A DNA stretch of 64,000 bases from positions 1 to 64,000 of the forward strand of contig CAIRBK010000024.1 in the NCBI GenBank assembly GCA_903876795.1, in the 5' to 3' direction. Under the pieces are notes generated by a model. It was not told where the DNA came from. It ran no database searches and was given only the letters and a program-made list of their open reading frames with translations. The position numbers and the translations under genes are program-made. This DNA comes from an uncultured Verrucomicrobiota bacterium. GTDB taxonomy: Bacteria; Verrucomicrobiota; Verrucomicrobiia; Opitutales; Opitutaceae. Below, in pieces: positions 1 through 64,000 of this stretch; positions within the stretch are counted from its first letter, which is position 1; the number at the start of each line of letters is the position of its first letter.

Positions 1-248
1 GTGCGACGGTAGTCGTTCCACTTGATGGCGGAGCCGCCGAGGGTGTAGTTGACGGTCAGGGCCGAGGCGGTGGAGCCGGAGCGGGTGAACGTGACCTGGG
101 CGTTGTCGGACGAGCCGATCACCGCGTAGGGATCCGTCGCGCTGACGGTGACCGTGGTTTGGGCCGAAGCGGTGGCGGCAAAACCGGCGGTGACGACGAG
201 GGAACTGGCCAATGCGAGCAGCCTGCGGAGACGAGGGAAGGGATTCAT
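1..248 (-). CDS. Secreted protein with signal peptide, C-terminus cut by window edge
   Basis: Only the first 82 codons are inside the window. The ATG at 248-246 opens a typical Sec signal peptide: a short basic start (MNPFPRLRRL), a hydrophobic core and an AxA-type end (ATASAQ). The mature part, from about residue 31, begins with beta-strand-like sequence (VTVSATDPYAVIG, then FTRSGSTASALTVNYTLGG) that resembles the start of a Calx-beta-like repeat, a fold common in large secreted or adhesive proteins. It lies downstream of the polysaccharide export genes on the same strand, separated by 174 bp. The product could be a matrix or surface protein, but the class cannot be settled from 82 residues. 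Confidence 0.7.
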   Translation of the reverse strand, partial: MNPFPRLRRLLALASSLVVTAGFAATASAQTTVTVSATDPYAVIGSSDNAQVTFTRSGSTASALTVNYTLGGSAIKWNDYRR

Positions 249-422
249 CCTTCCACTCTACGAAATCCCTCAGGTTGCAGATGTCGGCGCGGTGCCGATT
301 AAAGTGTCGGTGTTCGTCCGACAAAAAATTCAAACATGCCGCGCCGCTTTGTTTCGTTTCAGAGGAGAAGTCCGCTTGGCTGGTAAAAAACGTGTCAGGA
401 CGGGTCGTCGGCGAAACACAAC

Positions 423-1526
423 CTATGGCGAGCCGGTGGGCAGGTTGACGCCGACGGTGGCGCGGGAGTCGGAGTTGACGGCGGCCGCGCCCTCGTTGAC
501 ACCGACCGTCTGCACGAAGGTGCGGAGGATGAGGTCGACGTAGCGGTTGAGGGTGCGATAGGGGCTGTAGGGCACGTAGACGATGTCGCGTGGTTCCAAT
601 TCCACGTCGGGAGCGGCGCCCTTGAGGACGGCTTGATAGTCGATCACCGAGACGGTCGGCTGGCTGAGAGAGCCGCGCACGACGGCGACGTGGGAGAGGT
701 AGGCCTCGCGGGTCGGACCGCCGGCGCTGGCGATTGTCTGGATAAGCGTGAGGTGATCGCCGGAATAAACCGCGCCGGGTTGCGAGACCGCGCCGAGGAC
801 ATGGACGGTGCGCGCCGACGCCGACGGGACGTAAACGAAATCACCGGGCCGCAGGTAGATATTCTGGCTGAGATCGCCATCGCCGACGAGACGTTGGAAA
901 TCCACCGGGAGACGTTCGCCCCGGCGGAGCACGAACGCGCGGCGCAAGTCGGCCGACACGGAGCGGGGTCCCCGTGTGCCGTCGGTTTCGTCGGCGGCGG
1001 TGGGGCCGCCGGATTCGGCGATGGCCGCGAGCAGCGTGAGCGGGCCGGACATGGCAAGGATGCCGGGCTGGTTGACGTTGCCCAGGACCCAGACCCGTTT
1101 GCTGGCGACCTCGAGCAGGGTGATGGAGACATCGGGTTTTTCCCGGAGGAAGGACATGGATTTTTCAGCGATGAGCGCCCGGGTCTGCGCGAGTGTGAGG
1201 CCCCAGACATCGAGGCCGGGGAGCAAGTTGAAGTAGATTTTCCCGTCGGGACCGACCTCGGCCGTCGCGCGGCTGGCGGTGTCGCCGATAAACTCGATTT
1301 CGAGGCGGTCGCCGGGGCCGAGGGTGAATTCTTCGGTGGGTGTCTGGAGCAAGACGGGATCGAGGCGGGCGGATTCCGGGGTCGAGGCGGGCAGGCCGGA
1401 CAAGGGCGTCGGCGAGGCGGCCCGGGGCGGGGCGGAGCAACCGGCCAGGACAATCGAGAGCAGGGCGGCCATGCCGGTCAGGACAGGCCAGAAATCCGGC
1501 GTGAAGAAGGGGCGAGGGGAGTGCAT
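423..1526 (-). CDS. Polysaccharide export lipoprotein (Wza-like, Poly_export/SLBB)
   Basis: A 367-aa outer-membrane polysaccharide export protein. Residues 1-30 form a lipoprotein signal with lipobox LAGC, the lipidated Cys being residue 30. A Poly_export domain follows (TLGPGDRLEIEF, VGPDGKIYFNLLPG), then two SLBB-like segments (WVLGNVNQPG; VHVLGAVSQPGAV) and a C-terminal helix-like tail. Family members form the periplasm-spanning channel that takes polysaccharide across the outer membrane with a Wzc-type partner. The gene starts 12 bp after the fused Wzc/Wza gene and is probably co-transcribed with it. Its C-terminal half is clearly paralogous to the C-terminal domain of that neighbour (shared DLSQNI and DIVYV motifs). 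Confidence 0.9.
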   Translation of the reverse strand: MHSPRPFFTPDFWPVLTGMAALLSIVLAGCSAPPRAASPTPLSGLPASTPESARLDPVLLQTPTEEFTLGPGDRLEIEFIGDTASRATAEVGPDGKIYFNLLPGLDVWGLTLAQTRALIAEKSMSFLREKPDVSITLLEVASKRVWVLGNVNQPGILAMSGPLTLLAAIAESGGPTAADETDGTRGPRSVSADLRRAFVLRRGERLPVDFQRLVGDGDLSQNIYLRPGDFVYVPSASARTVHVLGAVSQPGAVYSGDHLTLIQTIASAGGPTREAYLSHVAVVRGSLSQPTVSVIDYQAVLKGAAPDVELEPRDIVYVPYSPYRTLNRYVDLILRTFVQTVGVNEGAAAVNSDSRATVGVNLPTGSP

Positions 1527-1538
1527 GGGGTATTGGTT

Positions 1539-4463
1539 TTAACGGCTGAAAACCGGGGTGACATCGAGGCCGGTCTTGGTGACCACGGCCGACTGCAGGA
1601 AGGCGGTGGCGGCGAGGTCGAGGAGATCCTCGGCTTTGAACCAAGGCCGGCTGCTAACGTAGACGATGTCCTTGGGCTGGAGCGCAAAGTCGGGGGACTT
1701 GGCGGCAAGGATGTCCGAGACGTTGATCACGAAGGTCTGCGGTTTTTTGAGCGAGCCGCGGATGACGAGCAGGCGTTTTTGCCAGGCGCGGTCGGAGAAC
1801 CCGCCGCGCACGGCCACGGCCTGGAGCACGCCGGCGTGAGGACCGTAGAGCAGGGGGCCGGGGGAGCGCACCTCGCCGAGCACAAAGACCTGCGCCTGTT
1901 CGCCCGGAGGGAAATAGAGGTAGTCGTCGGGCTCCAGGGCGATGTTCTGCGAGAGGTCGCCCTCGACGAAGAGCCGGTGCATATCCACGGGCAGGCGTTG
2001 ACCCTTGCGCGTGACGAAGCTGTTGGGCAAGTCGGCCTGGATGACCAGACTGCGGTCCACGACGCGAGTTTCCAGCCCCTGGGCCTGGGCCACGGCCTCG
2101 ACCAGGGTGGTCGGCCGGTTGAGGGGAAAGGCTCCGCGGCGGGTGACCGCGCCGAGCACATAGTAGCGCTTGCTCCGATACGCGGCGGGGCGGACGATCA
2201 CGTCGGGCGCGTTGCGGTATTTGGACAACTCGCGGTTCAGGGCGACGCGGAACTCGTCCACGGTGAGGCCGGCGGCCGGCACGTTTTCCGCCTCAAGGTA
2301 GCTTACTCGGCCGTCGGGACCGACCGGAACGGGCGGGGCGGTGTTGTCGATCGAGCGGCCGTAGACGCTCAGGTGAAGGAGGTCGCCGGGGCCGAGGGTG
2401 AGGTGCCGCTGCCAGTCGGCGCGGTTGGATGCGTCGGGCACGGAGAAGACCGACTCGGCGACCGGAGACGGGGCGCCCTCGACGGACTGGGCCGAGGCGG
2501 TGGCGCCCATCAGGCCGAGGGAGGCGGCGAGCACGGCGGAGCGGCGACCAAACCAGCGGGCGAAGAGGGGATGGCCGGCTTTGCCCGGCCGGCGGTTGAG
2601 GACGGCGCCGGCCAGATGGCAGCGGGCGTTGCGCAGGGTTTCGAGGTGTTCCAGCGCCTCGGCGGCCCGGGTGCGGCCGCTCTCGGCGAGCCAGACCACG
2701 TTGGGCATCTTCTCGGCGAGGAGGGCGGTCTCCGGGTCCGACATCGGCGGCAGATCGACCAGGATGACGATGTTGTCGATGGAGCGCCAGGAGTGCAGGG
2801 CGCGTTGCCATTGGCGGCGTTTTTCCAGGTCCCAGATCCAGCCGCCCGGCAGAGGGAGGTTTTCGGAGGGCCAGCGACCCGGTTCGGCACGTCGTTCAAG
2901 CAGGTGGCCGGGGTTGGCCACGACCATGGCGGTGAACTCAGGGGAACCCCAAGAGGGCCGGGTTATGGCGGTGGATTTGGAGTCGGTTTCGGCGTCGTCG
3001 CCGTCTGTCGAGATCACGGAGCCGTCGGCGGAGATGGTCAGCACGGTGAAGCCGCATTGGCGTGCGCAGCCGGCGAGCAGATTGATCCAGGTGGAGCGGC
3101 CCTCGCCCGAGCCTGCCGACGTGAAGCCGCACACGAGCCCCTGGTCCGGGGTGGTGACGAGGCGGTGGCGGAGAGCGGTCCAGGTGCGGAACGCCCAATG
3201 GGCCCGGCCGGCCGGGGTGAGGGCGTCGATGTCGCCCAGTTCGCCGACGAGCGGCAGGCCGGTGACGCGGGCCAGGTCGGAGCCCGTCTTCATCCGGTCG
3301 TCAAACAACTCGCATAGAACCGCCACTGTCATCGCCGCCATCGCGCCGAGAATACCGGCGGCGCAGGCGAGCACGCTGATGATCGTGCGCCGGTGGGCGC
3401 CGACCACGTTTTGGTGGGAGGCGGCTCCCATCAGGTGGAGGTAGCCGGGAGGGGCGTCGAGGAAGGGTTGCAGTGCGCGCTGCCGGGCGACGAGGCTTGC
3501 GTGGCGGCTTTCGAGGGAGGTGAGGGAGAGGACAAGGGCATCGTAACCGGTGCTCTGGTTGATGACGGGCTTCTCGGCGGGTATGCCGACGATGGCGCGG
3601 GTCACCTCGTTGGCAGTGGCGCCATCGGTCGGAGTCATCGTCTCGCGGAGCTGGGTCTCCAGCAGGGCCAGGCGCGTCTTTTGCTCGCGCACGAGCGGGT
3701 GCAGGTCGGTGTAGCGAGTCTGCAATTCGTCGAGTTGATCGCGGGCGGTCTGGATGCGGTCGTAGATACGGGCTGCGGTCGGGCTGTTTATTTGTTGGAT
3801 GACGGTCGAGGTGTCCGGCGCGGGCGAGGGTGGCGGTGTAATCGGGGGCAGGTCGCGCTGTTCCTCGATTTCAGCGAGGCGGAGCTTCACGCGGGCGCGG
3901 TCGGCCTCATTGTCGGCCAGTTGCCGCGTCAGGGAGAAAGCCGCCGCAGCCGCCTCGGCTTGCTGCAAGTCCCGGGTGAAGCCGGCGGCCTGCTCGCCGG
4001 CCAGGTTGGCGAGCGCGAGGGCGTCCTCGGGGGTTTCACCGGTGGCGGTCAGCGTGATAAGGGTGCTGTTGCGGTCCATGGTGAGCTTGATGCGTTTGCC
4101 CAGCTCGACGGCCGCAAGGGGAGGGTTCATCCGGGCTCCGGTCTGCTGCAACGCCTCCGGGGAGGAGATCATTCCGAAGAGCATCCCGGTGTCCAACGGC
4201 TGCGGACGGTAGTCTTCATTGGCCAGGGGTGAGTCGAGGCGGCTCAACTGAACCGAGACCGTGTGCCCGGGGCGGATGAGAGCGGCGGCGGCGACCAGGC
4301 CGATCACGGCGCTGGCCAGGGAGAAAAAAACGATCCAGCGCCAGCGGGCGAGAACTGCGCCCACGATGGGGAGAAAGGCGGCGGCACCGTTCGGAGCGGT
4401 GTTGACGGCCGGCGCGGGGAAACGGCGTTTGTCCGAGGGTGTGGCGTCGTTGTTTTCGTTCAT
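1539..4463 (-). CDS. Fused Wzz/Wzc-like chain-length protein, kinase-like domain and Wza-like export domain
   Basis: A 974-aa protein from the ATG at 4463; an in-frame ATG at 4514 would add 17 residues, and neither start has a clear Shine-Dalgarno. In order it has a membrane segment at about 43-63, a periplasmic Wzz region with coiled-coil stretches, a second membrane segment at about 361-384, and a BY-kinase-like cytoplasmic domain with a Walker A-like loop (SGEGRST, Arg456 where Lys is expected) and Walker B-like VILVDLPP. A signal-peptide-like segment (RRSAVLAASLG ending ATASAQ, Gln659) leads into a Wza-like Poly_export/SLBB domain to the end. Wzc and Wza are normally separate polypeptides of one export machine. 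The kinase may be inactive, and no C-terminal Tyr cluster is present. Confidence 0.88.
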   Translation of the reverse strand: MNENNDATPSDKRRFPAPAVNTAPNGAAAFLPIVGAVLARWRWIVFFSLASAVIGLVAAAALIRPGHTVSVQLSRLDSPLANEDYRPQPLDTGMLFGMISSPEALQQTGARMNPPLAAVELGKRIKLTMDRNSTLITLTATGETPEDALALANLAGEQAAGFTRDLQQAEAAAAAFSLTRQLADNEADRARVKLRLAEIEEQRDLPPITPPPSPAPDTSTVIQQINSPTAARIYDRIQTARDQLDELQTRYTDLHPLVREQKTRLALLETQLRETMTPTDGATANEVTRAIVGIPAEKPVINQSTGYDALVLSLTSLESRHASLVARQRALQPFLDAPPGYLHLMGAASHQNVVGAHRRTIISVLACAAGILGAMAAMTVAVLCELFDDRMKTGSDLARVTGLPLVGELGDIDALTPAGRAHWAFRTWTALRHRLVTTPDQGLVCGFTSAGSGEGRSTWINLLAGCARQCGFTVLTISADGSVISTDGDDAETDSKSTAITRPSWGSPEFTAMVVANPGHLLERRAEPGRWPSENLPLPGGWIWDLEKRRQWQRALHSWRSIDNIVILVDLPPMSDPETALLAEKMPNVVWLAESGRTRAAEALEHLETLRNARCHLAGAVLNRRPGKAGHPLFARWFGRRSAVLAASLGLMGATASAQSVEGAPSPVAESVFSVPDASNRADWQRHLTLGPGDLLHLSVYGRSIDNTAPPVPVGPDGRVSYLEAENVPAAGLTVDEFRVALNRELSKYRNAPDVIVRPAAYRSKRYYVLGAVTRRGAFPLNRPTTLVEAVAQAQGLETRVVDRSLVIQADLPNSFVTRKGQRLPVDMHRLFVEGDLSQNIALEPDDYLYFPPGEQAQVFVLGEVRSPGPLLYGPHAGVLQAVAVRGGFSDRAWQKRLLVIRGSLKKPQTFVINVSDILAAKSPDFALQPKDIVYVSSRPWFKAEDLLDLAATAFLQSAVVTKTGLDVTPVFSR

Positions 4464-4591
4464 GGCGGGCGTGCGGGGTTTGGTAAAAAAGAAGGGATTG
4501 TCGAGGGCGCCCACTGTAGGGGCCGAAGGACGCAGCGATAAGTGGGTGCCAACCTACCGAATGGCAGGGTCCCGCAGCGGGGGGGCGCGGT

Positions 4592-5032
4592 TTACGGCGA
4601 GAAATGGTTGATCTGGAGCCATTCGACGAGGCGCTTGGCCATGTCGGTGAGCGCATCGAGATTACATGGTTTCACGAGGTAGGCGTGGGCGCCCAGATCG
4701 TAGGCGCGCTCGATATCCTCCGAGCGCATGGAACCGCTCAGGATGTAAACGGGCAGGCGCCGCAGCGAGGGTGGCTGGGTTTGCAGCCAGGCGAGCACGT
4801 CGAAGCCGCTTTTGCGCAGCATGGTCAAGTCGAGCAGCAGCACGGTGGGAAGGGGGAAGCGGTTTCGGTCCGCGTAGATGCCGTCGCCCCGCAGGTAGGC
4901 CATCGCCTCCTCGCCGTCGCGGGCGATCTCAAGCGGGCGGGAAAAGCCGGCGTGGCGAAAGGCGATCCTTATGAGATTCACGTCCGCCTCGCTGTCCTCG
5001 GCGATGAGCACGACGGGTTCCTGGGTGTTCAC
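4592..5032 (-). CDS. Single-domain response regulator (Rcp1-like receiver)
   Basis: A 146-aa stand-alone receiver domain. The acidic pocket (AEDSEAD, Glu12/Asp13), phospho-acceptor Asp68 in LLLDLTM, Ser99 in YILSGS and Lys121 in LVKP are all in place, so it should accept phosphate. The insert between the first strand and the phospho-site (LRGDGIYADRNRFPLP) is typical of the Rcp1 type that partners with phytochrome-like kinases. There is no output domain, so it probably acts by protein contact or as a phosphate relay. Its ATG overlaps the stop of the kinase gene at 5029-6198 by 4 nt, indicating translational coupling and a cognate pair. Confidence 0.92.
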   Translation of the reverse strand: MNTQEPVVLIAEDSEADVNLIRIAFRHAGFSRPLEIARDGEEAMAYLRGDGIYADRNRFPLPTVLLLDLTMLRKSGFDVLAWLQTQPPSLRRLPVYILSGSMRSEDIERAYDLGAHAYLVKPCNLDALTDMAKRLVEWLQINHFSP

Positions 5033-6198
5033 GCGGGGCGCTTTCCGGAGGCGGGGCGGGCGAGTTCTATCCAGAAGCGGCTTCCGCTGCCGGGCTCGGA
5101 GACGAGACCGACTCGGCCGCCCATGCGCAGCATGCCCTTCTGCACCACGGCGAGACCGATGCCGGTGCCCACATAGGCGGTGGTGTGCAGGCGTTTGAAC
5201 ACGCCGAAGATCTGGTCGTGAAATTCAGGGGGGATGCCGATGCCGTTGTCTTCGACCCAGAGACGCACCACGTTGTCCGGCCGCTCCTCGGCCCGGATGC
5301 GGACACGCGGCGGCTCCTTTCCGACGAACTTCACGGCGTTGCCCACGAGGTGGGAAATCACCTGCCGGAGCGTGGCCGGATGGGCCAGCACCTCCGGGAA
5401 AGGGGGGACGACCTCCAGGACGGCCCCGCTCGCCGAGATCTGCTCTTCGCAGGCTCCGAGCGCATTGCGCACGGCGGTTTCGAGGCTCACGGGTCCGAGA
5501 TCCATTTTCTCCTGGGTTACCCGGCTGAAGGCCAGCAGGTCGGCGAGCAGGTGGTCCATGGTCCGGGCGGCCGAGTCGATGAAGCCGGCGTATTCGCGCC
5601 CGCGTCCTCCGAGGCCCTGGGCGTGTTCCTCGAGCAGAAGCCTGGAAAAACCCTGCATGGTGCGAAGCGGCGCCTTTAAGTCATGGGCGATCGAATACAC
5701 GAAGGTCTCCAGTTGGGCGTTGCTGAGCCTCAGTTCGGCCGTGCGCAGTTGCACGGTGGTTTCCAGTTCGATTGTGTAGCGTGCCAGCTCCTCGCGGGTG
5801 CGGCGGGACTCGGAGTCGGCCTGCTTGCGCGAGGTGATGTCGCGCAGGCCCAATTGAATGACGCGGCGGCCCTCCTCCTCGCGCAGGCCGCCGACGATCT
5901 CGACCTCTATCAGGCGCCCGTCCTTGGCCAGGAGGGGGAGATGCTCGCAGCGGATGTGACCGGATCGAAGCAGTTCTGCGAAGGCCGTGCGGGCGGAGGC
6001 GGCGTTATCGGGGGGGCCCAGCGCATCAAAGGTCCTGCCGATGATTTCTCCGGCTTCGAGCCCGATCCAGCGGAGAAGCCGCGGATTGGCGTCGGTGATG
6101 CGGCGCGTGTCCGCGTCCAGTATCAGGATACCGTCTTCGGCGCAGTCGAAGAGCCGCCGGTAGCGGGACTCTTCAGGCAAGGGTGGGGCCGATATCAT
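5029..6198 (-). CDS. PAS-domain sensor histidine kinase
   Basis: A 389-aa cytoplasmic histidine kinase with no membrane segment. A PAS domain spans about residues 10-125 (FDCAEDGILILDAD, then IQLGLRDITSRKQ), followed by a short coiled coil. The HisKA H-box has His172 (YSIAHDLKAPLRTMQGF), and the HATPase domain has DNGIGIP and GTGIGLAVVQ boxes. The SIAHDLKAPLR style is that of phytochrome-type kinases, which pair with Rcp1-like receivers such as the overlapping downstream gene. The signal sensed by the PAS domain is unknown. Its position inside the exopolysaccharide gene run suggests control of polymer production. Confidence 0.92.
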   Translation of the reverse strand: MISAPPLPEESRYRRLFDCAEDGILILDADTRRITDANPRLLRWIGLEAGEIIGRTFDALGPPDNAASARTAFAELLRSGHIRCEHLPLLAKDGRLIEVEIVGGLREEEGRRVIQLGLRDITSRKQADSESRRTREELARYTIELETTVQLRTAELRLSNAQLETFVYSIAHDLKAPLRTMQGFSRLLLEEHAQGLGGRGREYAGFIDSAARTMDHLLADLLAFSRVTQEKMDLGPVSLETAVRNALGACEEQISASGAVLEVVPPFPEVLAHPATLRQVISHLVGNAVKFVGKEPPRVRIRAEERPDNVVRLWVEDNGIGIPPEFHDQIFGVFKRLHTTAYVGTGIGLAVVQKGMLRMGGRVGLVSEPGSGSRFWIELARPASGKRPA

Positions 6199-6279
6199 GG
6201 GCGTGGAAGGGCGGAGGGCCCGCGCCCAAGATAGGCCCGGCGCCCAAAGACGTCAGTGGGGTCGGAGCCCCAAGCCGGG

Positions 6280-6909
6280 TCACCCGACCAGCTTGTTTTG
6301 GATCGCGTAGTGGGTGAGTTCCGAGTTGTTGCGCAGCCCGGTTTTTTCGATGATGCGCGTGCGGTAGGTGCTCACGGTTTTCACGCTGAGCGAGAGTTCG
6401 CGGGCGATTTCGCCAACCGTCTTGCCCGACGCGATCAGGCGGAGCACGAGGAACTCCCGGTCCGAGAGACGCTCATGGGGGGAACTCTGCACGTCCATCG
6501 CGAGGTAGGAGGCCATTTTTTCCGCCAGCGCGGGGCTTACATAACGGCCACCGGACACGACTTTTTTCACGGCACCGACAAGTTCGGCGGGGGCGCTTTC
6601 CTTGGTCATGTAGCCGGAGGCGCCGATTTTGAGCATCCGCACGGCAAACTGGTCCTCGGGGTGCATGCTCAGCATGAGGACGGGCAGTTTGGGGCGGGTC
6701 TTTTTGATGGCCTTGAGCACGTCGAGGCCGTTCTGGCCCGGCATGGTGATGTCGAGCACGAGCACGTCCCACGGTTCCTTCCAGGCGAGGTCGATGGCTT
6801 GCTGTCCGGTGCACGCCTCGCCGAACACGGCCTGTTTGAACTCGGCGGCCAGAACCTGTTTGAGCCCCTGGCGAACGACGGAGTGGTCGTCGGCGATGAG
6901 GATTCTCAC
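6280..6909 (-). CDS. LuxR/NarL-family response regulator
   Basis: A 209-aa two-domain regulator starting at GTG 6909-6907; the reading frame stays open upstream, but homology begins at VRILIADDHS. The receiver has paired acidic residues ADD, the phospho-Asp in VLVLDITMPG, Ser in MLSMHP and Lys in YMTKES. The C-terminal LuxR-type HTH spans the last ~65 residues (LSDREFLVLRLIASGKT, IARELSLSVKTVSTYRTRI). Its GTG overlaps the stop of the receiver-kinase gene at 6906-8006 by 4 nt, so the two are almost certainly cognate. It probably activates or represses nearby polysaccharide genes, but no target site could be assigned. Confidence 0.92.
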   Translation of the reverse strand: MRILIADDHSVVRQGLKQVLAAEFKQAVFGEACTGQQAIDLAWKEPWDVLVLDITMPGQNGLDVLKAIKKTRPKLPVLMLSMHPEDQFAVRMLKIGASGYMTKESAPAELVGAVKKVVSGGRYVSPALAEKMASYLAMDVQSSPHERLSDREFLVLRLIASGKTVGEIARELSLSVKTVSTYRTRIIEKTGLRNNSELTHYAIQNKLVG

Positions 6910-8006
6910 GGGGTCCTCCCCGGGAGCGGCTCCGCCGAGGCGAGCGGGATGCCGACCGTCACCGTCGTGCCGAGGCCGGGGCGGCCGGCGAAGACGACCT
7001 CGCCGAGCAGGAGGGCGGCGCGCTCGCGGATGCCGATCAGCCCGATCGATTTGTCGCCGGCGACCTCCGCTTCGGAGATGCCGCGACCGTTGTCGGTGAC
7101 CCTGAGCACCAGACGTTCGTTTTCGACGCCGAGAAAAACCTCCACCCGGGAGGCCGATGCGTGGCGGATGATGTTGGTGAGGATTTCCTGAAATATGCGG
7201 AAAAACGTGGTCGTGAAACGTTGGTTCCAGAGGGTGTCCGCCACCGTGGTTGTGGTTGCGCAGACGATGCCGGTCTTCTGTTGAAACTCCTGGGCCTGCC
7301 ATTCGATGGCCGCAGCCAGGCCGAGGTTGTCGAGGATGCCGGGGCGCAGTTCGGTGGAGATGCGACGCACGGTCTGGATGGTGGCGTCGATGCAGTCGGA
7401 CAAGGCGTGGGCGCGGCCGCGCAGCCCACGCGAATGCTTGGGCAGCCGCGAGATCAGCGAGGCGACGTCGAGCTTGAGACCGGTGAGGGCCTGGCCGAGT
7501 TCGTCGTGAACCTGGCGGGAGATGCGGATGCGCTCCTCTTCGCGCACATGCTGGAGATAGGCGCTGAGGGCGCGGAGCTGTTCGTTGGATTGCTGGAGTT
7601 TTTTTTCGGCGGCGCAGCGTTCGCGGCGCTCGGCGGTCTCGCGCAACGCCCGCCGGACGGAGGGACCGAGCCGGGCGAGGTGTTTTTTGAGCACGTAGTC
7701 GGTCGCGCCGATCTTGAGGGTTTCGATGGCCACGTCCTCGCCGAGGGTGCCGGTCAAGAAAATGAACGGGATGTCGGGAGCCAGGCACTGGGCGATACGG
7801 AGGGCGTCGATGCCGTCGAAGGCGGGCAGGCTGTAGTCGGACAGCACGAGATCGGGCGTGTGTGCGGCGAGTTCCTGCTCGAAATCGCGCCGGGTTTCGA
7901 CCCGTTGTGCGTCGAACTTCAAGCCGGAGGCGGTCAACGCGTGTTTCGCGAGTTCGGCGTGGGCCGGGTTGTCCTCCAGCATGAGGATGCGCAGAAGTTC
8001 GTTCAT
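6906..8006 (-). CDS. Receiver-HisKA_3 hybrid histidine kinase
   Basis: A 366-aa protein in which an N-terminal CheY-like receiver (LRILMLEDNPAHAEL, DLVLSDYSLPAFDG, KIGATDYVLKK) precedes a NarL-type kinase. The HisKA_3 dimerisation helix contains EERIRISRQVHDELGQAL with the phospho-His in QVHDE, and the ATPase domain shows FRIFQEILTNIIRHA and VTDNGRGI. With the receiver first and no membrane segment, it is likely regulated by phosphorylation from another kinase rather than by an external ligand. Its stop overlaps the GTG of the LuxR regulator, and its ATG overlaps the stop of the GT4 gene upstream, placing it inside the polysaccharide operon. Confidence 0.92.
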   Translation of the reverse strand: MNELLRILMLEDNPAHAELAKHALTASGLKFDAQRVETRRDFEQELAAHTPDLVLSDYSLPAFDGIDALRIAQCLAPDIPFIFLTGTLGEDVAIETLKIGATDYVLKKHLARLGPSVRRALRETAERRERCAAEKKLQQSNEQLRALSAYLQHVREEERIRISRQVHDELGQALTGLKLDVASLISRLPKHSRGLRGRAHALSDCIDATIQTVRRISTELRPGILDNLGLAAAIEWQAQEFQQKTGIVCATTTTVADTLWNQRFTTTFFRIFQEILTNIIRHASASRVEVFLGVENERLVLRVTDNGRGISEAEVAGDKSIGLIGIRERAALLLGEVVFAGRPGLGTTVTVGIPLASAEPLPGRTP

Positions 8007-9223
8007 GGAGGTGCGGCTTCGCGGACGTCGTGCGGACGGGCAGGGGCCGGGGATGAATCCACGGCGCGATACCTGGAACCGGCGCGAAGGCGTGCGTCGG
8101 CATAGGCCGACAACGTCTCTCCGGCGGCGCGGCGCCAGTCGAACCGGGCGGCGTGTGCCAGACCCCGAGTGCGCAGGGATTGGCGAAGCGTTTCGTCGCC
8201 CGCCAACAGCGCTAGGCGGGCGGCGATTTCTTCGGTGTTGTCGGGATCGACCGGCAGGGCGGCGTCGCCGACCACCTCGGCCAGCGCGCCGCGGGTGGAC
8301 GAGAGCACCGGGCAGCCGCAGGCCATCGCCTCGACGGGGGGCAGGCCGAAGCCCTCGAAGAGCGACGGAAAGACAAAGACCTCGGCCGCGCGATAGAGGC
8401 CCGGCAGTTCGGCGTCGGGCACGAAGCCGAGGGTGCGAATATCGGTGTTGAAAGGGGAGCGGCGGATCAACTCGTGGACGACGGCGGCGCCGGACCAGTT
8501 GCCGCCGGCCAGGACGAGTTGCCAGGGCGAGCCGGTGGAAGTCTTGAAACTCTCGAACGCTGCAATCAGCCGCGAGTGGTTTTTGGCCGGGTGCTCGATG
8601 CGGGCGACGTAGAGGAAAAACGGTGCGAACAGGCCGCGGCGATAGGCGGCGTCCACGCGGGCCACGTCGCGGCCCTGCGGATGAAACCGGTCGTGATCGA
8701 TGCCGTTGAGGACGACCCGCGTACGAGAGGCGGCGGCCGGCCCCATGAAGGTGGCGATGTCCCGAGAAGTGGACCGGCTGACGGCCAGCACCTCGCTCTG
8801 CCGGCGGACCAGTCGCGGCACGATGGCTCGACCGTAAAACATCCGCAGGGGATCATATTTGCCCGGCATCCGGAAAGGCGCGAGGTCGTGAATGGTCGCG
8901 ACGAGGGCGCAGGGCCGGGCCCAGAGCAGACGCCGGTAACTCGGCACATGCAGCACGTCGAGACCGTGTTTTTTCGCAAGCCGGGGCAGGACGCATTGAT
9001 GCCAGAAGATGTCGAGGGGGGCGGGACGGAAGCACTCAGAGACCGTGATAATCCGCGCGCGGTCGCTCGCAAAGGCGAAGAGGGGCAGGTCTTCCGCGAG
9101 CACGAAGAGGACGAGCTCGTCGCGGCCGATCTGGTCGAGGAGGGCGCCCACGAGGGAGAGCACGTAGCGGCCCACTCCGGAGCGCCCGCGTTGAATGACG
9201 GAGGTGGAGATGCCGATTTTCAC
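8003..9223 (-). CDS. Glycosyltransferase family 4 (GT-B)
   Basis: A 406-aa GT-B glycosyltransferase. The N-terminal domain opens with MKIGISTSVIQRGRSGVGRY, the usual GT4 start with a Gly-rich acceptor loop. The C-terminal donor domain contains LYVARIEHPAKNH and the EX7E motif in FPSLFEGFGLPPVEAMACG. Such enzymes transfer a sugar from a nucleotide-activated donor to a growing lipid-linked oligosaccharide on the cytoplasmic face. It overlaps both neighbours by 4 nt (tandem STAS protein before it, hybrid kinase after it). Sugar specificity cannot be read from sequence. The last ~20 residues are Ala/Pro/Arg-rich and probably disordered. Confidence 0.92.
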   Translation of the reverse strand: MKIGISTSVIQRGRSGVGRYVLSLVGALLDQIGRDELVLFVLAEDLPLFAFASDRARIITVSECFRPAPLDIFWHQCVLPRLAKKHGLDVLHVPSYRRLLWARPCALVATIHDLAPFRMPGKYDPLRMFYGRAIVPRLVRRQSEVLAVSRSTSRDIATFMGPAAASRTRVVLNGIDHDRFHPQGRDVARVDAAYRRGLFAPFFLYVARIEHPAKNHSRLIAAFESFKTSTGSPWQLVLAGGNWSGAAVVHELIRRSPFNTDIRTLGFVPDAELPGLYRAAEVFVFPSLFEGFGLPPVEAMACGCPVLSSTRGALAEVVGDAALPVDPDNTEEIAARLALLAGDETLRQSLRTRGLAHAARFDWRRAAGETLSAYADARLRAGSRYRAVDSSPAPARPHDVREAAPP

Positions 9224-9879
9224 GGGCCGGGATGGTTCAGCAGGTGTTCGAGTCGGGCGTGAGCGAGGACATTGCGGATGGCTGGCCGGGCCTGGGGGAA
9301 CCAGATGCGGCGGCCGTTTTTAAGCGCCCAGCGGTGAAGGCGCAGCATGATCTCGGCCCCGGCGCTGTCGATGAAGGCCAGTCGCGAGAGGTTGACCACA
9401 TGGGTGCGACGCGGGGGGCGCTCCGTCGCGGAGAAGTGGCCCAGGGTGAGGGACCACACCCATTCGGCATTGGCGGCGGTGATTTCACCCTGCCAGGCAA
9501 GCGTGCAGCCTCCGATGCAGGGAGGGATGACCGACTCGTCGCCTGGCATGGAACCGCCGGGGGGGCTGCGGCGGCCGCCGGGGTCGAGAACCGTGAAGCA
9601 ATCGGTCAATCCCAGCAGATCGAGGGCCGAGCGCACGGTCGGGCTGGGGTTGAAGAGGACCAGTCGGAGGCCGTGCGCGCGCAACCGCCGCCGCCACTGG
9701 AGGAGCAATGCCGCCCCCGTGCTGTCGATGAAACGCACGCCGGACAGGTCCAACTGGCAGTGTTCGCCGGTTCCGAGGGTCTCGGTGAAAAAGGCCCGCA
9801 GTTCACCGAGCACGGACGCGCAAAGGTCGCCATTCACCCGGACGTCGCACCAGTCGGGAGGTCGTGTCGAGGACACCAC
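9220..9879 (-). CDS. Tandem STAS-domain protein
   Basis: A 219-aa protein made of two STAS domains. Each has the anti-anti-sigma-type loop: VRFIDSTGAALLL in the first half and LAFIDSAGAEIML in the second, with the conserved Ser that is phosphorylated in SpoIIAA/RsbV proteins. There is no membrane part and no partner kinase gene alongside. It sits between two glycosyltransferase genes; its 5' end overlaps the WecG-type gene by 77 nt from the ATG at 9879, or 35 nt if the GTG at 9837 is used, and its 3' end overlaps the GT4 gene by 4 nt. It may tune polymer synthesis by partner binding. Confidence 0.85.
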   Translation of the reverse strand: MVSSTRPPDWCDVRVNGDLCASVLGELRAFFTETLGTGEHCQLDLSGVRFIDSTGAALLLQWRRRLRAHGLRLVLFNPSPTVRSALDLLGLTDCFTVLDPGGRRSPPGGSMPGDESVIPPCIGGCTLAWQGEITAANAEWVWSLTLGHFSATERPPRRTHVVNLSRLAFIDSAGAEIMLRLHRWALKNGRRIWFPQARPAIRNVLAHARLEHLLNHPGP

Positions 9880-10738
9880 GGAGGGCGGGATGGCCGGCCC
9901 GGGGGGGCGGGCGGAGCCGCCAGCATTGGCGGGCGATCGCGGGGATGAAGTGCAGAAAGTCGCCGGCGTATCGGCCGGCCAGCCGGCGGGGTTCCTGCGC
10001 CAGCCGGTAGAGAAACTCCAGGCCGTGGCTTTGCATGAAGGCGGGCGCGCGCCGGATGCGGCCCGACAGGAAGTCGAGCGTGGCGCCCACGCCGATGAGC
10101 ACGGGAACGCCCAGGCGTTGGTGGTGCTTGGCGATCCATTTCTCCTGTTTCGGGCAACCGAAGGAAACCAGCAGGATGTCGGGCCGGGCCGAGCGCACCC
10201 GCAGCGAGATGTCGGCGAAATCCATGGAGAGCAGGTCGCTGAACGGCGGCGAATAATGCCCGGCGATCATCAGGTTGGGATGTTCTTTGCGGAGGCGATC
10301 GGCGGCGTTGGCGGCGACGGAGGGACCTGCCCCGAGAAGAAAAATCCGGTGCCCGCGGGCGGCGGCGGCCCGTATCAGGTCGGGAACGACATCGGCCCCG
10401 GCCACGCGCTCGGGGAGGGGATTGCCCAGCCAGCGCGACGCCCACAGCAGCGGGGTGCCGTCGCACAGGGCGAGGTCCGCCTCGATCAGGATGCGCCTTA
10501 ATTCCACATCGCGTCGGGCCCGCACCAGGAAGTCCACGTTGGCGGTGACCACATAGTGGGGACGACCCGAGGCGATCATGCCCTCGATGCGGGCGACAGC
10601 CTCGGCCTTGGTGACGTTTTCAAAGGGCACGCCGAGCACGCCGATCGGCCAGCGTGACGAGGCGACGCCATCGCCGGGAGTGGCGGTTTCGGCGCGCCCG
10701 GCCACGCCGGTGGCAGCGAGTGCGGAGGGAGAATCCAT
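9803..10738 (-). CDS. WecG/TagA/CpsF-family glycosyltransferase (GT26)
   Basis: A 311-aa member of the WecG/TagA/CpsF family, which adds the second sugar (for example N-acetylmannosamine or its uronate) to an undecaprenyl-linked primer. Diagnostic stretches are VVTANVDFLVRARRD, LALCDGTPLLWASR, ERVAGADVVPDL, IFLLGAGPSVA and VSFGCPKQEKWI. It is the first gene of the minus-strand polysaccharide run and faces the thioesterase gene across about 146 bp. The first ~30 residues are low-complexity, and the real start could be slightly downstream. The 3' end overlaps the STAS gene by 77 nt in another frame, which is unusually long. Confidence 0.92.
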   Translation of the reverse strand: MDSPSALAATGVAGRAETATPGDGVASSRWPIGVLGVPFENVTKAEAVARIEGMIASGRPHYVVTANVDFLVRARRDVELRRILIEADLALCDGTPLLWASRWLGNPLPERVAGADVVPDLIRAAAARGHRIFLLGAGPSVAANAADRLRKEHPNLMIAGHYSPPFSDLLSMDFADISLRVRSARPDILLVSFGCPKQEKWIAKHHQRLGVPVLIGVGATLDFLSGRIRRAPAFMQSHGLEFLYRLAQEPRRLAGRYAGDFLHFIPAIARQCWRLRPPPRAGHPALRGVLDTTSRLVRRPGEWRPLRVRAR

Positions 10739-10884
10739 GTCGCATTAAACGCCTCCCGTAAGCCGGCGGATATGGGGTCTGGACCCAGTCCCTTCGCGCC
10801 CGGGCGGGCGGTCGCGCCGCCGACGGCGGGTAATGCCTACTCAAAAAAAAGGTCCGCCCGCTCTAGGCTCGGGTCTTGCGCCAC

Positions 10885-11802
10885 ATGATCGACCAGAACC
10901 ATCCACCCAAGGCCGGCGTCCACCAATCATGCGCTCCAAAGGGGGCCGGGGAGTCGCCTTGGTTGGAAATCCAACCGCTGGGGAGCCGTCCGCCGCTGGT
11001 GTTGATCCACGGAGTGGGCGGAGGGATGTTGTGGGGTTACGCCAACCTGGCGCGGCACCTGGGCGAAGACCAGCCCGTGTATGCGCTCAAGGCGCGACCC
11101 CACCTGCCCGCGACGATCGACGCGATGGCCGACCACTATGTGCGCGAACTGCGCGAGTTCATCCCGGAGGGGCCCTATCTGCTCGGCGGCTATTGTTTCG
11201 GGGGCAACATCGCCTACGAGATGGCCTGCCGGCTCGACGCCGGGGGGAGCCGCGTGGGCTTGGTGGCGTTGATGAACGCCTCGCCGCCCAACTCCAGCTA
11301 CGACGAGATGAACTGGACCCCGGCCTTTGCGTGCAAGTTTGCGCTCAATCTGGCCAACTGGGCGGCCGGGTTCACCCGCTGGCCCGCCGACAAGCGCGCC
11401 CGTTTCATCCGCTGGAAACTCCAGATGACCAAGAAACGCCTGGCGCGGCTGGCCCGCCGCCGTACGGCCCGGCCGGGAATCGACGCCAACGAAAAGGTCG
11501 ATCTGGACTCAGTCCCGCAGGGCGACCGGGAACTGTGGGAGCGCCATGTGATCTCCAACCTGCGCCACCGGTCCGGCCCCTACCGGGGAAGGGTCGTGTT
11601 GCTGAGGACGCGCGGGCACCCGATCGACTGCAATTACGACCATGCCTGCGGCTGGCGGGACCTGGTGAGCGGCGGCGTGGACGTGCGGATCATCCCCGGT
11701 CTGCACGAGAGCCTGCTTGAGGAGCCGCACGTTCACCGGGTGGCCCGCGAGCTGAAGGCGAGCATCGACACCCTTTGCGCCGGAGAACCCGGGAAATTAT
11801 GA
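10885..11802 (+). CDS. Alpha/beta-hydrolase thioesterase (NRPS/PKS TE type) with Cys nucleophile
   Basis: A 305-aa thioesterase-domain protein from ATG 10885; an upstream TTG at 10876 is less likely. The oxyanion strand LVLIHGVGGGMLWGY and nucleophile elbow GGYCFGGNIAYEMA match thioesterase domains of non-ribosomal peptide and polyketide enzymes, but the elbow residue is Cys104 where Ser is usual. The candidate catalytic His is near the end (GLHESLLEEPHV). Such domains release acyl or peptidyl chains from carrier proteins. No carrier protein or synthetase is in the window. The stop overlaps the ATG of the ABC exporter gene, so the two are coupled. A role in acyl transfer to an exported molecule is inference. 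Confidence 0.85.
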   Translation: MIDQNHPPKAGVHQSCAPKGAGESPWLEIQPLGSRPPLVLIHGVGGGMLWGYANLARHLGEDQPVYALKARPHLPATIDAMADHYVRELREFIPEGPYLLGGYCFGGNIAYEMACRLDAGGSRVGLVALMNASPPNSSYDEMNWTPAFACKFALNLANWAAGFTRWPADKRARFIRWKLQMTKKRLARLARRRTARPGIDANEKVDLDSVPQGDRELWERHVISNLRHRSGPYRGRVVLLRTRGHPIDCNYDHACGWRDLVSGGVDVRIIPGLHESLLEEPHVHRVARELKASIDTLCAGEPGKL

Positions 11803-13490
11803 AACTCATCCGCTTTTTTTTCCGCTATTCCCCCGTCACGATGGCCTGGGCGGCCCTAGCCGCCCTGATCGCCGGCGCCGCCAACGCCGGGCTGATCGCC
11901 CTGGTCAACACCGTGTTGACCGGCGCGGCGCGTCCCGTCCCCGGGCTGATCGGCGCCTTTGTCGCGCTCGGAGCGATACGGCTGCTGGCCAACTACCTCG
12001 CGCAGGTGAGGCTGGCCGGTTTCGCGCAATTGAGCACGGCCAGCCTGCGCCGGGATCTGGTGCGCAGGATACTCGGCGTGCCGTTGCGGCAGATCGAGTC
12101 GATCGGTTCCGCCCGGTTGATGGTGGCGCTGACCGAGGATGTGATGAGCATCACGGAGGCGATGCGCACGATCCCCGCGTTTGTGGTCAACCTCGCCGTG
12201 CTGCTCGGCGGGGCGGCGTATCTCGGCTGGCTGTCGCCGCGCATGTTGGCGGTCGTGGCGGGGCTCATCATGATCGGGGCGGCGGGTTACATGATGCTGG
12301 TGAGGAGCGGATTCGACCTGCTGAGACTGGCCCGTGAATCCGAGGACAAGCTCTTCGGGCATTTCCGCGCGCTCACCGAGGGCATCAAGGAACTGAAGCT
12401 CCACCGTGAACGGCGCGAGGCGTTCCTCGGGGGCGGCGTGGACACGGCCACCGCGGCCTACCAGCGCCACAACGTCGATGCCGAGGTGCGCTTCACGCTC
12501 GCGCAAAACTGGAGCCAGTTTCTTTTCTTCGGCCTGATCGGCGCGGTGCTCTTCCTCATGCCCGGCATGGAAGGCGCCACCGAGCATTCGATGACCGGAT
12601 ACGTCGTGGTCACGCTCTATCTGATGGGACCGCTTTCGGCGCTCCTCTTCGTGCTCCCGGTGTTTGGCCGGGCGCGGGTGGCCCTGAGCAAGATCGAGGA
12701 AGTCGGCCTGACGCTGACGGAACATCCGGGCGACCTGAACGCGGCCGTGCCGAACAGCCCCCCGCTGGTTATGGGGCGCATTGATCTGGTCGGAGTGAGC
12801 CACGCCTACCGCCAGGAGCACGACGACACCCCGTTTACGCTTGGTCCGGTCAACCTGACCTTCCGGCCCGCCGAGATCGTCTTCATCGTCGGCGGCAACG
12901 GCAGCGGCAAGTCCACCCTGGCCAAGCTCATCACCGGACTCTATGCGCCCGCGCACGGCGAGATCCGCTTCAACGGGAAACTCGTGGACGACCATAACCG
13001 GGATCATTACCGGCAGTTGTTTTCAGCCGTGTTTTCGGACTTCTACCTGTTCGACACCCTGCTGGGACTCGGAGGACTGCGGATGGATGATCGGGCCAAC
13101 GCCTACCTGGCCAAGCTCCATCTGGACAACAAGGTCACCATCCGGAACGGGGCGCTTTCCACCACGGAGCTCTCCCAGGGCCAGCGGAAGCGTCTCGCCC
13201 TGCTCACGGTGTATCTGGAGGACCGGCCGGTTTATCTGTTCGACGAATGGGCCTCCGACCAGGACCCGATTTTCAAGGAGGTTTTCTATTCGCAACTGCT
13301 GCCCGAGTTGAAGGCGCGCCGGAAGACCGTGATCGTGGTGTCGCACGACGACCGCTATTTCCGCGTGGCCGACCGGATCATCAAGCTCGACAGCGGTCAG
13401 GTTATGACGGTGCAGGGACCCCTCGCCTCCGACGGCGCCGAACGCGACGCGGTGACGGATTTCTTCGCGCCCTCAACGAGCGCGGCATGA
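11799..13490 (+). CDS. Cyclic-peptide-type ABC exporter (PvdE/SyrD/YojI family)
   Basis: A 563-aa half-transporter with an N-terminal six-helix membrane domain (about residues 1-315) and a C-terminal ATPase. The ATPase shows Walker A GGNGSGKSTLAK, signature LSQGQRKRLAL and Walker B YLFDEWASDQDPIFKEVFY. The FDEWASDQDP variant is diagnostic of the PvdE/SyrD family, which exports siderophore precursors, lipopeptides and peptide antibiotics. The start ATG 11799 overlaps the thioesterase stop, and the stop overlaps the GNAT start, giving a three-gene coupled unit. No peptide synthetase or precursor peptide was recognised nearby, so the substrate is unknown and could be an acyl or glycolipid precursor. 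Confidence 0.92.
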   Translation: MKLIRFFFRYSPVTMAWAALAALIAGAANAGLIALVNTVLTGAARPVPGLIGAFVALGAIRLLANYLAQVRLAGFAQLSTASLRRDLVRRILGVPLRQIESIGSARLMVALTEDVMSITEAMRTIPAFVVNLAVLLGGAAYLGWLSPRMLAVVAGLIMIGAAGYMMLVRSGFDLLRLARESEDKLFGHFRALTEGIKELKLHRERREAFLGGGVDTATAAYQRHNVDAEVRFTLAQNWSQFLFFGLIGAVLFLMPGMEGATEHSMTGYVVVTLYLMGPLSALLFVLPVFGRARVALSKIEEVGLTLTEHPGDLNAAVPNSPPLVMGRIDLVGVSHAYRQEHDDTPFTLGPVNLTFRPAEIVFIVGGNGSGKSTLAKLITGLYAPAHGEIRFNGKLVDDHNRDHYRQLFSAVFSDFYLFDTLLGLGGLRMDDRANAYLAKLHLDNKVTIRNGALSTTELSQGQRKRLALLTVYLEDRPVYLFDEWASDQDPIFKEVFYSQLLPELKARRKTVIVVSHDDRYFRVADRIIKLDSGQVMTVQGPLASDGAERDAVTDFFAPSTSAA

Positions 13491-14113
13491 CCACCCTGCG
13501 CGCGCTTGGTCGGGACGATCTGCCCGCCGTCGCCGCGGTGCACCGGGCCGCGTTTCCTCGCATGGTCGTGAGCCGGATCGGCGCGGAGGCCGTGCGCCGT
13601 TATTACGAGTCGTTGCTTTCGGGTTCGTACGAGACGGCCGGTCTGGGGGCGTTTCAAGGAGGACAGTTGGCGGGATTCTGCTTCGTGGGCGTGCGCCACT
13701 GGTCGGAAGGCGCCTTCGTGCGCGCGCACGCGGCGTTCATCGTCTGGCGCCTGCTGGCGAGTCCCCGTTTGTGGGTAGACCCGGTGGTGCTCCGGCGCCT
13801 GGAGCTGGGGCTGCGACTGTTGTTCACCAGACCTCCGCAGACGCGGGAGACCGAAGCGGGAAACTGTGAGACCGAACCACCCTCCTACGGCATCCAGCTG
13901 ATCGCGGTCGAACCGGGCTGGCAGGGCGCGGGCGTGGGACGCCGGTTGATGGAGGCGGGCGAGGCCCATGCGCGCCAGCGAGGATCGGCCCGCATCGAAT
14001 TAAGCGTGGAGCCGTCCAATGTGCGCGCGGTCGGTTTTTATGAGCGGCTGGGGTGGCGCAAGCTGGCCGCCGGCGGCGAGTGGAACGGGCTCATGGAGAA
14101 GTCGCTGCGCTAG
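13487..14113 (+). CDS. GNAT-family N-acetyltransferase
   Basis: A 208-aa acetyltransferase with the acetyl-CoA loop in IAVEPGWQGAGVGRRLM and the late strand-helix VEPSNVRAVGFYERLGW. The start ATG 13487 overlaps the stop of the ABC exporter by 4 nt. The middle region (about 105-135) holds an Arg/Thr/Glu-rich insertion (RPPQTRETEAGNCETEPP) not expected in a compact GNAT. The likely role is N- or O-acetylation of the molecule handled by the thioesterase and exporter, or of a sugar nucleotide for the polysaccharide; the sequence does not decide between these. Its end overlaps the convergent acyltransferase gene by 23 bp. Confidence 0.88.
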   Translation: MTTLRALGRDDLPAVAAVHRAAFPRMVVSRIGAEAVRRYYESLLSGSYETAGLGAFQGGQLAGFCFVGVRHWSEGAFVRAHAAFIVWRLLASPRLWVDPVVLRRLELGLRLLFTRPPQTRETEAGNCETEPPSYGIQLIAVEPGWQGAGVGRRLMEAGEAHARQRGSARIELSVEPSNVRAVGFYERLGWRKLAAGGEWNGLMEKSLR

Positions 14114-15164
14114 CCCCCGGCACCGCATCCGTCCCGGCGCCGCGCGACGGGCGGGACGACCAGGGCCTTCGCCGCTGGTCGAAGCCGTAGCCGATGGTCC
14201 GTTCGATCCAGCGGTTGAGCAACCAGGCGACGGCGAGCGTGGGCAGGGCGCAGGCGACCAGCAGATTGTCGCTGCGCGTCATCGGCCAGCCCAGCAGGGC
14301 CGCCACCGCGACCGCCACATGGTAGTGGCACAAGTAGATCGGGTAGGAAAGGTTGCCCAGCCGCCGGTCGAGATCGGCCCAGTCGGGCGTGCCCCGGATC
14401 GTGGAGAGGAGCATGACGAGGTAGGCCGAAAAGAACGCGTTGAGGTAGAGCGGCGCCACCGAGCCGTGCGTGAAAAACCGGGGACGCACCGCTTCGAGGA
14501 CAAAGGGCGCGATGATCGTCAGCACGAGCAACGGGACCAACGGGCGGGAGAGCGGACGCAGTGTTCGTTTGAAGTGGAACAGGCAGCACCCGGCGGCGTA
14601 GCAGAGGCCCGCGTTGGGGAAGTTTGTGTAAATCTCCACCAACGGCCGGTCGCCGGCGGCGACGAAGCCCGCGTAGCCGAGCCCGCCGGCGAACCAGGCC
14701 AGGGCCAGCCAGCGATAGCGGGCGAACGGGAAAAAGATGAGCACGCAAAAAAACAGTTCGCGGAAAATCGTCCAGGCCTGGGGCACGAGCATGGGGTCGC
14801 GCATGCGCCAGCCCCAGATGAAGATGTTTTCGAACCATTTTGCCGGGCCTTCGGGCATGCCGATGTCGGCCAGTTGCCGGGCCCGGGCGGAGAGCCCGGG
14901 GAATTGCAGCATGACGACGGTGATCGCGACCATGGCCAGGTAGGGCGGGTAGATGCGCAGCGCGCGGTTGACGGCGAAGTCGGCGACGCCGGCCGGGGTG
15001 GCCGCGTATTTTTTCGTTATGACCAGCGTCATGAGAAAACCGCTCAACGTGTAGAAGGCGTAGACCGAATACCAGCCGGCCGGGTGGTGGTCGGAGAGGT
15101 GGAAGACCACCACCATCAGGGCGAGTGCGAGACGGTAGATTCCGAACATGACCCGTTGTCGCAT
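14091..15164 (-). CDS. Acyltransferase family 3 membrane protein (OafA/YrhL-like)
   Basis: A 357-aa polytopic membrane protein of the acyltransferase 3 family, which O-acetylates or O-acylates surface polysaccharides. The start region (FGIYRLALALMVVVFHLS) carries the conserved basic-plus-His motif of helix 1, and AFYTLSGFLMTLVITKKY and NRALRIYPPYLAMV are family hallmarks (the R-x10-H and arginine-rich loops). About ten hydrophobic segments follow. The reading frame is open upstream, but homology begins at MRQRVMFG (15164). It lies 50 bp after the PAS kinase gene on the same strand and is probably the last gene of the GT2-nucleotidyltransferase-kinase run. Confidence 0.92.
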   Translation of the reverse strand: MRQRVMFGIYRLALALMVVVFHLSDHHPAGWYSVYAFYTLSGFLMTLVITKKYAATPAGVADFAVNRALRIYPPYLAMVAITVVMLQFPGLSARARQLADIGMPEGPAKWFENIFIWGWRMRDPMLVPQAWTIFRELFFCVLIFFPFARYRWLALAWFAGGLGYAGFVAAGDRPLVEIYTNFPNAGLCYAAGCCLFHFKRTLRPLSRPLVPLLVLTIIAPFVLEAVRPRFFTHGSVAPLYLNAFFSAYLVMLLSTIRGTPDWADLDRRLGNLSYPIYLCHYHVAVAVAALLGWPMTRSDNLLVACALPTLAVAWLLNRWIERTIGYGFDQRRRPWSSRPSRGAGTDAVPGASAATSP

Positions 15165-15214
15165 TTTTCGGGCGTCGGGCACATGGAGTGCCCTGCTACC
15201 CGTGCGGTGGGCGG

Positions 15215-17125
15215 TCACTCCTTCTGGGCGGGCGTGGCGCGGGGACGTTTGGTGACGGGTGTCGAGGACGGGGCCCGGCTGGCGGGTGGCCGGGATTTCC
15301 CGCGACGGCCGCCGGGGACGTAGGCGCGGATGGTCGTGCCGGTTCCCGGTGAGGAGACGATGCTGAAGCAGCCGCCGACCATGTCGACGCGCTCGCGCAT
15401 GCCGCTCACGCCGAGGCGGTCCACCCAGGCGGCGGAGCCGAGTCGGGCGACGTCGAAGGCCTTGCCGTCGTCGCAAATCTCCAGGCTCACGCCGCTGCGG
15501 ACCTTGTGGAGTGAAACGTGTACTTCGCGGGCCCGGGCGTGTTTGGCGACATTGATGAGCGCCTCCTGGGCAACGCGGTAGAGCACGGTGCGCTTTTCGG
15601 TGTCGAGGGTGTCGACTCCCTCGTCGGCGTGGAAGTGGACGACCCGTCCCTTGCGCCGGGGCAGCTCTTCGATGTAGGAGCGCAGGGCGGGGATGAGACC
15701 GAGTTCGTCGAGCATGGCGGGGCGCAGCTCGCGGGCGAATTGATGGACGACGTGCACCGAACGGGTCACGAGACGGTGAACCGGGGCGAGATCCTTGCGG
15801 ATGTTGAGCGGGTCCAGGGCGGCCTTCTTGGAAAAGGCCGCCAGGCGCACGTTGATGCCGACCAGAAGCTGGACGATGCCGTCGTGGAGCTCCCGGCTGA
15901 TCTCTTTGCGCTGGTCCTCCTGCATGCGGAGGATGTTGCGGGAGAGGTGGCGGAGTTTTTCCTGCAATTGTCGGGATTCCGCGAGCAGTTTTTGGGCGCG
16001 TTGCTCGCTCTTGGTCAGTGCGGTTTCCACGGACTGGCGTCTCACGATTTCACGCCGCAGGCTCTCGTTGTAGGCGGTTATGTGGTGAAGGCGGCGCCCG
16101 GCCTGATCGGCGCGAATGCGCTCGGTGACGTTCTTGAAAAAGCAGACCACGCCATAGTCGCCGCCCGGGAGGGTGACGCGCTGGATCTGCCATTCGTAGA
16201 TTTCTTTGACGCGGCGCTTGTCGCGGCGTTCGGCAAGCTCGGGGGACTGGTAGGCGGTGCCTGTCTCCAGGGTTTGCCGGAAGCGGTCGAGGACGCGCTC
16301 CAGCGCGGTCCGCGCGGCCTGTTCCGGCCAGACGGCGTGGATGATCTCCGCAAAGTCCCGGCCGATCAACGGCTGGCACCGGCCCAGCAGGGGAAGCGCC
16401 ATGGGGTTGATCTGCTGAAGGCGGAACTGTGGACCGATCACGAAGACGCCGAACGGGGCCTGTTCGACGAGGGTGGAGAACAGGATCTTGCTGCGAAGCA
16501 TCAGGTTTTCGGCCGTTTTTCGATCCGTGATATCGACGACAACGATGCGGCATTCGGCAAGCATCGGGGAGCGATGCCCCTCGATGTGGACGCTGCGGTG
16601 CGGCCGGTTTTCTCCCATCAGCTCGAATTCGGCGGACTGCTTGGCGTCGTCGGAAAAGACGCGGGTGATGAAAGCCTCGAAACGGGTGCGCAGCCCGGGC
16701 CAGATCAACCGGGTGAAGGAGCTGTTCAGAATTTGATCGCCGGGCAGGCCGACCAGCTTCGCGCCGGTGCGGTTGACCTGGCGGATCACACCTTCGGGCG
16801 AAAGCGTGAAATAGCCCACGGGGGCGAAGTCGTAGAGGTCGGTGTATTTGTCGAGATAGGACTGGATCTCGGCCTTGTTTCGCCGGAGTTCCTCGTTTTG
16901 CATCTCCAGTTCGATGCGGTGGACCTCGAGCTCGTGCAGCAGGCGCGACTCCATCAACGCAGTGGCGGGCTTCGAGGATTTGTGCGGGCCCGCCGGCCGG
17001 CGCGGCAGCACGGGACTTTTTGCCGCGTTCACAGGGATATAGTCCTCACGCGTCATGGTTTTTGAAGAGTCCAGCGGAGGGCATAGGGTCGCCGTTGGCA
17101 ACGCGTCGGTTTCGTAGTCAGGCAT
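15215..17125 (-). CDS. Double-PAS sensor histidine kinase (HisKA_3/NarL type)
   Basis: A 636-aa soluble kinase. Residues about 60-95 form a coiled coil (HRIELEMQNEELRRNK), followed by two PAS domains: the first near YDFAPVGYFTLSPEG, the second near EQAPFGVFVIGPQF and ending FKNVTERIRAD. A HisKA_3 helix carries the phospho-His in KEISRELHDGIVQLL. The ATPase domain has VAQEALINVAKHAR, ICDDGKAF (a somewhat altered G1 box) and GVSGMRERVDMVGG. The last ~35 residues are basic and Pro/Ser-rich. No LuxR-type partner sits next to it, so it may signal to the NarL-type regulator at 6280-6909. It starts 20 bp after the nucleotidyltransferase-like gene. Confidence 0.92.
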   Translation of the reverse strand: MPDYETDALPTATLCPPLDSSKTMTREDYIPVNAAKSPVLPRRPAGPHKSSKPATALMESRLLHELEVHRIELEMQNEELRRNKAEIQSYLDKYTDLYDFAPVGYFTLSPEGVIRQVNRTGAKLVGLPGDQILNSSFTRLIWPGLRTRFEAFITRVFSDDAKQSAEFELMGENRPHRSVHIEGHRSPMLAECRIVVVDITDRKTAENLMLRSKILFSTLVEQAPFGVFVIGPQFRLQQINPMALPLLGRCQPLIGRDFAEIIHAVWPEQAARTALERVLDRFRQTLETGTAYQSPELAERRDKRRVKEIYEWQIQRVTLPGGDYGVVCFFKNVTERIRADQAGRRLHHITAYNESLRREIVRRQSVETALTKSEQRAQKLLAESRQLQEKLRHLSRNILRMQEDQRKEISRELHDGIVQLLVGINVRLAAFSKKAALDPLNIRKDLAPVHRLVTRSVHVVHQFARELRPAMLDELGLIPALRSYIEELPRRKGRVVHFHADEGVDTLDTEKRTVLYRVAQEALINVAKHARAREVHVSLHKVRSGVSLEICDDGKAFDVARLGSAAWVDRLGVSGMRERVDMVGGCFSIVSSPGTGTTIRAYVPGGRRGKSRPPASRAPSSTPVTKRPRATPAQKE

Positions 17126-17145
17126 GTTATACGGGGTAGAAGAGT

Positions 17146-18309
17146 TCAGCTTACACGCCTCCAGAGGGTTTCGAACGCGGCCACCTCCGGGCGGAACGCG
17201 TCATCGTCGCGGGGTTGCTCCCACAGCAGGCGCGCGAGCAGCCGCAACACGGTGTCGCGCGGGTGGAGCAGGCGGCTGGACGAGAGCAGGCTCCTCGGGC
17301 CGCCGTGCCGGAGTTTGACGAGGAGATTGCGGAGCGGGCGGGTGTGGGGGCAGAGGTCGGGTGCGTTTTCGGCGTAGTCGCCCATCGAGGCGAAGTCACG
17401 GCCCAGCCGGCGCGACTCGTGCCAGAGCCAGACCGACCCCGCCAGCGCAGTCACGGCGGCGTGGCGGATCCGCAGGGACTCGCGGGGTGTGCCGCCGCGC
17501 GCAGGATGCAGTTTGAAGAACACGCTGCGGCCGTGGCGGTGGACCACGTCGTCGAGCCAGGGCGGCGGATGGGCCGGGTCGAAGTGGCGGAGGCGACGGC
17601 GACGCTCCAGGCAGCTCCAATGATAACGCCCGTGTGCGGCCAGCACGGCGTCGCCGAGGGCGAGCTCGGCCTTGGCGAGGTTGCGTTCGACGAAGTCGGC
17701 GTCATCGGGGGTGAAATCGGTCCGTCCCAGACGCTCCCGCGCCAAAAGCAGGCCGGCGCACCGGTTCATCAACAACCGGGTGATTTCCCACGCCGGTATG
17801 GCGGAGGCGTCCCGATGATGCCCGAGCCGGGCGAGACAGTCGGTCGCTCCCCAAAGCCGCCGGTGGCCCATGACCAGATCGTAGGAAAACATGTCCACGT
17901 GGGCGCGGCGCAGGACATCCAGGGAGGTGATTTTGAACTCCACCTCCACGCCTGCCCGGGGAGTCAGAATCTCGCCGAGCACCTGAAGCGGCAGCGCGTG
18001 CCGATGTTCGCCCAGAAAGCGGTTGCCGCGCACGCACACGTAGAACTCGAGGTCGTTGTAGGGCCGGTCGCCGTGCGCGGTGCGCAGCACGCCGCCTTCG
18101 CCCCGGCCATAGCCGCCGCCCAGGAGAACGGCTTCCAGGCGCTCGGGCGGAATGAGCCCGCGCACGCCGGCGAGCAGATCGGCGCAGACGGACGCGAGGT
18201 GCGCCTCGAGCGCGGCATCACCGTCGAGCGTGAACCGCCCGTTGCCTTCGCGGGGTGCCGTCTCCGACGCCAAGCGACCGGCCAGCCGCAGCTCCCGGAG
18301 CGCGATCAT
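17146..18309 (-). CDS. Nucleotidyltransferase-like protein of unknown function
   Basis: A 387-aa protein with no confident family name. Residues 62-90 resemble the active-site strand-turn-strand of pol-beta-type nucleotidyltransferases: Gly-rich GGGYGRGEGG (64-73) followed by NDLEF (Asp86, Glu88), with a possible third acidic residue at Glu124 (VEVEFKI). The C-terminal half is helical and rich in Arg, Leu and Trp. The ATG at 18309 overlaps the stop of the GT2 gene by 4 nt, so the two products probably act on the same substrate. It may modify a sugar or lipid head group with a nucleotide; that is inference from fold resemblance and context only. Confidence 0.75.
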   Translation of the reverse strand: MIALRELRLAGRLASETAPREGNGRFTLDGDAALEAHLASVCADLLAGVRGLIPPERLEAVLLGGGYGRGEGGVLRTAHGDRPYNDLEFYVCVRGNRFLGEHRHALPLQVLGEILTPRAGVEVEFKITSLDVLRRAHVDMFSYDLVMGHRRLWGATDCLARLGHHRDASAIPAWEITRLLMNRCAGLLLARERLGRTDFTPDDADFVERNLAKAELALGDAVLAAHGRYHWSCLERRRRLRHFDPAHPPPWLDDVVHRHGRSVFFKLHPARGGTPRESLRIRHAAVTALAGSVWLWHESRRLGRDFASMGDYAENAPDLCPHTRPLRNLLVKLRHGGPRSLLSSSRLLHPRDTVLRLLARLLWEQPRDDDAFRPEVAAFETLWRRVS

Positions 18310-19184
18310 GCGGCGACCTCTCCCGGATGCATGGAGGCCCCGGCCCGGGCGCCATCGGCGCGCCCGCAACGCTGAGCCCAGCGGATGCGCCGGTCGCGCG
18401 GCCATTCGAGGAGCCGCCCCGCACGCAGGCAGAAGGCCAGGTCGCGCCGCGAGTCGTTGAGCCAGCCCAGGGCCAGAGACGGCCAGCCGGATGCTTCGGT
18501 GCGGGGGGCGGCACCCATCGCATGAAGGGCCCACGCCTCGCCAAAGCTGCGCTTGTAGGCCTGGCGGGGAGTGTAGTTGTGCGAGTGCATGACCACCGAG
18601 GACGGACAATAGGCGACGCGGCGGCCCTGGGCCCGGCACCACCGGGCGAACTCGTCGTCCTCCGAATACTGGAGGGATTCGAGGAAGCCGCGCCGCTCCC
18701 AGATTTCGCGCCGAAGCCCGCTGCTCACCATGCTGAAAAAGTGCTCCCAGCGGGCGGATTCCCGGCGCTCGCCGAAGCAGCGATCGTAGTCGGCGGCGAA
18801 GACGGCGCGGCAGCCGGGCCGGGGAATCTGCCGGCCGAAGACGGCGGCCGTGCCGGGATCGCGCAAGGCCTCGACCAAGGGGCGCAGCCAGCCGGGGCCC
18901 TGCGGGGTGGCGTCGGCGTTGAGAAAGATGGCGATTTCGGTGCGGGCCAGGGCCATGCCGGTGTTCAAAACACGGCCGGGCTTGTAATCGTGCGGGAGGA
19001 TTTGGACGAAGTGGCGCGGCGAGGCGCGGCGGATGAGTTCGGGCGAGCCGTCGGAGGAACCCGAGTCGATCACGATCAACTCCTGATTGGCGTAGTCCTG
19101 CGCCTTTAACGCGGGCAAGGTTTCGCGCAAGGCCCAGGCCTCGTTGAAGGATCGCAGGATGATGGTGACGGGCGGGTCGCTCAT
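18306..19184 (-). CDS. Glycosyltransferase family 2 (GT-A)
   Basis: A 292-aa GT-A glycosyltransferase starting at ATG 19184. The nucleotide-binding start VTIILRSFNEAWALRETL, the ELIVIDSGSSDGS loop, the DXD-like FLNADATP and the acceptor motif QYSEDDEFARWCR (ED in place of the catalytic base) are classical GT2 features and resemble rhamnosyltransferase-type enzymes. It is cytoplasmic, with no membrane segment. It heads a minus-strand run with the nucleotidyltransferase-like gene (4-nt overlap), a PAS kinase and an acyltransferase. It is divergent from the O-antigen ligase gene across 150 bp, which probably contains both promoters. Confidence 0.93.
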   Translation of the reverse strand: MSDPPVTIILRSFNEAWALRETLPALKAQDYANQELIVIDSGSSDGSPELIRRASPRHFVQILPHDYKPGRVLNTGMALARTEIAIFLNADATPQGPGWLRPLVEALRDPGTAAVFGRQIPRPGCRAVFAADYDRCFGERRESARWEHFFSMVSSGLRREIWERRGFLESLQYSEDDEFARWCRAQGRRVAYCPSSVVMHSHNYTPRQAYKRSFGEAWALHAMGAAPRTEASGWPSLALGWLNDSRRDLAFCLRAGRLLEWPRDRRIRWAQRCGRADGARAGASMHPGEVAA

Positions 19185-19334
19185 GGGCCAAACACCCACC
19201 CTAATCGAAGGGTGCCGCCCGGGGGCATGGGGTGTTACCCTACGCGGTCGTGGGACACGACCCAATGAACGCCGGGCGGGCCTCCGGGCATAATGGGCGA
19301 CTGCGGCCGGACGTGCGGGACACGCGGTCGCTTT

Positions 19335-20777
19335 ATGGAACTCAAACACTTCGTGGCCCTGACCCTGATCGCCGCCGCAACCGGCGGGGCGGCCCTGCTG
19401 TCGGTGCTTTCCCAGCGCCTGCGCGACCTCATGTTTCTGCTGATGGTGGCGGGCGCGGCGGTGACGGAGCGGTTGGACGTGAATTTCCTGAGTCACGAGT
19501 GGTATCGCGGCACCTCTCGCGGGATCGAAGTGTCGCTGGTGGACATCCTGGCCTTTGGCGTCCTGGCCGGTTCGCTGCTCGTCCCGCGGCAGCGCGAGTC
19601 GCGCTGGTTTTGGCCGGCGGGGCTCGGGTTTATGGTGATTTTTTCAATCTATTGCGCGGGCTCCGTGTTGGGTTCGGAGCCGAAGATTTTCGGGGTGTTC
19701 GAGCTGTGGAAACTGGCGCGCGGCCTCGGCTTCATGCTGGCGGCGGCGATGTTTGCGCGCACCGGCCGCGAGTTGCGGCTGTTGGTCCTGGGTCTGGTGA
19801 TCGCGGCGGGCCTCGAGATGCTCATCGGCCTGAGGCAGCGCCTGCTCCTGGGCATGCAGCGCGTGCCGGGCAGCATCGACCACCCCAACAGCCTTTCGAT
19901 GTATCTGTGCCTGCTCGGGCCGGTGCTCATGGCCGCGGCCGCCGCCGACTTCCCCAGGTGGCTTCGCCGGGCGGCGACGATCGGCCTCGGGGCGGCGGCG
20001 GTCACGGTCCTGCTGACGCTGTCGCGGGCCGGTGTCCCCGCGTTTGCGCTGGGCGTCGCCGGAGCGGCCCTGTGGTGCGTCTCATGGCGCCTCACGTTTA
20101 AAAAAATCTTTGTGCTCGGGGCGGCGGCGGCGCTCTCCGCCGGGTTGATCATCGCGTCCTGGGGGCCGTTGATGGCGCGCTACGGCGAGGCCACGCTGGC
20201 CGAGGAATACACGGAGCCTGGCGACGGCCGCGGCATCTACCTGCGCTGGGCGGCGACGATCCTGGAGGACCATCCCTGGGGAGTGGGGCTCAACAACTGG
20301 TCCCATGCGGTGAGCAAGACCTACGGTGCCCGGCAGGGCGCCATGTACGCGGATTATGACACGCGCCGCGAGGCCGCCGCCCTGCGCGGCGGCGAGCGCA
20401 CCCACTATGCGGCGCCCGCCCACAATCTCGGGGCGCTGGTGGCCGGCGAGCTCGGCCTGGCCGGGCTGGGGTTGTTCTCCCTGCTCTGGCTGCGCTGGTT
20501 CCAGATCGGCGCGGGGTTTCTCTCGCGCCGATCGGACGATCCGATGCACGCGATCGGGGTGGGGATCTTTTTCGGGATCGTCGCCGTGTTCCTGCAAAGC
20601 CAGACCGAGTGGACGTGGCGCCACGCGCCCATCTTCATCACGTTTCACATCCTGGTCGGCGTGCTGGCCGCGCTTCACTGGCATCGGAAAAACATCCGTC
20701 GTGCGGCGCGGTCGCAACCGGAGGAGATTTTCTTGGACGCGGCGCCGCCGAGTCCTGCGGAGGCCGTCGCGCCATGA
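19335..20777 (+). CDS. O-antigen ligase / polysaccharide polymerase (Wzy/WaaL family)
   Basis: A 480-aa integral membrane protein from ATG 19335 (an in-frame ATG at 19293 would add 14 unlikely residues). It has about ten to twelve hydrophobic segments and the large periplasmic loop of the Wzy_C/O-antigen ligase family, with SIDHPNSLSMYLCL before the loop and HPWGVGLNNWSHAV plus HNLGALVAGELGLAGLG inside and after it. Such proteins polymerise lipid-linked repeat units or join them to an acceptor. Its stop overlaps the start of the GT4 gene (ATGA). In this locus it is the best candidate for the polymerase feeding the Wzc/Wza exporter. Confidence 0.9.
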   Translation: MELKHFVALTLIAAATGGAALLSVLSQRLRDLMFLLMVAGAAVTERLDVNFLSHEWYRGTSRGIEVSLVDILAFGVLAGSLLVPRQRESRWFWPAGLGFMVIFSIYCAGSVLGSEPKIFGVFELWKLARGLGFMLAAAMFARTGRELRLLVLGLVIAAGLEMLIGLRQRLLLGMQRVPGSIDHPNSLSMYLCLLGPVLMAAAAADFPRWLRRAATIGLGAAAVTVLLTLSRAGVPAFALGVAGAALWCVSWRLTFKKIFVLGAAAALSAGLIIASWGPLMARYGEATLAEEYTEPGDGRGIYLRWAATILEDHPWGVGLNNWSHAVSKTYGARQGAMYADYDTRREAAALRGGERTHYAAPAHNLGALVAGELGLAGLGLFSLLWLRWFQIGAGFLSRRSDDPMHAIGVGIFFGIVAVFLQSQTEWTWRHAPIFITFHILVGVLAALHWHRKNIRRAARSQPEEIFLDAAPPSPAEAVAP

Positions 20778-22033
20778 ACGTCGCCCACGTGTTGCGCAAA
20801 TACAATCCGGCCGAGTGGGGCGGCACGGAGACTGCGTTGCAGCGGCTGTGCGACGGGCTGCGCGGCCAAGCGGTCAGGTCGGTCGTGTTCAGTCCGCGCG
20901 TCGCCGGGGAGTTTGTGTCCGACCCGTTGGCCGAGGCCGGTTGTGTGATGCGGCGCTTCGATGCGGTCGTGCCGGTCTGGGGGGCGGCGCCGGAGGTCAA
21001 GCGCCAGATGATCGCCGTCGGCGGGAACCTGATGTCGTTCGACCTCATCCCGTCTCTGTGGCGGGAGCCCGGCCTGGATGTGATCCATGTACACACGATG
21101 GGACGCATCGGAGCCATCGGCCGGATGGTCGCGCGCGCGCGCGGACTCCCCCTGGTGTTCACCGCGCACGGAGGCGTGTATGACCTGCCGGACGGACTCC
21201 GGGAGACCCTCAACACGCCGGACCGGGCCGGCTGGGAGTGGGGGAAGGTTTGCGGGCTGGTGATGGGCAGCCGGCGCCTGTTGACGCGCGCCGACGCGAT
21301 CATCACCTGCAACCTCCGCGAGGCGGAGCTCATGCAACTTCACCATCCGGGCCGCCGCGTGGTGGTGCAACCTCACGGCGTGACGGCGCGCAGCTATTTC
21401 ATCGACCGCCGCGACGTGGCCCGGCTGGCCTTTCCCGAGGTCATCGAGCGCACCGTGTTGCTCTGCGTGGGGCGCATCGATCCCGTCAAAAACCAGGCCT
21501 GGCTGATCGACCGGTTGCCCGCGTTGGCGGAAAGGCATCCCGATCTCCTGCTGGTGCTGGCCGGAGCGGTCACCGACGAAGCCTACGCGGAGACGCTCAA
21601 AGCGACGATCAGGCGCAACGGCCTCGGCGGACATGTGCTGATGACCGGCGGGCTGCCGCCGGGCGATCACCGGCTGATCGGCTTGCTGCAAGAAGCGCGC
21701 GCGGTCGTGCTCCCCTCGGTTTCGGAGACCTTCGGCCTGGTGATTCTGGAGGCGTGGGCGGCGGGCACGGCGGTGATCTCCAGCCGCACTTCGGGAGCGA
21801 GCGCCTTGATCGAGCCGGGGCGCACGGGGCTGCTGTTTGATCTGGAACGCCCCGGCGGATTCCACGAGGCGGTGAACGCGCTCTGGTCGGACGCGGGGCT
21901 CGCGTTGCGCCTGGCTTCGGAAGGCCAAAGCCGCGTGCTGGCCGATTTCGACACCCAGGTTCTGGCCGGCCGCATGCGCCGGCTCTACGAAAACCTCATC
22001 GAAGAAAAAAATGCACTACGTCATTCTGCGTGA
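20774..22033 (+). CDS. Glycosyltransferase family 4 (GT-B)
   Basis: A 419-aa GT-B enzyme. The N-terminal domain begins MNVAHVLRKYNPAEWGGTE with the Gly-Gly-Thr-Glu acceptor loop. The donor domain shows LCVGRIDPVKNQAWLI and the EX7E motif in LPSVSETFGLVILEAWAAG. It is translationally coupled to the polymerase gene by an ATGA overlap, and its 3' end overlaps the deacetylase-like gene by 23 nt. It probably adds one sugar of the repeat unit; donor and acceptor cannot be inferred. Confidence 0.92.
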   Translation: MNVAHVLRKYNPAEWGGTETALQRLCDGLRGQAVRSVVFSPRVAGEFVSDPLAEAGCVMRRFDAVVPVWGAAPEVKRQMIAVGGNLMSFDLIPSLWREPGLDVIHVHTMGRIGAIGRMVARARGLPLVFTAHGGVYDLPDGLRETLNTPDRAGWEWGKVCGLVMGSRRLLTRADAIITCNLREAELMQLHHPGRRVVVQPHGVTARSYFIDRRDVARLAFPEVIERTVLLCVGRIDPVKNQAWLIDRLPALAERHPDLLLVLAGAVTDEAYAETLKATIRRNGLGGHVLMTGGLPPGDHRLIGLLQEARAVVLPSVSETFGLVILEAWAAGTAVISSRTSGASALIEPGRTGLLFDLERPGGFHEAVNALWSDAGLALRLASEGQSRVLADFDTQVLAGRMRRLYENLIEEKNALRHSA

Positions 22034-22817
22034 CGACGACACCAACGCGCTCACGCCCGTCGAGCGACTGGAGCACCTTTACCGTCCTTTTCTCGACCGG
22101 GGAATGCCCGTGAATCTGTCCGTCATCCCCGAGGTGAAGCTGGATGCGTGTTGCCCCAACGGCTGCCCCGAGCGATTCCTGCCCCTCGATTCCCCCCCGG
22201 CCGGCGGCACCCGGCGGCTGGAGGAAAACCCCGCGCTGGTCGCCTATCTGCGGGACAATCCCGGCTACCACATCGCGCAACACGGCTGTTTCCACGATTG
22301 CTTCGAGTTCGACGGGCTCGACCGGGCCGAAGCCGCGGCGCGGCTGGAGCGCGGGACGACGAGGCTGCGCGAGGCGGGTTTCGGGCGGCCGCGGGCGTTT
22401 GTCGCGCCCCACGACCGGCTTTCGCGCGCGAGCCTGCGGGAGGCCGCGCGGCGCTTCGACGTCGTCTCGACCGGCTGGTTCGAGATCGGCCGCCAGCCGC
22501 GCGCGTGGCTGCACCGTTATGCCTGGAAAAAACTCCGCCGCGCCCCGCATTGGCGGGCGGGCGGAGCCGCGCTGCTTTCGCATCCGGGCTGCCTGCTCTC
22601 CAGCGCGCGCCCCGTCGAGACCATCCTGCCGGCGATCCGCAGGCAGGTGGAAAAGGAGCGCGTCACCGTGCTGGTCACGCACTGGTGGGAATACTTCCGC
22701 GAGGGCGTGCCGGACGTGGCGTTCATCGATGTGTTGCACGCCACGGCCGACTACCTGGCGGCCACCCCCGGGTTGCGGGTGATCTCCTTCGGCGACCTGG
22801 CGGATCAGCGATTGTGA
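22011..22817 (+). CDS. Polysaccharide deacetylase-like protein (NodB/DUF2334-type fold)
   Basis: A 268-aa protein whose start HYVILRDDDTNALTP has the Asp-rich metal site of carbohydrate esterase family 4 relatives. A His-rich second motif (HIAQHGCFHDCFEF) and late His residues (LLSHPGCLLS; VTHWWEYF) could complete a zinc site. No signal peptide is present, so if it is a deacetylase it acts in the cytoplasm on a sugar nucleotide or lipid-linked intermediate. It overlaps the GT4 gene by 23 nt and the convergent uridine kinase gene by 13 bp. The fold assignment is fairly safe; the substrate is unknown. Confidence 0.8.
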   Translation: MHYVILRDDDTNALTPVERLEHLYRPFLDRGMPVNLSVIPEVKLDACCPNGCPERFLPLDSPPAGGTRRLEENPALVAYLRDNPGYHIAQHGCFHDCFEFDGLDRAEAAARLERGTTRLREAGFGRPRAFVAPHDRLSRASLREAARRFDVVSTGWFEIGRQPRAWLHRYAWKKLRRAPHWRAGGAALLSHPGCLLSSARPVETILPAIRRQVEKERVTVLVTHWWEYFREGVPDVAFIDVLHATADYLAATPGLRVISFGDLADQRL

Positions 22818-23446
22818 GGCGTGAAATCGCCCCGCGAGAGCCGCGCCGCGATCAAGGCGGCCAAGCCGTCGGGGAAAGAGGCGTCCTCGGCCTGCTCCCA
22901 GACAAAGTCGCCGTGGTGGCGGGAAGGCTCGACATGCCGCTCGTGGCCGGGCCGGGCATGGGTGTCGTAGCGATGGAGCACTTCATCGAGCGGGTGGCCG
23001 CGTTCCACGGTGTCGCGACGGATGCGGCGCGACCGCCTGAGTTCGTCGGGCGCGTGGACGAACACCTTGAGATCGAGTTCCCGGCGCAGGCTGGCATCGG
23101 CCAGCACGAAGAGCCCCTCGACGATGACCGCGGGCGAAGGCTCCAGCAGGAAAGTGGTCTCAACCCGACGATGGGTCGCGTAGTCGTAGACCGGCAAGTG
23201 GACCGGGCAACCCGCCCGCAAAGCCCTCAGGTGGTGGACGAGCAGCTCACTGTCGAGGGCCTCGGGCTGGTCGTAGTCGAGACCCCGGCGCTCGGCTTGT
23301 TCGAGATGCGGGTGGTCGCGGTAGTAGCGGTCGTGCGCGATCACCGCGCAACGCCCCGGGCCGAGGGTGCGGGCGATGTGGTCGGCCAGCCAGGTTTTGC
23401 CGGAGGCGGTCCCGCCGGCGATGCCTACGATTAAGGGCGGGTTCAT
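22805..23446 (-). CDS. udk: Uridine kinase family protein
   Basis: A 213-aa P-loop kinase from ATG 23446 (a TTG just upstream adds one Met-equivalent). Walker A is GIAGGTASGKTWLA, followed by AVIAHDRYYRDHPHLEQAERR and DYDQPEALD, the strongly conserved uridine-binding segment of uridine/cytidine kinases, and VIVEGLFVLAD as the Walker B-like strand. It phosphorylates uridine and cytidine to monophosphates in pyrimidine salvage. It converges on the polysaccharide genes with a 13-bp overlap. UMP supply for UDP-sugars would fit the neighbourhood, but a simple salvage role is enough. Confidence 0.88.
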   Translation of the reverse strand: MNPPLIVGIAGGTASGKTWLADHIARTLGPGRCAVIAHDRYYRDHPHLEQAERRGLDYDQPEALDSELLVHHLRALRAGCPVHLPVYDYATHRRVETTFLLEPSPAVIVEGLFVLADASLRRELDLKVFVHAPDELRRSRRIRRDTVERGHPLDEVLHRYDTHARPGHERHVEPSRHHGDFVWEQAEDASFPDGLAALIAARLSRGDFTPHNR

Positions 23447-23926
23447 CAACGATCAGCTCTTTTGGACGCGAGTCCGTTGTCAAGGTTCCCGCTTGGGCGT
23501 TTCGCGGGAGCCATCCGACAGCCGTGGCCGCGCGTCAACCGGTTTGCCTGTCGCCTGCGCCGGACGCGAAGGCCGCCTGCCCGGCTCCCGTGTCGAACGC
23601 TCCGGCTGCGCCTGCCGGGTCATCGAGCTGGCGGCGGAAGGGGCCCGCACGGCGGCTCTCGCCTGAAAAGCGGTGGAATTCAAAAAACCAACGCATGCCG
23701 TAGGCGGATGGTGCGTGGTCCGTCCGCCTCTTTTTCGGCGTCGACATTTTTGCGCGCACCGGCGGCGGAAATTTGGGAATGCGTGTGGCGCGGTGGCGCT
23801 TGATGAAGCGGCCGGCGGCGGGGTTCAGGAAGACCAGCGGCCCGGAGGCCGGAATAGGCTTACATGAGCCGCAGCGGTGGCCGAAAAAGCGCAAACGACG
23901 CTAAAGCCGAGACGGCGACGAAGTAT
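23447..23926. other. 480-bp stretch without a convincing gene
   Basis: Several frames stay open for 60-119 codons on both strands, as expected in GC-rich DNA, but none has a recognisable protein pattern, a good ribosome site or conserved-looking composition. The AT-richer patch at about 23675-23760 may hold the promoter for the uridine kinase or a terminator for the LytTR gene, but no clear hairpin or promoter consensus was identified. Confidence 0.4.
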
Positions 23927-24673
23927 TCAAAGTTCGAGACGATCACGAAACTCCTGGGCCTGCCGGCGGGAAAATTCCACCTCGACGCCGTTGTGCAGGG
24001 TGGCTTTGAGTCCGCCGCTGAACCAAGGCTCCACCCTTACGATGCAGGTACGGTTGACCAGTTGGCCGCGATTGGCGCGGATAAACAAGGTCACCGGCAA
24101 TCGCGTTTCCATCAAGGCCAAGGACCGGCGTAGCAGCGGACGGGCGCCTTGCAGATGAATCCGCGTGTGGTTGCCCTCCGCCTCAAGCAGGGTGATTTCC
24201 CTTACCGGAACGAACCAGCAGCGGTCGCCTTCGCGGACGAACACCCGGTCATCCTCTTTAAACGATGTCTCTGGATGGTCGGCGGGCGTGTTATCGGAGG
24301 AAGGGGCGTCGTCGGCCGAGTGGTTTTTTCGGTCGAGACGAGCCAGCGCCTCCGCGAGGCGTTCAGGCTCGACCGGCTTGAGCAAGTAATCGAGGGCGTT
24401 CACCTGAAATGCGCGCACCGCGAAGGCATCGTAGGCGGTCACAAAAATGATCCGTGGGTGCGGAGCGGGGAGGGCGGCGAGCAGATCGAAGCCGTTGCGG
24501 CCCGGCATCTCGATGTCGAGGAACACGAGTTCGGGGCACAGCCCAGGCAGGATGCGCAAAGCCTCGGTGGCGTTAGCCGCTTCGCCTATGATCTCAACCG
24601 CAGGATGGGCTTTGAGCAGGTGCTTGAGTTCCTTGCGGGCCAGATGTTCATCGTCGATCAACACGGTTTTCAT
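23927..24673 (-). CDS. LytTR-family response regulator
   Basis: A 248-aa regulator. The receiver carries DDE near the start (VLIDDEHLARKEL), the phospho-Asp in LVFLDIEMPGRNG, Thr in FVTAYD and Lys in YLLKPVEP. A linker of about 25 residues rich in Asp, Ser and Pro leads to a LytTR DNA-binding domain (ITLLEAEGNHTRIHL; FIRANRGQLVNRTCI; VEVEFSRRQAQEFRDRL). LytTR regulators usually control cell-surface or extracellular functions. The ATG overlaps the stop of the LytS-like kinase gene by 4 nt, so they form a cognate pair. Confidence 0.95.
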   Translation of the reverse strand: MKTVLIDDEHLARKELKHLLKAHPAVEIIGEAANATEALRILPGLCPELVFLDIEMPGRNGFDLLAALPAPHPRIIFVTAYDAFAVRAFQVNALDYLLKPVEPERLAEALARLDRKNHSADDAPSSDNTPADHPETSFKEDDRVFVREGDRCWFVPVREITLLEAEGNHTRIHLQGARPLLRRSLALMETRLPVTLFIRANRGQLVNRTCIVRVEPWFSGGLKATLHNGVEVEFSRRQAQEFRDRLEL

Positions 24674-25833
24674 GGGGAAGAAAGCGCCACGGCTGGCGCA
24701 GGCGCCAAGGGCATTGGCAGGCGAACCCGAGCCTGCACCCGGCCGAGCGAGGGGGCGAGCAACTCCAGCGAGGCGGCCGGGCCAAACAGCAGTTGCAGGC
24801 GGGCGCGGGCGTTGGCCAGACCGACGCCGGTCCCGGCCGACGCGGCCTGAAACGAGCCGGGATTGGTCACGTCAAGATTCAACCGCCCTTCGCTCACATG
24901 CGCGGAGATTTCGATTTCACCGCCGTCTTCGATGCGGTTGATGCCATGCTTGATGGCGTTTTCCACCAGGCCTTGGAGGACGAACGGCGGCACCGGCCAC
25001 TCGCGGGCGGCGGCGGAGGCTTCGATCTTCCAGCGCAGGCGCTCCTCGTGGCGCAGCTTCTCAATCTCCAGATACCCCTCGACCATCGCGAGTTCTCGGG
25101 CCAACGGGACCAGCGGTTCCTGATCGGTGGCGAGCGAGGCGCGCAGAAGGTTGGCGAGGCGGCTGACGGTGGCGCGCGAACGCTCGTCCTCGGGCGGCAT
25201 GAGGGCGCGCAGGGAGTTGAGACTGTTGAAGAGAAAATGCGGGTTGATCTGGGCCTTTAGCGAGCGAAGTTCGGCCTCGCGGGCGACGGCGAGCAGGCGG
25301 GCTTGGTCGAGGCGGGTCTGCTGCTGGTGCCGGTAAAAACGGGCGGCGAGGTAAAAGCTGGTCCAGATCACGGCAAGGGTGAAGAGGAAGGAGAAATCGT
25401 CGAGGAAATCGGACAGCGTCCACTCCAGCCGCGCCTCGCTCGGCAGGTCAGGCATGGCTAAGGCGTAGACCCGGACGCTGATCTGCAGCCAAGTGGTCTC
25501 GAGCAAGGGGATGGCCAGCAACCAGGGAGCCACCCGCAGGATAAAGCCACCAAGCGATCGGGGCTGACGCAGAATCCAGAGAATGACCACGCGCAGGAGG
25601 TGAGCCCCCAACAGCCCCACGCCGATTTGGATTAGGCGGAGCACCAGCGCCAAGTGGAGGAGTATCTGCTCCTGCGCATCCCTTGGCTCGTGGAGCAAAA
25701 TGGGGCCGATAAACGCCACCAGCACGCCACCCCAGCCCACGAGCTGGCAAGCCCAGTAGATCGGCGTGCCCAGCCAGCGTCGCCGCACCGAGTGGCTGGC
25801 AGGCGTGGGGGGCAGATCGAGGAGGATACTCAT
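24670..25833 (-). CDS. LytS/YehU-type membrane histidine kinase
   Basis: A 387-aa sensor kinase with four to five hydrophobic segments in the first ~175 residues (YWACQLVGWGGVLVAFIG and following) and no large periplasmic domain. A cytoplasmic His_kinase domain contains the H-box LKAQINPHFLFNSLN. The ATPase has VENAIKHGINR as N-box and GVGLANARARLQLLFG as G-box. It is coupled to the LytTR regulator (4-nt overlap). It lies 85 bp after the PEP-CTERM serine hydrolase gene on the same strand, so all three may be transcribed together. Confidence 0.95.
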   Translation of the reverse strand: MSILLDLPPTPASHSVRRRWLGTPIYWACQLVGWGGVLVAFIGPILLHEPRDAQEQILLHLALVLRLIQIGVGLLGAHLLRVVILWILRQPRSLGGFILRVAPWLLAIPLLETTWLQISVRVYALAMPDLPSEARLEWTLSDFLDDFSFLFTLAVIWTSFYLAARFYRHQQQTRLDQARLLAVAREAELRSLKAQINPHFLFNSLNSLRALMPPEDERSRATVSRLANLLRASLATDQEPLVPLARELAMVEGYLEIEKLRHEERLRWKIEASAAAREWPVPPFVLQGLVENAIKHGINRIEDGGEIEISAHVSEGRLNLDVTNPGSFQAASAGTGVGLANARARLQLLFGPAASLELLAPSLGRVQARVRLPMPLAPAPAVALSSP

Positions 25834-25918
25834 GGCGGGATGGGTAGTTTTTTCTAGGCGACGGGGCGGCGGCAGGGCGAGGGGTAATCAGACGGAGATC
25901 TGCGGCGGCGAACGGCGG

Positions 25919-27229
25919 CTAGGCGTAGCGGCCACCCCGTTGTCCGCCGTTGCGGCGACGGGTGCCGACGGCCAAAGCGAGGGCGGCGAGGGCGGCGAGA
26001 GCGGCATAGGTGGACGGCTCGGGGATGGCCGACACGGCGCCACCGAGGTCGGCAGCTATGACCCCGGCCGGGAAATCGTAGTCGCTGTTGGCCAAAGTCA
26101 TGATAGTGAGGTCGAGGTTCTCATCGTAAAAAAGGTTGGAGGTATAACCGGCCCAGCTCCCGGCGTGATTGAGCTCGAGTTTGTCGTCAACCAGGCTGCC
26201 GTAGATTCCGAAACCATATCCGGAGACAGGGTCAAAGTTGAACATCTCAGACAGCATTTCGGGTCCCACCAGCTGGCCACTGGCAAGTGCATCGAGGAAG
26301 AGGGCTCCGTCGACCGCTGTGCCCGCGACCGGGCCGTCACCGAAGGCCGGCCCATAGAGCGGCGTGGGCAGTCCTAGAGTAAGGTCGAAGTAGTTGATGG
26401 GCTCGCCATTGCCGTAGGAAACGCCTTGAGCAAAGGCCTCTCGCGGTTGCGGTGTAACAAAGGCGTGGGTCAGACCGAGGGGGGTGGCGATCTCGTCTTG
26501 GTAGACTTGGGAGAACGTTTTACCCGAGGCCCGCTCGATCACTTCGCCGAGCAAGATGTAGTTTGAGTTGGAATAAAGGTGCTGCGCTCCGGGAGTGCCG
26601 GTGGGGGCTTCGATGAAGCTCATCAAGTCGGCCCTGTTCCATGGACGGGTCACATCCTGGAGTTGAGCGCGCAAATCGGCGTTGCTGTATAAATCAGGGT
26701 AACTGCTGGTCTGCTGGAGCAGTTGGCGTACGGTAACCGCGCTCGCCCCGGGCACGCCGGTGGGCAGATATTGATCGATGGTCTGGTCGAGGCCCAGCAG
26801 GCCTTGCTCCTTCAGGCGCAAAGTCATCGCCGCCGTCACCATTTTGCTGGCACTGGCATATACGAATAAAGTGTCGGACGCGACCGGGACGGAGGATGCC
26901 GGGGCGATCACCCCGGACTGGCCCTGCCAAAGCACTTCGCCATTGCGGACGATGGCGGCGGCGGCACCGGAAGCGGATGTTTTGGCCAGGGACGCGTCCA
27001 GGACGGTTTGCAGCGCGGCCGAATCGAGCTGGGCAAAGGCGGGCCATGCGCTGAGCAACATCGCGCCGACCAAGGTGCTCAGGCCGCGCTTGGTGGGAAC
27101 GGCTGGTAGGGTGTTCAAGCGAACAGAGCTTAGATTGCGCTGTAGGCGTGCGTTCAGGCCGGCGAGCAGGGAAATGAATCCCGCGAAAAGGACTGCGGAG
27201 GACGGACGATCGATACGAAGTGAGTTCAT
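25919..27229 (-). CDS. Secreted beta-lactamase-family serine hydrolase with PEP-CTERM anchor
   Basis: A 436-aa protein from ATG 27229. Class C beta-lactamase/DD-peptidase motifs are present: SxxK as S126-A-S-K129 (FVYASASKMVTA), YxN as Y219-S-N221 (HLYSNSNYILLG) and HxG in LNHAGSWAGY. The C-terminus is a PEP-CTERM sorting signal (AIPEPSTYAALAALA, then a basic tail) that would be processed by an exosortase. The N-terminus is odd: two hydrophobic stretches, about 11-26 and 49-66, and only the second ends in a normal cleavage site (AWPAFAQ). The true start may therefore be internal near residue 45. It probably acts on peptidoglycan peptides, D-amino-acid peptides or esters outside the cell. Confidence 0.85.
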   Translation of the reverse strand: MNSLRIDRPSSAVLFAGFISLLAGLNARLQRNLSSVRLNTLPAVPTKRGLSTLVGAMLLSAWPAFAQLDSAALQTVLDASLAKTSASGAAAAIVRNGEVLWQGQSGVIAPASSVPVASDTLFVYASASKMVTAAMTLRLKEQGLLGLDQTIDQYLPTGVPGASAVTVRQLLQQTSSYPDLYSNADLRAQLQDVTRPWNRADLMSFIEAPTGTPGAQHLYSNSNYILLGEVIERASGKTFSQVYQDEIATPLGLTHAFVTPQPREAFAQGVSYGNGEPINYFDLTLGLPTPLYGPAFGDGPVAGTAVDGALFLDALASGQLVGPEMLSEMFNFDPVSGYGFGIYGSLVDDKLELNHAGSWAGYTSNLFYDENLDLTIMTLANSDYDFPAGVIAADLGGAVSAIPEPSTYAALAALAALALAVGTRRRNGGQRGGRYA

Positions 27230-27346
27230 GATGAGATGTCGGAGGACATCCCAAGCATAGCGCGCGGGGATGCACTTGAATCGAAGCTGGTGAATCGCGG
27301 CCAAAAGCCGCTGCCAGCGGTCGAAGGCCGCCGCAGACGGTCAATC

Positions 27347-27371
27347 CCGGCAGCAAGACCTCATCTGCCGG
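27347..27371 (-). terminator. Hairpin directly after the SDR stop codon
   Basis: CCGGCAG and CTGCCGG form a 7-bp stem with an 11-nt loop, placed immediately after the stop codon of the reductase gene on the minus strand. There is no T-run after it, so it would be a weak or Rho-assisted terminator, or only a stability element. Confidence 0.3.
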
Positions 27372-28184
27372 TCAACCCTTGGTCCTGCCGGCGCGGGCCG
27401 CGGTGCGGTCAAAGCTCCACCGCAGCACCGGAGCCAGCAGGCTGTGCAGCCAGGACAGTGCGGTGAGTTGCCAGCCGGGCGTGACGACAAAACGACCGTC
27501 GCGCACCCCGGCGAACGTGGCGCGGGCGACGGCCTCGGCGCTCCAGAGGCCGGCGGCGGCGGTGAGTGCGCGGGTCTCGGCCGGCTTGGTGAGGTTTTCC
27601 TCGGCGAGCTGGGGCGTGTCGGTGTCGGGCGGATAAACGATGGTCACGGCCACGCCGGCGGGCTTGAGTTCGGCGCGCAACGCTTCGGCCAGGCCGCGCA
27701 GGGCGAACTTGCTCGGCGCGTAGGCGGTGTAGCCGAACAAGCCGACCAGGCCCGCGCCCGATGAAATCAGCACGATCGAGCCGCGCCGGCGTGCGCGCAT
27801 CGCGGGCGCCACCGCCCTGACCGCATGGAGGCTGCCAAAGTAGTTAACCGACATGGCCTCGGTGAACGCCGCCAAAGGCAACTCCTCAAAATAGCCCGGG
27901 CGGGCGACTCCGGCCGAGGTGATGAGGATATCCACCGGACCGTGCGACGCCTCGGCGGAGCGGATCGCGGCGGCGAGGGCGACCGCGTCGGCGACGTCGG
28001 CGGCGGCGGTGACAATCTCGGGCGCGCCGGGCGACGAGGCGCGCACGCCGGCGGCGGCGGCGGCCAGCCTGGCGGGATCGCGGGCGATCAGACTCAGGCG
28101 GGCGCCGGCGGCGGAGGCCTGCCGGGCGAGGGCGAGCCCGATGCCGCTGGACCCTCCGGTGATGAGCACATGCCGGTCGCGCAT
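27372..28184 (-). CDS. SDR oxidoreductase, 3-ketodihydrosphingosine reductase-like
   Basis: A 270-aa short-chain dehydrogenase from ATG 28184. It has the Rossmann turn ITGGSSGIG (8-16), NADP-type basic residue Arg35, catalytic Ser141/142 and Tyr155-x3-Lys159 (YTAYAPSKFALRG). The stretch YPPDTDTPQLAEENLTKPAE (184-203) closely resembles the characteristic region of eukaryotic KDSR/FVT1 enzymes, which reduce 3-ketodihydrosphingosine to dihydrosphingosine. A hydrophobic C-terminal segment (LTALSWLHSLLAPVL) could tether it to the membrane. No serine palmitoyltransferase gene was seen in the window. The SDR call is certain; the sphingoid substrate is a well-supported inference. Confidence 0.88.
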   Translation of the reverse strand: MRDRHVLITGGSSGIGLALARQASAAGARLSLIARDPARLAAAAAGVRASSPGAPEIVTAAADVADAVALAAAIRSAEASHGPVDILITSAGVARPGYFEELPLAAFTEAMSVNYFGSLHAVRAVAPAMRARRRGSIVLISSGAGLVGLFGYTAYAPSKFALRGLAEALRAELKPAGVAVTIVYPPDTDTPQLAEENLTKPAETRALTAAAGLWSAEAVARATFAGVRDGRFVVTPGWQLTALSWLHSLLAPVLRWSFDRTAARAGRTKG

Positions 28185-28201
28185 CGGGTGAAGCGGGCGG
28201 G

Positions 28202-28447
28202 TCAGCGCAGCGCCTTGGCGCGCAAGTTTTCGATCTCGGCGAATTGTTTGGGCGAGATCAGGCGGCGCGGCACGCGGCGGTTGGCCTCGCCGATGAGCTT
28301 GTCCCAGTCGTCGGTCGTGGGCGCGTGGGGAGTCCAGGACGTGTGATGGCCCTGGTGGCGCGTCCAATCGGCGACGCCGCCGTGGATGCGCACCAAGACC
28401 TGAAATTTGCCCTCTTCGGGGTTTTTGTTCCACCAGCCGAACTCCAT
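28202..28447 (-). CDS. Small conserved-looking protein of unknown function
   Basis: An 81-aa soluble protein read from ATG 28447 (ATG 28453 adds two residues). It is rich in Trp, His and Arg and begins MEFGWWNKNPEEGKFQVLV. The composition and balanced helices (DDWDKLIGEANRR; SPKQFAEIENLRAKALR) look like a real folded protein. It lies 17 bp before the SDR gene on the same strand and is probably co-transcribed with it. No family was recognised. It is divergent from the LolA-like gene at 28536. Confidence 0.65.
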   Translation of the reverse strand: MEFGWWNKNPEEGKFQVLVRIHGGVADWTRHQGHHTSWTPHAPTTDDWDKLIGEANRRVPRRLISPKQFAEIENLRAKALR

Positions 28448-28535
28448 TGCCATGCCTGCATGACTAACCGGAGGCCGCCCCGGCGCGCCAGCGGAAACGG
28501 CTGCAGGCTTGAGGTGGACGGGCCGGACGGTTGGG

Positions 28536-29294
28536 ATGCCCGCCATGCTTTACCCTCTGCGCTGCCTGTTGCTGGCGTGTCTGCTCGCGTGCGGCGTCCG
28601 CGCGGACTTCGCGCTCGATCTCGCGCGAATCCATACGGAGGCGACGGGCGGACGGGCGAGATTGGAGGCGCTGCGAAGCATCAAGGCCTCGGGGGTGACG
28701 CGCGGCGAACTCGGCGAGATGGCTTTTGTCCTGTGGGCGGCAAGGCCCAACCGCCTGTGCGTCGAGGTTTCCTCGGCCAAGCGCACGATCCGCCAGGGCT
28801 GGGACGGGCGGGCGGCGCCGTGGACGTCCGACACGTTGACGCGGACGGTGCGGGTGATGGCCGGTGACGGCGCCGAGGCCTTTCAGCTGGAGGCGGAATT
28901 TGACAACCCCGTGATCGCGGCGGCCGGCAAGTCGCGCCGGGTGTCCCTCGACTACGCGGGTGCCGTCGCGACGGAGGACGGGGAGCTGCTGAAATTGGTG
29001 GCGACGCAGAACTTCACCGCGACCTCGTTTGTTTATCTCGATCCTGCGACCTACTTGATCGTGCGTCGCGACGTGGTGAGGAGGCCGCCCGGGGGCGAGG
29101 TGGTGGTGCGCACCGACTACAGTGATTTCCGGCCGGTGGAAGGCGTGATACTCCCGCACCGCCTGGTTGTTTCGCAAAACGGCAAACGCCTGCGCGAGAC
29201 CGTGATCGAGCGCATGGAGGCCAATGTCGATCTTCCTGCGGGGATATTCTCGGCGCCGCCCGCAGACAAAGATCAGGGCGTGTTTCTGAAATAA
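28536..29294 (+). CDS. Secreted LolA-like/outer-membrane lipoprotein-sorting-fold protein
   Basis: A 252-aa exported protein from ATG 28536; ATG 28545 is three codons later and equally possible. A signal peptide (LYPLRCLLLACLLACGVRA) precedes a mature domain with repeated antiparallel-strand patterns (ELGEMAFVLWAARPNRL; FVYLDPATYLIVRRD; TDYSDFRPVEGVILPH) typical of the LolA/LppX beta-shell fold. The usual 'x-x-x-GG-x-x-x-L' helix at the start (TEATGGRARLEALRSIKASG) fits that group. Such proteins bind lipids or lipoproteins in the periplasm. It stands alone on the plus strand, divergent from the sphingoid-reductase pair, and is followed by a structured 101-nt segment. Confidence 0.82.
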   Translation: MPAMLYPLRCLLLACLLACGVRADFALDLARIHTEATGGRARLEALRSIKASGVTRGELGEMAFVLWAARPNRLCVEVSSAKRTIRQGWDGRAAPWTSDTLTRTVRVMAGDGAEAFQLEAEFDNPVIAAAGKSRRVSLDYAGAVATEDGELLKLVATQNFTATSFVYLDPATYLIVRRDVVRRPPGGEVVVRTDYSDFRPVEGVILPHRLVVSQNGKRLRETVIERMEANVDLPAGIFSAPPADKDQGVFLK

Positions 29295-29305
29295 ATCGGG
29301 TCGGC

Positions 29306-29406
29306 GTGGGAGGAGAAGCGGGCTCGGCCAAGGCGGCCGAGACGGAGGCGACCCGGCGGATCGTGCCGTCGGGGTCAACGCCGGCCCGGCCCGCTCCTCC
29401 TCCCGC
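29306..29406. ncRNA. Candidate structured RNA or inverted-repeat element (three-way junction)
   Basis: Positions 29306-29323 pair with 29389-29406 as an 18-bp outer stem with one G-T pair and one A-C mismatch. Inside it, 29324-29329 pairs with 29335-29340 (6 bp, 5-nt loop). In addition, 29350-29359 pairs with 29366-29376 (10 bp with one bulge and one G-T pair, 6-nt loop), with a possible 3-bp extension. All three helices are mutually compatible. No T-run follows on either strand, so it is not an ordinary terminator. It begins 12 bp after the LolA-like gene. Function and strand are unknown. Confidence 0.35.
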
Positions 29407-29428
29407 TCGCAGAGTTCGACGGCCTGAG

Positions 29429-29551
29429 TTATCTCAGAAACACTCCCCGGGCTAAAAGCATCCGGCCATTGGTATCGGAGAAGTCAGCACGACCAATCTC
29501 GATTTGATAAAAATCAGCGGCCCAAACGACATTGCGGCAATGGTTTGATAA
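29429..29551 (-). pseudogene. Possible 3' remnant of a protein-coding gene
   Basis: A minus-strand frame ending in TAA at 29431-29429 reads as protein-like sequence (NVVWAADFYQIEIGRADFS, then NGRMLLARGVFLR) with AT-richer codons than its neighbours, but it has no start of its own and runs into umuC in another frame. It could be the end of a gene truncated when the umuDC pair was inserted. It may also be chance. Confidence 0.2.
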
Positions 29552-29552
29552 A

Positions 29553-30821
29553 TCATGCGGCCGCCTCGGGTATGTCTGCCCACCGCGTCGTGAAGCAAGG
29601 ACTCCGCAGCGCCTGGCGCATCTGCCAAGCCGGCGACCGCTCCCCCGCTGAGGCCACACGGATCGTGCCGCGCCCGTGCTCCCGGTTGAGCTTGTCCATG
29701 ACGGCCATCAGCCGACGCCGGCGGTCAATCTCTTCCGGCGTCGGGGCGTCGAAGGACAGTTGAGTATCCGACTCGGGCGCGATCTCCAGAGCCATAACGC
29801 CCACTTTTTTGTAGCGGTAACCGGGTCGATAGATGCGCTGCATCAGGCGTGCGGCGGTCGTGCATAGGTCAGGCGTGTAGTTTGTCGGCGTCGGCAGGTC
29901 GCAGCCCGTGGAGGGGTGGTATTGCGGATCGGACGGCACGAAAGGATTCGTCTCCAGGAACACCCGGAGGTGTCCGCAAACGCTCCGCTGGTCGCGAAGT
30001 TTCTCAGCGATCCGGGAGACGTAGGCGGACAAGGGCTCGTATAGCGTCTCGAGATCCTCCAACGGCACGCCGAAGCTCTTGGCCGATCCGATCCCCTTTT
30101 TTTCGGGTGCGATCTCCTCGATCTGGAGACAGGCCACACCGCGGAGCTCCATCACGATCCGGGCACCGACCACGGTGAGCATGGACCGGGCGGAGGTGTC
30201 CGAGAGTCGGGAAAGATCGTAGGCGGTGAGCACGCCGGCCGCTTGCAGGCGGCCGGAGAGTTGCCGGCCGATACCCCAGACGTCACCGACAGCGAAAGTC
30301 CGCAGCCAGGCGTCACGGGCCTCACCGGCATCGGGCACGACGAACACCCCGCCATGTTCCGGCCGCTTTTTGGCCGTTCGATTCGCCAACTTCGCCAGCA
30401 CCTTCGTGACCCCGAAACCCGCGCACACGGGGATGCCGGTGTGCTTGCGGACGGTGCGCTTGATTTCCCGGCCGAGCGGCCCCCAGTCGGCACCTGGCTT
30501 GAAGTGGAGGAAGCACTCGTCGATGGAGTAGTTTTCCAGCGTCTCAGCGAAGAGCCCGAGGGTGGCCTGCACTCGCTGGCTCATGTCATGATAAAGGGTG
30601 TAGTTGCTGGAGAACACCGTCACGCCATCACGCTTGAGCCGGTCGAGAATGAGGTGGAACGCGTCCCCAATCTCATACCCGAGGGCTTTGGCCTCGGCGC
30701 TGCGCGCGATCACGCAGCCGTCGTTGTTCGACAAAACGACCACGGGCCTGCCCTCCAGGCGCGGTTGAAACACGCGCTCGCAGGAGGCGTAGAAGTTATT
30801 GCAATCAACGAGGGCAAACAC
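29553..30821 (-). CDS. umuC: Y-family DNA polymerase V catalytic subunit UmuC
   Basis: A 422-aa translesion polymerase of normal length. Metal ligands are Asp6 ([15 protein letters not shown]) and Asp101-Glu102 ([12 protein letters not shown]); the substrate-binding SSNYTLYHD segment follows the family. The thumb helix-hairpin-helix ([16 protein letters not shown]) and the little-finger domain ([15 protein letters not shown]) are intact, and the C-terminal DUF4113-like tail ends [12 protein letters not shown]. With processed UmuD it copies across DNA lesions at low fidelity. It lies 4 bp after umuD on the same strand. Confidence 0.96.
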
Positions 30822-30825
30822 GGCG

Positions 30826-31248
30826 TTAAAGGTAGGAGTTGACCGCGTGCGCGACGACGCCCCAGACGGTGTCCTCGCCGGTGACGGTGATCGACTTGTA
30901 GCGCTTGTTGCCGGCGACCAGGAGCGTCTGGCCGTTCTCTATGCGGAGTTTTTTCACGACGAGATCGCCTTCGATCACGGCGATCACGATGCGGCCGTCG
31001 CGGATGTCCATTGACCGGTCCACAACCAGCAGCGCGCCGTCAAGGATGCCTTCGCCGACCATCGAGTCGCCACGGGCGCGCACCAGGTGGGTGGCCTTGG
31101 GGTGTTTGACGAGGAACTCGCTCAGGTTCAGCGGCTGCTCCTCGTGGTCGAGCGCGGGGCTCACAAACCCGGCCGAGACGGAGCTGGCGGCCATGGGCAA
31201 CACCAGCGGCGGCATGTCCTTGATCGGGTAAACGGCGACGACTTTCAC
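30826..31248 (-). CDS. umuD: UmuD, LexA-fold self-cleaving subunit of polymerase V
   Basis: A 140-aa S24 peptidase-family protein. The self-cleavage site Ala26-Gly27 ([10 protein letters not shown]), nucleophile Ser62 ([11 protein letters not shown]) and general-base Lys in GDLVVKKL (about residue 99) are present. RecA-stimulated cleavage gives UmuD', the active partner of UmuC. It is translated directly upstream of umuC. No LexA-type operator was recognisable in the 349 bp upstream, although SOS boxes differ between phyla and one could be missed. Confidence 0.95.
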
Positions 31249-31597
31249 GCCGTCAACCTGATCCCCGCTTCATCGGTGGCAAGCCGCCCCGCCGGCCGAT
31301 CCCGTAAGTCCCTCAGAGCAAAGGCAAGGTGGCGTCATTTTCCTCCGCCTTCTAGGGCCGGCCGCGTTTGGCGGGCGTGGCCGGCCGGTGAGAAGTGACC
31401 ATCTCGACCATGCTCGTCCCGCGGGGCTTGGCCGCACCGCCCAAGTCGGACGCCGACAGCGCCGACGCCATGCCCGGTGTGGCTTCATTGCGGCCGGTGC
31501 GGCGAGCGAGCCCCAAGGAGGTTTCAATCCCGGGGGCGCGTGATTCCCGTTTCGGCACTTGCCAGTGCGTGGGGCGCGGCGTTGGAGTCGGCGCATC
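31249..31597. other. 349-bp divergent spacer between umuD and the YhcH-family gene
   Basis: Both flanking genes start here, so promoters for each are expected. The only clear structure is two copies of GGCCGGCC (a self-complementary octamer) about 15 bp apart near 31355-31386, which can pair as a hairpin. No reading frame looks protein-like, and no SOS operator was recognised. Confidence 0.45.
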
Positions 31598-32104
31598 ATG
31601 GCTCTCTTCGGTTCGCTCCCTGTCATCCGCCAGCAACTCGCCGCCGCCCGCGCCTACGGGGCGGCGCTGACCTATGTGGAGGAAATCCTCCGCCCCGGTT
31701 CTCCCGCGCAAGAGCGGTTGCGGGCCGTGCCCTTGGGGGAAACGGTGCGCGTCGAGCTGGGTGACGGCGTGTTTGCACTGGAGCAGGCCTATGTCGCCAA
31801 GCCCCCAGCCGAGGGGCGCTGGGAGGCGCATCGCGACCACATCGACATCCAGGTCGTGGTGGACGGCGACGAGTTGATGGAGGTGACCGACGTGGCCCGC
31901 CTGGCGGTGGACGAGGATTTCACTCCCGGCAAAGACCTGTTGTTTTTCAAACCCTATGCCGACGGTTCGGTCCTGCGCGTCCGCGCGGGCGAGATCGCGG
32001 TGTTTTACCCGGCCGACGCCCACAAGCCCTCGCTGGCCGCCGGTTCGCCCGCCGCGCAGGTGCGCAAGACCGTCGTCAAGGTCCCCGTCGCCGCGGTCGC
32101 GTGA
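31598..32104 (+). CDS. YhcH/YjgK/YiaL (DUF386) family protein
   Basis: A 168-aa cupin-like protein from ATG 31598. Family hallmarks are the HRDHIDIQVVVDGDE segment with metal-binding His/Asp/Gln residues, FFKPYADGSVLRV and the later AVFYPADAHKPSLA with its His. Members occur in sialic-acid or other sugar catabolism loci and include the beta subunit-like evolved galactosidase component; biochemical roles vary. Its last codons overlap the GTG start of rlmJ by 4 nt, so the two are co-expressed. Confidence 0.88.
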   Translation: MALFGSLPVIRQQLAAARAYGAALTYVEEILRPGSPAQERLRAVPLGETVRVELGDGVFALEQAYVAKPPAEGRWEAHRDHIDIQVVVDGDELMEVTDVARLAVDEDFTPGKDLLFFKPYADGSVLRVRAGEIAVFYPADAHKPSLAAGSPAAQVRKTVVKVPVAAVA

Positions 32105-32970
32105 ATTACCGTCATCATTATCACGCGGGCAACTTCGCCGACGTGCTCAAACATGCCTTGCTCGTGCGGCTGGTGCGCGCGATGCAGCGCAAGGAACGCG
32201 GTTTCCTCTATGTGGATACGCACGCCGGGCGGGGGCGCTACGATTTGGCTTCGGCCGCGCGGGGCGACACGCTGGAACGCCAGCCCGAGTGGCCCGAGGG
32301 AATCGGTCGCCTGTGGGATCACGCGGACTTGCCCGAAACTCTGGCCGATTATGTCGCTCTGGCCAGGGACTATGACCGGTCCGAAGGCAATCTCGGGGCG
32401 GCCCCCCGCTTTTATCCCGGTTCGCCCCGCCTTGTGCGCGCGCTCGCGCGAACGCAGGACCGGCTGGCGCTTTTTGAGAAGCATCCCGACGAAGCCGGGG
32501 CCTTGCGCGCCGAGTTTGCGCGGTCGGGGGCGGTCGGCATCCAGTCGGCCGACGGCTATGCCGGCCTGCGCGGACAACTGCCTCCGCCGGAGAAACGCGC
32601 GCTGGTGCTGATCGATCCGCCCTTCGAGGCGCAGGACGAGTTTGCGCAGGTATCGAGGGCGGTCGCCGATGCGTTGAAGCGCATGCCGGCGGCCACGATT
32701 GTCGTGTGGTATCCGCTGACCGAGCGCGCGCGGGTGGAGGCGTTTTTTGCCGACCTGAAGGCGCTGGTGTTGCCGCCGACTTGGGCCCTGGAGCTCACGG
32801 TGGTGGGCCCGGCGCACCCCTTGAAGATGAAAGGCTGCGGCCTGGTGGTCATCAACCCGCCGTGGCAGGTGGATCGCGAGATCGAGCCGGCGGCGACGGC
32901 GCTGGCGGGATTGTTGGCACAGGCCCCCGGAGGCCGCGCGGACCTGCGGTGGCTGGTGAATGAAAGTTGA
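32101..32970 (+). CDS. rlmJ: 23S rRNA (adenine(2030)-N6)-methyltransferase RlmJ
   Basis: A 289-aa SAM-dependent methyltransferase starting at GTG 32101, overlapping the previous stop. The N-terminus NYRHHYHAGNFADVLKHA is the nearly invariant RlmJ start. The motif-I region YVDTHAGRGRYDL and the catalytic LIDPPFE (DPPF, the N6-adenine methylase signature) are intact. It methylates A2030 of 23S rRNA (E. coli numbering). It stands next to miaA, another RNA-modification gene, in opposite orientation. Confidence 0.93.
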   Translation: MNYRHHYHAGNFADVLKHALLVRLVRAMQRKERGFLYVDTHAGRGRYDLASAARGDTLERQPEWPEGIGRLWDHADLPETLADYVALARDYDRSEGNLGAAPRFYPGSPRLVRALARTQDRLALFEKHPDEAGALRAEFARSGAVGIQSADGYAGLRGQLPPPEKRALVLIDPPFEAQDEFAQVSRAVADALKRMPAATIVVWYPLTERARVEAFFADLKALVLPPTWALELTVVGPAHPLKMKGCGLVVINPPWQVDREIEPAATALAGLLAQAPGGRADLRWLVNES

Positions 32971-33104
32971 GCCGCCGGCTGGGAATCACGAATGAAGGAT
33001 GGATGCCCGGGGGAGCCTACCGCCGCGTCGGTTTGGGGTCTGCGGCAGAAAGCAGAACGCGCAAAGGGGAACGCTTGCAGGGGTGCCCCCCGCCTTACCT
33101 GAGT

Positions 33105-34016
33105 TTACGCAAACAACTCGGCAACGCAGGTGTCCTTCGCCGCCAGCACGCGATGCTCCGGCAGTTGCGTGCGCAACCAGGTGCGCTGCTTCTTCACCAG
33201 CGCCCGCGTGTTCTTGACGATCTCCGCCGCCAGCGACGCGCGGGGCAGCCCGCCGTCGAGCATGGCCAGCGTCTCCCGGTAACCGATCGCCCGCGAGGCG
33301 CTGGGATTGCGTTCCAGCCCAGCGGCGCGCAGCCGCTCCACTTCGGCCACCAGGCCTTCCGCCAGCATCGCATCGACGCGGCGGGCGATCCGCGCGTTCA
33401 AGTCCTCCGGTTCTCGATCCAGCCGGGTGCAGCGCACGGACCAGTCCGCGAACGGGCCGGGCATGCGCGCAAACTCCGCCGCCAGCGTCGCGAGCGGCCG
33501 GCCCGACGCCCGGCATCGTTCGAGCGCCCGGGTGACCCGTCGCGGGTTCGCCACGTCCAAGCCGCCCAAGCCCTGTGGATTCAGCGCGCGCAACTCCGCG
33601 ACCAACGCCGCGAGACCTTCGGTTTCCAGCTTCGCGGTGACCTCCGCCCGCAACTCTTCCGGCACCGTCACGTCGTCGGCCACCGGCGCAAAAAAACTTT
33701 TCAGGTAAAACCCGCTCCCGCCCGCCACCAGCACGCGTTTCCCGCGCGCCGTGATGTCGGCCACCGCCTCCCGGGCAAGCGCGACGTAGCCGGTCACGTC
33801 CATGCCGGAGTTCACCTCGCCAACATCAATCAGGTGGTGGGGCACGCGGGCGCGTTCCGCCGCCGTGGGTTTGGCCGTGCCGATGTCCATGCCCCGGTAA
33901 AACAACAGCGCGTCGCACGAGACGATCTCCGCGCCGTTGGCCTCCGCCCAGCGCAGGGCCAGCTCGGTCTTGCCGACCGCCGTCGGTCCGGTGAGCACAT
34001 GGATCGTCCCTTTCAT
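33105..34016 (-). CDS. miaA: tRNA dimethylallyltransferase MiaA
   Basis: A 303-aa enzyme from ATG 34016. The P-loop LTGPTAVGKTELAL, the catalytic/substrate segment IVSCDALLFYRGMDIGTAK, the HHLID motif and VAGGSGFYLKSF are typical MiaA sequences. The usual SxQ(V/L)Y is SCDALLFY here, a small variation. It transfers a dimethylallyl group to N6 of A37 in tRNAs that read codons beginning with U. It is on its own on the minus strand, divergent from the GT4 gene at 34162. Confidence 0.95.
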   Translation of the reverse strand: MKGTIHVLTGPTAVGKTELALRWAEANGAEIVSCDALLFYRGMDIGTAKPTAAERARVPHHLIDVGEVNSGMDVTGYVALAREAVADITARGKRVLVAGGSGFYLKSFFAPVADDVTVPEELRAEVTAKLETEGLAALVAELRALNPQGLGGLDVANPRRVTRALERCRASGRPLATLAAEFARMPGPFADWSVRCTRLDREPEDLNARIARRVDAMLAEGLVAEVERLRAAGLERNPSASRAIGYRETLAMLDGGLPRASLAAEIVKNTRALVKKQRTWLRTQLPEHRVLAAKDTCVAELFA

Positions 34017-34161
34017 TCGTGTCCGCCCATTCCTTCGCGCCCTTGGCACCGGAGCGAGCCAAACCTTTCCGCCTCCCTTCTGTTACGGCCGTGTAATATC
34101 CGGGCGGACCGAGCCGTTTGCCCTCGCCCCCGCCGCTACGGATGTTTCCAACGCTCCCTGC

Positions 34162-35331
34162 GTGAACATCGCCCTCGTCACCGAAACCTTCCCTCCCGAG
34201 ATCAACGGCGTGGCCATGACTCTTTCGCACCTTGTCGAGGGCCTCGCCCTGCGCGGCCACCGCGTCACCGTCGTCCGGCCCCGCCAGCATGCCGGGGACA
34301 CGCCTAGGGCCGACGGTCTCCATGCCGAGCTGCTCTGCCCGGGTTTCGCGATCCCTGGCTATGCGTTTCTCCGCGCCGGCCTGCCCGTGCGCGGACGTCT
34401 GCTCAAAGCCTGGGGCGCCGACCGGCCGGACGTCGTGCATGTCGCCACCGAGGGACCGCTCGGTTACGCCGCGCTTTCGGCGGCCGACAAGCTCGGGATC
34501 CCGCTCGCCTCCAGCTTTCACACCAACTTCCACAGTTACAGCCGCCACTACGGCTTCGCCTTCCTCACCCGCCCCGCGCTCGCCTACCTGCGGCATTTCC
34601 ACAATCGCACGCGCATCACGCTCTCCCCCACGGCGGAGCTCAACGCCGAGCTTACCCGCGACGGGTTTAACGGTATGCGCCTGCTCTCCCGCGGGGTGAA
34701 CACCGAGGTGTTTAACCCCGCCCACCGCGACGAATCCCTTCGCCAATCCTGGGGCGCCGGCCCGCAAGACCTCGCCGTCGTCCATGTGAGCCGTCTCGCC
34801 GCCGAGAAAAACTATCCGCTCCTCATCGATGCCTTCGCACGGATCCGCGCCTCCCGGCCCGCCGCCCGCTTCATCATCGTCGGCGACGGACCGCTGCGGC
34901 ACAAGCTGGCCCGCGCCCACCCGTGGATCCGTTTCACCGGTTTCCTGCCGCGCGCCGATCTCGCCCGCCATTACGCCTCCGCCGACGCGTTCCTCTACGC
35001 GAGCATGACCGAGACGTTTGGCAACGTCGTCACCGAGGCGATGGCCAGCGGGCTGCCCGTGCTGGCCTTCGACTACGCCGCGCCCGCCCGCTACATCCGC
35101 ACCGGGGAAAACGGCATCACCGTGCCGTTCGGCGACCGCGACGCCTGGCTGGCCGGCGCCGAGCGCCTTGCGGCCGATTCCGACTTGCGCCGCAGCCTTG
35201 GCGCGGCCGCGCGCCGCACCGCCGACGGCATCTCCTGGACGCATGTCATCGACGGCTTTGAGCGCGACTTGCACGAAGTGGCCGGCCGGCCGCTGGCAAA
35301 CGGCTCGTCTCCGGCTACTGTTACTCCGTGA
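34162..35331 (+). CDS. GT4 glycosyltransferase of the MgtA/PimB-like group
   Basis: A 389-aa GT-B enzyme starting at GTG 34162. The N-terminus NIALVTETFPPEINGVAMTL and SSFHTNFHSYSRHYG are typical of glycosyltransferases that act on glycerolipids (alpha-mannosyl- or glucuronosyl-diacylglycerol enzymes) and sulfolipid SqdX-type enzymes. The EX7E donor site is YASMTETFGNVVTEAMASG. It overlaps the lipid-kinase-like gene by 4 nt (GTGA), which is followed by an LpxH-like phosphatase. A membrane glycolipid role is likely, but donor and lipid are unproven. Confidence 0.9.
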   Translation: MNIALVTETFPPEINGVAMTLSHLVEGLALRGHRVTVVRPRQHAGDTPRADGLHAELLCPGFAIPGYAFLRAGLPVRGRLLKAWGADRPDVVHVATEGPLGYAALSAADKLGIPLASSFHTNFHSYSRHYGFAFLTRPALAYLRHFHNRTRITLSPTAELNAELTRDGFNGMRLLSRGVNTEVFNPAHRDESLRQSWGAGPQDLAVVHVSRLAAEKNYPLLIDAFARIRASRPAARFIIVGDGPLRHKLARAHPWIRFTGFLPRADLARHYASADAFLYASMTETFGNVVTEAMASGLPVLAFDYAAPARYIRTGENGITVPFGDRDAWLAGAERLAADSDLRRSLGAAARRTADGISWTHVIDGFERDLHEVAGRPLANGSSPATVTP

Positions 35332-36212
35332 GCAAGACGCGCTTCATCTTCAACCCGCGCTCGGGGCACAACGCGAGGAAACCCTTCCTGCTTGAACGCG
35401 CCCGCGCCTTCATCCGCGAGCACGCGCTCGACGCCGACGTGGTGCTCACCGAGCGTCCGCGCCACGCCACCGAGCTGGCACGCCGCGCCGTGGAGGACGG
35501 CTGCACCCTCGTCGTCGCCATCGGCGGCGACGGCACGCTCAACGAGGTCGCCGCCGGCCTGGTCGGCACCGACGCGGTCTTCGGCCTGATTCCCTGCGGT
35601 TCGGGCAACGGCCTCGGCCGCCACCTCGGCATCCCCGGACCGGGCAAGGGCGCCTTCCGCACGTTGCTCGAAGGCCGGGTGCGCGTGATCGACACCGGCG
35701 AGGTCAACGGCATCCCGTTTTTCAACGTCATGGGGCTCGGCTTCGACGCCGAGATTGCCGACCGCTTCAACCACCTCACCCGCCGCGGTCTGGCCGCCTA
35801 CGCGCTCACCACGCTGCGCACGCTGTTTCACTACCGCCCGGAAACGTGCCACATCCGCAATGGCGTCGCCTCGCTCGACACGCCCGTCTTTTTGCTCACC
35901 GTCGCCAATTCCGACCAATACGGCAACGACTGCTTCATCGCCCCGGGCGCGTCGGTGGAAGACGGCCAGCTCGATCTCACCGTCATCAAGCGCGCCAATA
36001 TCTTCAACTTCGCCCCGCTCACGGAACGTCTCTTCCGCAAGACCATCGACGGCAGTCCGTCGGTCGTGCGCCTGCGCGGCGACCACTTCACCATCGAGCG
36101 GGCCGCCCCCGGCCTCATCCACACCGACGGCGAGACCCACCCGACCGGCGCCACCCTGGAGATCGTCATACGCCCGCGCAGCCTGCGCATCATGGTGCCC
36201 GCCAAATCGTGA
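35328..36212 (+). CDS. Diacylglycerol/sphingosine kinase-family lipid kinase
   Basis: A 294-aa lipid kinase with GTG start at 35328. The DAGK catalytic fold is shown by RFIFNPRSGHNARK, the nucleotide loop VAIGGDGTLNEVAAGL and IPCGSGNGLGRHLG. The C-terminal beta-rich domain has the MGLGFDAEIADRFN and FFNVMG segments of the YegS/DgkB/sphingosine-kinase group. It phosphorylates a lipid hydroxyl such as diacylglycerol or a long-chain base. It is coupled to the GT4 gene. Given the sphingoid-reductase-like gene at 27372-28184, a long-chain-base substrate is conceivable but untested. Confidence 0.9.
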   Translation: MSKTRFIFNPRSGHNARKPFLLERARAFIREHALDADVVLTERPRHATELARRAVEDGCTLVVAIGGDGTLNEVAAGLVGTDAVFGLIPCGSGNGLGRHLGIPGPGKGAFRTLLEGRVRVIDTGEVNGIPFFNVMGLGFDAEIADRFNHLTRRGLAAYALTTLRTLFHYRPETCHIRNGVASLDTPVFLLTVANSDQYGNDCFIAPGASVEDGQLDLTVIKRANIFNFAPLTERLFRKTIDGSPSVVRLRGDHFTIERAAPGLIHTDGETHPTGATLEIVIRPRSLRIMVPAKS

Positions 36213-36309
36213 GTTCCGCCACGCTCGGCCGGCTTCGCCCGTGACGTTCGCGTGACTTATCTTCCGACCCCCTAGCCACCCCCGGCCGATTTTGTTAGCC
36301 TCCCCGCAG

Positions 36310-37146
36310 ATGGAGACCAAGCCGCTCAAATTCAAGACCATCGTCATCTCCGACGTCCACCTCGGCACGCACGACTGCAAGATCCGTGAAGTGAATCATT
36401 TTCTCAAATACACAAAATCCGAGAAATTGATCCTCAACGGCGACATCATCGACGGCTGGAAACTCAAGCAGGGAGGCCACTGGCCCAAGAGCCACACGCG
36501 TTTCGTCCGCCTCATCCTGAAAAAGCTCGAGAAGAAGGACACCGAGATCGTCTACCTGCGCGGCAACCACGACGACGTGCTAGGCAAGTTCCTGCCCATC
36601 GCCTTTGAGAACCTTGTCATTGTCGAGGACCACGTGCACTGCGGCGTGCGCGGCGACTACTTCGTGCTTCACGGCGACGTCTTCGACACCATCACCAAGA
36701 ACTTCGTGTTTCTCGCCTATGCCGGAGACTGGGGTTACCGAGCGCTCATGCGCCTCAACCGCCTCTACAACAAGTGGCGCGCCTGGCGCGGGAAGGACTA
36801 CTACTCGCTCTCCAAGGCGGTCAAGGCCCGCGTCAAGCAGGCCGTGAACCACGTCTCCCACTTCGAGGACCACATCGCCGAACTTGCCAAAAGCCGCGGC
36901 TGCGTGGGCGTCATGTGCGGCCACATCCACACCGCCGCCGACCGCATGATCGGCGACGTCCATTACCTCAACTCCGGCGACTGGGTCGAATCCCTCACCG
37001 CCGTGGTCGAGCACTTCGACGGCCGGTTCCAGATAATTGATTTCGCGGATTTCCGGAAGCTCTTCCCTCTGGAGGAAGAGGCGGTCGATGCCGAGGAGAG
37101 TCACGCCCCCGCCGTCCAGCTCACACCGCTCCGCGCCACTCCGTGA
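36310..37146 (+). CDS. LpxH-like UDP-2,3-diacylglucosamine diphosphatase family metallophosphoesterase
   Basis: A 278-aa calcineurin-like phosphoesterase from ATG 36310. The metal-site blocks are all present: VISDVHLGTHD, LILNGDIIDGWKL, YLRGNHDDVLGK, FVLHGDVFD and VMCGHIHTAA. It belongs to the LpxH-like branch (COG2908), which removes UMP from UDP-2,3-diacylglucosamine in lipid A synthesis or acts on related lipid pyrophosphates. lpxA and lpxC are close by (38356-40489), so a role as the missing LpxH step is reasonable. It lies 97 bp after the lipid-kinase gene, probably in the same operon. Confidence 0.85.
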   Translation: METKPLKFKTIVISDVHLGTHDCKIREVNHFLKYTKSEKLILNGDIIDGWKLKQGGHWPKSHTRFVRLILKKLEKKDTEIVYLRGNHDDVLGKFLPIAFENLVIVEDHVHCGVRGDYFVLHGDVFDTITKNFVFLAYAGDWGYRALMRLNRLYNKWRAWRGKDYYSLSKAVKARVKQAVNHVSHFEDHIAELAKSRGCVGVMCGHIHTAADRMIGDVHYLNSGDWVESLTAVVEHFDGRFQIIDFADFRKLFPLEEEAVDAEESHAPAVQLTPLRATP

Positions 37147-37177
37147 AGGCCGGGGCGGCAAAATATTCCGGCCGGGT

Positions 37178-37193
37178 TGGCACGCGGGCTGCA
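37178..37193 (+). promoter_or_regulatory. Sigma-54 (RpoN) promoter match upstream of hsp20
   Basis: TGGCACGCGGGCTGCA matches the sigma-54 consensus TGGCACG-N4-TTGCA at every fixed position except one (C for the first T of the -12 element), with the GG and GC dinucleotides at the required 10-bp separation. The predicted transcript would begin near 37204 and run into the small frame at 37219 and the Hsp20 gene at 37464. The activator site is not identified. Confidence 0.55.
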
Positions 37194-37218
37194 TAATGTG
37201 TTTCAATCTTACCCAACC

Positions 37219-37359
37219 ATGAAACGGACCACCCAACATCTCCGCAGCGACATCCGCACTTCGACCACGAAGGCCGGTGTCCAATGCCGCGGCTGGATGC
37301 AACCGTCCATGGTCCAACGTTGGTGCAAAAACCAACCGGGCACGGGCACTCGGGATTAA
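37219..37359 (+). CDS. Possible 46-aa leader peptide or small protein
   Basis: An ATG frame beginning about 15 nt after the predicted sigma-54 transcript start and ending at TAA 37357-37359. The peptide is basic with two Cys and two Trp (VQCRGWMQPSMVQRWCKN). It has no Shine-Dalgarno sequence and no recognised relatives. Its placement in the leader of the Hsp20 transcript is the only argument for it being translated. Confidence 0.25.
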   Translation: MKRTTQHLRSDIRTSTTKAGVQCRGWMQPSMVQRWCKNQPGTGTRD

Positions 37360-37463
37360 ACGGTCGGTCTTACCACCGCATTTGAAGTCATCCTGATGAA
37401 GCCCGGAGGCCCCAAGCCGCCAGGAAGCCACCGCACTTTCCCAAATTTCCCTTTTTTCTGCTT

Positions 37464-37874
37464 ATGAACACCATCATCCGCCCGCTTCAGACCCCCGATC
37501 ATAAAAACACCGGCCGGGCGTCCAACGCCGACTGTGTTCCCACCCGCAAGCCCCACTACGACTGCCAGGAGAAGGACAACGCCCTGCAGGTCGTGATCTA
37601 CGTCCCCGGCGTGGATTCCTCAGGCGTAGAGATCACGACGCGCGGCCCCGACCTGCTGGTTACCGCGCGCAAGACCCACTTTGTTCGCGTCAATTTCAAC
37701 GCCCTCAATCTTGAGGGGGTTCAGCAGGACTACCGCTTGAGCCTCCGCTTGGGTCGCGGGTTGGATTACACCGCGCTCGAGGCCGAAATCCACGACGGTG
37801 TACTTACCCTCCGCATCCCCAAGAAGCAGGCCGTCGCCTTCCCCGCGCGCGGCGAACTTTCCCGGGTTGCCTGA
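37464..37874 (+). CDS. Hsp20/alpha-crystallin family small heat-shock protein
   Basis: A 136-aa protein with an alpha-crystallin domain of about 90 residues: ALQVVIYVPGVDSSGVEI, LLVTARKTHF, YRLSLRLGRGLDYTALEAEI and the end motif GVLTLRIPKKQ, close to the family's A-x-x-x-GVL-x-(I/L)-x-(I/V)-P. The N-terminal arm is about 35 residues and Pro/Thr-rich; the C-terminal tail lacks a clear IXI motif. Such proteins bind unfolding proteins without ATP. The gene has a 260-nt leader from the predicted sigma-54 start and no obvious Shine-Dalgarno sequence. Confidence 0.88.
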   Translation: MNTIIRPLQTPDHKNTGRASNADCVPTRKPHYDCQEKDNALQVVIYVPGVDSSGVEITTRGPDLLVTARKTHFVRVNFNALNLEGVQQDYRLSLRLGRGLDYTALEAEIHDGVLTLRIPKKQAVAFPARGELSRVA

Positions 37875-37886
37875 TCCTTCCAGCGC

Positions 37887-37902
37887 CCCGCCCGTCGGCG
37901 GG
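37887..37902 (+). terminator. Short GC hairpin after hsp20
   Basis: CCCGCC and GGCGGG form a 6-bp stem with a 4-nt loop 13 bp after the Hsp20 stop. Only a short, interrupted T-run (GGGGTTTTAG) follows, so it is a weak terminator candidate; the element at 37961-38025 is stronger. Confidence 0.3.
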
Positions 37903-37960
37903 AATGGGGTTTTAGAGATTAATGCAGAGCCACTGGGGGGCGATGTGTCATGATTCATCT

Positions 37961-38025
37961 GCCCCCTGCGGACGGGTGGGGTGGGCGAGAGGGCGGGGAC
38001 CGCTGCTTGTGGGGGCCTCTTTTTT
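37961..38025 (+). terminator. Terminator-like hairpin enclosing a G-quadruplex motif
   Basis: GCCCCC (37961-37966) can pair with GGGGGC (38011-38016), and GCGG (37968-37971) with CCGC (38000-38003); six Ts follow at 38020-38025. The loop region 37974-37998 holds five runs of three or four Gs separated by 1, 1, 5 and 1 nt, a canonical G-quadruplex motif on the plus (transcribed-sense) strand. It would end or regulate the Hsp20 transcript. Confidence 0.4.
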
Positions 38026-38097
38026 CGTTTCCGATGAATTTCCGGCTTAACGTTTCGGATTTGGGGTCGATTAACTCTTCCCAGCTTTACCCCGGTC

Positions 38098-38283
38098 ATG
38101 ATTATCCAGCCCCATAACCTCCCCCCAAAGCCCCCCGTCTCGTTCGAAGCCTCCGCCCACTTTGATGTCCAGTGGGGCAAACCCGTTTTCCGAGCCCCGG
38201 ATCTTCCGTCCAAGGTGAACGTCCAAGCCGTGATTCCGTTTTCCGCCCACCGCGTCACCGACGCCCGTCGGCCCGCCAAATAA
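38098..38283 (+). CDS. Possible 61-aa small protein
   Basis: An ATG-started frame (MIIQPHNLPPKPPVSFEA) encoding a Pro-rich soluble peptide with a plausible strand pattern (AHFDVQWGKPVFRAPD; VNVQAVIPFSAHRV). It has no recognised family and no clear Shine-Dalgarno. It stands alone between the hsp20 terminator and the convergent lpxA gene. The upstream 70 bp is AT-richer than average and could hold a promoter. Confidence 0.3.
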   Translation: MIIQPHNLPPKPPVSFEASAHFDVQWGKPVFRAPDLPSKVNVQAVIPFSAHRVTDARRPAK

Positions 38284-38355
38284 TCAGGCCCGGTCGCCCT
38301 CCGGCGGTCATAAACGGCCGGCCGGTGCACCGCTTCTCCGTTGGTGGATACTCGC

Positions 38356-39147
38356 TTACGTGCCCGCCCCGGGGGCCATACCGCGTTCGCTCTTGGCGGC
38401 AAACGCCAAGATGCGTCGAAACTCATCGCTGGCCGCCTCTTCGTGGGCGGACAGCTTTTCCAGGGCCTGCGTGCGGTTCAGCCCTTCACGGAAAAGCGTG
38501 CGGTAGATCTGCTTCACCCGCTCGATGCGCTCGGGGATGAAGCCGTTGCGCTCCAGACCCACCTTGTTGATCGCGCGGATGACGGCCGGTTGTCCGTCGG
38601 CGATGAAGAACGGCGCCACGTCTTGCACGACCTTGGCGTAGCCGCTGATCATCGCATAGGAGCCGACCCGGCAGAACTGGTGCACGCCGGAGTGCGCGCC
38701 GAAAACGACATGGTCTTCCACGATCACGTGTCCCGCCAGCCCGGAGCCGTTGCTGGCGACCACATGACTGCCCACGATGCAGTCGTGCGCGATATGGCAG
38801 TGGGCCAGGAAGACGTTGTCGTCGCCCATCACCGTCAAGTCTCCGTCGTTGGTGGCCGCGTGCACGGTCACGTATTCACGAAACACGTTGCGGGAGCCGA
38901 TGCGCACGCCCGGGTTGCCGCCCTTGTATTTGAGGTCCTGCGTCTTGCCCCCGATGTTGGCGTAGGGGAAGACCTCGCAGCCTGCGCCGAGATGCGTGTT
39001 GCCCTCCACCGATGCGTGGTGGTGCAGGCGGGTGCCTGCGCCGAGGTGCACGCCGGCGCCGACGTAGGCGAACGGGCCGATCTCTACATCGGCACCGAGT
39101 TCGGCGCCAGGCTCGACCAGGGCGGAGGGATGAATGCGGGCGGACAT
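38356..39147 (-). CDS. lpxA: Acyl-ACP--UDP-N-acetylglucosamine O-acyltransferase LpxA
   Basis: A 263-aa enzyme from ATG 39147. The first ~190 residues are a left-handed beta-helix of hexapeptide repeats (IHPSALVEPGAELGADVEIG, VHLGAGTRLHHHA), with catalytic His in AHCHIAHDCIVG and the IGGKTQDLKYKGG substrate segment. A helical C-terminal domain follows (ERIERVKQIYRTLFREGLN). It performs the first acylation of lipid A synthesis. It lies 13 bp after the lpxC-fabZ gene, matching the conserved order lpxC/fabZ-lpxA. Confidence 0.96.
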   Translation of the reverse strand: MSARIHPSALVEPGAELGADVEIGPFAYVGAGVHLGAGTRLHHHASVEGNTHLGAGCEVFPYANIGGKTQDLKYKGGNPGVRIGSRNVFREYVTVHAATNDGDLTVMGDDNVFLAHCHIAHDCIVGSHVVASNGSGLAGHVIVEDHVVFGAHSGVHQFCRVGSYAMISGYAKVVQDVAPFFIADGQPAVIRAINKVGLERNGFIPERIERVKQIYRTLFREGLNRTQALEKLSAHEEAASDEFRRILAFAAKSERGMAPGAGT

Positions 39148-39160
39148 GACGGGTGGGCGC

Positions 39161-40489
39161 TTAATCGACTTCGCTGGAGTCAAGTATGGCGAACATCAGC
39201 TCGGCCGAGGAGACGACGGTGCCGTCCACGGTGCAGTTGCACTCGGCCTGGGCGAGTTTGGCGCCGCGGGATTTGATGATCTTGGCGTTGATGATGATCT
39301 GGTCGCCGGGGCGCACCGGCTTGCGAAACTTCACGCGGTCGGCGCTCATGAAGAGCGAGGTTTTGCCTTCGCTGCTGCCGCGGCGGAGCATGAGAATGCC
39401 GGCCGCCTGGGCCATGGATTCGAGCTGGAGCACCCCCGGCATCACCGGATTGCCCGGGAAATGCCCCTGGAAAAACGGCTCGTTGATGGTGACGTTCTTG
39501 ATGGCTACGAGTTCATCCTCCCCGATGAACTCGACCACGCGGTCGATCATGACGAACGGGTAGCGGTGGGGCAGCGTGTCGAGGATGCGCCGCACATCCA
39601 GCTCGGTCTCGGTGGGCAGGACCTTGGCGGGGCGGGGCTTTTTCTTCGGCCCCTTGCGTTTCTCCTCCAGCTTGGCGAAGAGCAGCTTGGTAAGCTCGGC
39701 GTTGATGGCGTGGCCGGGACGGGTTGCGATGATGTGGGCCTTGAGCGGCAGGCCCAGGAGCACGATGTCGCCGATGATATCGAGGATCTTGTGGCGCACG
39801 AACTCGTCCTTGAAGCGCAGGCCCTCCTTCGAGAGCACCTTGTCGCCCTTGATGACGACGGCGCAGTCGAGAGAGCCGCCCTTGATCTTGCCCAGCTTGA
39901 GCAGTTCCTCGATGTCCTCGTAAACGGTGAACGTGCGCGAGGCGGCCACTTGCGTCATGTAGACGTCGGGATCGATGGTGAGCGTCAGGTGTTGCGTGTG
40001 GATGCCGCGGTCGTCGGACGAGGTGCAGGTGATCTTGAGATCGTCGCAGGGCAGGGCGATGACCGTGGAGTTGCCCCGGGTGACGGAGACGGGCTCCTCA
40101 AGCGTGAAATACTCGCGGTCCTTGTCCTGCTCGACCGGCTCGCCTTCCAGGATGAGGTTCACGAAGGGCTTGGCCGAGCCGTCCATGATCGGCGGCTCGG
40201 AGGAGTCGATCTCCACCAGCACGTTGTCGACCCCGCAGCCGCTGAGGGCGCTCAGCACATGCTCCACCAGGTGGATTTTGGTGTGGCCGTCCTGCACCGT
40301 GGTGTTGCGCACGAGGTCGCCGATCAGCTCGATGCGCGGCTTCACCTCGGGCTGACCGGGCAGGTCCGTGCGCTTGAACACGATGCCGTGGCCCGCAGGT
40401 GCGGGCTTGAAGGTCATGTTGACGGGGTTGCCGGTGTGCAGGCCGTTGCCCTGGACGGACACGGCGCGCGCGAGCGTGCGTTGTTTCAT
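39161..40489 (-). CDS. lpxC/fabZ: Bifunctional LpxC deacetylase / FabZ dehydratase fusion
   Basis: A 442-aa two-enzyme protein from ATG 40489. Residues 1 to about 285 are LpxC, the zinc deacetylase committing UDP-GlcNAc to lipid A: zinc ligands His77 ([10 protein letters not shown]), His233 and Asp237 ([11 protein letters not shown]), with active-site His260. A basic linker ([15 protein letters not shown]) joins it to FabZ, the 3-hydroxyacyl-ACP dehydratase, with hot-dog fold [13 protein letters not shown] and catalytic His343 and Glu357 ([16 protein letters not shown]). The same fusion is known in Bacteroidetes and some other groups and couples acyl-chain supply with lipid A commitment. lpxA follows. 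Confidence 0.96.
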
Positions 40490-40633
40490 AGAAAGTTGAA
40501 TCCGGCAGCGTGCCAAAACCTTGGCGGCGAGTGCAAGCGCCGAGTCCGCCCGCCCGCACACTTGACACTCCATCGGCGGGGCGGTTACTCAAATCCCCTT
40601 TCACAACTCGAACCCTTCGACGCTTACATCGAC

Positions 40634-41191
40634 ATGCCCTCCGCCAACGACATCCGCAAAGGCCAAGTGATCAAATACAACGGCGAGCCCCATCTCGTCA
40701 TGGAGACCCAGCACCGCACCCCGGGCAATCTCCGCGCCTTTGTGCAGGTTAAGATGCGCAACCTCCGCTACGGCAAGGCGCTCGACCAGCGTTTCGCCTC
40801 GACCGACTCGATCGAGGTGCTGCCCACCGAGAAAAAGACCCTCGAATTCAGCTATGCCGACCGCGAAAACTTCGCGTTCATGGACCCGGAGACTTTCGAG
40901 ACCGTCGAGCTCTCCGCCACCCTCATCGGCGACGCCAAGAACTACCTCACCGCCAACGGCAAGGTGGACGTGCTCTTCGTGGACGAGAAGCCCCTCACCG
41001 TTGAACTCCCCTCCGCCGTCAACCTGAAGGTGACCGAGAGCTCCGAGGGCGTGAAGGGCGACACCGCCTCCAACGTCCAGAAGCCCGCCACCCTTGAAAC
41101 CGGTCTGATCGTGCAGGTCCCCCTCTTCATCAAGGAAGGCGAGATCATCCGCATCAGCACCGCCGACGGCACCTACATGGGCCGCGCCTGA
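40634..41191 (+). CDS. efp: Elongation factor P
   Basis: A 185-aa EF-P of normal length from ATG 40634. The KOW-like N-terminal domain (DIRKGQVIKYNGEPHLV), the OB domains and the C-terminal signature (GLIVQVPLFIKEGEIIRIST) are intact. EF-P relieves ribosome stalling at polyproline. In the domain I loop the usual PGKG is PGNL (TPGNLRAFVQ), so the residue aligned with the modified Lys34 is Asn32. Neither the EpmA-type beta-lysylation nor EarP-type rhamnosylation (which needs Arg at that position) could occur there. It is divergent from lpxC-fabZ and ends in a strong terminator. Confidence 0.96.
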   Translation: MPSANDIRKGQVIKYNGEPHLVMETQHRTPGNLRAFVQVKMRNLRYGKALDQRFASTDSIEVLPTEKKTLEFSYADRENFAFMDPETFETVELSATLIGDAKNYLTANGKVDVLFVDEKPLTVELPSAVNLKVTESSEGVKGDTASNVQKPATLETGLIVQVPLFIKEGEIIRISTADGTYMGRA

Positions 41192-41227
41192 TACGGCCAA
41201 CGCCCGGAAGGGCCGGTTTGCCTCGCT

Positions 41228-41256
41228 AAAACCCGCGGCCTGCGCCGCGGGTTTTT
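41228..41256 (+). terminator. Rho-independent terminator after efp, probably bidirectional
   Basis: A 12-bp stem (AAAACCCGCGGC with GCCGCGGGTTTT) closed by a CTGC loop, followed by Ts and an AT-rich stretch. The A-run on the left arm gives a T-run on the opposite strand, so it can also stop the convergent carbonic anhydrase transcript, whose gene ends at 41281. Confidence 0.88.
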
Positions 41257-41280
41257 CATTTTAAATTTTTTGGTCCGCAG

Positions 41281-41931
41281 TCAGGAAAGCGAGATCGCCG
41301 CGACGGCGGCTTTGTAGCTCTCGGATGCCTCGGCCATGCTCGCCGCCGAGCAGTTCAGGTTGCGCAGACGCCCGTCGCGCAAACCGTAGATCATGCCGTG
41401 AACCGTCACGTTTTGGCCCCGCTCCCAAGCGTCGCGGATGATCGACGTCTTGCACACGTTGTCCACCTGCTCGATCACGTTGAACTCGCATAACCGCGCG
41501 CTGCGCTCCGATTCGTCGGGGATGCGGCAAAGGCAGGATTCGTGTTTCTCCTTCACATCCTGCACATGGCGCAGCCAGTTGTCGGAGAGCCCCACCTTGT
41601 CGCAACGCAGGACGGCACGCACGCCGCTGCAACCGTAGTGGCCCACCACCATGATGTGCTTCACCTTGAGCACATCGACGGCGAACTGGATCACGCTCAG
41701 GCAGTTCAAATCGGTGTGCACGACCACGTTGGCGATGTTGCGATGGACAAACAGCTCCCCTGGCAGCAACCCCACGATCTCGTTGGCGGGCACGCGGCTG
41801 TCGGAACACCCGATCCAGAGGTATTCCGGGCTCTGCTGACGGGAGAGTTTGAGGAAAAACTCCGGGTCTGCGGCCCGGATTTCCTCGGCCCAGGCCTTGT
41901 TTTGAGCGAACAGGTGATCAAGCGATTCCAT
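41281..41931 (-). CDS. can: Beta-class carbonic anhydrase
   Basis: A 216-aa enzyme from ATG 41931. The zinc ligands Cys42, His98 and Cys101 (WIGCSDSRVP; VVGHYGCSGV) and the Asp44-Arg46 catalytic dyad are present, and the length matches the E. coli Can type. It interconverts CO2 and bicarbonate in the cytoplasm, supplying bicarbonate to carboxylases. The gene stands alone, convergent with efp and separated from it by the terminator. Confidence 0.95.
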   Translation of the reverse strand: MESLDHLFAQNKAWAEEIRAADPEFFLKLSRQQSPEYLWIGCSDSRVPANEIVGLLPGELFVHRNIANVVVHTDLNCLSVIQFAVDVLKVKHIMVVGHYGCSGVRAVLRCDKVGLSDNWLRHVQDVKEKHESCLCRIPDESERSARLCEFNVIEQVDNVCKTSIIRDAWERGQNVTVHGMIYGLRDGRLRNLNCSAASMAEASESYKAAVAAISLS

Positions 41932-42172
41932 GCGACGGGGGCGGCAAGACTTCGGGACGCGACGCACTTGTCGATCAATTACCACTGCGCACGCCCGGCG
42001 AAAGCTTGCGCGCCAAACAGGCGCGGCGTCCCGGGATGAGCCAAGAAGTGATGGGCGCAAGAGGTGGTGCGGGCCCGGGGCTCTTGTCGTCTTGCGCGAC
42101 GCCGGCTTGGTCGTGCCATCCGCTTTCCCGGAGGGCCTTGGCGAGGGTGCGGAAGTTACCCTCGGTCACACT

Positions 42173-42934
42173 TTAATAAGTCGGCGTGGGCACGTGCTTG
42201 CGGGCTTTGACCAGTTCGATGATCCCGTGGAGTTGTTTTTTGAGCAACAGCAGGTCCTTGTGGGCTTTCTCCCGTTTCTCGGCTTCCAATTCGATTTCCC
42301 CGAGCAGGGAAATGCATGGATTGAGCGCCGGTGAGCCGGACGGGAGCAGGCTGATCATTTGCTGGGCCTGCTCCTTGATTTGGGCAAAGTGCCCGTCGGC
42401 CATGACTTCGGAAACTCGATTGATCGCCTGGCCGGAAACATCGGCCATGTGATTGGTGTGAAACAAAATCAGTTCGGCAAAATCCATCACGGCCAAGCGT
42501 CGCTCGGTATTGAGCAGTTCGCCGTGAAGTTGCGCCATTTTGGCTTCGGTTTGTTTGCGCTCGGTGATGTCTCGGGAAATGCCATAGGTGCCGATCGCCT
42601 TTCCGTCCGTGTTAAAGAGCGGGTATTTGCTGGTCGAGTGCCACGAGGTCCGCCCGTCGGGGAAGTCCTCCTTTTCCTCGATGTTGAGCACCGGTCGGCC
42701 GGTGCTCATGATTTCCCTCTCGATGGCATAGGCTTCCTGGGCATGGGTCGGACTGAAAAAATCGGCGTCGGTGCGCCCAAGCACATCGGTGATCGATTTG
42801 CCGCGCACCGCCTTGACCAAGGCTTCATTGACCAGGCGGAAGCGGCTCTCCTCGTCTTTGAAGTAAATCGCGTCCTCCACATGATTGAGCAAGGTGAGCA
42901 TCAGCAACTGCTGATCGAAGGGATTAAATTTCAT
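42173..42934 (-). CDS. PAS-domain signalling protein without output domain
   Basis: A 253-aa soluble protein. A PAS domain with PAC segment covers about residues 12-130 (EDAIYFKDEESRFRLVNEAL; FFSPTHAQEAYAIEREIM; GTYGISRDITERKQTE). The rest is helical, with a coiled coil at the end (EIELEAEKREKAHKDLLLL). There is no kinase, cyclase, GGDEF or DNA-binding domain, so it must act by protein contact. Its stop is 241 bp from the carbonic anhydrase start, and it lies 18 bp after the small gene at 42953-43348, with which it probably forms a two-gene operon. Confidence 0.8.
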   Translation of the reverse strand: MKFNPFDQQLLMLTLLNHVEDAIYFKDEESRFRLVNEALVKAVRGKSITDVLGRTDADFFSPTHAQEAYAIEREIMSTGRPVLNIEEKEDFPDGRTSWHSTSKYPLFNTDGKAIGTYGISRDITERKQTEAKMAQLHGELLNTERRLAVMDFAELILFHTNHMADVSGQAINRVSEVMADGHFAQIKEQAQQMISLLPSGSPALNPCISLLGEIELEAEKREKAHKDLLLLKKQLHGIIELVKARKHVPTPTY

Positions 42935-42952
42935 GCGTGTTGCTCCTGCAGA

Positions 42953-43348
42953 TTAGAGTTTATCGATCACGACGTTTTGGCCGGCCTGGACTTCGGCCAG
43001 CAGTTTTTCGGCGGCGGCGATGCGTGTGTTCCACAGTTGGATCATCAGCTGGTTGTCGGCGCGTTGGTTCCTTAAAAATTCCAGGTAGTAGCGCACCGCG
43101 TTGAGCGGACTGTCGGGGATGATGGGATCGGTGCGGCTGATGATGCGTTTGTTGGTGCCGTTGGGCAGAGGAAAGGGGACGGCCAGCACGAAGAAGCGTT
43201 CGTTGGCGTGGGCAATGGGCACACGCAACACCCGTAAACGCCCCTGGTCGTTTACGGTGGCATAAAGGGGCGGGAATAATTCGCTGGCCGGGACGGCATA
43301 TGCCGGAGGGTCGGGGGGTGGTACCGACGCCGGATCAGGGGGAATCAT
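42953..43348 (-). CDS. Hypothetical protein with Pro-rich N-terminus
   Basis: A 131-aa protein from ATG 43348. Residues 1-30 are Pro-rich (PPDPASVPPPDPPAYAVP), followed by a compact domain with beta-strands (ATVNDQGRLRVLRVPIAH; FFVLAVPFPLPNGTNKR) and a helical tail (NQLMIQLWNTRIAAAEKLL). No signal peptide, membrane segment or known family was recognised. It is the first gene of the pair with the PAS protein, which makes it a candidate partner. Confidence 0.6.
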   Translation of the reverse strand: MIPPDPASVPPPDPPAYAVPASELFPPLYATVNDQGRLRVLRVPIAHANERFFVLAVPFPLPNGTNKRIISRTDPIIPDSPLNAVRYYLEFLRNQRADNQLMIQLWNTRIAAAEKLLAEVQAGQNVVIDKL

Positions 43349-43739
43349 GGTAGGTAAAATGGGGCCCAGCCATCGATGATGACCTCCACAATCAACCAAG
43401 CGGCACGAAATCACTCAACCTTGAGCATAACCTTCATCTTTCACCCGCAACGCGGGACGGCCAAGCTTCTGCGGGTAAAAACCGGCGGGGATTCGCGCGA
43501 CGCGCTTGCGGTGCATGTCTTTCCTTCTCCACACGCGTTTTCCCGCGTAGCTCGCAAGGCGACGCATCCGTGAGCCGGCGAACTATGGGGGCAGGAGTCT
43601 TTGCCCCCTTTCTCCATAAGATAATTCGTTAAAAGTTGGATTCCTAAAAAATGACGAAATCGATGGGGAATCGGGCGAACGTTTCATCACCGGCTGTCCG
43701 ACGAAGCGCCATTCCGGATGGCCCTCATTGCGGATGCGA
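43349..43739. other. 391-bp spacer with one hairpin, no convincing gene
   Basis: GGGGGCA (43587-43593) and TGCCCCC (43602-43608) form a 7-bp stem with an 8-nt loop and a short pyrimidine run after it. The region around 43610-43680 is AT-richer than the surroundings and could carry a promoter for the minus-strand pair or a remnant. No protein-like frame is visible. Confidence 0.4.
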
Positions 43740-44999
43740 TCAAAGCACGCGGGCCCAGAGAAGTTTGAGGTAGCGGCTTTCCAGGCAGTTTGAATAGACG
43801 GGGTGGTCGGGGCCGGGGCCGGTGCGATCGAAAAACTGGAGGCGGCGGTTTTGTTTGTGCGCCGCTTTGATGACGTGCGCCTCAAAATCCTCCAGAGTGA
43901 GCAGTCCCGAACACGAGCAGGTGATGAAGATGCCGCCCGGCTTCACCAGGCTGATGGCGAGCAGGTTCAGGTCTTCGTATTTCTGGCGGCCTTCCCAGTT
44001 GCCGGCGGCGTCGCGCGTGAAGATAAATTTCGGCGGATCAAGCACGACGACGTCCCATTTTTCCCCGTTTTGCTGCATTTGGCGGGCGTAGGCGAAGGCG
44101 TCGGCGTGGACGAACTTGACGCGGGCCTGGTTGAGATTGGCGTTGCGCTTGGCCTGGGCGATGGCGGCTTCGTCGAGATCGACGGCGGTGACCTCCTCGG
44201 CGCCGCCGACCACCTTGGCGTTGAGCGAAAAGCCTGCGGTGTAGCAGCACAGGTCGAGCACGCGCTTGCCTTGGGTAAAGCGGGCGACGGCGCGGCGGTT
44301 GTCGCGCTGGTCGCAGAAGAAACCGGTCTTGTGGCCCTCGGCAAAATCCACCTCGTAACGCACGCCGTGCTCGCGGATCTTCACGGTGCGCGGGGCGGCG
44401 GCGTTGGTTTCGTTGAACCAGGAAGGCTTGATGCCCTCGAGCGAGCCCAGGTCGTGATCGACGTGCACGCGGGCGAACTTCGTGCCGGCGAGTTCGTGCA
44501 ACAGCGGCAGCCACTTCGGCAGGCGCTGCGCCATGCCGAAGCTGTAGAGCTCGCACATGAGGGTGTCGCCGTAGCGGTCGATCGTGAGGCCGGAGAGGCC
44601 GTCGCCGTCGGAGTTGATCAGGCGGTAGGCGTCGGTGGTCTCGTCGAGTTTGAAGATCACGCGGCGCAGTTCCACGGCGCGACGCAGGGCCTGATCGAAA
44701 TAGGCCTCGGTGACGGGTTCGGTGGAGTGGCAGACGACGCGCAGGGGGATCTTGGCGCGCGGGTTGTAGAGACCGCCGCCGGTGAGGTTGCCGTTTTTGT
44801 CGTAGACGTTGACGAAATCGCCGGGCTTGGCGTCGGAGGAGACCTGGCCGAGGAGGCGCGGGAAAATCGCGGGCTGGAACGTGAAATACTTCAACTGCGC
44901 CCACGGCTTTCGCCAGGTCGCGCGGTCGTAGGCGGGCGCGGCCTTTTCGGGTCTGGCGTCGGGTTGCTCCAGCGGAAATGCGTCTTCGGCTTCGGACAT
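43740..44999 (-). CDS. RlmI-like class I SAM-dependent rRNA methyltransferase
   Basis: A 419-aa enzyme of the RlmI/RlmK (COG1092) family. An N-terminal PUA-like domain (LGQVSSDAKPGDFVNVYDKN) precedes a middle domain (INSDGDGLSGLTIDRYGD), the EGHKTGFFCDQRDNR signature, SAM motif I VLDLCCYTAGFSLNA and the catalytic VVLDPPKF. The Cys in CSCSGLLTLEDF matches the m5C-type active site; RlmI methylates C1962 of 23S rRNA. It is on its own, about 100 bp after the phosphorylase gene's terminator on the same strand. Confidence 0.9.
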   Translation of the reverse strand: MSEAEDAFPLEQPDARPEKAAPAYDRATWRKPWAQLKYFTFQPAIFPRLLGQVSSDAKPGDFVNVYDKNGNLTGGGLYNPRAKIPLRVVCHSTEPVTEAYFDQALRRAVELRRVIFKLDETTDAYRLINSDGDGLSGLTIDRYGDTLMCELYSFGMAQRLPKWLPLLHELAGTKFARVHVDHDLGSLEGIKPSWFNETNAAAPRTVKIREHGVRYEVDFAEGHKTGFFCDQRDNRRAVARFTQGKRVLDLCCYTAGFSLNAKVVGGAEEVTAVDLDEAAIAQAKRNANLNQARVKFVHADAFAYARQMQQNGEKWDVVVLDPPKFIFTRDAAGNWEGRQKYEDLNLLAISLVKPGGIFITCSCSGLLTLEDFEAHVIKAAHKQNRRLQFFDRTGPGPDHPVYSNCLESRYLKLLWARVL

Positions 45000-45038
45000 T
45001 TGCAGACGAAAAACAAGCGGCGGGCCTGAATCTACAAC

Positions 45039-45069
45039 AAAAAAGGCCGGCCGGAAAAACCGGCCGGCC
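45039..45069 (-). terminator. Rho-independent terminator after the thymidine phosphorylase gene
   Basis: A perfect 10-bp stem (GGCCGGCCGG with CCGGCCGGCC) around a 5-nt loop, followed on the minus strand by a run of six Ts. It lies 32 bp after the stop of the phosphorylase gene. Confidence 0.88.
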
Positions 45070-45100
45070 AGGAGGGAAACCCGAACGAGCGAGGGTCGGC

Positions 45101-46444
45101 TCAGGCGACGCGCTCGACGACGAGCGGGGGCGGGGTGGGGCGCTTGGGCGCGAGGCGGTAGGCGTCCTTGAAGTAGTTGAGCGCGGTCTCGAGCTTCGAC
45201 TCGTCGTTGTAGTGGATCATCATGAGCGGCTCGCCCTGCTTCACCTGGGTGCCGACCTTTTTGATCTCGGACACGCCGACGGCGTAATCGACCTTGTCGC
45301 CGGCCTTCTCGGCGCCGGCACCGAGGAGGTGAACGCCGCGGGCGATCATGGCCGCGTTGATCGTGTGCACATAGCCGCGCTTCGGGGCGGGCAGTTTGCG
45401 GATGTGTTTCGCGGCGGGGAATTTCTCGGGGTGGTCGATGAAGGCGGTGTCGCCGCCCTGGGCTTTGACGAGCTCCTTGAACTTTTCCAGGGCCGAGCCG
45501 TCGGTGAGGTGGCGCTGGACGGTCTGTTTGGCCGAGAGGGTCGAGTCGGCGACGCCGGCCAGGCGCACGATCTCCATGCCGAGCTTGAGCACGAGCTCCT
45601 TCATGTCCTCGGGACCTTCACCCTTGAGGAGCTGGATCGCCTCCTTGACCTCAAGGGCGGTGCCCACGGTGTCGCCGAGCGGCTGGTTCATGTCGGTCAC
45701 AAGGGCGACGCAACGGCGCTTGAGCGAACGACCGACGCGGGTCATGGAGCGGGCGAGCTGCTTGGCCTGCTCGAGGTCCTTGATAAAGGAACCGTTGCCC
45801 CACTTCACGTCGATGACGAGGCCTTCGGCTCCCTCGGCGAGTTTGCGCGAGAGCACGGAGCCGGTGATGAGCGGCAGGCTGGGGATGGTGCCGGTTTCCT
45901 TGCGAAGTTCGTAGAATTTGGCGTCGGCCGGGGCCAGTTTGGCGTCCTGCTCGACGATGGCGCCGCCGATGCGGGCCAGTTGCGACGAAAATGCGTCGAT
46001 GGACAGGTGGCTCTTAAAGCCGGGTATGGCGGAGAGCTTCTGGAGCGGGCTGATGATGTAGTCGTGTTCGACACCGCTCATCATGGGCACCACCACGCCG
46101 CTGGCCATGGCGAGCGGGACGAGGACTAAGGAGGTCTTGTCGCCGACGCCGCCGGTGGAGTATTTGTCGATCTTGGGCTTGGCGATGTGTGACAAGTCGA
46201 TGACTTCGCCGGAAAGCATCAATTCCTCGGTGAGTATGGCGGTCTCCTGGGCCGACATCTGCTGGAAGAAAATCGTTACCAAAAGCGCGGCCAACTGGTG
46301 CTGGGGAATCTCTTCATCCAGCGTGGAGTCAATGATATAACGGATTTCCTCTTGGGTGAACTCCTGGCCGTCGCGTTTCTTTTCGATGAGCGAATTAAAC
46401 GACGGCTTGATGAACCTGCGGGACGGGATCGTGCGTTTGGTCAT
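45101..46444 (-). CDS. Thymidine/pyrimidine-nucleoside phosphorylase family protein with altered signature
   Basis: A 447-aa member of the thymidine phosphorylase family, normally cleaving thymidine or uridine with phosphate. The phosphate site KYSTGGVGDKTSLVLVP and pyrimidine-site residues Arg181 (ELRKETG), Ser189 and Lys201 (SRKLAEG) are recognisable, and the C-terminal domain is complete. The family signature SGRGLGHTGGTLDKL is, however, replaced by SGVEHDYIISPLQKL (123-137), so the loop His is Tyr129 and the Gly-Gly-Thr is lost. Activity or substrate may have changed. It could salvage pyrimidines or use another nucleoside. It is a single gene with its own terminator. Confidence 0.9.
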   Translation of the reverse strand: MTKRTIPSRRFIKPSFNSLIEKKRDGQEFTQEEIRYIIDSTLDEEIPQHQLAALLVTIFFQQMSAQETAILTEELMLSGEVIDLSHIAKPKIDKYSTGGVGDKTSLVLVPLAMASGVVVPMMSGVEHDYIISPLQKLSAIPGFKSHLSIDAFSSQLARIGGAIVEQDAKLAPADAKFYELRKETGTIPSLPLITGSVLSRKLAEGAEGLVIDVKWGNGSFIKDLEQAKQLARSMTRVGRSLKRRCVALVTDMNQPLGDTVGTALEVKEAIQLLKGEGPEDMKELVLKLGMEIVRLAGVADSTLSAKQTVQRHLTDGSALEKFKELVKAQGGDTAFIDHPEKFPAAKHIRKLPAPKRGYVHTINAAMIARGVHLLGAGAEKAGDKVDYAVGVSEIKKVGTQVKQGEPLMMIHYNDESKLETALNYFKDAYRLAPKRPTPPPLVVERVA

Positions 46445-46652
46445 GTAGTAGGTAGATGTGAAATAGCTGGTCCGGCCGATGGCCGTAAAAGTTTAGAAAG
46501 AGACTCTATTGCCTTGAAATGTCGAGCCGAAAGTGCCCGCCATGCCCTGGGCTTTGCGATGGAAACCGTGTTCCGCAGGGACCGGCGTGCGAGAGTGATC
46601 GGGGGTAATTCCACGCTTGCGCCGCCGTGCGCCGGCTTCGTTGAGTGATGGG

Positions 46653-48428
46653 ATGCACGTTTCGTTCAACCTCGCCGCCGCTTTTGACGCGGTTCTGAAG
46701 ACTGCCGCGACCGCCGCCGGCTTCGACGCCGCAGACTTTTCGCCCGAGGTGCGCACGGCCGATCCGAAGCACGGTGACTTCCAGGCCAACGGCGTCCTGC
46801 CTTATGCGAAACGCACGAAGCAAAATCCCCGTGCGCTTGCCGAGAAACTCATCGCCGCTTTTCCCTCTGCCATGGCCGACTTCGCCGAGGTCGTCGTGGC
46901 CGGCCCGGGTTTTATCAACTTCACGCTGAAACCGGCCGCGCTCCAGGCTTGGCTGCGCGATTTCGCCTCCCGCGCCCAACTCGCCGCCGGAGCCGCATCG
47001 GCCTGCTCGGGCCAGACTTGGGTCGTCGATTACAGCTCGCCCAACACCGCCAAGCAGATGCATGTCGGCCACTTGCGTTCCGCCGTGATCGGCGAGGCGG
47101 TGTGCCGCCTGCTCGCCTTCTGCGGGGCGCGGGTCATCCGTGACAACCATGTCGGGGACTGGGGCACGCAATTCGGCAAAATCATCTGGGCCTACAAAAA
47201 GGCTCTCGCCAACACTCCCGCCGAGCTGGAGGCCGCGCTGGCCGCCGATCCGCTCGTCGAGTTTGAGCGCCTCTACAAAGTCGGCAACAACGCCTCCGAC
47301 GCCGACCCCGCCGTGCTGAAGGAAGCCCAGCAGGAACTCGTAAAACTCCAGGCCGGCGATCCCGAAAACACCGCCATTTGGAAAAAAATCGGCGAGGTCA
47401 GCTTCGCGGCTTTCCAGCAGATCTACGACCTGCTCGGCATCCGTTTCGACCACACGCTCGGCGAGAGTTTCTACAACGACAAGGTGGACCGCGTTTACCG
47501 GGAACTGTTGGACTGCGGGCTGGCCGTCGATAGCCAGGGCGCGTTGGTGGTGTTCCACCCGGAGCATCCGCGCTTCAAGGAGCAGCCGTTCATCGTGCGC
47601 AAATCCGACGGGGCGTCCAATTACGCTTCGACCGACCTCGCCACCATTCTCTATCGAAGCGAGCACTTCCAAGCCGACGCCGCCGCCTATGTGATCGACT
47701 CGCGCCAGGGCGACCATTGCCAGCAGTTGTTCCTCACCGCGCAAAAGTGGTTCGGGAAAACCGGCCGAAAGGTCCCCCGTCTCGAGCATGTCGCCTTCGG
47801 CACCGTGCTGGGCGAGGATGGCCGCCCGCTCAAGACCCGCAGCGGTGAAAACATCAAGCTGAAGGACCTCCTGCGCGAGGCCGTGGAGCGCGCCCGGAAA
47901 CTCGTGGATGAACGCAGTGCCGAACTCCCCGAGGCCGAGCGTGCGCAGATAGCCGAGATCGTCGGCGTCGGCTCCGTCCAATACGCCGATCTTTCCCAGA
48001 ACCGTTCCAGCGACTACCTGTTCTCCTGGGACAAGATGATCTCCCTTGAGGGCAACACCGCCGCCTACCTGCTCTACGCCGTCGCGCGCATCCGCTCGAT
48101 TTTCCGCAAGCTCGACGTCGCGCCCGGCGACCTTGCCACCGAGACCGCCGCCGACGCCATCGCGACGCCCGCCGAACTCGCCCTCGCCCGCAAGCTGGTC
48201 AAGTTCCCCGATGCCGTCTCCCTGGCAACCTCCGGCCTGCGCCCGCATTTTCTCGGGTTGTATCTCTACGAACTGGCGGGCGACTTCAGCGCCTTCTACG
48301 CCGCCGACAAGGTGGCGGTGGAAGACCCGGGCGTGCGGTCCCGCCGCCTGCTGTTGTGCGCCCGCACGTTGCTGATCCTTGAAACCGGTTTGGATCTTCT
48401 TGGGCTGCGCACGGTCAGTCGGATGTGA
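46653..48428 (+). CDS. argS: Arginyl-tRNA synthetase
   Basis: A 591-aa class I synthetase from ATG 46653 (a TTG frame upstream is open but has no homology). The N-terminal Arg-S domain covers about 5-95, the HIGH motif is HVGH at 137-140 (SSPNTAKQMHVGHLRS), followed by DNHVGDWGTQFGK. The KMSKS-equivalent loop is LKTRSGENIKL, the usual variant in many bacterial ArgRS. The DALR anticodon-binding domain ends the protein. It charges tRNA-Arg. It is divergent from the phosphorylase gene across 208 bp. Confidence 0.96.
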   Translation: MHVSFNLAAAFDAVLKTAATAAGFDAADFSPEVRTADPKHGDFQANGVLPYAKRTKQNPRALAEKLIAAFPSAMADFAEVVVAGPGFINFTLKPAALQAWLRDFASRAQLAAGAASACSGQTWVVDYSSPNTAKQMHVGHLRSAVIGEAVCRLLAFCGARVIRDNHVGDWGTQFGKIIWAYKKALANTPAELEAALAADPLVEFERLYKVGNNASDADPAVLKEAQQELVKLQAGDPENTAIWKKIGEVSFAAFQQIYDLLGIRFDHTLGESFYNDKVDRVYRELLDCGLAVDSQGALVVFHPEHPRFKEQPFIVRKSDGASNYASTDLATILYRSEHFQADAAAYVIDSRQGDHCQQLFLTAQKWFGKTGRKVPRLEHVAFGTVLGEDGRPLKTRSGENIKLKDLLREAVERARKLVDERSAELPEAERAQIAEIVGVGSVQYADLSQNRSSDYLFSWDKMISLEGNTAAYLLYAVARIRSIFRKLDVAPGDLATETAADAIATPAELALARKLVKFPDAVSLATSGLRPHFLGLYLYELAGDFSAFYAADKVAVEDPGVRSRRLLLCARTLLILETGLDLLGLRTVSRM

Positions 48429-48539
48429 ACGGCAGGCTCGGGACGCGACATCGTCCCGCGCCCCGCCGAAACGCCGGTCAAAACAACGCTTGCGACCCCT
48501 TTTTCCTCGGAGCATCGTCTTGTCTTATCTTTTCCCTCT

Positions 48540-49292
48540 ATGGCCACGCAGGAGTTTTACATTCGCAACGCGTCCGAAACCGAAGCCCGAGGCCCTTTTA
48601 CCAACGAGCACATCGTTTCCTTGGCCGAGACCGGCCAGATCACTTTGGAGACGCTCTATTATGACGCCGGCAAGGAACAGTGGGTGCCCGTCGGAGAGAA
48701 TGCCGAGCTCTGCGCGATAGCCTTCCCCGAAAAGACATCCCTGAAACTCAAGGCCAAGACCAAGCTCAAGGCGCTCAACGTCGCCGACGCGCAGGCCACC
48801 CCGATTTCGGTCGATGACATGCTGGCCGCCGCCGAGGGCCGCACCGCCGACACCAAGGACAAGTTGGATCCCGCCCAGGCCCGCGAACGCTCCGCGGTCA
48901 TGGGCCTTCATTCGACCACCATTTTGCTGATCGTCAGCGCTGCCGCCTTGGCGCTGCCCTCGATCGACGTTCTGGTCAACCCCGACCTCGCCGTTCTCAT
49001 CGGGCATCCGCTCGCCTTGCTGGGTGTCTTTCAGGCGGTGCTGGCCGTCCTGCTGATTCTGCAGGTCACTCAAGCCTACCCGTTGGTCCGCTTGAGTTGC
49101 ACCTTGGGCATCGGTCTTGTTGGTTTTCTGCTTTGGACACGGGGCCAGACAGCGCCGCTTTCCGCATATGTGATCGGCTCGGCCGGCCTTTATTTTTGCA
49201 CGGTGTTCATCAACTTCGTGGGCATAGGCCTGGCTGCCGGTCTGGGGCTTGCCGGCCTGGGCGGCTACGCCTTTTTTGCCCTTACGACCTGA
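48540..49292 (+). CDS. GYF_2-domain membrane protein
   Basis: A 250-aa protein with an N-terminal GYF_2 domain (EFYIRNASETEARGPFTNEH, then QITLETLYYDAGKEQWVPV), a charged linker, and three to four membrane helices after about residue 120 (STTILLIVSAAALALPSI onwards). GYF_2 domains bind Pro-rich or other peptide partners at the cytoplasmic membrane face. It lies 8 bp before the YihY-family gene and is probably co-transcribed with it. The partner is unknown. Confidence 0.8.
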   Translation: MATQEFYIRNASETEARGPFTNEHIVSLAETGQITLETLYYDAGKEQWVPVGENAELCAIAFPEKTSLKLKAKTKLKALNVADAQATPISVDDMLAAAEGRTADTKDKLDPAQARERSAVMGLHSTTILLIVSAAALALPSIDVLVNPDLAVLIGHPLALLGVFQAVLAVLLILQVTQAYPLVRLSCTLGIGLVGFLLWTRGQTAPLSAYVIGSAGLYFCTVFINFVGIGLAAGLGLAGLGGYAFFALTT

Positions 49293-49300
49293 TCCGTCTC

Positions 49301-50779
49301 ATGCCCGCCCCGCTCTGGCAGCGACTGCTGGCCACCTATCGGACCGAAATCTGGAAGCCGTCTTGCCTGGGCGACAAATCCCTCCGAGGCCGGCTCTACG
49401 CGGTGCTCCGCTTGGTCTCGATTACGATCACGGGCCTGGTTGAAACCAAGTCGGCCAGCCGCGCCGCCGCCCTGAGTTTCAGCACGTTGCTCGGGCTGGG
49501 ACCGCTCGTCGCCATCGCCATGCTCGTCGCCGGGTTCATGCTGGACAAGCAGGACCCCAACCTGGCCGCGCAGACGCTCGGCGGCATCATCGAGAAAATC
49601 GCCCCGCAGATCCAACACCTCGAGCGGACCGGCGCCCTGCCCGGCTCACCCGACGCCACCACCGGCTCTATCGTGACCGCCACCGCGCGGGCCGGCGGCT
49701 CGACCACGACCGATAACCCTGAATTGGTCCAGATCATCGACGGTTTCATCGCCGGCTCGCGCAACGGCGCGGTCGGCGCGGTCGGCGCGCTCACCCTCAT
49801 CGTCATCGTGCTCCAGCTCTTCACTTCGGTGGAGACGTCTTTCAACGAGATCTGGGGCGTGCGGCGCGGCCGTTCGTGGATCATGCGCATCGTGTTTTAT
49901 TGGACGGTGCTCACGCTCGGCGCGGTGCTGTTCTTCGCCGCCCTCACCGGACTCTCGGCCGGCGCGGTGTTCAACGCCTTCGAGGCCCACATCCCGTTCG
50001 GCTCCGCCGTGGTTTCCGCCCTGAAGTTTTTCCTGCCCGCCGGTTCCCTGCTGGTCTTGGTCGCCATGCTCACGATCTTCTACCGGGCCATCCCCAACAC
50101 GCAGGTCTGGTGGCGCGCGGCCTTCATCGGCGCCCTGGTGGTCGCCGCTCTCATCGTGATGAACAACGTCCTCGCCTTCATCTACCTCAAGCGCGTGGTG
50201 TTGCAGAAGAGTCTTTACGGCTCCCTCGGCCTGCTGCCCATCCTGATGTTCGGCCTGTATGTCTTCTGGTTCTTCGTGCTGCTCGGGGGCCACGTGAGCT
50301 ACGCCGTTCAAAACGTCAATTTCCGCAACAGCCAGGCCGCCTGGAACACCCTCGCCGAATCCATGCGCGAACGCCTCTCCCTGATCGTCCTGCTGATGAT
50401 CGGCCGTCGTTTCCAAGCCTGTCTGCCGCCCTGCACCGCGCTGCAGCTGAGCACCCGGCTCAAGGTGCCCACCCAGATTCTCAACGAGTGCATCAACCGC
50501 CTCGTGAAGATGAACCTTGTCATCCCGATCCCTCCTTCCGGCGGGGCCGACGCCACCGACTTCCGTTTCCAGCCCGCGCGCCCTCTCGGCCGCATCACGC
50601 TCGGCGAGTTCAAACGCCTCGACGACGAGTTTGGCGAGGACTCCGCCGGCCCTCTCCTTGTGGATATCGACCCCGTCATCACCCGGTACAATGAGTCCGT
50701 CGAGGGGCTCGCCAACACGGATTTCTTCAAGAAGACGCTGGAAGAACTCCTCGAAGAGCACCCGCTCGCGGTGAGTTGA
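49301..50779 (+). CDS. YihY/virulence factor BrkB family membrane protein with C-terminal winged-helix-like tail
   Basis: A 492-aa protein from ATG 49301. Six membrane helices typical of YihY/BrkB lie between about 45 and 345 (RAAALSFSTLLGLGPLVAIA; SFNEIWGVRRGRSWIMRIVF; YGSLGLLPILMFGLYVFWF). After a large extracytoplasmic insertion rich in Gly, Ser and Thr, the last ~140 residues form a soluble domain with helix-turn-helix character (LQLSTRLKVPTQILNECINR, then LVKMNLV). The family's biochemical role is not established; the protein was once misnamed ribonuclease BN. Confidence 0.9.
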   Translation: MPAPLWQRLLATYRTEIWKPSCLGDKSLRGRLYAVLRLVSITITGLVETKSASRAAALSFSTLLGLGPLVAIAMLVAGFMLDKQDPNLAAQTLGGIIEKIAPQIQHLERTGALPGSPDATTGSIVTATARAGGSTTTDNPELVQIIDGFIAGSRNGAVGAVGALTLIVIVLQLFTSVETSFNEIWGVRRGRSWIMRIVFYWTVLTLGAVLFFAALTGLSAGAVFNAFEAHIPFGSAVVSALKFFLPAGSLLVLVAMLTIFYRAIPNTQVWWRAAFIGALVVAALIVMNNVLAFIYLKRVVLQKSLYGSLGLLPILMFGLYVFWFFVLLGGHVSYAVQNVNFRNSQAAWNTLAESMRERLSLIVLLMIGRRFQACLPPCTALQLSTRLKVPTQILNECINRLVKMNLVIPIPPSGGADATDFRFQPARPLGRITLGEFKRLDDEFGEDSAGPLLVDIDPVITRYNESVEGLANTDFFKKTLEELLEEHPLAVS

Positions 50780-50895
50780 CCGGCTCCGGGAACTCCCCCC
50801 GGCGCGGGTGATTCCGGCGGAGACTATCCCGATTACCGGCGTATTCCGCTCTTGAATCGCCCCGTGCGCCACCCAGCATCAGACCTTTTACCTTC

Positions 50896-52548
50896 ATGAT
50901 TTCCTGGATCCAACGCACCTTCCAGCAGCACTTCAAGTGGCTGTTCCTTATCCTGCTCGTCCTTGTCATCGTCTCGTTTGTCTTCATCACCAATGCCTCC
51001 TCTGGCCTGGGTCATGTCGCCAAGCAGGCCCCGGCCCGGCCCTTCTTCGGCATCAACCTCGGCTCGGCCGAGGACACCCGGGAACTCGTGGCTGACACCA
51101 CGTTGAGCGTGCAACTTCACGGCCAGCAGCTCCGCAACGAAGCCCAGTTCCAGCAGTACGCCCTCCAGCGCGTCGCCGCCCTTCACCTCGCCGCCGAGCT
51201 TCGTCTTCCCGCTCCGTCCAAGGACCAGCTGGCCGCCTACATCCAGACGCTGCCCGTTTTTGCCGGCCCGGATGGCAAATTCGACGCCAAGCGCTATGCC
51301 GATTTCCGCGACGGCCTGAAGACCAATCCCCAGATCCGCGAAAGCGACGTGACCCGCGTCATCGCCGACGACGTCACCTACCAAAACGTCCTCAAACTCC
51401 TCTCCGGCCCGGGCAACGTCCTCCCCTTCGAGGTCCAGCAGCAGCTTAACCGCGTGGACACCTCCTGGACGCTCGCCGCCGTCACCATCGACTATCCCGG
51501 CTTCAAGCCCGCCATCGCGGTGACCGACGAGGCCCTCGCCAAATATTTTGAATTCAACGCCCCCCGCTACGAGATCGGCACCAAGGTCGGTGTCTCCTAC
51601 ATCGACTTCCCCGCCGCCGTCTTCGCCTCCAAGGTGACCTTCACCGAGGAGGGACTGCGCGCCTACTACGACGCCAATTCCGCCCGCTTCCTGAAGCCCC
51701 TCTCCGACAAACCCGCCGCGCCGTCCACCCCCGACGCCGATTTCGCCGCCGCCCGCAAACAGGTCGAGGAAGCCTACCGCTCCGACCGCGCCCAGGCCCT
51801 GGCCGTCGCCGCCGCCTCCGACCTCGCCGTCGCGCTCTTCGATAACAAAATCACCGCCGCCAGCCTGGACGCCTTCCTCGCGGCCCGCCAGCTCTCCCGC
51901 AAGACACTCGCTCCCTTCAACGCCGACAACTTGCCCGCCGAACTCGGCGCCAGCCGCCGTGTTGCCGCCGAAGCCCTCAAGACCGGCCCGCAGCGCCTTT
52001 TCTCCGACCCCGTCGAGACCGACCGCGGCGCCGCCATCCTCGTGTGGAACGAGACCGTGCCCGCCCGCCAACCCGCTCTCGCCGAGGTCAAGGAGCGCGT
52101 CACCGCCGATTTCCTGGAAGCCGAGAAGCGCAAGCGTTTCTCCGAGGCCGGCGCGACCCTGCGCACCGCGCTCGAAGCCCGCCTGAAGGCCGGGGACACC
52201 CTTGAAAAAGCCGTGGCGGCCTGCGCCGTCGTCATCCCCGCCAAGCTCGGCACCAAGACATGGCCCGCCTTCACCCTGGCCAATCCGCCCATGGACCTCG
52301 ACTACAGCGTCTACGGGGCCATCGAGACCCTCGATAAAGGCGCGCTCTCCCCCATGGTCACCACGGTCGAGGAGGGCCTGATTGTTTACGCCGCCGACAA
52401 GAAGCTTCCCGTCGCCGACCCCGCGTCGCCCAAATTCGCCGAGACCCGCGCCCGTCTGGCCGCCTTCACCGCGTCGCGCAACGGCGGCGACATTCTCGCC
52501 GGTTTGGTTGACGCCGAGCTCGCCAAGACCGCTCCGGCAACCCCGTAA
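50896..52548 (+). CDS. Membrane-anchored SurA/PpiD-like periplasmic chaperone
   Basis: A 550-aa protein with one N-terminal membrane anchor (about 13-32, KWLFLILLVLVIVSFVFI), a PpiD/SurA_N-like helical region (VFAGPDGKFDAKRYADFRDG is a family hallmark) and an Ala-rich helical remainder ending with a chaperone-like C-terminal half. A parvulin catalytic domain was not recognisable, so it may be a holdase rather than an isomerase. Such proteins help outer-membrane and secreted proteins fold. It ends in a strong terminator before the FmdB gene. Confidence 0.82.
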   Translation: MISWIQRTFQQHFKWLFLILLVLVIVSFVFITNASSGLGHVAKQAPARPFFGINLGSAEDTRELVADTTLSVQLHGQQLRNEAQFQQYALQRVAALHLAAELRLPAPSKDQLAAYIQTLPVFAGPDGKFDAKRYADFRDGLKTNPQIRESDVTRVIADDVTYQNVLKLLSGPGNVLPFEVQQQLNRVDTSWTLAAVTIDYPGFKPAIAVTDEALAKYFEFNAPRYEIGTKVGVSYIDFPAAVFASKVTFTEEGLRAYYDANSARFLKPLSDKPAAPSTPDADFAAARKQVEEAYRSDRAQALAVAAASDLAVALFDNKITAASLDAFLAARQLSRKTLAPFNADNLPAELGASRRVAAEALKTGPQRLFSDPVETDRGAAILVWNETVPARQPALAEVKERVTADFLEAEKRKRFSEAGATLRTALEARLKAGDTLEKAVAACAVVIPAKLGTKTWPAFTLANPPMDLDYSVYGAIETLDKGALSPMVTTVEEGLIVYAADKKLPVADPASPKFAETRARLAAFTASRNGGDILAGLVDAELAKTAPATP

Positions 52549-52569
52549 CGGCCGTTGCTTTCTTCGCCA

Positions 52570-52599
52570 GGCGGGCCCTTCACCGGGCCCGCCTTTTTT
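52570..52599 (+). terminator. Rho-independent terminator after the PpiD-like gene
   Basis: A 9-bp perfect GC stem (GGCGGGCCC with GGGCCCGCC), 6-nt loop, then six Ts, 21 bp after the stop codon. Confidence 0.92.
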
Positions 52600-52662
52600 G
52601 CGTCCCTCTTCCGACCGAACCGTCTGGCAAAATCGCCGGGGATGGTTTCTCTTCGCACTTCC

Positions 52663-52911
52663 ATGCCCGTTTACCGCTACGCCCCGGTCAAGACCCCCTG
52701 CAAACTCTGCGGGGAGGGCTTCGACCACCGGCACGAGGCCGTCGCCGAAGCGCTCTCCGCCTGCCCGACCTGCGGACAGGCCGTGCGCCGCGTCGCCATA
52801 CAGCAGATCAACACCCCTAAACTGCTGGCTCCGGTCGGCGTCGCCAAGGCCAAGCAGGCCGGCTTCACCGTCTTCAAACGCATCTCCGACGGCGAACTGG
52901 AACGCCAATGA
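52663..52911 (+). CDS. FmdB-family zinc-ribbon protein
   Basis: An 82-aa protein from ATG 52663, starting MPVYRYAP, close to the family's MP-Y-Y. Two CxxC pairs at Cys13/Cys16 and Cys34/Cys37 (CKLCGEGF; SACPTCGQAVRR) form the zinc ribbon. Relatives are small putative regulators of unproven function. Its stop overlaps the ATG of the TolC-family gene (ATGA), so it is translationally coupled to an efflux or secretion channel. Confidence 0.88.
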   Translation: MPVYRYAPVKTPCKLCGEGFDHRHEAVAEALSACPTCGQAVRRVAIQQINTPKLLAPVGVAKAKQAGFTVFKRISDGELERQ

Positions 52912-54407
52912 AGCCCGTTTCTCCTCTCAATCCGATGATCCGCCCGTTTCCGTTCCGCTCCGCCCTGGCCTTTTTTTTCCTCTTCCCGCTCCTGCGCGCA
53001 TCAGGCGAACCGCCTCCGCTCACCCTTGAGGAGTGTGTCGCCCGGGCCCTCGACAAAAACTTCGACCTCCAGCTCCAGCGCTTCGCCTCCGACAACGCCC
53101 GCGAGCAGGTCACCATCGCCGACGCCACCTTCGATCCCTCGCTGTTTTCCACCATCGCCGCCGCCGGCCGCCGCGATTCCAGCCTGGGCACCGTTCTCGA
53201 CACGCAGGACCAGTCCTCGACCCTCGGCGTCACCCAGCGCATCCTCTCCGGGGCCACCCTCACCGCGCGCACCGCGCTCGATCGCGGCAAGGAGCGTCCC
53301 TACACGTCGCCGCCGCTCTTTAACCCCGTTTACACGAGCGATCTCTCCCTCTCCGCCACCCAGCCCCTGCTCAAGGGCTTCGGCGTGACCATCAACCGCG
53401 CCGCCATCCAGCGCGCCCGCCTCGGGGTCACCCGGGCCAACCTCGATTTTAAATCCGCCGTCCTCAATCTCATCCGCGACGTCGAGTCCGCCTACTACAC
53501 CCTCGCTTTTTCAAGGGAACAGCTCGCCGTCCGCCAGCTCAGCCTGGATGTCGCCCAAACCCTGTTCGACGAAAACAAGTCCCGGCTCGATACCGGCGTC
53601 GCCACCAGCCTCGACGTCCTGCAGTCCGAGGTTGGTGTCGCCAACGCCCGCCGCGACCTCATCGTCGCCGAACAATCCGTGCGCGACAACGAGGACGCGC
53701 TGCTGCGCCTGATCGGGCGTTTCGAGTTTTCCGCCCGCCCCGGTCGCGTGAGCCTGCCCGACGAGCCTTCGCCCGCCCCGCCGGTTTCCTTTGAGCGTTC
53801 CTATGCCCTCGCGCTCGCCAACACCCCCGAATTCGCCTCCGGCAAGCTCCTCGCCGAACAGCTCAGGCTCGACCTTGCCGTGGCCAAAAACAACCGCCTC
53901 CCGTCCCTCGATCTCGGCGCAGCCGTCGGCTACAACGGCGGCGGGCGCCGCGACGCCGGCGACGCCCTGGCCAGCGCGGCTTCCGGCGATTCCCGCAACT
54001 GGCAGGTCGATCTCACCCTCTCGGTGCCCTGGGGGCTGCGCTCCGAGCGGGCCGCCTACCGCCAGGCCCGCAACAACCTCGACCGCCAGGAGACGTTCCT
54101 GCGGCAGCTCGACCAAAACCTGCTCGTCCGGGTCCGCTCGGCCGTGCGCGCCGTCGAGACCAGCCGCGAGAGCGTGACCGTGTCCTCGCTGGCCACGCGG
54201 CTCAGCGAGCGGCAATTCGAGGCCGAGAAGGCCCGCTACCAGGCCGGCCGCTCCACGTATCGATTTGTCGAGGACGCCCGCCGCGATCTCGACGCCGCCC
54301 GCGTCAACGAACAGCTCGCCCGCGTCAACCTGCGCATCGCCCTGGCCGAGCTCGCCCGCCTCGAGGCCGCCAGCCTTGCCCGCTACGACGTCAGATTGGA
54401 GGAATGA
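52908..54407 (+). CDS. TolC-family outer-membrane channel protein
   Basis: A 499-aa exported protein with a signal sequence (residues 17-30, FRSALAFFFLFPLLRA). The TolC repeat architecture is clear: LTLEECVARALDKNFDLQL opens each half-barrel, LSATQPLLKGFGVTINRAAI and VESAYYTLAFSREQL are typical, and the long coiled helices repeat in the second half. TolC proteins form the outer-membrane duct of efflux or type I export machines. No inner-membrane pump or adaptor is adjacent. It abuts the convergent WYL-regulator gene with no gap. Confidence 0.92.
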   Translation: MKPVSPLNPMIRPFPFRSALAFFFLFPLLRASGEPPPLTLEECVARALDKNFDLQLQRFASDNAREQVTIADATFDPSLFSTIAAAGRRDSSLGTVLDTQDQSSTLGVTQRILSGATLTARTALDRGKERPYTSPPLFNPVYTSDLSLSATQPLLKGFGVTINRAAIQRARLGVTRANLDFKSAVLNLIRDVESAYYTLAFSREQLAVRQLSLDVAQTLFDENKSRLDTGVATSLDVLQSEVGVANARRDLIVAEQSVRDNEDALLRLIGRFEFSARPGRVSLPDEPSPAPPVSFERSYALALANTPEFASGKLLAEQLRLDLAVAKNNRLPSLDLGAAVGYNGGGRRDAGDALASAASGDSRNWQVDLTLSVPWGLRSERAAYRQARNNLDRQETFLRQLDQNLLVRVRSAVRAVETSRESVTVSSLATRLSERQFEAEKARYQAGRSTYRFVEDARRDLDAARVNEQLARVNLRIALAELARLEAASLARYDVRLEE

Positions 54408-55421
54408 TCAGTCCGCCGGGCTGGCGTAAACCGCCGCCAGCGCGCCGGCGGCGGCGCGGATTTTTTCCCGCAGGACGGCGGGCTTGAGCACTTCGGCCGA
54501 TGCGCCCCAGCCGAGCACCCAGCGCTCGATTTCCGCCAGGGCCCCGAGGCGCAGGCGCAGCTCCAGCCCGCCTCCCGGCAGGTCGCGCATCTCCTGCGAC
54601 TCGTGCCACTCGCGCTCGCGCACCAAGTCGGCGACCCCGGCCTTGAATCGTATCACCACCGCGAAGTCCCCGTCGCCGCCGAGCACGCCGAGCGCGGTGG
54701 CGAAGAATTTCTCCGGGGAAAAATCCGCCGGTTTCACGAAGACGGTGTCGCCCACCCGCACCCCGCCGATGCGCGGCAGCGCGTAGGTGCGCAGCGCATC
54801 GCGCTCGAGGTCATGTCCCACCAGATACCAGAGGTTTTCGCGGTGGGCGAGGTGGTAGGGGCGCACGCGACGGCGCTGGCTCCGGTTCGCCCCCGGCTTC
54901 CGGTAGTCGAACTCGACCTCCCGCAGCCGCAGCACCGCGCCGCTCAGGGCGTTGAAGGCCGTGAGGTCGGCCTTGCCCAGGCCCGCGTTTTTGAACGAGA
55001 CCGCGCGCAGCTCGTCGGCCGGGGAGAAGGAGATCTTGTCGCGCAGTCCGCCGGCTAGTTTTTCAAACGCGATTTCCAACTGCCGGTGAAACGGCGTGCC
55101 GCGATATTGCTCCAGGGCGCGCCGGGCCACGAGCAGTGCCATCAGCTCGCCCTCGGTCACCTGCACGGTGGGGAACGCGTTCACCGGATGCGTGTAGCGA
55201 TAGGCCCGGATGCGCGCGTCGTAGTCGATCGGCAGGTCGAGCCGGTCGCGCATGAAGGCGATGTCGCGCACCACGGTCTTGCGGCACACCTCCAGGGTTT
55301 TCACCAGCCGCGCGCAGTTGACGAGCGTGCCGCGGCGAAGCACGTCATGGATGCGCAGCATGCGCTCAAGGGGAGGACGGGAAAGCTGGGCGCGTGGTTT
55401 CACGAAAAAAATCTCGGGCAT
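54408..55421 (-). CDS. WYL-domain transcriptional regulator (DeoR-like HTH)
   Basis: A 337-aa regulator with an N-terminal helix-turn-helix (CARLVKTLEVCRKTVVRDIAF, wing YDARIRAYRYT) and a WYL ligand-sensing domain (VRPYHLAHRENLWYLVGHD) followed by a WCX-like C-terminal extension. WYL regulators sense nucleotides or DNA ends and control DNA repair or phage-defence genes in many bacteria. It is divergent from the unknown gene at 55471, with the two starts separated by 49 bp that contain a perfect 7-bp inverted repeat, so it probably controls itself and that gene. Confidence 0.9.
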   Translation of the reverse strand: MPEIFFVKPRAQLSRPPLERMLRIHDVLRRGTLVNCARLVKTLEVCRKTVVRDIAFMRDRLDLPIDYDARIRAYRYTHPVNAFPTVQVTEGELMALLVARRALEQYRGTPFHRQLEIAFEKLAGGLRDKISFSPADELRAVSFKNAGLGKADLTAFNALSGAVLRLREVEFDYRKPGANRSQRRRVRPYHLAHRENLWYLVGHDLERDALRTYALPRIGGVRVGDTVFVKPADFSPEKFFATALGVLGGDGDFAVVIRFKAGVADLVREREWHESQEMRDLPGGGLELRLRLGALAEIERWVLGWGASAEVLKPAVLREKIRAAAGALAAVYASPAD

Positions 55422-55430
55422 TATCTATAC

Positions 55431-55449
55431 TGGGACAAGCAATGTCCCA
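55431..55449. promoter_or_regulatory. Perfect inverted repeat, candidate WYL-regulator operator
   Basis: TGGGACA-AGCAA-TGTCCCA: two perfect 7-bp arms with a 5-bp spacer, centred at 55440 in the 49-bp gap between the divergent starts of the WYL regulator (55421) and the unknown gene (55471). AT-rich hexamers suitable as -10 elements lie on both sides. Confidence 0.55.
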
Positions 55450-55470
55450 CATAATCTTTATGATGGGCGC

Positions 55471-56112
55471 ATGAAACTTCGCCCGACTCGCCTCCCTGCC
55501 GCCCGTTCCGTCCTCTCCCCGGCCATCGACCTGACCTGGTCGCATTTCGGGGCCGTTTATCGCGTGACTCCCTGGCCGGAGGCGCGTCTTGAACGCCGGG
55601 ATGGCGACGCCTGGATCGCGGTGGCGGCGGGCGAGGGGATCCTGGCCTCCGGCGCCGTCCAATTGAACGCTACGGCCTGGCGGCGTTATCTGGAGTTTAT
55701 CCCGGCGGCCGAGCGCTCGTTCCTCGAGCGGTTTCGCTTTGGTCGCCTGGCGACACTGTTGATTCTGGCGCGATGCCCGGGGTTGCTGGCCGATTTGGAC
55801 GAGACGCCCGCGCTGGCACCGTTTCTCGCGGCCCACACCGACCTGCGCGGCTCGGGGGATGGGCGTTGGGACGAGGTCGCCGCCGTGCATGAGCGCGGGG
55901 GCGTTTACGCCGTGCTGGAGTGGCTGGGGCTACCGGCCCGCCGCGAAACGTTTTCCATCCTGCGCAATCTGGCCGATCCCGACGTGCCTCGCCGGTTGCT
56001 GGAGCCGTTGCGCAGCCTGCTATGGCAACCCGAAGCCGCAGGCGTGTTGCAGCGTCTGCCTCAGCTCACCGACATTCAACTTGCGCAATACTGCAACCGA
56101 CTAGCTGCTTAA
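55471..56112 (+). CDS. Unknown protein paired with WYL regulator
   Basis: A 213-aa soluble protein from ATG 55471; no family recognised. The N-terminal third has beta-strand character (LTWSHFGAVYRVTPWPEARL), the rest is helical and Leu/Arg-rich (RFRFGRLATLLILARCPGLL; TFSILRNLADPDVPRRLLEP; LQRLPQLTDIQLAQYCNRLA). It has no signal peptide, membrane segment, metal motif or Walker motif. It is divergent from the WYL regulator across a probable operator and precedes the mraZ promoter region. Such divergent pairs usually mean the regulator controls the neighbour. Confidence 0.7.
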   Translation: MKLRPTRLPAARSVLSPAIDLTWSHFGAVYRVTPWPEARLERRDGDAWIAVAAGEGILASGAVQLNATAWRRYLEFIPAAERSFLERFRFGRLATLLILARCPGLLADLDETPALAPFLAAHTDLRGSGDGRWDEVAAVHERGGVYAVLEWLGLPARRETFSILRNLADPDVPRRLLEPLRSLLWQPEAAGVLQRLPQLTDIQLAQYCNRLAA

Positions 56113-56202
56113 TGGGTAGGTCCTTAGCCTATGGTGGAGGACAAGATGTCGATAACTTTTGGGGTTAAAACGGGGCAAAATCTCCAAGTTTTCTTGACCA
56201 TT

Positions 56203-56237
56203 GTGGGGCAAAGTGGGTTGAAATGGGGTGTTTTGGG
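56203..56237 (+). promoter_or_regulatory. Four MraZ boxes upstream of mraZ
   Basis: GTGGG, GTGGG, ATGGG and TTGGG start at 56203, 56213, 56223 and 56233, exactly 10 bp apart, 25-60 bp before the mraZ ATG. MraZ is known to bind direct (T)GGG repeats with 5-nt spacers in its own promoter. A TTGACC hexamer at 56194-56199 could be the -35 element, in which case bound MraZ would cover the promoter. Confidence 0.82.
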
Positions 56238-56261
56238 GAGATATTGTCTTCCTGAGACTCC

Positions 56262-56711
56262 ATGACGCATCCCGGAGCAACCTACACCGGCCTCTACAGG
56301 CACACATTGGACGACAAGAATCGTGTCACGATTCCGTCGGTGTGGCGGGCTGCGCACGGTGATGAGGAACAGTTTTTGGCAACACCGCATCCGGATGGCT
56401 ATATCGCCATCCTTCCTCCTGCCGAAATCGCCAAGCTGCGCACCAAGATCGAGGCCATCGCGTTGTCCGACGGTTCGGGGCAGGATTTTGCCGCCAGGTT
56501 TTTTGCGCAGACGCAGGCTCTCGGTTTCGACAAGCAGGGCCGCATCATGCTCAACGGCGAGTTGCTGGCCCATGCCGGCATCGCCAAGGACGCGGTCCTG
56601 GTGGGCTCGCTCAATAAATTCAGTCTTTACAGCCCCGAACGCTGGAGCCGCGTGGAACAACGCACGGCCGGCGAGAATTTCGGCGATCTCATGCGCCGCC
56701 TCGGTATCTAA
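56262..56711 (+). CDS. mraZ: Transcriptional regulator MraZ
   Basis: A 149-aa AbrB-fold DNA-binding protein. Both MraZ-type DxxxR motifs are present ([14 protein letters not shown] near residue 17-21 and [14 protein letters not shown] in the second half), and the spacing of the two half-domains is normal. It binds the four GGG repeats just upstream and represses the division/cell-wall cluster. It is the first gene of the cluster; rsmH follows after 220 bp, a longer gap than usual. Confidence 0.96.
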
Positions 56712-56931
56712 GTCATGCGCAACCACCCTCCCTTTCTGCCGATCCGTTCGCTGGTGTCTCCGGCCCGATTCGGTCGCCGCCGGCGTGGATCTGCTTTCGC
56801 CGCCGCGACGGGCGTTTGCTCGCGTTTTGAGCAGAACAATCTCGCCGTCGCGATGGCCGCCCGTCCCGTCTGGCTTTCAGGGCCGCTCTTTCTTCGTTCG
56901 CAGCCGCAACCGTCGGTCTTCTTCGAGCGCC

Positions 56932-57879
56932 ATGCCGCTTGAAGCCGTCATCCCCGTCATGACCTCCGGCCATCAACCCGTTTTGCTGAGCGAAACGCTG
57001 GAGCTGCTCGCCCCGCGCCCGGGCGGGCGCTACTTGGACGCGACGTTCGGCGGCGGCGGGCATACTCGCGCCATTCTCGAAGCGGCCCCTGGAGTCCAGG
57101 TTGTGGCACTCGACCGGGATCCCGCCGCCCAGCCTCGCGCCGACGTGCTCCGCCTGGAGTTTGAGGGGCGGTTCGCGCTCATCGACCGCGACTTCGGACG
57201 GCTCGGTGAATTGCCCTTGGAAAAGTTCGACGGCATCCTCTTCGACTTCGGTGTTTCCTCTTTCCAGCTCGACGACGCCGGTCGCGGCTTCTCCTTCCGC
57301 AACGACGCCCCGGCCGACATGCGCATGGACCCGCGCTCCGGCGTGCCCGCCTCCGTGTGGCTGGAAACAGCCACCGAGGAGATGCTCGTCCGCGCCGTGC
57401 GCGACTACGGCGAGGAAAAAAACTGGCGCCAAGTCGTGCGCGCGATCATCTCCGCCCGCGGCACCGGCCGGCTGGCCCGCACCGCCTCGCTCGCCGCGAT
57501 CATCGCCGACGCGATCCCTCCCCGGGACCGTTTCGCCTCCAAAATCCATCCGGCCACGCGCGCCTTCCAAGGTGTCCGCATTGCGGTCAACGACGAGCTG
57601 GGCGCCATCGAGCGGGCGTTGCCCGCCGCCTTCGACCGGCTCGCCCCGGGCGGCGTGCTCTGCGCGATCAGCTTCCACTCGCTGGAGGATCGTATCGCCA
57701 AGCGGTTTTTCCGCCGCCTTGCCGGCCTCCCCGAGGGAGAGGACGACCACCGCCCGCAAGACCTGCGCGTGAAGCACGCCGAACTCCTTTCCCGCGGTCC
57801 GGTCACGCCCTCTCCCGGCGAGATCGCCGCCAATCCCCGCAGCCGTTCCTCCAAGCTGCGTGCCCTCCGCAAACTCTAA
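56932..57879 (+). CDS. rsmH: 16S rRNA (cytosine(1402)-N4)-methyltransferase RsmH
   Basis: A 315-aa enzyme from ATG 56932 (ATG 56959, nine codons later at [12 protein letters not shown], is an alternative). Family segments are [13 protein letters not shown], the SAM loop [60 protein letters not shown] and [12 protein letters not shown]. It methylates C1402 of 16S rRNA and is a standard member of the cluster. An open frame upstream is out of homology. A 46-bp gap separates it from ftsL. Confidence 0.96.
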
Positions 57880-57924
57880 ACCCCATCAGACGCCGATCCA
57901 CGCTCACCGCGCCGCCGCCCTTCC

Positions 57925-58326
57925 ATGAACAAGAAAAACAACCACGCCTTCGTGAACCAGCTGCTCGTTTACACGCTGGTCATGATCTGCTTCAGCGGCT
58001 CCATCGGGCTGGGCACGGTGTGGTTGCGTCACCAGATTTCCGTTACGGCCAACTCCACCCGCGAGTATGCGCAGCGCATCGTCGAGTCGGAGCGCCAGCT
58101 TGCCGAGCTCAACACCCGCATCACCGCCGAGCAGTCGATCGATGTCCTCGCCCGGCGCAACGCCGAGTGGCGCCTCGGGCTTGTCCTTCCCAGGGAACCC
58201 CAGGTCGTGCGTGTGAGCGAGTCGCCTGAACGCAGGCTGGCCGCCCGCAACAACGCCGAGGTGTTCGCCCCCGAGGCCGTCTCCACCGCACCGGTACGCT
58301 TCCGCGTCGTCAACAACCAGCGCTGA
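57925..58326 (+). CDS. ftsL: FtsL-like cell-division protein
   Basis: A 133-aa bitopic membrane protein: short basic cytoplasmic tail, one membrane helix (about 12-33, LLVYTLVMICFSGSIGLGTV) and a periplasmic coiled coil (TREYAQRIVESERQLAELNT). Sequence similarity in this family is low; the call rests on topology, size and position between rsmH and the transpeptidase gene. FtsL with FtsB and FtsQ activates the septal synthase. The Arg/Ala-rich tail after about residue 100 is probably disordered. Confidence 0.8.
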   Translation: MNKKNNHAFVNQLLVYTLVMICFSGSIGLGTVWLRHQISVTANSTREYAQRIVESERQLAELNTRITAEQSIDVLARRNAEWRLGLVLPREPQVVRVSESPERRLAARNNAEVFAPEAVSTAPVRFRVVNNQR

Positions 58327-58344
58327 CCCTCCCGCCAACCAGCC

Positions 58345-60192
58345 ATGTCGAAGGGCTTCGCCTCCAACTACCGCATCTTCCTGCTCGGGGCCGGCGTTCT
58401 CGCCAGCTTTGGCTGCATCGGGCTGCGCCTGTTGGATCTGCATGTCTTCGAGCGTGACCGGCTGATGGGCTACGTGGAGCGCGCCCGCCGCCAGATCATC
58501 GTCGAGCCCGCCCGCCGCGGCGACATTCTCGACGACAAGGGCGACCGCCTCGCGACTTCGCGTTCCCTGATCGTGCTGGGCGTCGATCCGCAGGCCTTGC
58601 TGAAGGCCGACGAGGCCAAGTGGCCAGAACTGGCCCGCCTGATCGACATGCCGGCGGCCGAGCTGCGCCGCATCTTCACCACCAAGACCCGTCCCGCCGC
58701 CGCGCCGGCTCCCGTCGAGGGTGGCGCCGAGGGTGCGTCCGACGAGCCGGCGCCGACCGGCGAGCGTCTCATCCGCTGGGCCAAACTTAGCGACACCGTC
58801 GAGGAGTCCACCTACGAGCAGATCAACCGGCTCGGCATCAAGGGCGTCTACGGCACCCGCAGCTACACGCGTGCCTATCCCCACAACCAGCTGGCCGCCC
58901 ACCTGATCGGCTTTGTCAACAAGGCGGGCGATCCCGCCGCCGGCATCGAGGCCTTCGCCGACTTCTATCTGCGGGGCCAGGACGGCTGGCGCGAGTCGGA
59001 GAAGGATGGACTGCGCCGCGAACTCGCCCAGTTCCGCAATCGCGAGGTCGCTCCCACCCCCGGCTACAGCGTGCGCCTTTCGATCGACTCCGCGATCCAG
59101 CACATCGTCGAGGAGGAGATCGACGCCATGGTGAAAAAATTCACCCCGGCCAAGGTTTCGGTGATCGTGAGCGACCCGCGCACCGGCTTCATCCTGGCGC
59201 TGGGTAACTACCCGACCTTCAACCTCAACGAATACAACACGCTCACCAGGGAGCAGATGGGCATGATGCGCAATCTGGCCATCACCGACATCCTTGATCC
59301 CGGCTCCACCTTCAAGATCGTCGCCGCCGCCGGGGCCCTCAACGACGGCCTGGTCGGGCCCGCCACCCGCTTCGACTGCTCGATCGACTCGATCGAGTAC
59401 AGGGGCAGGCCGCGCCGCTTCATGCGCGACGATCATCCCTTCAACCACCCGCTGACGGTGGCCGAGATCATCAGCCATTCCAGCAACGTGGGCGCCGCCC
59501 AACTCGGCATGAGGCTCGGCGAGCAAAAGCTCTACGAATACGCCCGGGCTTTCGGTTTCGGAGAGAAAAGCGGTTTTCCGTTCGGGGGCGAGGTCTCCGG
59601 GTTTCTCAATCCCGTCGATAAATGGAGCGGGGTGGACATCACGCGCATCCCGGCCGGCTACAGCATCTCGGCCACACCGATGCAGATCCACTACGCCATG
59701 GCGACCATCGCCAGCGGTGGCGCGCTCATGCGTCCTCAGATCATCCGCCAGATCACCGACGCCTCCGGCGAGCCCATCTACACGTTCACCGGTTCCGTGC
59801 GCCGCCAGGTCGTCTCGACCAAGGTCGCCGAGCAGATGGCCGTCATGCTCGAGGGCGTGGCCTCCAAGGAGGGCACCGCGCCGATGGCCGCCATCCCCAA
59901 TTTCGAGGTCGCGGGCAAGACCGGCACGGCCCAGAAACTCATCAACGGCCGTTATTCCGACCGCAACCACGTCGGCTCTTTTTCCGGGTTCTTCCCCGCC
60001 ACCCGCCCCCGCGTCGTGATCACCGTCATCGTAGACGACGCCAAGGTTCCAGGCGGTCGTGTCGCCTACGGCTCCACCGTGGCGGCACCCAGCTTCAAGC
60101 ACATCGCCGAGCAACTCATCCAGTATCTGGACATCAAGCCCGTAGTCGAACCCGGCCGCGGTTTGCTGGTCATGGACGGAGGCCGCCGATGA
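58345..60192 (+). CDS. ftsI: Division transpeptidase FtsI (class B penicillin-binding protein 3)
   Basis: A 615-aa class B penicillin-binding protein. One membrane helix (about 12-30) is followed by the dimerisation domain (RGDILDDKGDRLATSRSL, where the RG-x-I-D motif is conserved) and the transpeptidase domain with SxxK S321-T-F-K324 (DPGSTFKIV), SxN S379-S-N381 (ISHSSNVGAAQ) and KTG 525-527 (VAGKTGTAQK). A roughly 25-residue Pro/Ala/Glu-rich insert (about 112-135) is unusual. It cross-links septal peptidoglycan. The stop overlaps the murE ATG. Confidence 0.95.
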   Translation: MSKGFASNYRIFLLGAGVLASFGCIGLRLLDLHVFERDRLMGYVERARRQIIVEPARRGDILDDKGDRLATSRSLIVLGVDPQALLKADEAKWPELARLIDMPAAELRRIFTTKTRPAAAPAPVEGGAEGASDEPAPTGERLIRWAKLSDTVEESTYEQINRLGIKGVYGTRSYTRAYPHNQLAAHLIGFVNKAGDPAAGIEAFADFYLRGQDGWRESEKDGLRRELAQFRNREVAPTPGYSVRLSIDSAIQHIVEEEIDAMVKKFTPAKVSVIVSDPRTGFILALGNYPTFNLNEYNTLTREQMGMMRNLAITDILDPGSTFKIVAAAGALNDGLVGPATRFDCSIDSIEYRGRPRRFMRDDHPFNHPLTVAEIISHSSNVGAAQLGMRLGEQKLYEYARAFGFGEKSGFPFGGEVSGFLNPVDKWSGVDITRIPAGYSISATPMQIHYAMATIASGGALMRPQIIRQITDASGEPIYTFTGSVRRQVVSTKVAEQMAVMLEGVASKEGTAPMAAIPNFEVAGKTGTAQKLINGRYSDRNHVGSFSGFFPATRPRVVITVIVDDAKVPGGRVAYGSTVAAPSFKHIAEQLIQYLDIKPVVEPGRGLLVMDGGRR

Positions 60193-61796
60193 TCGGCTAT
60201 CTTACCCAGAATCACGCGCTCATCAGCGCATTCCGACAACCTCGCGTCGCTGCGGCAGTGCGCCGCCAGGCCGACGCCCCCGGCAACCGGCTCTTTAAAA
60301 TGGCACCCAAACTCTCCGACTACCTCAGTGAGAACGAGGCGATCGCCGTCAAAGGCTCGCTCGACCGCCCCATCTCGGGCCTCGTCATGGACAGCCGCCG
60401 CGTGGTGCCTGGCACGCTATTCTTCGCGCTGCCGGGCCTGCGCGCCGACGGCTCCAGCTTCATCGACGAGGCGGTCGATCGCGGAGCCGTCGCCGTGGTC
60501 ACCCAAAAGATCCCCGTGCCCACGCCCGCCAAAGTCACCTTTATCCAGGTGGCCGACGCCCGCGCCACGCTGGCCCTCGTCGCCCGGCGCTTCTACAAGT
60601 TTCCCGACCGCGACCTTCAGGTCGTCGGCGTCACCGGCACCAACGGCAAGACCACCGTCACCCACCTCATCAAGCACCTGCTCGGCGACGGCCGTCGCGT
60701 CGGTCTCATCGGCACGGTCAACTACGATCTGGGCGCCCGCACGGTGCCGTCCTACAAGACCACGCCCGAGTCCCTCGACATCTTCGGCATGCTCGCCCAG
60801 ATGCGCGACGCCGGTTGCCGCCAGGCGGTGATGGAGGTGAGCTCCCACGGCATCGACCAGCAGCGAGTGCTCGGCCTCGGCTTCGGCGCCGCCGTGTTCA
60901 CCAACCTGACCCGCGACCACCTCGACTACCACCAGTCGATGGAGACCTATTTCGACGTGAAGACCCGTCTGTTCACCGGACACACCGGCTCGGAACCCAA
61001 GGTCGCCGTGGTCAACGTGGACGATCCCTACGGAATCCGGCTCGTCGGACGCATCCGCGAGGCCGTGCCCACGGCCCGCGTCGTCACCTACGGCGAGCAT
61101 CCTGACGCGCAGGTCCGGGCCGAGCAGGTCACGCTCAATTTCAAGAACACCGCGTTCCGGCTCGTCTGGCCCGAGGGGACGGCGGCGGTCGATTCCCCGC
61201 TCATCGGCCGTTACAACGTGAGCAACCTGCTCGCCGCGCTGGCCACCGCCTGGGGCCTCGGCCGCGACCCGGGCGCGCTGCTCGGCCGCCTGCGCGACTT
61301 CGCCGGAGTTCCCGGCCGCATGGAGCGCATCGAGGAGGGGCAGCCCTTCAACGTCCTGGTCGATTACGCCCACACCGACGACGCCCTTAGCAACGCCCTC
61401 GGCATGCTCCGCGCCATCACTCCCGGCCGCCTCCTCGTCGTCTTTGGCTGCGGCGGCAACCGCGACCGCACCAAGCGCCCGCTCATGGTCAAGGCCGTGC
61501 AGGACTACGCCGACTTCGCCTTCGCCACCGCCGACAATCCCCGGGGCGAGCCGCTTTCGCAGATTTTCGACGACATGCAGTCGGGCGTGACCGCCCCCCT
61601 CAAGATCACCTGGATCGAGGACCGCCGCCGCGCCGTCAGTCTCGCGCTCGACATGGCCAAGCCCGGCGACTGCCTGCTCATCGCGGGCAAGGGCCATGAG
61701 ACCTACCAGGAATTCGCCGACACCGTCAGCCCCTTCGACGACCGCCAGGTCGTGCGCGAGCTGATCGCCATCAAACAAATCAAGCGCACCTCCTGA
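60189..61796 (+). CDS. murE: UDP-MurNAc-L-Ala-D-Glu:meso-diaminopimelate ligase MurE
   Basis: A 535-aa Mur ligase from ATG 60189, chosen because GGAGG at 60178-60182 is ideally spaced and the start overlaps the ftsI stop; homology begins only at the ATG at 60300 (MAPKLSDYL), giving a 37-residue extension. The ATP loop is GTNGKTT (150-156), the UDP-binding STxx-like segment is MDSRRVVPG, and the DNPR motif (449-452, TADNPRGEP) marks specificity for meso-diaminopimelate rather than lysine. It adds the third stem-peptide residue. murF follows 6 bp after. Confidence 0.95.
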   Translation: MIGYLTQNHALISAFRQPRVAAAVRRQADAPGNRLFKMAPKLSDYLSENEAIAVKGSLDRPISGLVMDSRRVVPGTLFFALPGLRADGSSFIDEAVDRGAVAVVTQKIPVPTPAKVTFIQVADARATLALVARRFYKFPDRDLQVVGVTGTNGKTTVTHLIKHLLGDGRRVGLIGTVNYDLGARTVPSYKTTPESLDIFGMLAQMRDAGCRQAVMEVSSHGIDQQRVLGLGFGAAVFTNLTRDHLDYHQSMETYFDVKTRLFTGHTGSEPKVAVVNVDDPYGIRLVGRIREAVPTARVVTYGEHPDAQVRAEQVTLNFKNTAFRLVWPEGTAAVDSPLIGRYNVSNLLAALATAWGLGRDPGALLGRLRDFAGVPGRMERIEEGQPFNVLVDYAHTDDALSNALGMLRAITPGRLLVVFGCGGNRDRTKRPLMVKAVQDYADFAFATADNPRGEPLSQIFDDMQSGVTAPLKITWIEDRRRAVSLALDMAKPGDCLLIAGKGHETYQEFADTVSPFDDRQVVRELIAIKQIKRTS

Positions 61797-61802
61797 TCCG
61801 CC

Positions 61803-63203
61803 GTGCTCGTCTTTCCCCCAGAAAAACTCGCCGCCTGGACGTCCGGCCAATGGACCTCGATTCCGCGTGCTCCGCTCACGGGTTTCAACATGGACTCGCG
61901 CCGGCTGCGTCACGGCCAGGTCTTCGTCGCGTTGCGCACGGGCCAGCGCGACGGCCATGATTACCTGCTTTCCGCCCAGGCCGCCGGCGCGGGCGCCGCG
62001 ATCGTCTCGCGCGCCGATCCCGCGCTCACACTGCCGCAACTCGTCGTCCGCGATCCGCTTTCCGCGTTTCAAGCGGTCGCCCGCGAGCACCGCCGCGCCT
62101 TTCGCGGTCCGGTCGTCGGCATTTCCGGCAGCGCCGGCAAGACCTCCACCAAGAACCTTCTCGCGCTGCTGCTGGGCGGCGAGGAGGGCGGGGTGCTCTC
62201 GACCGAGGGCAATCTCAACAACCACCTCGGCGTCCCGCTGACGCTGACCCGCCTAGACCCCGACCGGCATCGTTTCGCCGTGATCGAGGCCGGCATCGGA
62301 GCGCCCGGCGAGATGGAGGTGCTCGCCGGGATGATCGAGCCCGATTTCGCCATCATCACCCTGGTGGGACCGGCGCATCTGCAGGAACTCGGCGGGCTCG
62401 AGGGCGTGGCCCGCGCCAAGGCCGCGCTGCCCGCCGCCGTACACACCGGCGGCTCGGCGCTGTTTCCCCAGTCGTGCGGCCGGTATGCGCCCTTTCGCGA
62501 TCTCCGCGTCAACACCTGGCGGCTGGGCCGCGCCGATCTTCCGATTCCCTCGGATCTCCCGCCGGCCAACACGTTTTACACCCTTATCCAGTGCGCCGAC
62601 GAGACGCTCATCGCCATGCGTGATTCCGTCTCGGGCAAGGCGCTTAATTTCGCCCTCCGGCGGATCTCCGACGGCATGGCGCAAAACGCCGCGCTGGCCA
62701 TCCGCGCCGCGCTCCTCCTGGGCGTGCGCTCCGAGATCGTCCGTGATCGCCTGGCCGGCTGGCGGGCGGCCGAGCTGCGCGGCGAACTGCGCCGCGAGGA
62801 TGGACGCCTGCTCTACGTCGATTGCTACAACGCGAACCCCGCGGCCATGGCCGACGCGCTCGATGTGTTCCAGGCGCTCGTCCCCGAGGACGAACCGCGC
62901 CTGCTCGTGCTCGGTTGCATGGAGGAGCTGGGCTCCGAGTCGCCGGCCTATCATCTCGCGCTCGGCCGCTCGCTGCGACTGCGTCCGCAGGACCACCTGA
63001 TGGTTATCGGCGACGAAGCCGGTTCGGTGCGGGAAGGGGCGCTGGCCCAGGGCGCCCAGAAGACGCAGGTCGAGGTGGTGCAGACGCTCGACCCGGTGCG
63101 CGCGCGGCTGGAGGCGTTTCAAGGCGCGGTCTTTATCAAGGGCAGCCGGCGCTACCGGCTGGAAACCGTTTTGGGAGGGGACGGCGGCGCATCCGCCCAT
63201 TGA
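61803..63203 (+). CDS. murF: UDP-MurNAc-tripeptide--D-Ala-D-Ala ligase MurF
   Basis: A 466-aa Mur ligase starting at GTG 61803. The ATP loop is GISGSAGKTSTKN, followed by STEGNLNNHLGVPLTL and the Mur-ligase His/Glu segment VIEAGIGAPGEMEVLA. The C-terminal domain has the DCYNANPAAMADAL motif of MurF, and KGSRRYRLE near the end is also typical. It adds D-Ala-D-Ala to complete the pentapeptide. The mraY start lies 7 bp after its stop. Confidence 0.95.
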   Translation: MLVFPPEKLAAWTSGQWTSIPRAPLTGFNMDSRRLRHGQVFVALRTGQRDGHDYLLSAQAAGAGAAIVSRADPALTLPQLVVRDPLSAFQAVAREHRRAFRGPVVGISGSAGKTSTKNLLALLLGGEEGGVLSTEGNLNNHLGVPLTLTRLDPDRHRFAVIEAGIGAPGEMEVLAGMIEPDFAIITLVGPAHLQELGGLEGVARAKAALPAAVHTGGSALFPQSCGRYAPFRDLRVNTWRLGRADLPIPSDLPPANTFYTLIQCADETLIAMRDSVSGKALNFALRRISDGMAQNAALAIRAALLLGVRSEIVRDRLAGWRAAELRGELRREDGRLLYVDCYNANPAAMADALDVFQALVPEDEPRLLVLGCMEELGSESPAYHLALGRSLRLRPQDHLMVIGDEAGSVREGALAQGAQKTQVEVVQTLDPVRARLEAFQGAVFIKGSRRYRLETVLGGDGGASAH

Positions 63204-63210
63204 GAACGCC

Positions 63211-64000
63211 ATGCTGAGCTATCTGGCAGACTACGAGGAATTCTGGGGACCGCTGCGCGTGCTGCGCTTCATCACGCTGCGCACGCTCATGGCCGCCGGC
63301 ACGGCCGCGCTGATCGGCTTCGTCATCGGGCCCTGGCTCATCGGCAAGTTGCGCGCGCTCAAGTTCGGCCAGCACTACGACGACGACCGCACCGGCGATC
63401 TTGCCCGCAGGTTCGACAAGAAAAACACGCCCACCATGGGCGGGTTGCTGATATTTTTCTCGGTGTTTTTCAGCACCGTCCTCTGGGCGCAGCCCAACAT
63501 CTGGATCGTGGTGGCGATGTTCGTCTACGCCGCGCTGACCGCCGTCGGTTTCCGCGACGACTACCTCAAGGTCGTGCGGAAAAACCGCGACGGCATCTCC
63601 TCGCGGGAAAAGATGGTCTGGCAGACGCTCATCACCGTGGCCGCGCTGGCCGCTCTGGTCTGGCATCCGATGAGCGCGCAGAAGATCCGCGAACTGTGGG
63701 TGCCGTTTCTCAAATATCCGGTGCTCACCGCCATGCCCGTGGCGGCGTTGTTCGTCCTGGTGTTTTTCTGGGTGGTCGGCTTCAGCAACGCCATCAACCT
63801 GACCGACGGGCTCGATGGGCTGGCCATCGGCTGCACGATCACCGTCGCTCTGGTTTACGGCATCATGGCCTACGCGGCGGGCAACGTGAAGATCGCCGAG
63901 TATCTGCTCATCAGCCATGTGCCCGGGACGGGCGAACTGGCGGTCGTGTGCGGCGCGCTGGTCGGCGCCGGCATGGCGTTCCTCTGGTATAACTCCTACC
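63211..64000 (+). CDS. mraY: Phospho-MurNAc-pentapeptide transferase MraY (3' end outside window)
   Basis: The first 263 residues are inside the window. The N-terminus has several membrane helices, the signature KKNTPTMGGLLIFF, the catalytic DD-x-x-K segment GFRDDYLKVVRKN and the nucleophile-loop NAINLTDGLDGLAIG, all diagnostic of MraY. It transfers phospho-MurNAc-pentapeptide to undecaprenyl phosphate, making lipid I. The frame is open at the right edge and needs roughly 100 more residues. Confidence 0.96.
   Translation, partial: MLSYLADYEEFWGPLRVLRFITLRTLMAAGTAALIGFVIGPWLIGKLRALKFGQHYDDDRTGDLARRFDKKNTPTMGGLLIFFSVFFSTVLWAQPNIWIVVAMFVYAALTAVGFRDDYLKVVRKNRDGISSREKMVWQTLITVAALAALVWHPMSAQKIRELWVPFLKYPVLTAMPVAALFVLVFFWVVGFSNAINLTDGLDGLAIGCTITVALVYGIMAYAAGNVKIAEYLLISHVPGTGELAVVCGALVGAGMAFLWYNSY

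Follow-up and report, generated by a model that had tools for sequence, protein, structure and literature searches.

The 64,000-nucleotide window, which is the whole stretch of DNA analysed here and comes from an uncultured Opitutaceae bacterium, encodes on its reverse strand a single protein in which a Wzc-like polysaccharide co-polymerase (PCP) is followed by a Wza-like export protein (OPX), with an internal signal-peptide-like segment between the two. The coordinates of the fused gene and its parts are collected in Table 1; an alternative upstream GTG start would lengthen the product to 991 aa. Complete fused PCP-OPX frames occur at 18 loci in 17 of the family's 252 genomes, counting that of the window, with lengths of 943–1187 aa, and although most loci come from draft metagenome-assembled genomes, one complete frame lies in a genome assembled as a single contig (G189). 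In alignment A2, the window protein is 30–58% identical to the other 25 fused rows. The fusion is old and has been kept in evolution, which bears out the reading of the initial annotation that a Wzc-like and a Wza-like protein are fused across a signal-peptide-like joint. Its parts are known, and the covalent arrangement is new and recurrent. No description of a PCP-OPX fusion was found in the literature searched, which comprised titles, abstract openings and passages, with most subscription journals outside it. We predict that the chain is probably a polyprotein from which signal peptidase I releases the OPX, leaving a PCP with three helices.

Architecture of the fused protein

The co-polymerase half resembles Wzc and other PCP-2a proteins (7nhr, 9r64) in having two predicted membrane segments around a helical periplasmic part, followed by a domain, predicted to be cytoplasmic, with a BY-kinase-like fold that is recognized both by profile and by fold. 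A profile built from 26 fused proteins finds, on this side, PslE (5e-18; 9v6l), Wzc (3e-10; 7nhr) and the CapA/B kinase (5e-10; 4jmp). At E ≤0.01 it reaches 25 distinct PDB sequences in all, including a keratin that is surely a chance match. PslE, the PCP of Psl exopolysaccharide, is thus the best solved match to the fused PCP part. Its OPX partner PslD is a separate protein, unlike the fused OPX. Pfam gives no family above cut-off on residues 1–632, where Wzz also misses its cut-off, and the NCBIfam chain-length and autokinase models match the N-terminal part only far below theirs; the close split relative L127 does reach the Wzz family, at 28.5 bits against a cut-off of 25.5.

An AlphaFold2 model of the window protein, made from 26 sequences, has a mean pLDDT of 77 and a pTM of 0.40, at which the placement of the two halves relative to each other carries no meaning. 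Besides the two helices and the Rossmann-type domain of the PCP part, the model contains a short helix at 632–648, the OPX domains and a C-terminal helix. Searched with Foldseek, it matches Wzc (9r64_I) at 1.3e-22, with large rmsd values. The structure prediction of residues 600–974 that the initial annotation had proposed is covered by this model, in which the OPX domains match a Wza chain (9r68_A) at 1.9e-19, again with a large rmsd.

The kinase-like domain has the fold of a kinase and looks like a pseudokinase, because an arginine replaces the Walker A lysine, the Walker A′ aspartate is missing and the tyrosine tail is absent. In the window protein, Walker A reads TSAGSGEGRST (448–458), with Arg456 at the lysine position, and no tyrosine occurs across residues 561–690, where a tyrosine-rich C-terminal tail was sought. 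Among 37 fused rows the lysine position holds R in 29, K in 6, C in one and A in one, and the first position of Walker A′ is aspartate in none of the 37. The same genome supplies a control in its two further Poly_export genes, on C80 (L182) and C84 (L183), each of which adjoins a separate PCP; these PCPs carry GEGKS/GEGKT, DCDLR and each 8 tyrosines in the last 40 residues. An hhalign comparison of the window PCP part with a separate PCP of this genome spans 518 columns, over which GEGKT becomes GEGRS and the Walker A′ DCD is lost. On this point the initial annotation needs correcting: the domain that it called kinase-like looks like a pseudokinase. We also observe that the Walker A lysine (GEGKS/T) is kept in one early fused branch (L115, L120, L121, L123, L124, L170), in which the Walker A′ aspartate is absent.

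Relative to Wzc, the fused protein carries the OPX in the place of the tyrosine tail. BY pseudokinases have been described in PCP systems, namely EcpK/EpsV, HfsA/B and single chains of PCP and pseudokinase, in which a kinase-like fold without catalytic motifs lies beside or joined to the PCP; as far as the available part of that account goes, these proteins are described without an OPX part (PMC12004946).

On the OPX side, Pfam places Poly_export, SLBB_2 (765–850) and SLBB (859–903) above cut-off, the combination of Poly_export with SLBB that marks OPX proteins, and the 26-protein profile finds solved Wza at 8e-34 (9r60). The likeness to Wza and other OPX proteins (2j58, 9r60) extends over most of Wza; the difference is that the fused OPX is the C-terminal part of its partner, in the same frame as the PCP and behind an internal signal of the signal-peptidase-I type. 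The C-terminal helix, a candidate for the outer-membrane helix that marks class 1 OPX proteins, is weakly amphipathic, with a helical moment of just 0.15–0.29 along most of its length. About 78% of class 1 OPX proteins are lipoproteins according to the part of the survey available (PMC9603273), and no lipoprotein signal for the fused OPX is present at the joint. Directly downstream of the fused gene lies a separate OPX paralogue, and most loci examined, whether fused or split, likewise contain a second OPX frame next to the first, which points to a channel built from two OPX types.

Table 1 Features of the fused gene and its downstream neighbour in the window.
Feature	Coordinates	Strand	Basis
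Fused PCP-OPX gene, 974 aa from ATG, plus stop	1539..4463	-	Orthologous complete frames in 17 family genomes including the window
Wzc-like co-polymerase part, residues 1–632	2568..4463	-	Profile (PslE, Wzc, CapA/B); Foldseek (Wzc); hhalign
First membrane helix (predicted), residues 41–62	4278..4343	-	Structure model
Helix with the second membrane segment (predicted), residues 358–386	3306..3392	-	Structure model
Cytoplasmic kinase-like (Rossmann) domain, residues 394–623	2595..3284	-	Model, profile, hhalign
Internal signal-peptide-like segment, residues 633–658 (LFARWFGRRSAVLAASLGLMGATASA), predicted cut before Q659	2490..2567	-	Model, site count, split relatives
Wza-like OPX part, residues 659–974 (mature export protein if cut)	1542..2489	-	Pfam, profile, Foldseek
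Poly_export domain, residues 687–758	2190..2405	-	Pfam
C-terminal helix, residues 944–967 (candidate outer-membrane helix)	1563..1634	-	Structure model
Second, separate OPX gene, 367 aa	423..1526	-	Lipoprotein-type signal (LAGC), Pfam

The neighbouring genes are consistent with a polysaccharide locus: two glycosyltransferases, a WecG/TagA-type transferase and a Wzy_C/O-antigen-ligase-type protein are encoded within 22 kb. Upstream of it on the same strand (4592–9879, reverse) lie genes for a response regulator, sensor kinases, a glycosyltransferase and a STAS-domain protein. Near the locus of another genome (G002), two 534-aa frames with identical first 70 residues (L184:2255-3859 and L184:7609-9213) perhaps belong to a mobile element.

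The segment at the joint

In the fused proteins the joint lies between the last kinase-like strand (..GAVLN..) and the OPX. The window segment has the features of a signal peptidase I substrate, with a basic n-region (RWFGRR, residues 636–641), a core in the range of 10–15 residues and small residues at −3 and −1 (ATASA, 654–658, then Q659). The model places here a 17-residue helix (632–648), followed by disorder or low confidence at 650–674, across the cut site. After removal of 10 near-copy rows, 41 fused rows remained for counting, of which two (G012p and L114) are two contigs of one genome. Of these 41 rows, 38 have a strict [AVSTLI]xA site after the core, a rule loose enough for Ala-rich segments that shuffles still give 28.4 (sd 2.74; 1 of 2000 as high). 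Among the split OPX rows, 27 of 30 have such a site (shuffles 18.0, sd 2.46; 0 of 2000). A looser site is found in 41/41 fused and 29/30 split rows; the fused rows without the strict form are L118, L123 and L125. The median uncharged run is 14 in fused and split rows alike, and the net charge of the n-region is positive in all rows except one of each set.

The first membrane segment (TM1) served as a control, with a strict site in 27 of 65 rows (shuffles 20.3, sd 3.4; 72 of 2000), so that its ends too lie slightly above chance, and with an uncharged run of 19. Compared within 35 fused proteins, the internal segment has a run of 15 residues and a mean hydropathy of 1.55, against 20 and 1.84 for TM1 and 22 and 2.15 for TM2, although both controls are blurred by a few misplaced picks (e.g. 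G165, G118b, L109, L139, L149). In the split relatives the OPX opens with a signal peptide of its own at the place of the internal segment, for example MKKRSLLWLAPFFLLLGLACQTAPA in L133, where the cut precedes AD. The internal segment is the equivalent of these N-terminal signal peptides.

The linkers, measured in 38 fused rows, are 24–67 residues long. Their median of 38.5 exceeds that of all split rows (30, p 0.004), and the difference vanishes when the comparison is with nearer split rows (34, p 0.46); longer linkers were accordingly rejected as a sign of tethering. The residue directly after the strict cut site is a glutamine in 19 of the 41 fused rows (2487–2489 in the window) and in 9 of the 30 split ones, a pattern that recalls the Q-rule described for signal peptidase I substrates of Bacteroidetes in the available part of PMC5837995.

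Fused and separate genes among relatives

The initial annotation had proposed searching genomes for the same domain order, and the family survey found 31 matches to the fused profile among its 252 genomes. Beyond the 17 with complete fused frames, three (G012, G250, G069) have an open joint in a frame that ends at a contig edge, and in G069 the PCP part also contains a TAG upstream of the joint, adjoining the contig end. PCP and OPX are separate frames in four genomes (G060, G156, G260, G262), and the remaining seven show one part only or an ambiguous state. In the genus of the window the locus is present in 6 of 13 genomes and is thus patchily distributed. An order-wide draw of 223 genomes gave 18 matches that, classified from the table alone, comprise 5 fused loci, 9 with separate frames side by side, 1 on two contigs and 3 with OPX only. 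A plasmid search matched 78 records, none with any place covering 80% of the query, and the ten matches listed all fall within the OPX part.

A scan of one genome per species, made blind to phylum, gave 194 relatives, the best 80 of which were classified: 31 loci are fused, 28 consist of two genes and 21 have no PCP frame found near the OPX. Among the 31, six frames end at a contig edge and one (L111) lacks its N-terminal half. Of these 80 records, 78 carry an organism name, in every case from the Verrucomicrobiota, and the remaining two bear just the title 'bacterium'. In 11 of the 28 split loci the two genes share 4 bases, an ATGA in which the OPX starts and the PCP stops. The possibility raised by the initial annotation that close relatives carry two reading frames at this point does not hold, as the nearest relatives are fused and separate frames occur in more distant ones only.

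A tree built from 69 OPX domains, 39 of them from fused loci and 30 from split ones, requires 7 changes between the two states, 5 of them forced by well-supported branches; bootstrap trees give 6–7, and shuffled labels a mean of 22.7, with 0 of 500 as low. A single fusion event is ruled out, since the tree requires 7 changes and no bootstrap tree has one. For this question the tree is unrooted, so gain and loss of the fusion read alike, and with about 7 changes the covalent link has been gained or lost while the signal peptide stays. The unusual single-chain architecture that the initial annotation pointed out is real; it is not unique to the window genome, and it has alternated with two genes several times. 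Three split loci (L127, L129, L144) nest among the fused ones and their PCPs retain the fused-type ..RW.. tail, which hints at secondary fission. The OPX of these three (L127:2174-3814, L129:2-1912, L144:7361-9514) also have an extra region of about 100 residues between signal peptide and Poly_export, mutually alike as judged by eye and without a Pfam name.

Proposed processing of the chain and its meaning

In the mechanism that we favour, the Wzc-like co-polymerase, residues 1–632, would be the first part to enter the inner membrane, which it would cross with two helices, leaving one stretch in the periplasm and the pseudokinase domain in the cytoplasm. The segment 633–658 would then serve as a second, late signal peptide and direct the export of the OPX part to the periplasm by the Sec route, with cleavage by signal peptidase I between Ala658 and Gln659. 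The co-polymerase would be left with a third membrane segment where the tyrosine tail usually stands, and a free OPX of 316 residues (~34 kDa), made one-to-one with its partner and next to it, would join the export channel. Such a route has a precedent in the cytochrome b-c1 precursor FbcH of Bradyrhizobium, one chain that holds two subunits of a membrane complex and is cut by signal peptidase at an internal signal peptide. FbcH belongs to a respiratory complex, and no homology to the fused PCP-OPX is claimed.

Of the two outcomes that the initial annotation had offered, the cut polyprotein is the better prediction. The other, in which the segment stays in place as a third membrane helix and the protein forms one covalent envelope-spanning channel from the inner membrane to the OPX ring, we consider unlikely. 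TM1 and TM2 of these proteins are longer and more hydrophobic than the segment, which resembles the signal peptides of split relatives in run length, charge and cut site, and the relatives with separate genes mean that a covalent link is dispensable there. Against this, the strict cut site is absent from three fused rows, and each of the 38 linkers measured is long enough. A linker spans 3.4 Å per residue. As the Wzc periplasmic part is reported to reach about 60 Å in the available part of PMC9601211, even the shortest fused linker could bridge this distance, which makes a tether without cleavage physically feasible. One continuous channel of Wza and Wzc octamers is also reported in the part of PMC12881504 available. 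It is likewise doubtful, and to much the same degree, that the chain remains uncut or is cut late under regulation, such that the covalent link and a dead kinase replace the phosphorylation-driven assembly cycle of Wzc.

That the OPX is made in addition from a start codon of its own within the gene is very unlikely. Scattered ATG, GTG or TTG codons do lie upstream of the core in 26 of 30 genes, with a top Shine-Dalgarno-like score of 5 of 6 (L170), but their place is not conserved across the window and 29 fused loci; in the window the only one is a GTG within the hydrophobic core, L096 and L114 lack such codons, and the frame is open across the joint in 17 family genomes. Least probable of all is a sequencing or assembly error, or a decaying gene, in which a stop was lost between two ordinary genes. 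The dominance of draft genomes, the TAG near a contig end in G069, the half frame of L111 and the six cuts at contig ends would fit such an origin, which is opposed by the complete frames, one of them in a single contig, and by domains and a joint that are conserved at the identities given above. For the family, assembly error is refuted by independent genomes, and with it the lost stop codon that the initial annotation had named among its possible refutations.

For one export channel to form, PCP and OPX must meet across the periplasm, and the frequency and ratio at which they do so are under active study. A natural fusion sets the PCP:OPX ratio at synthesis, and its split relatives adjoin it in the tree. 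Together, the fused and split forms provide a ready test of whether signal peptidase acts on a buried signal in a bacterial polyprotein. As the kinase part looks dead, these proteins, which would serve in polysaccharide export, also raise the question of how channels assemble when tyrosine phosphorylation is missing.
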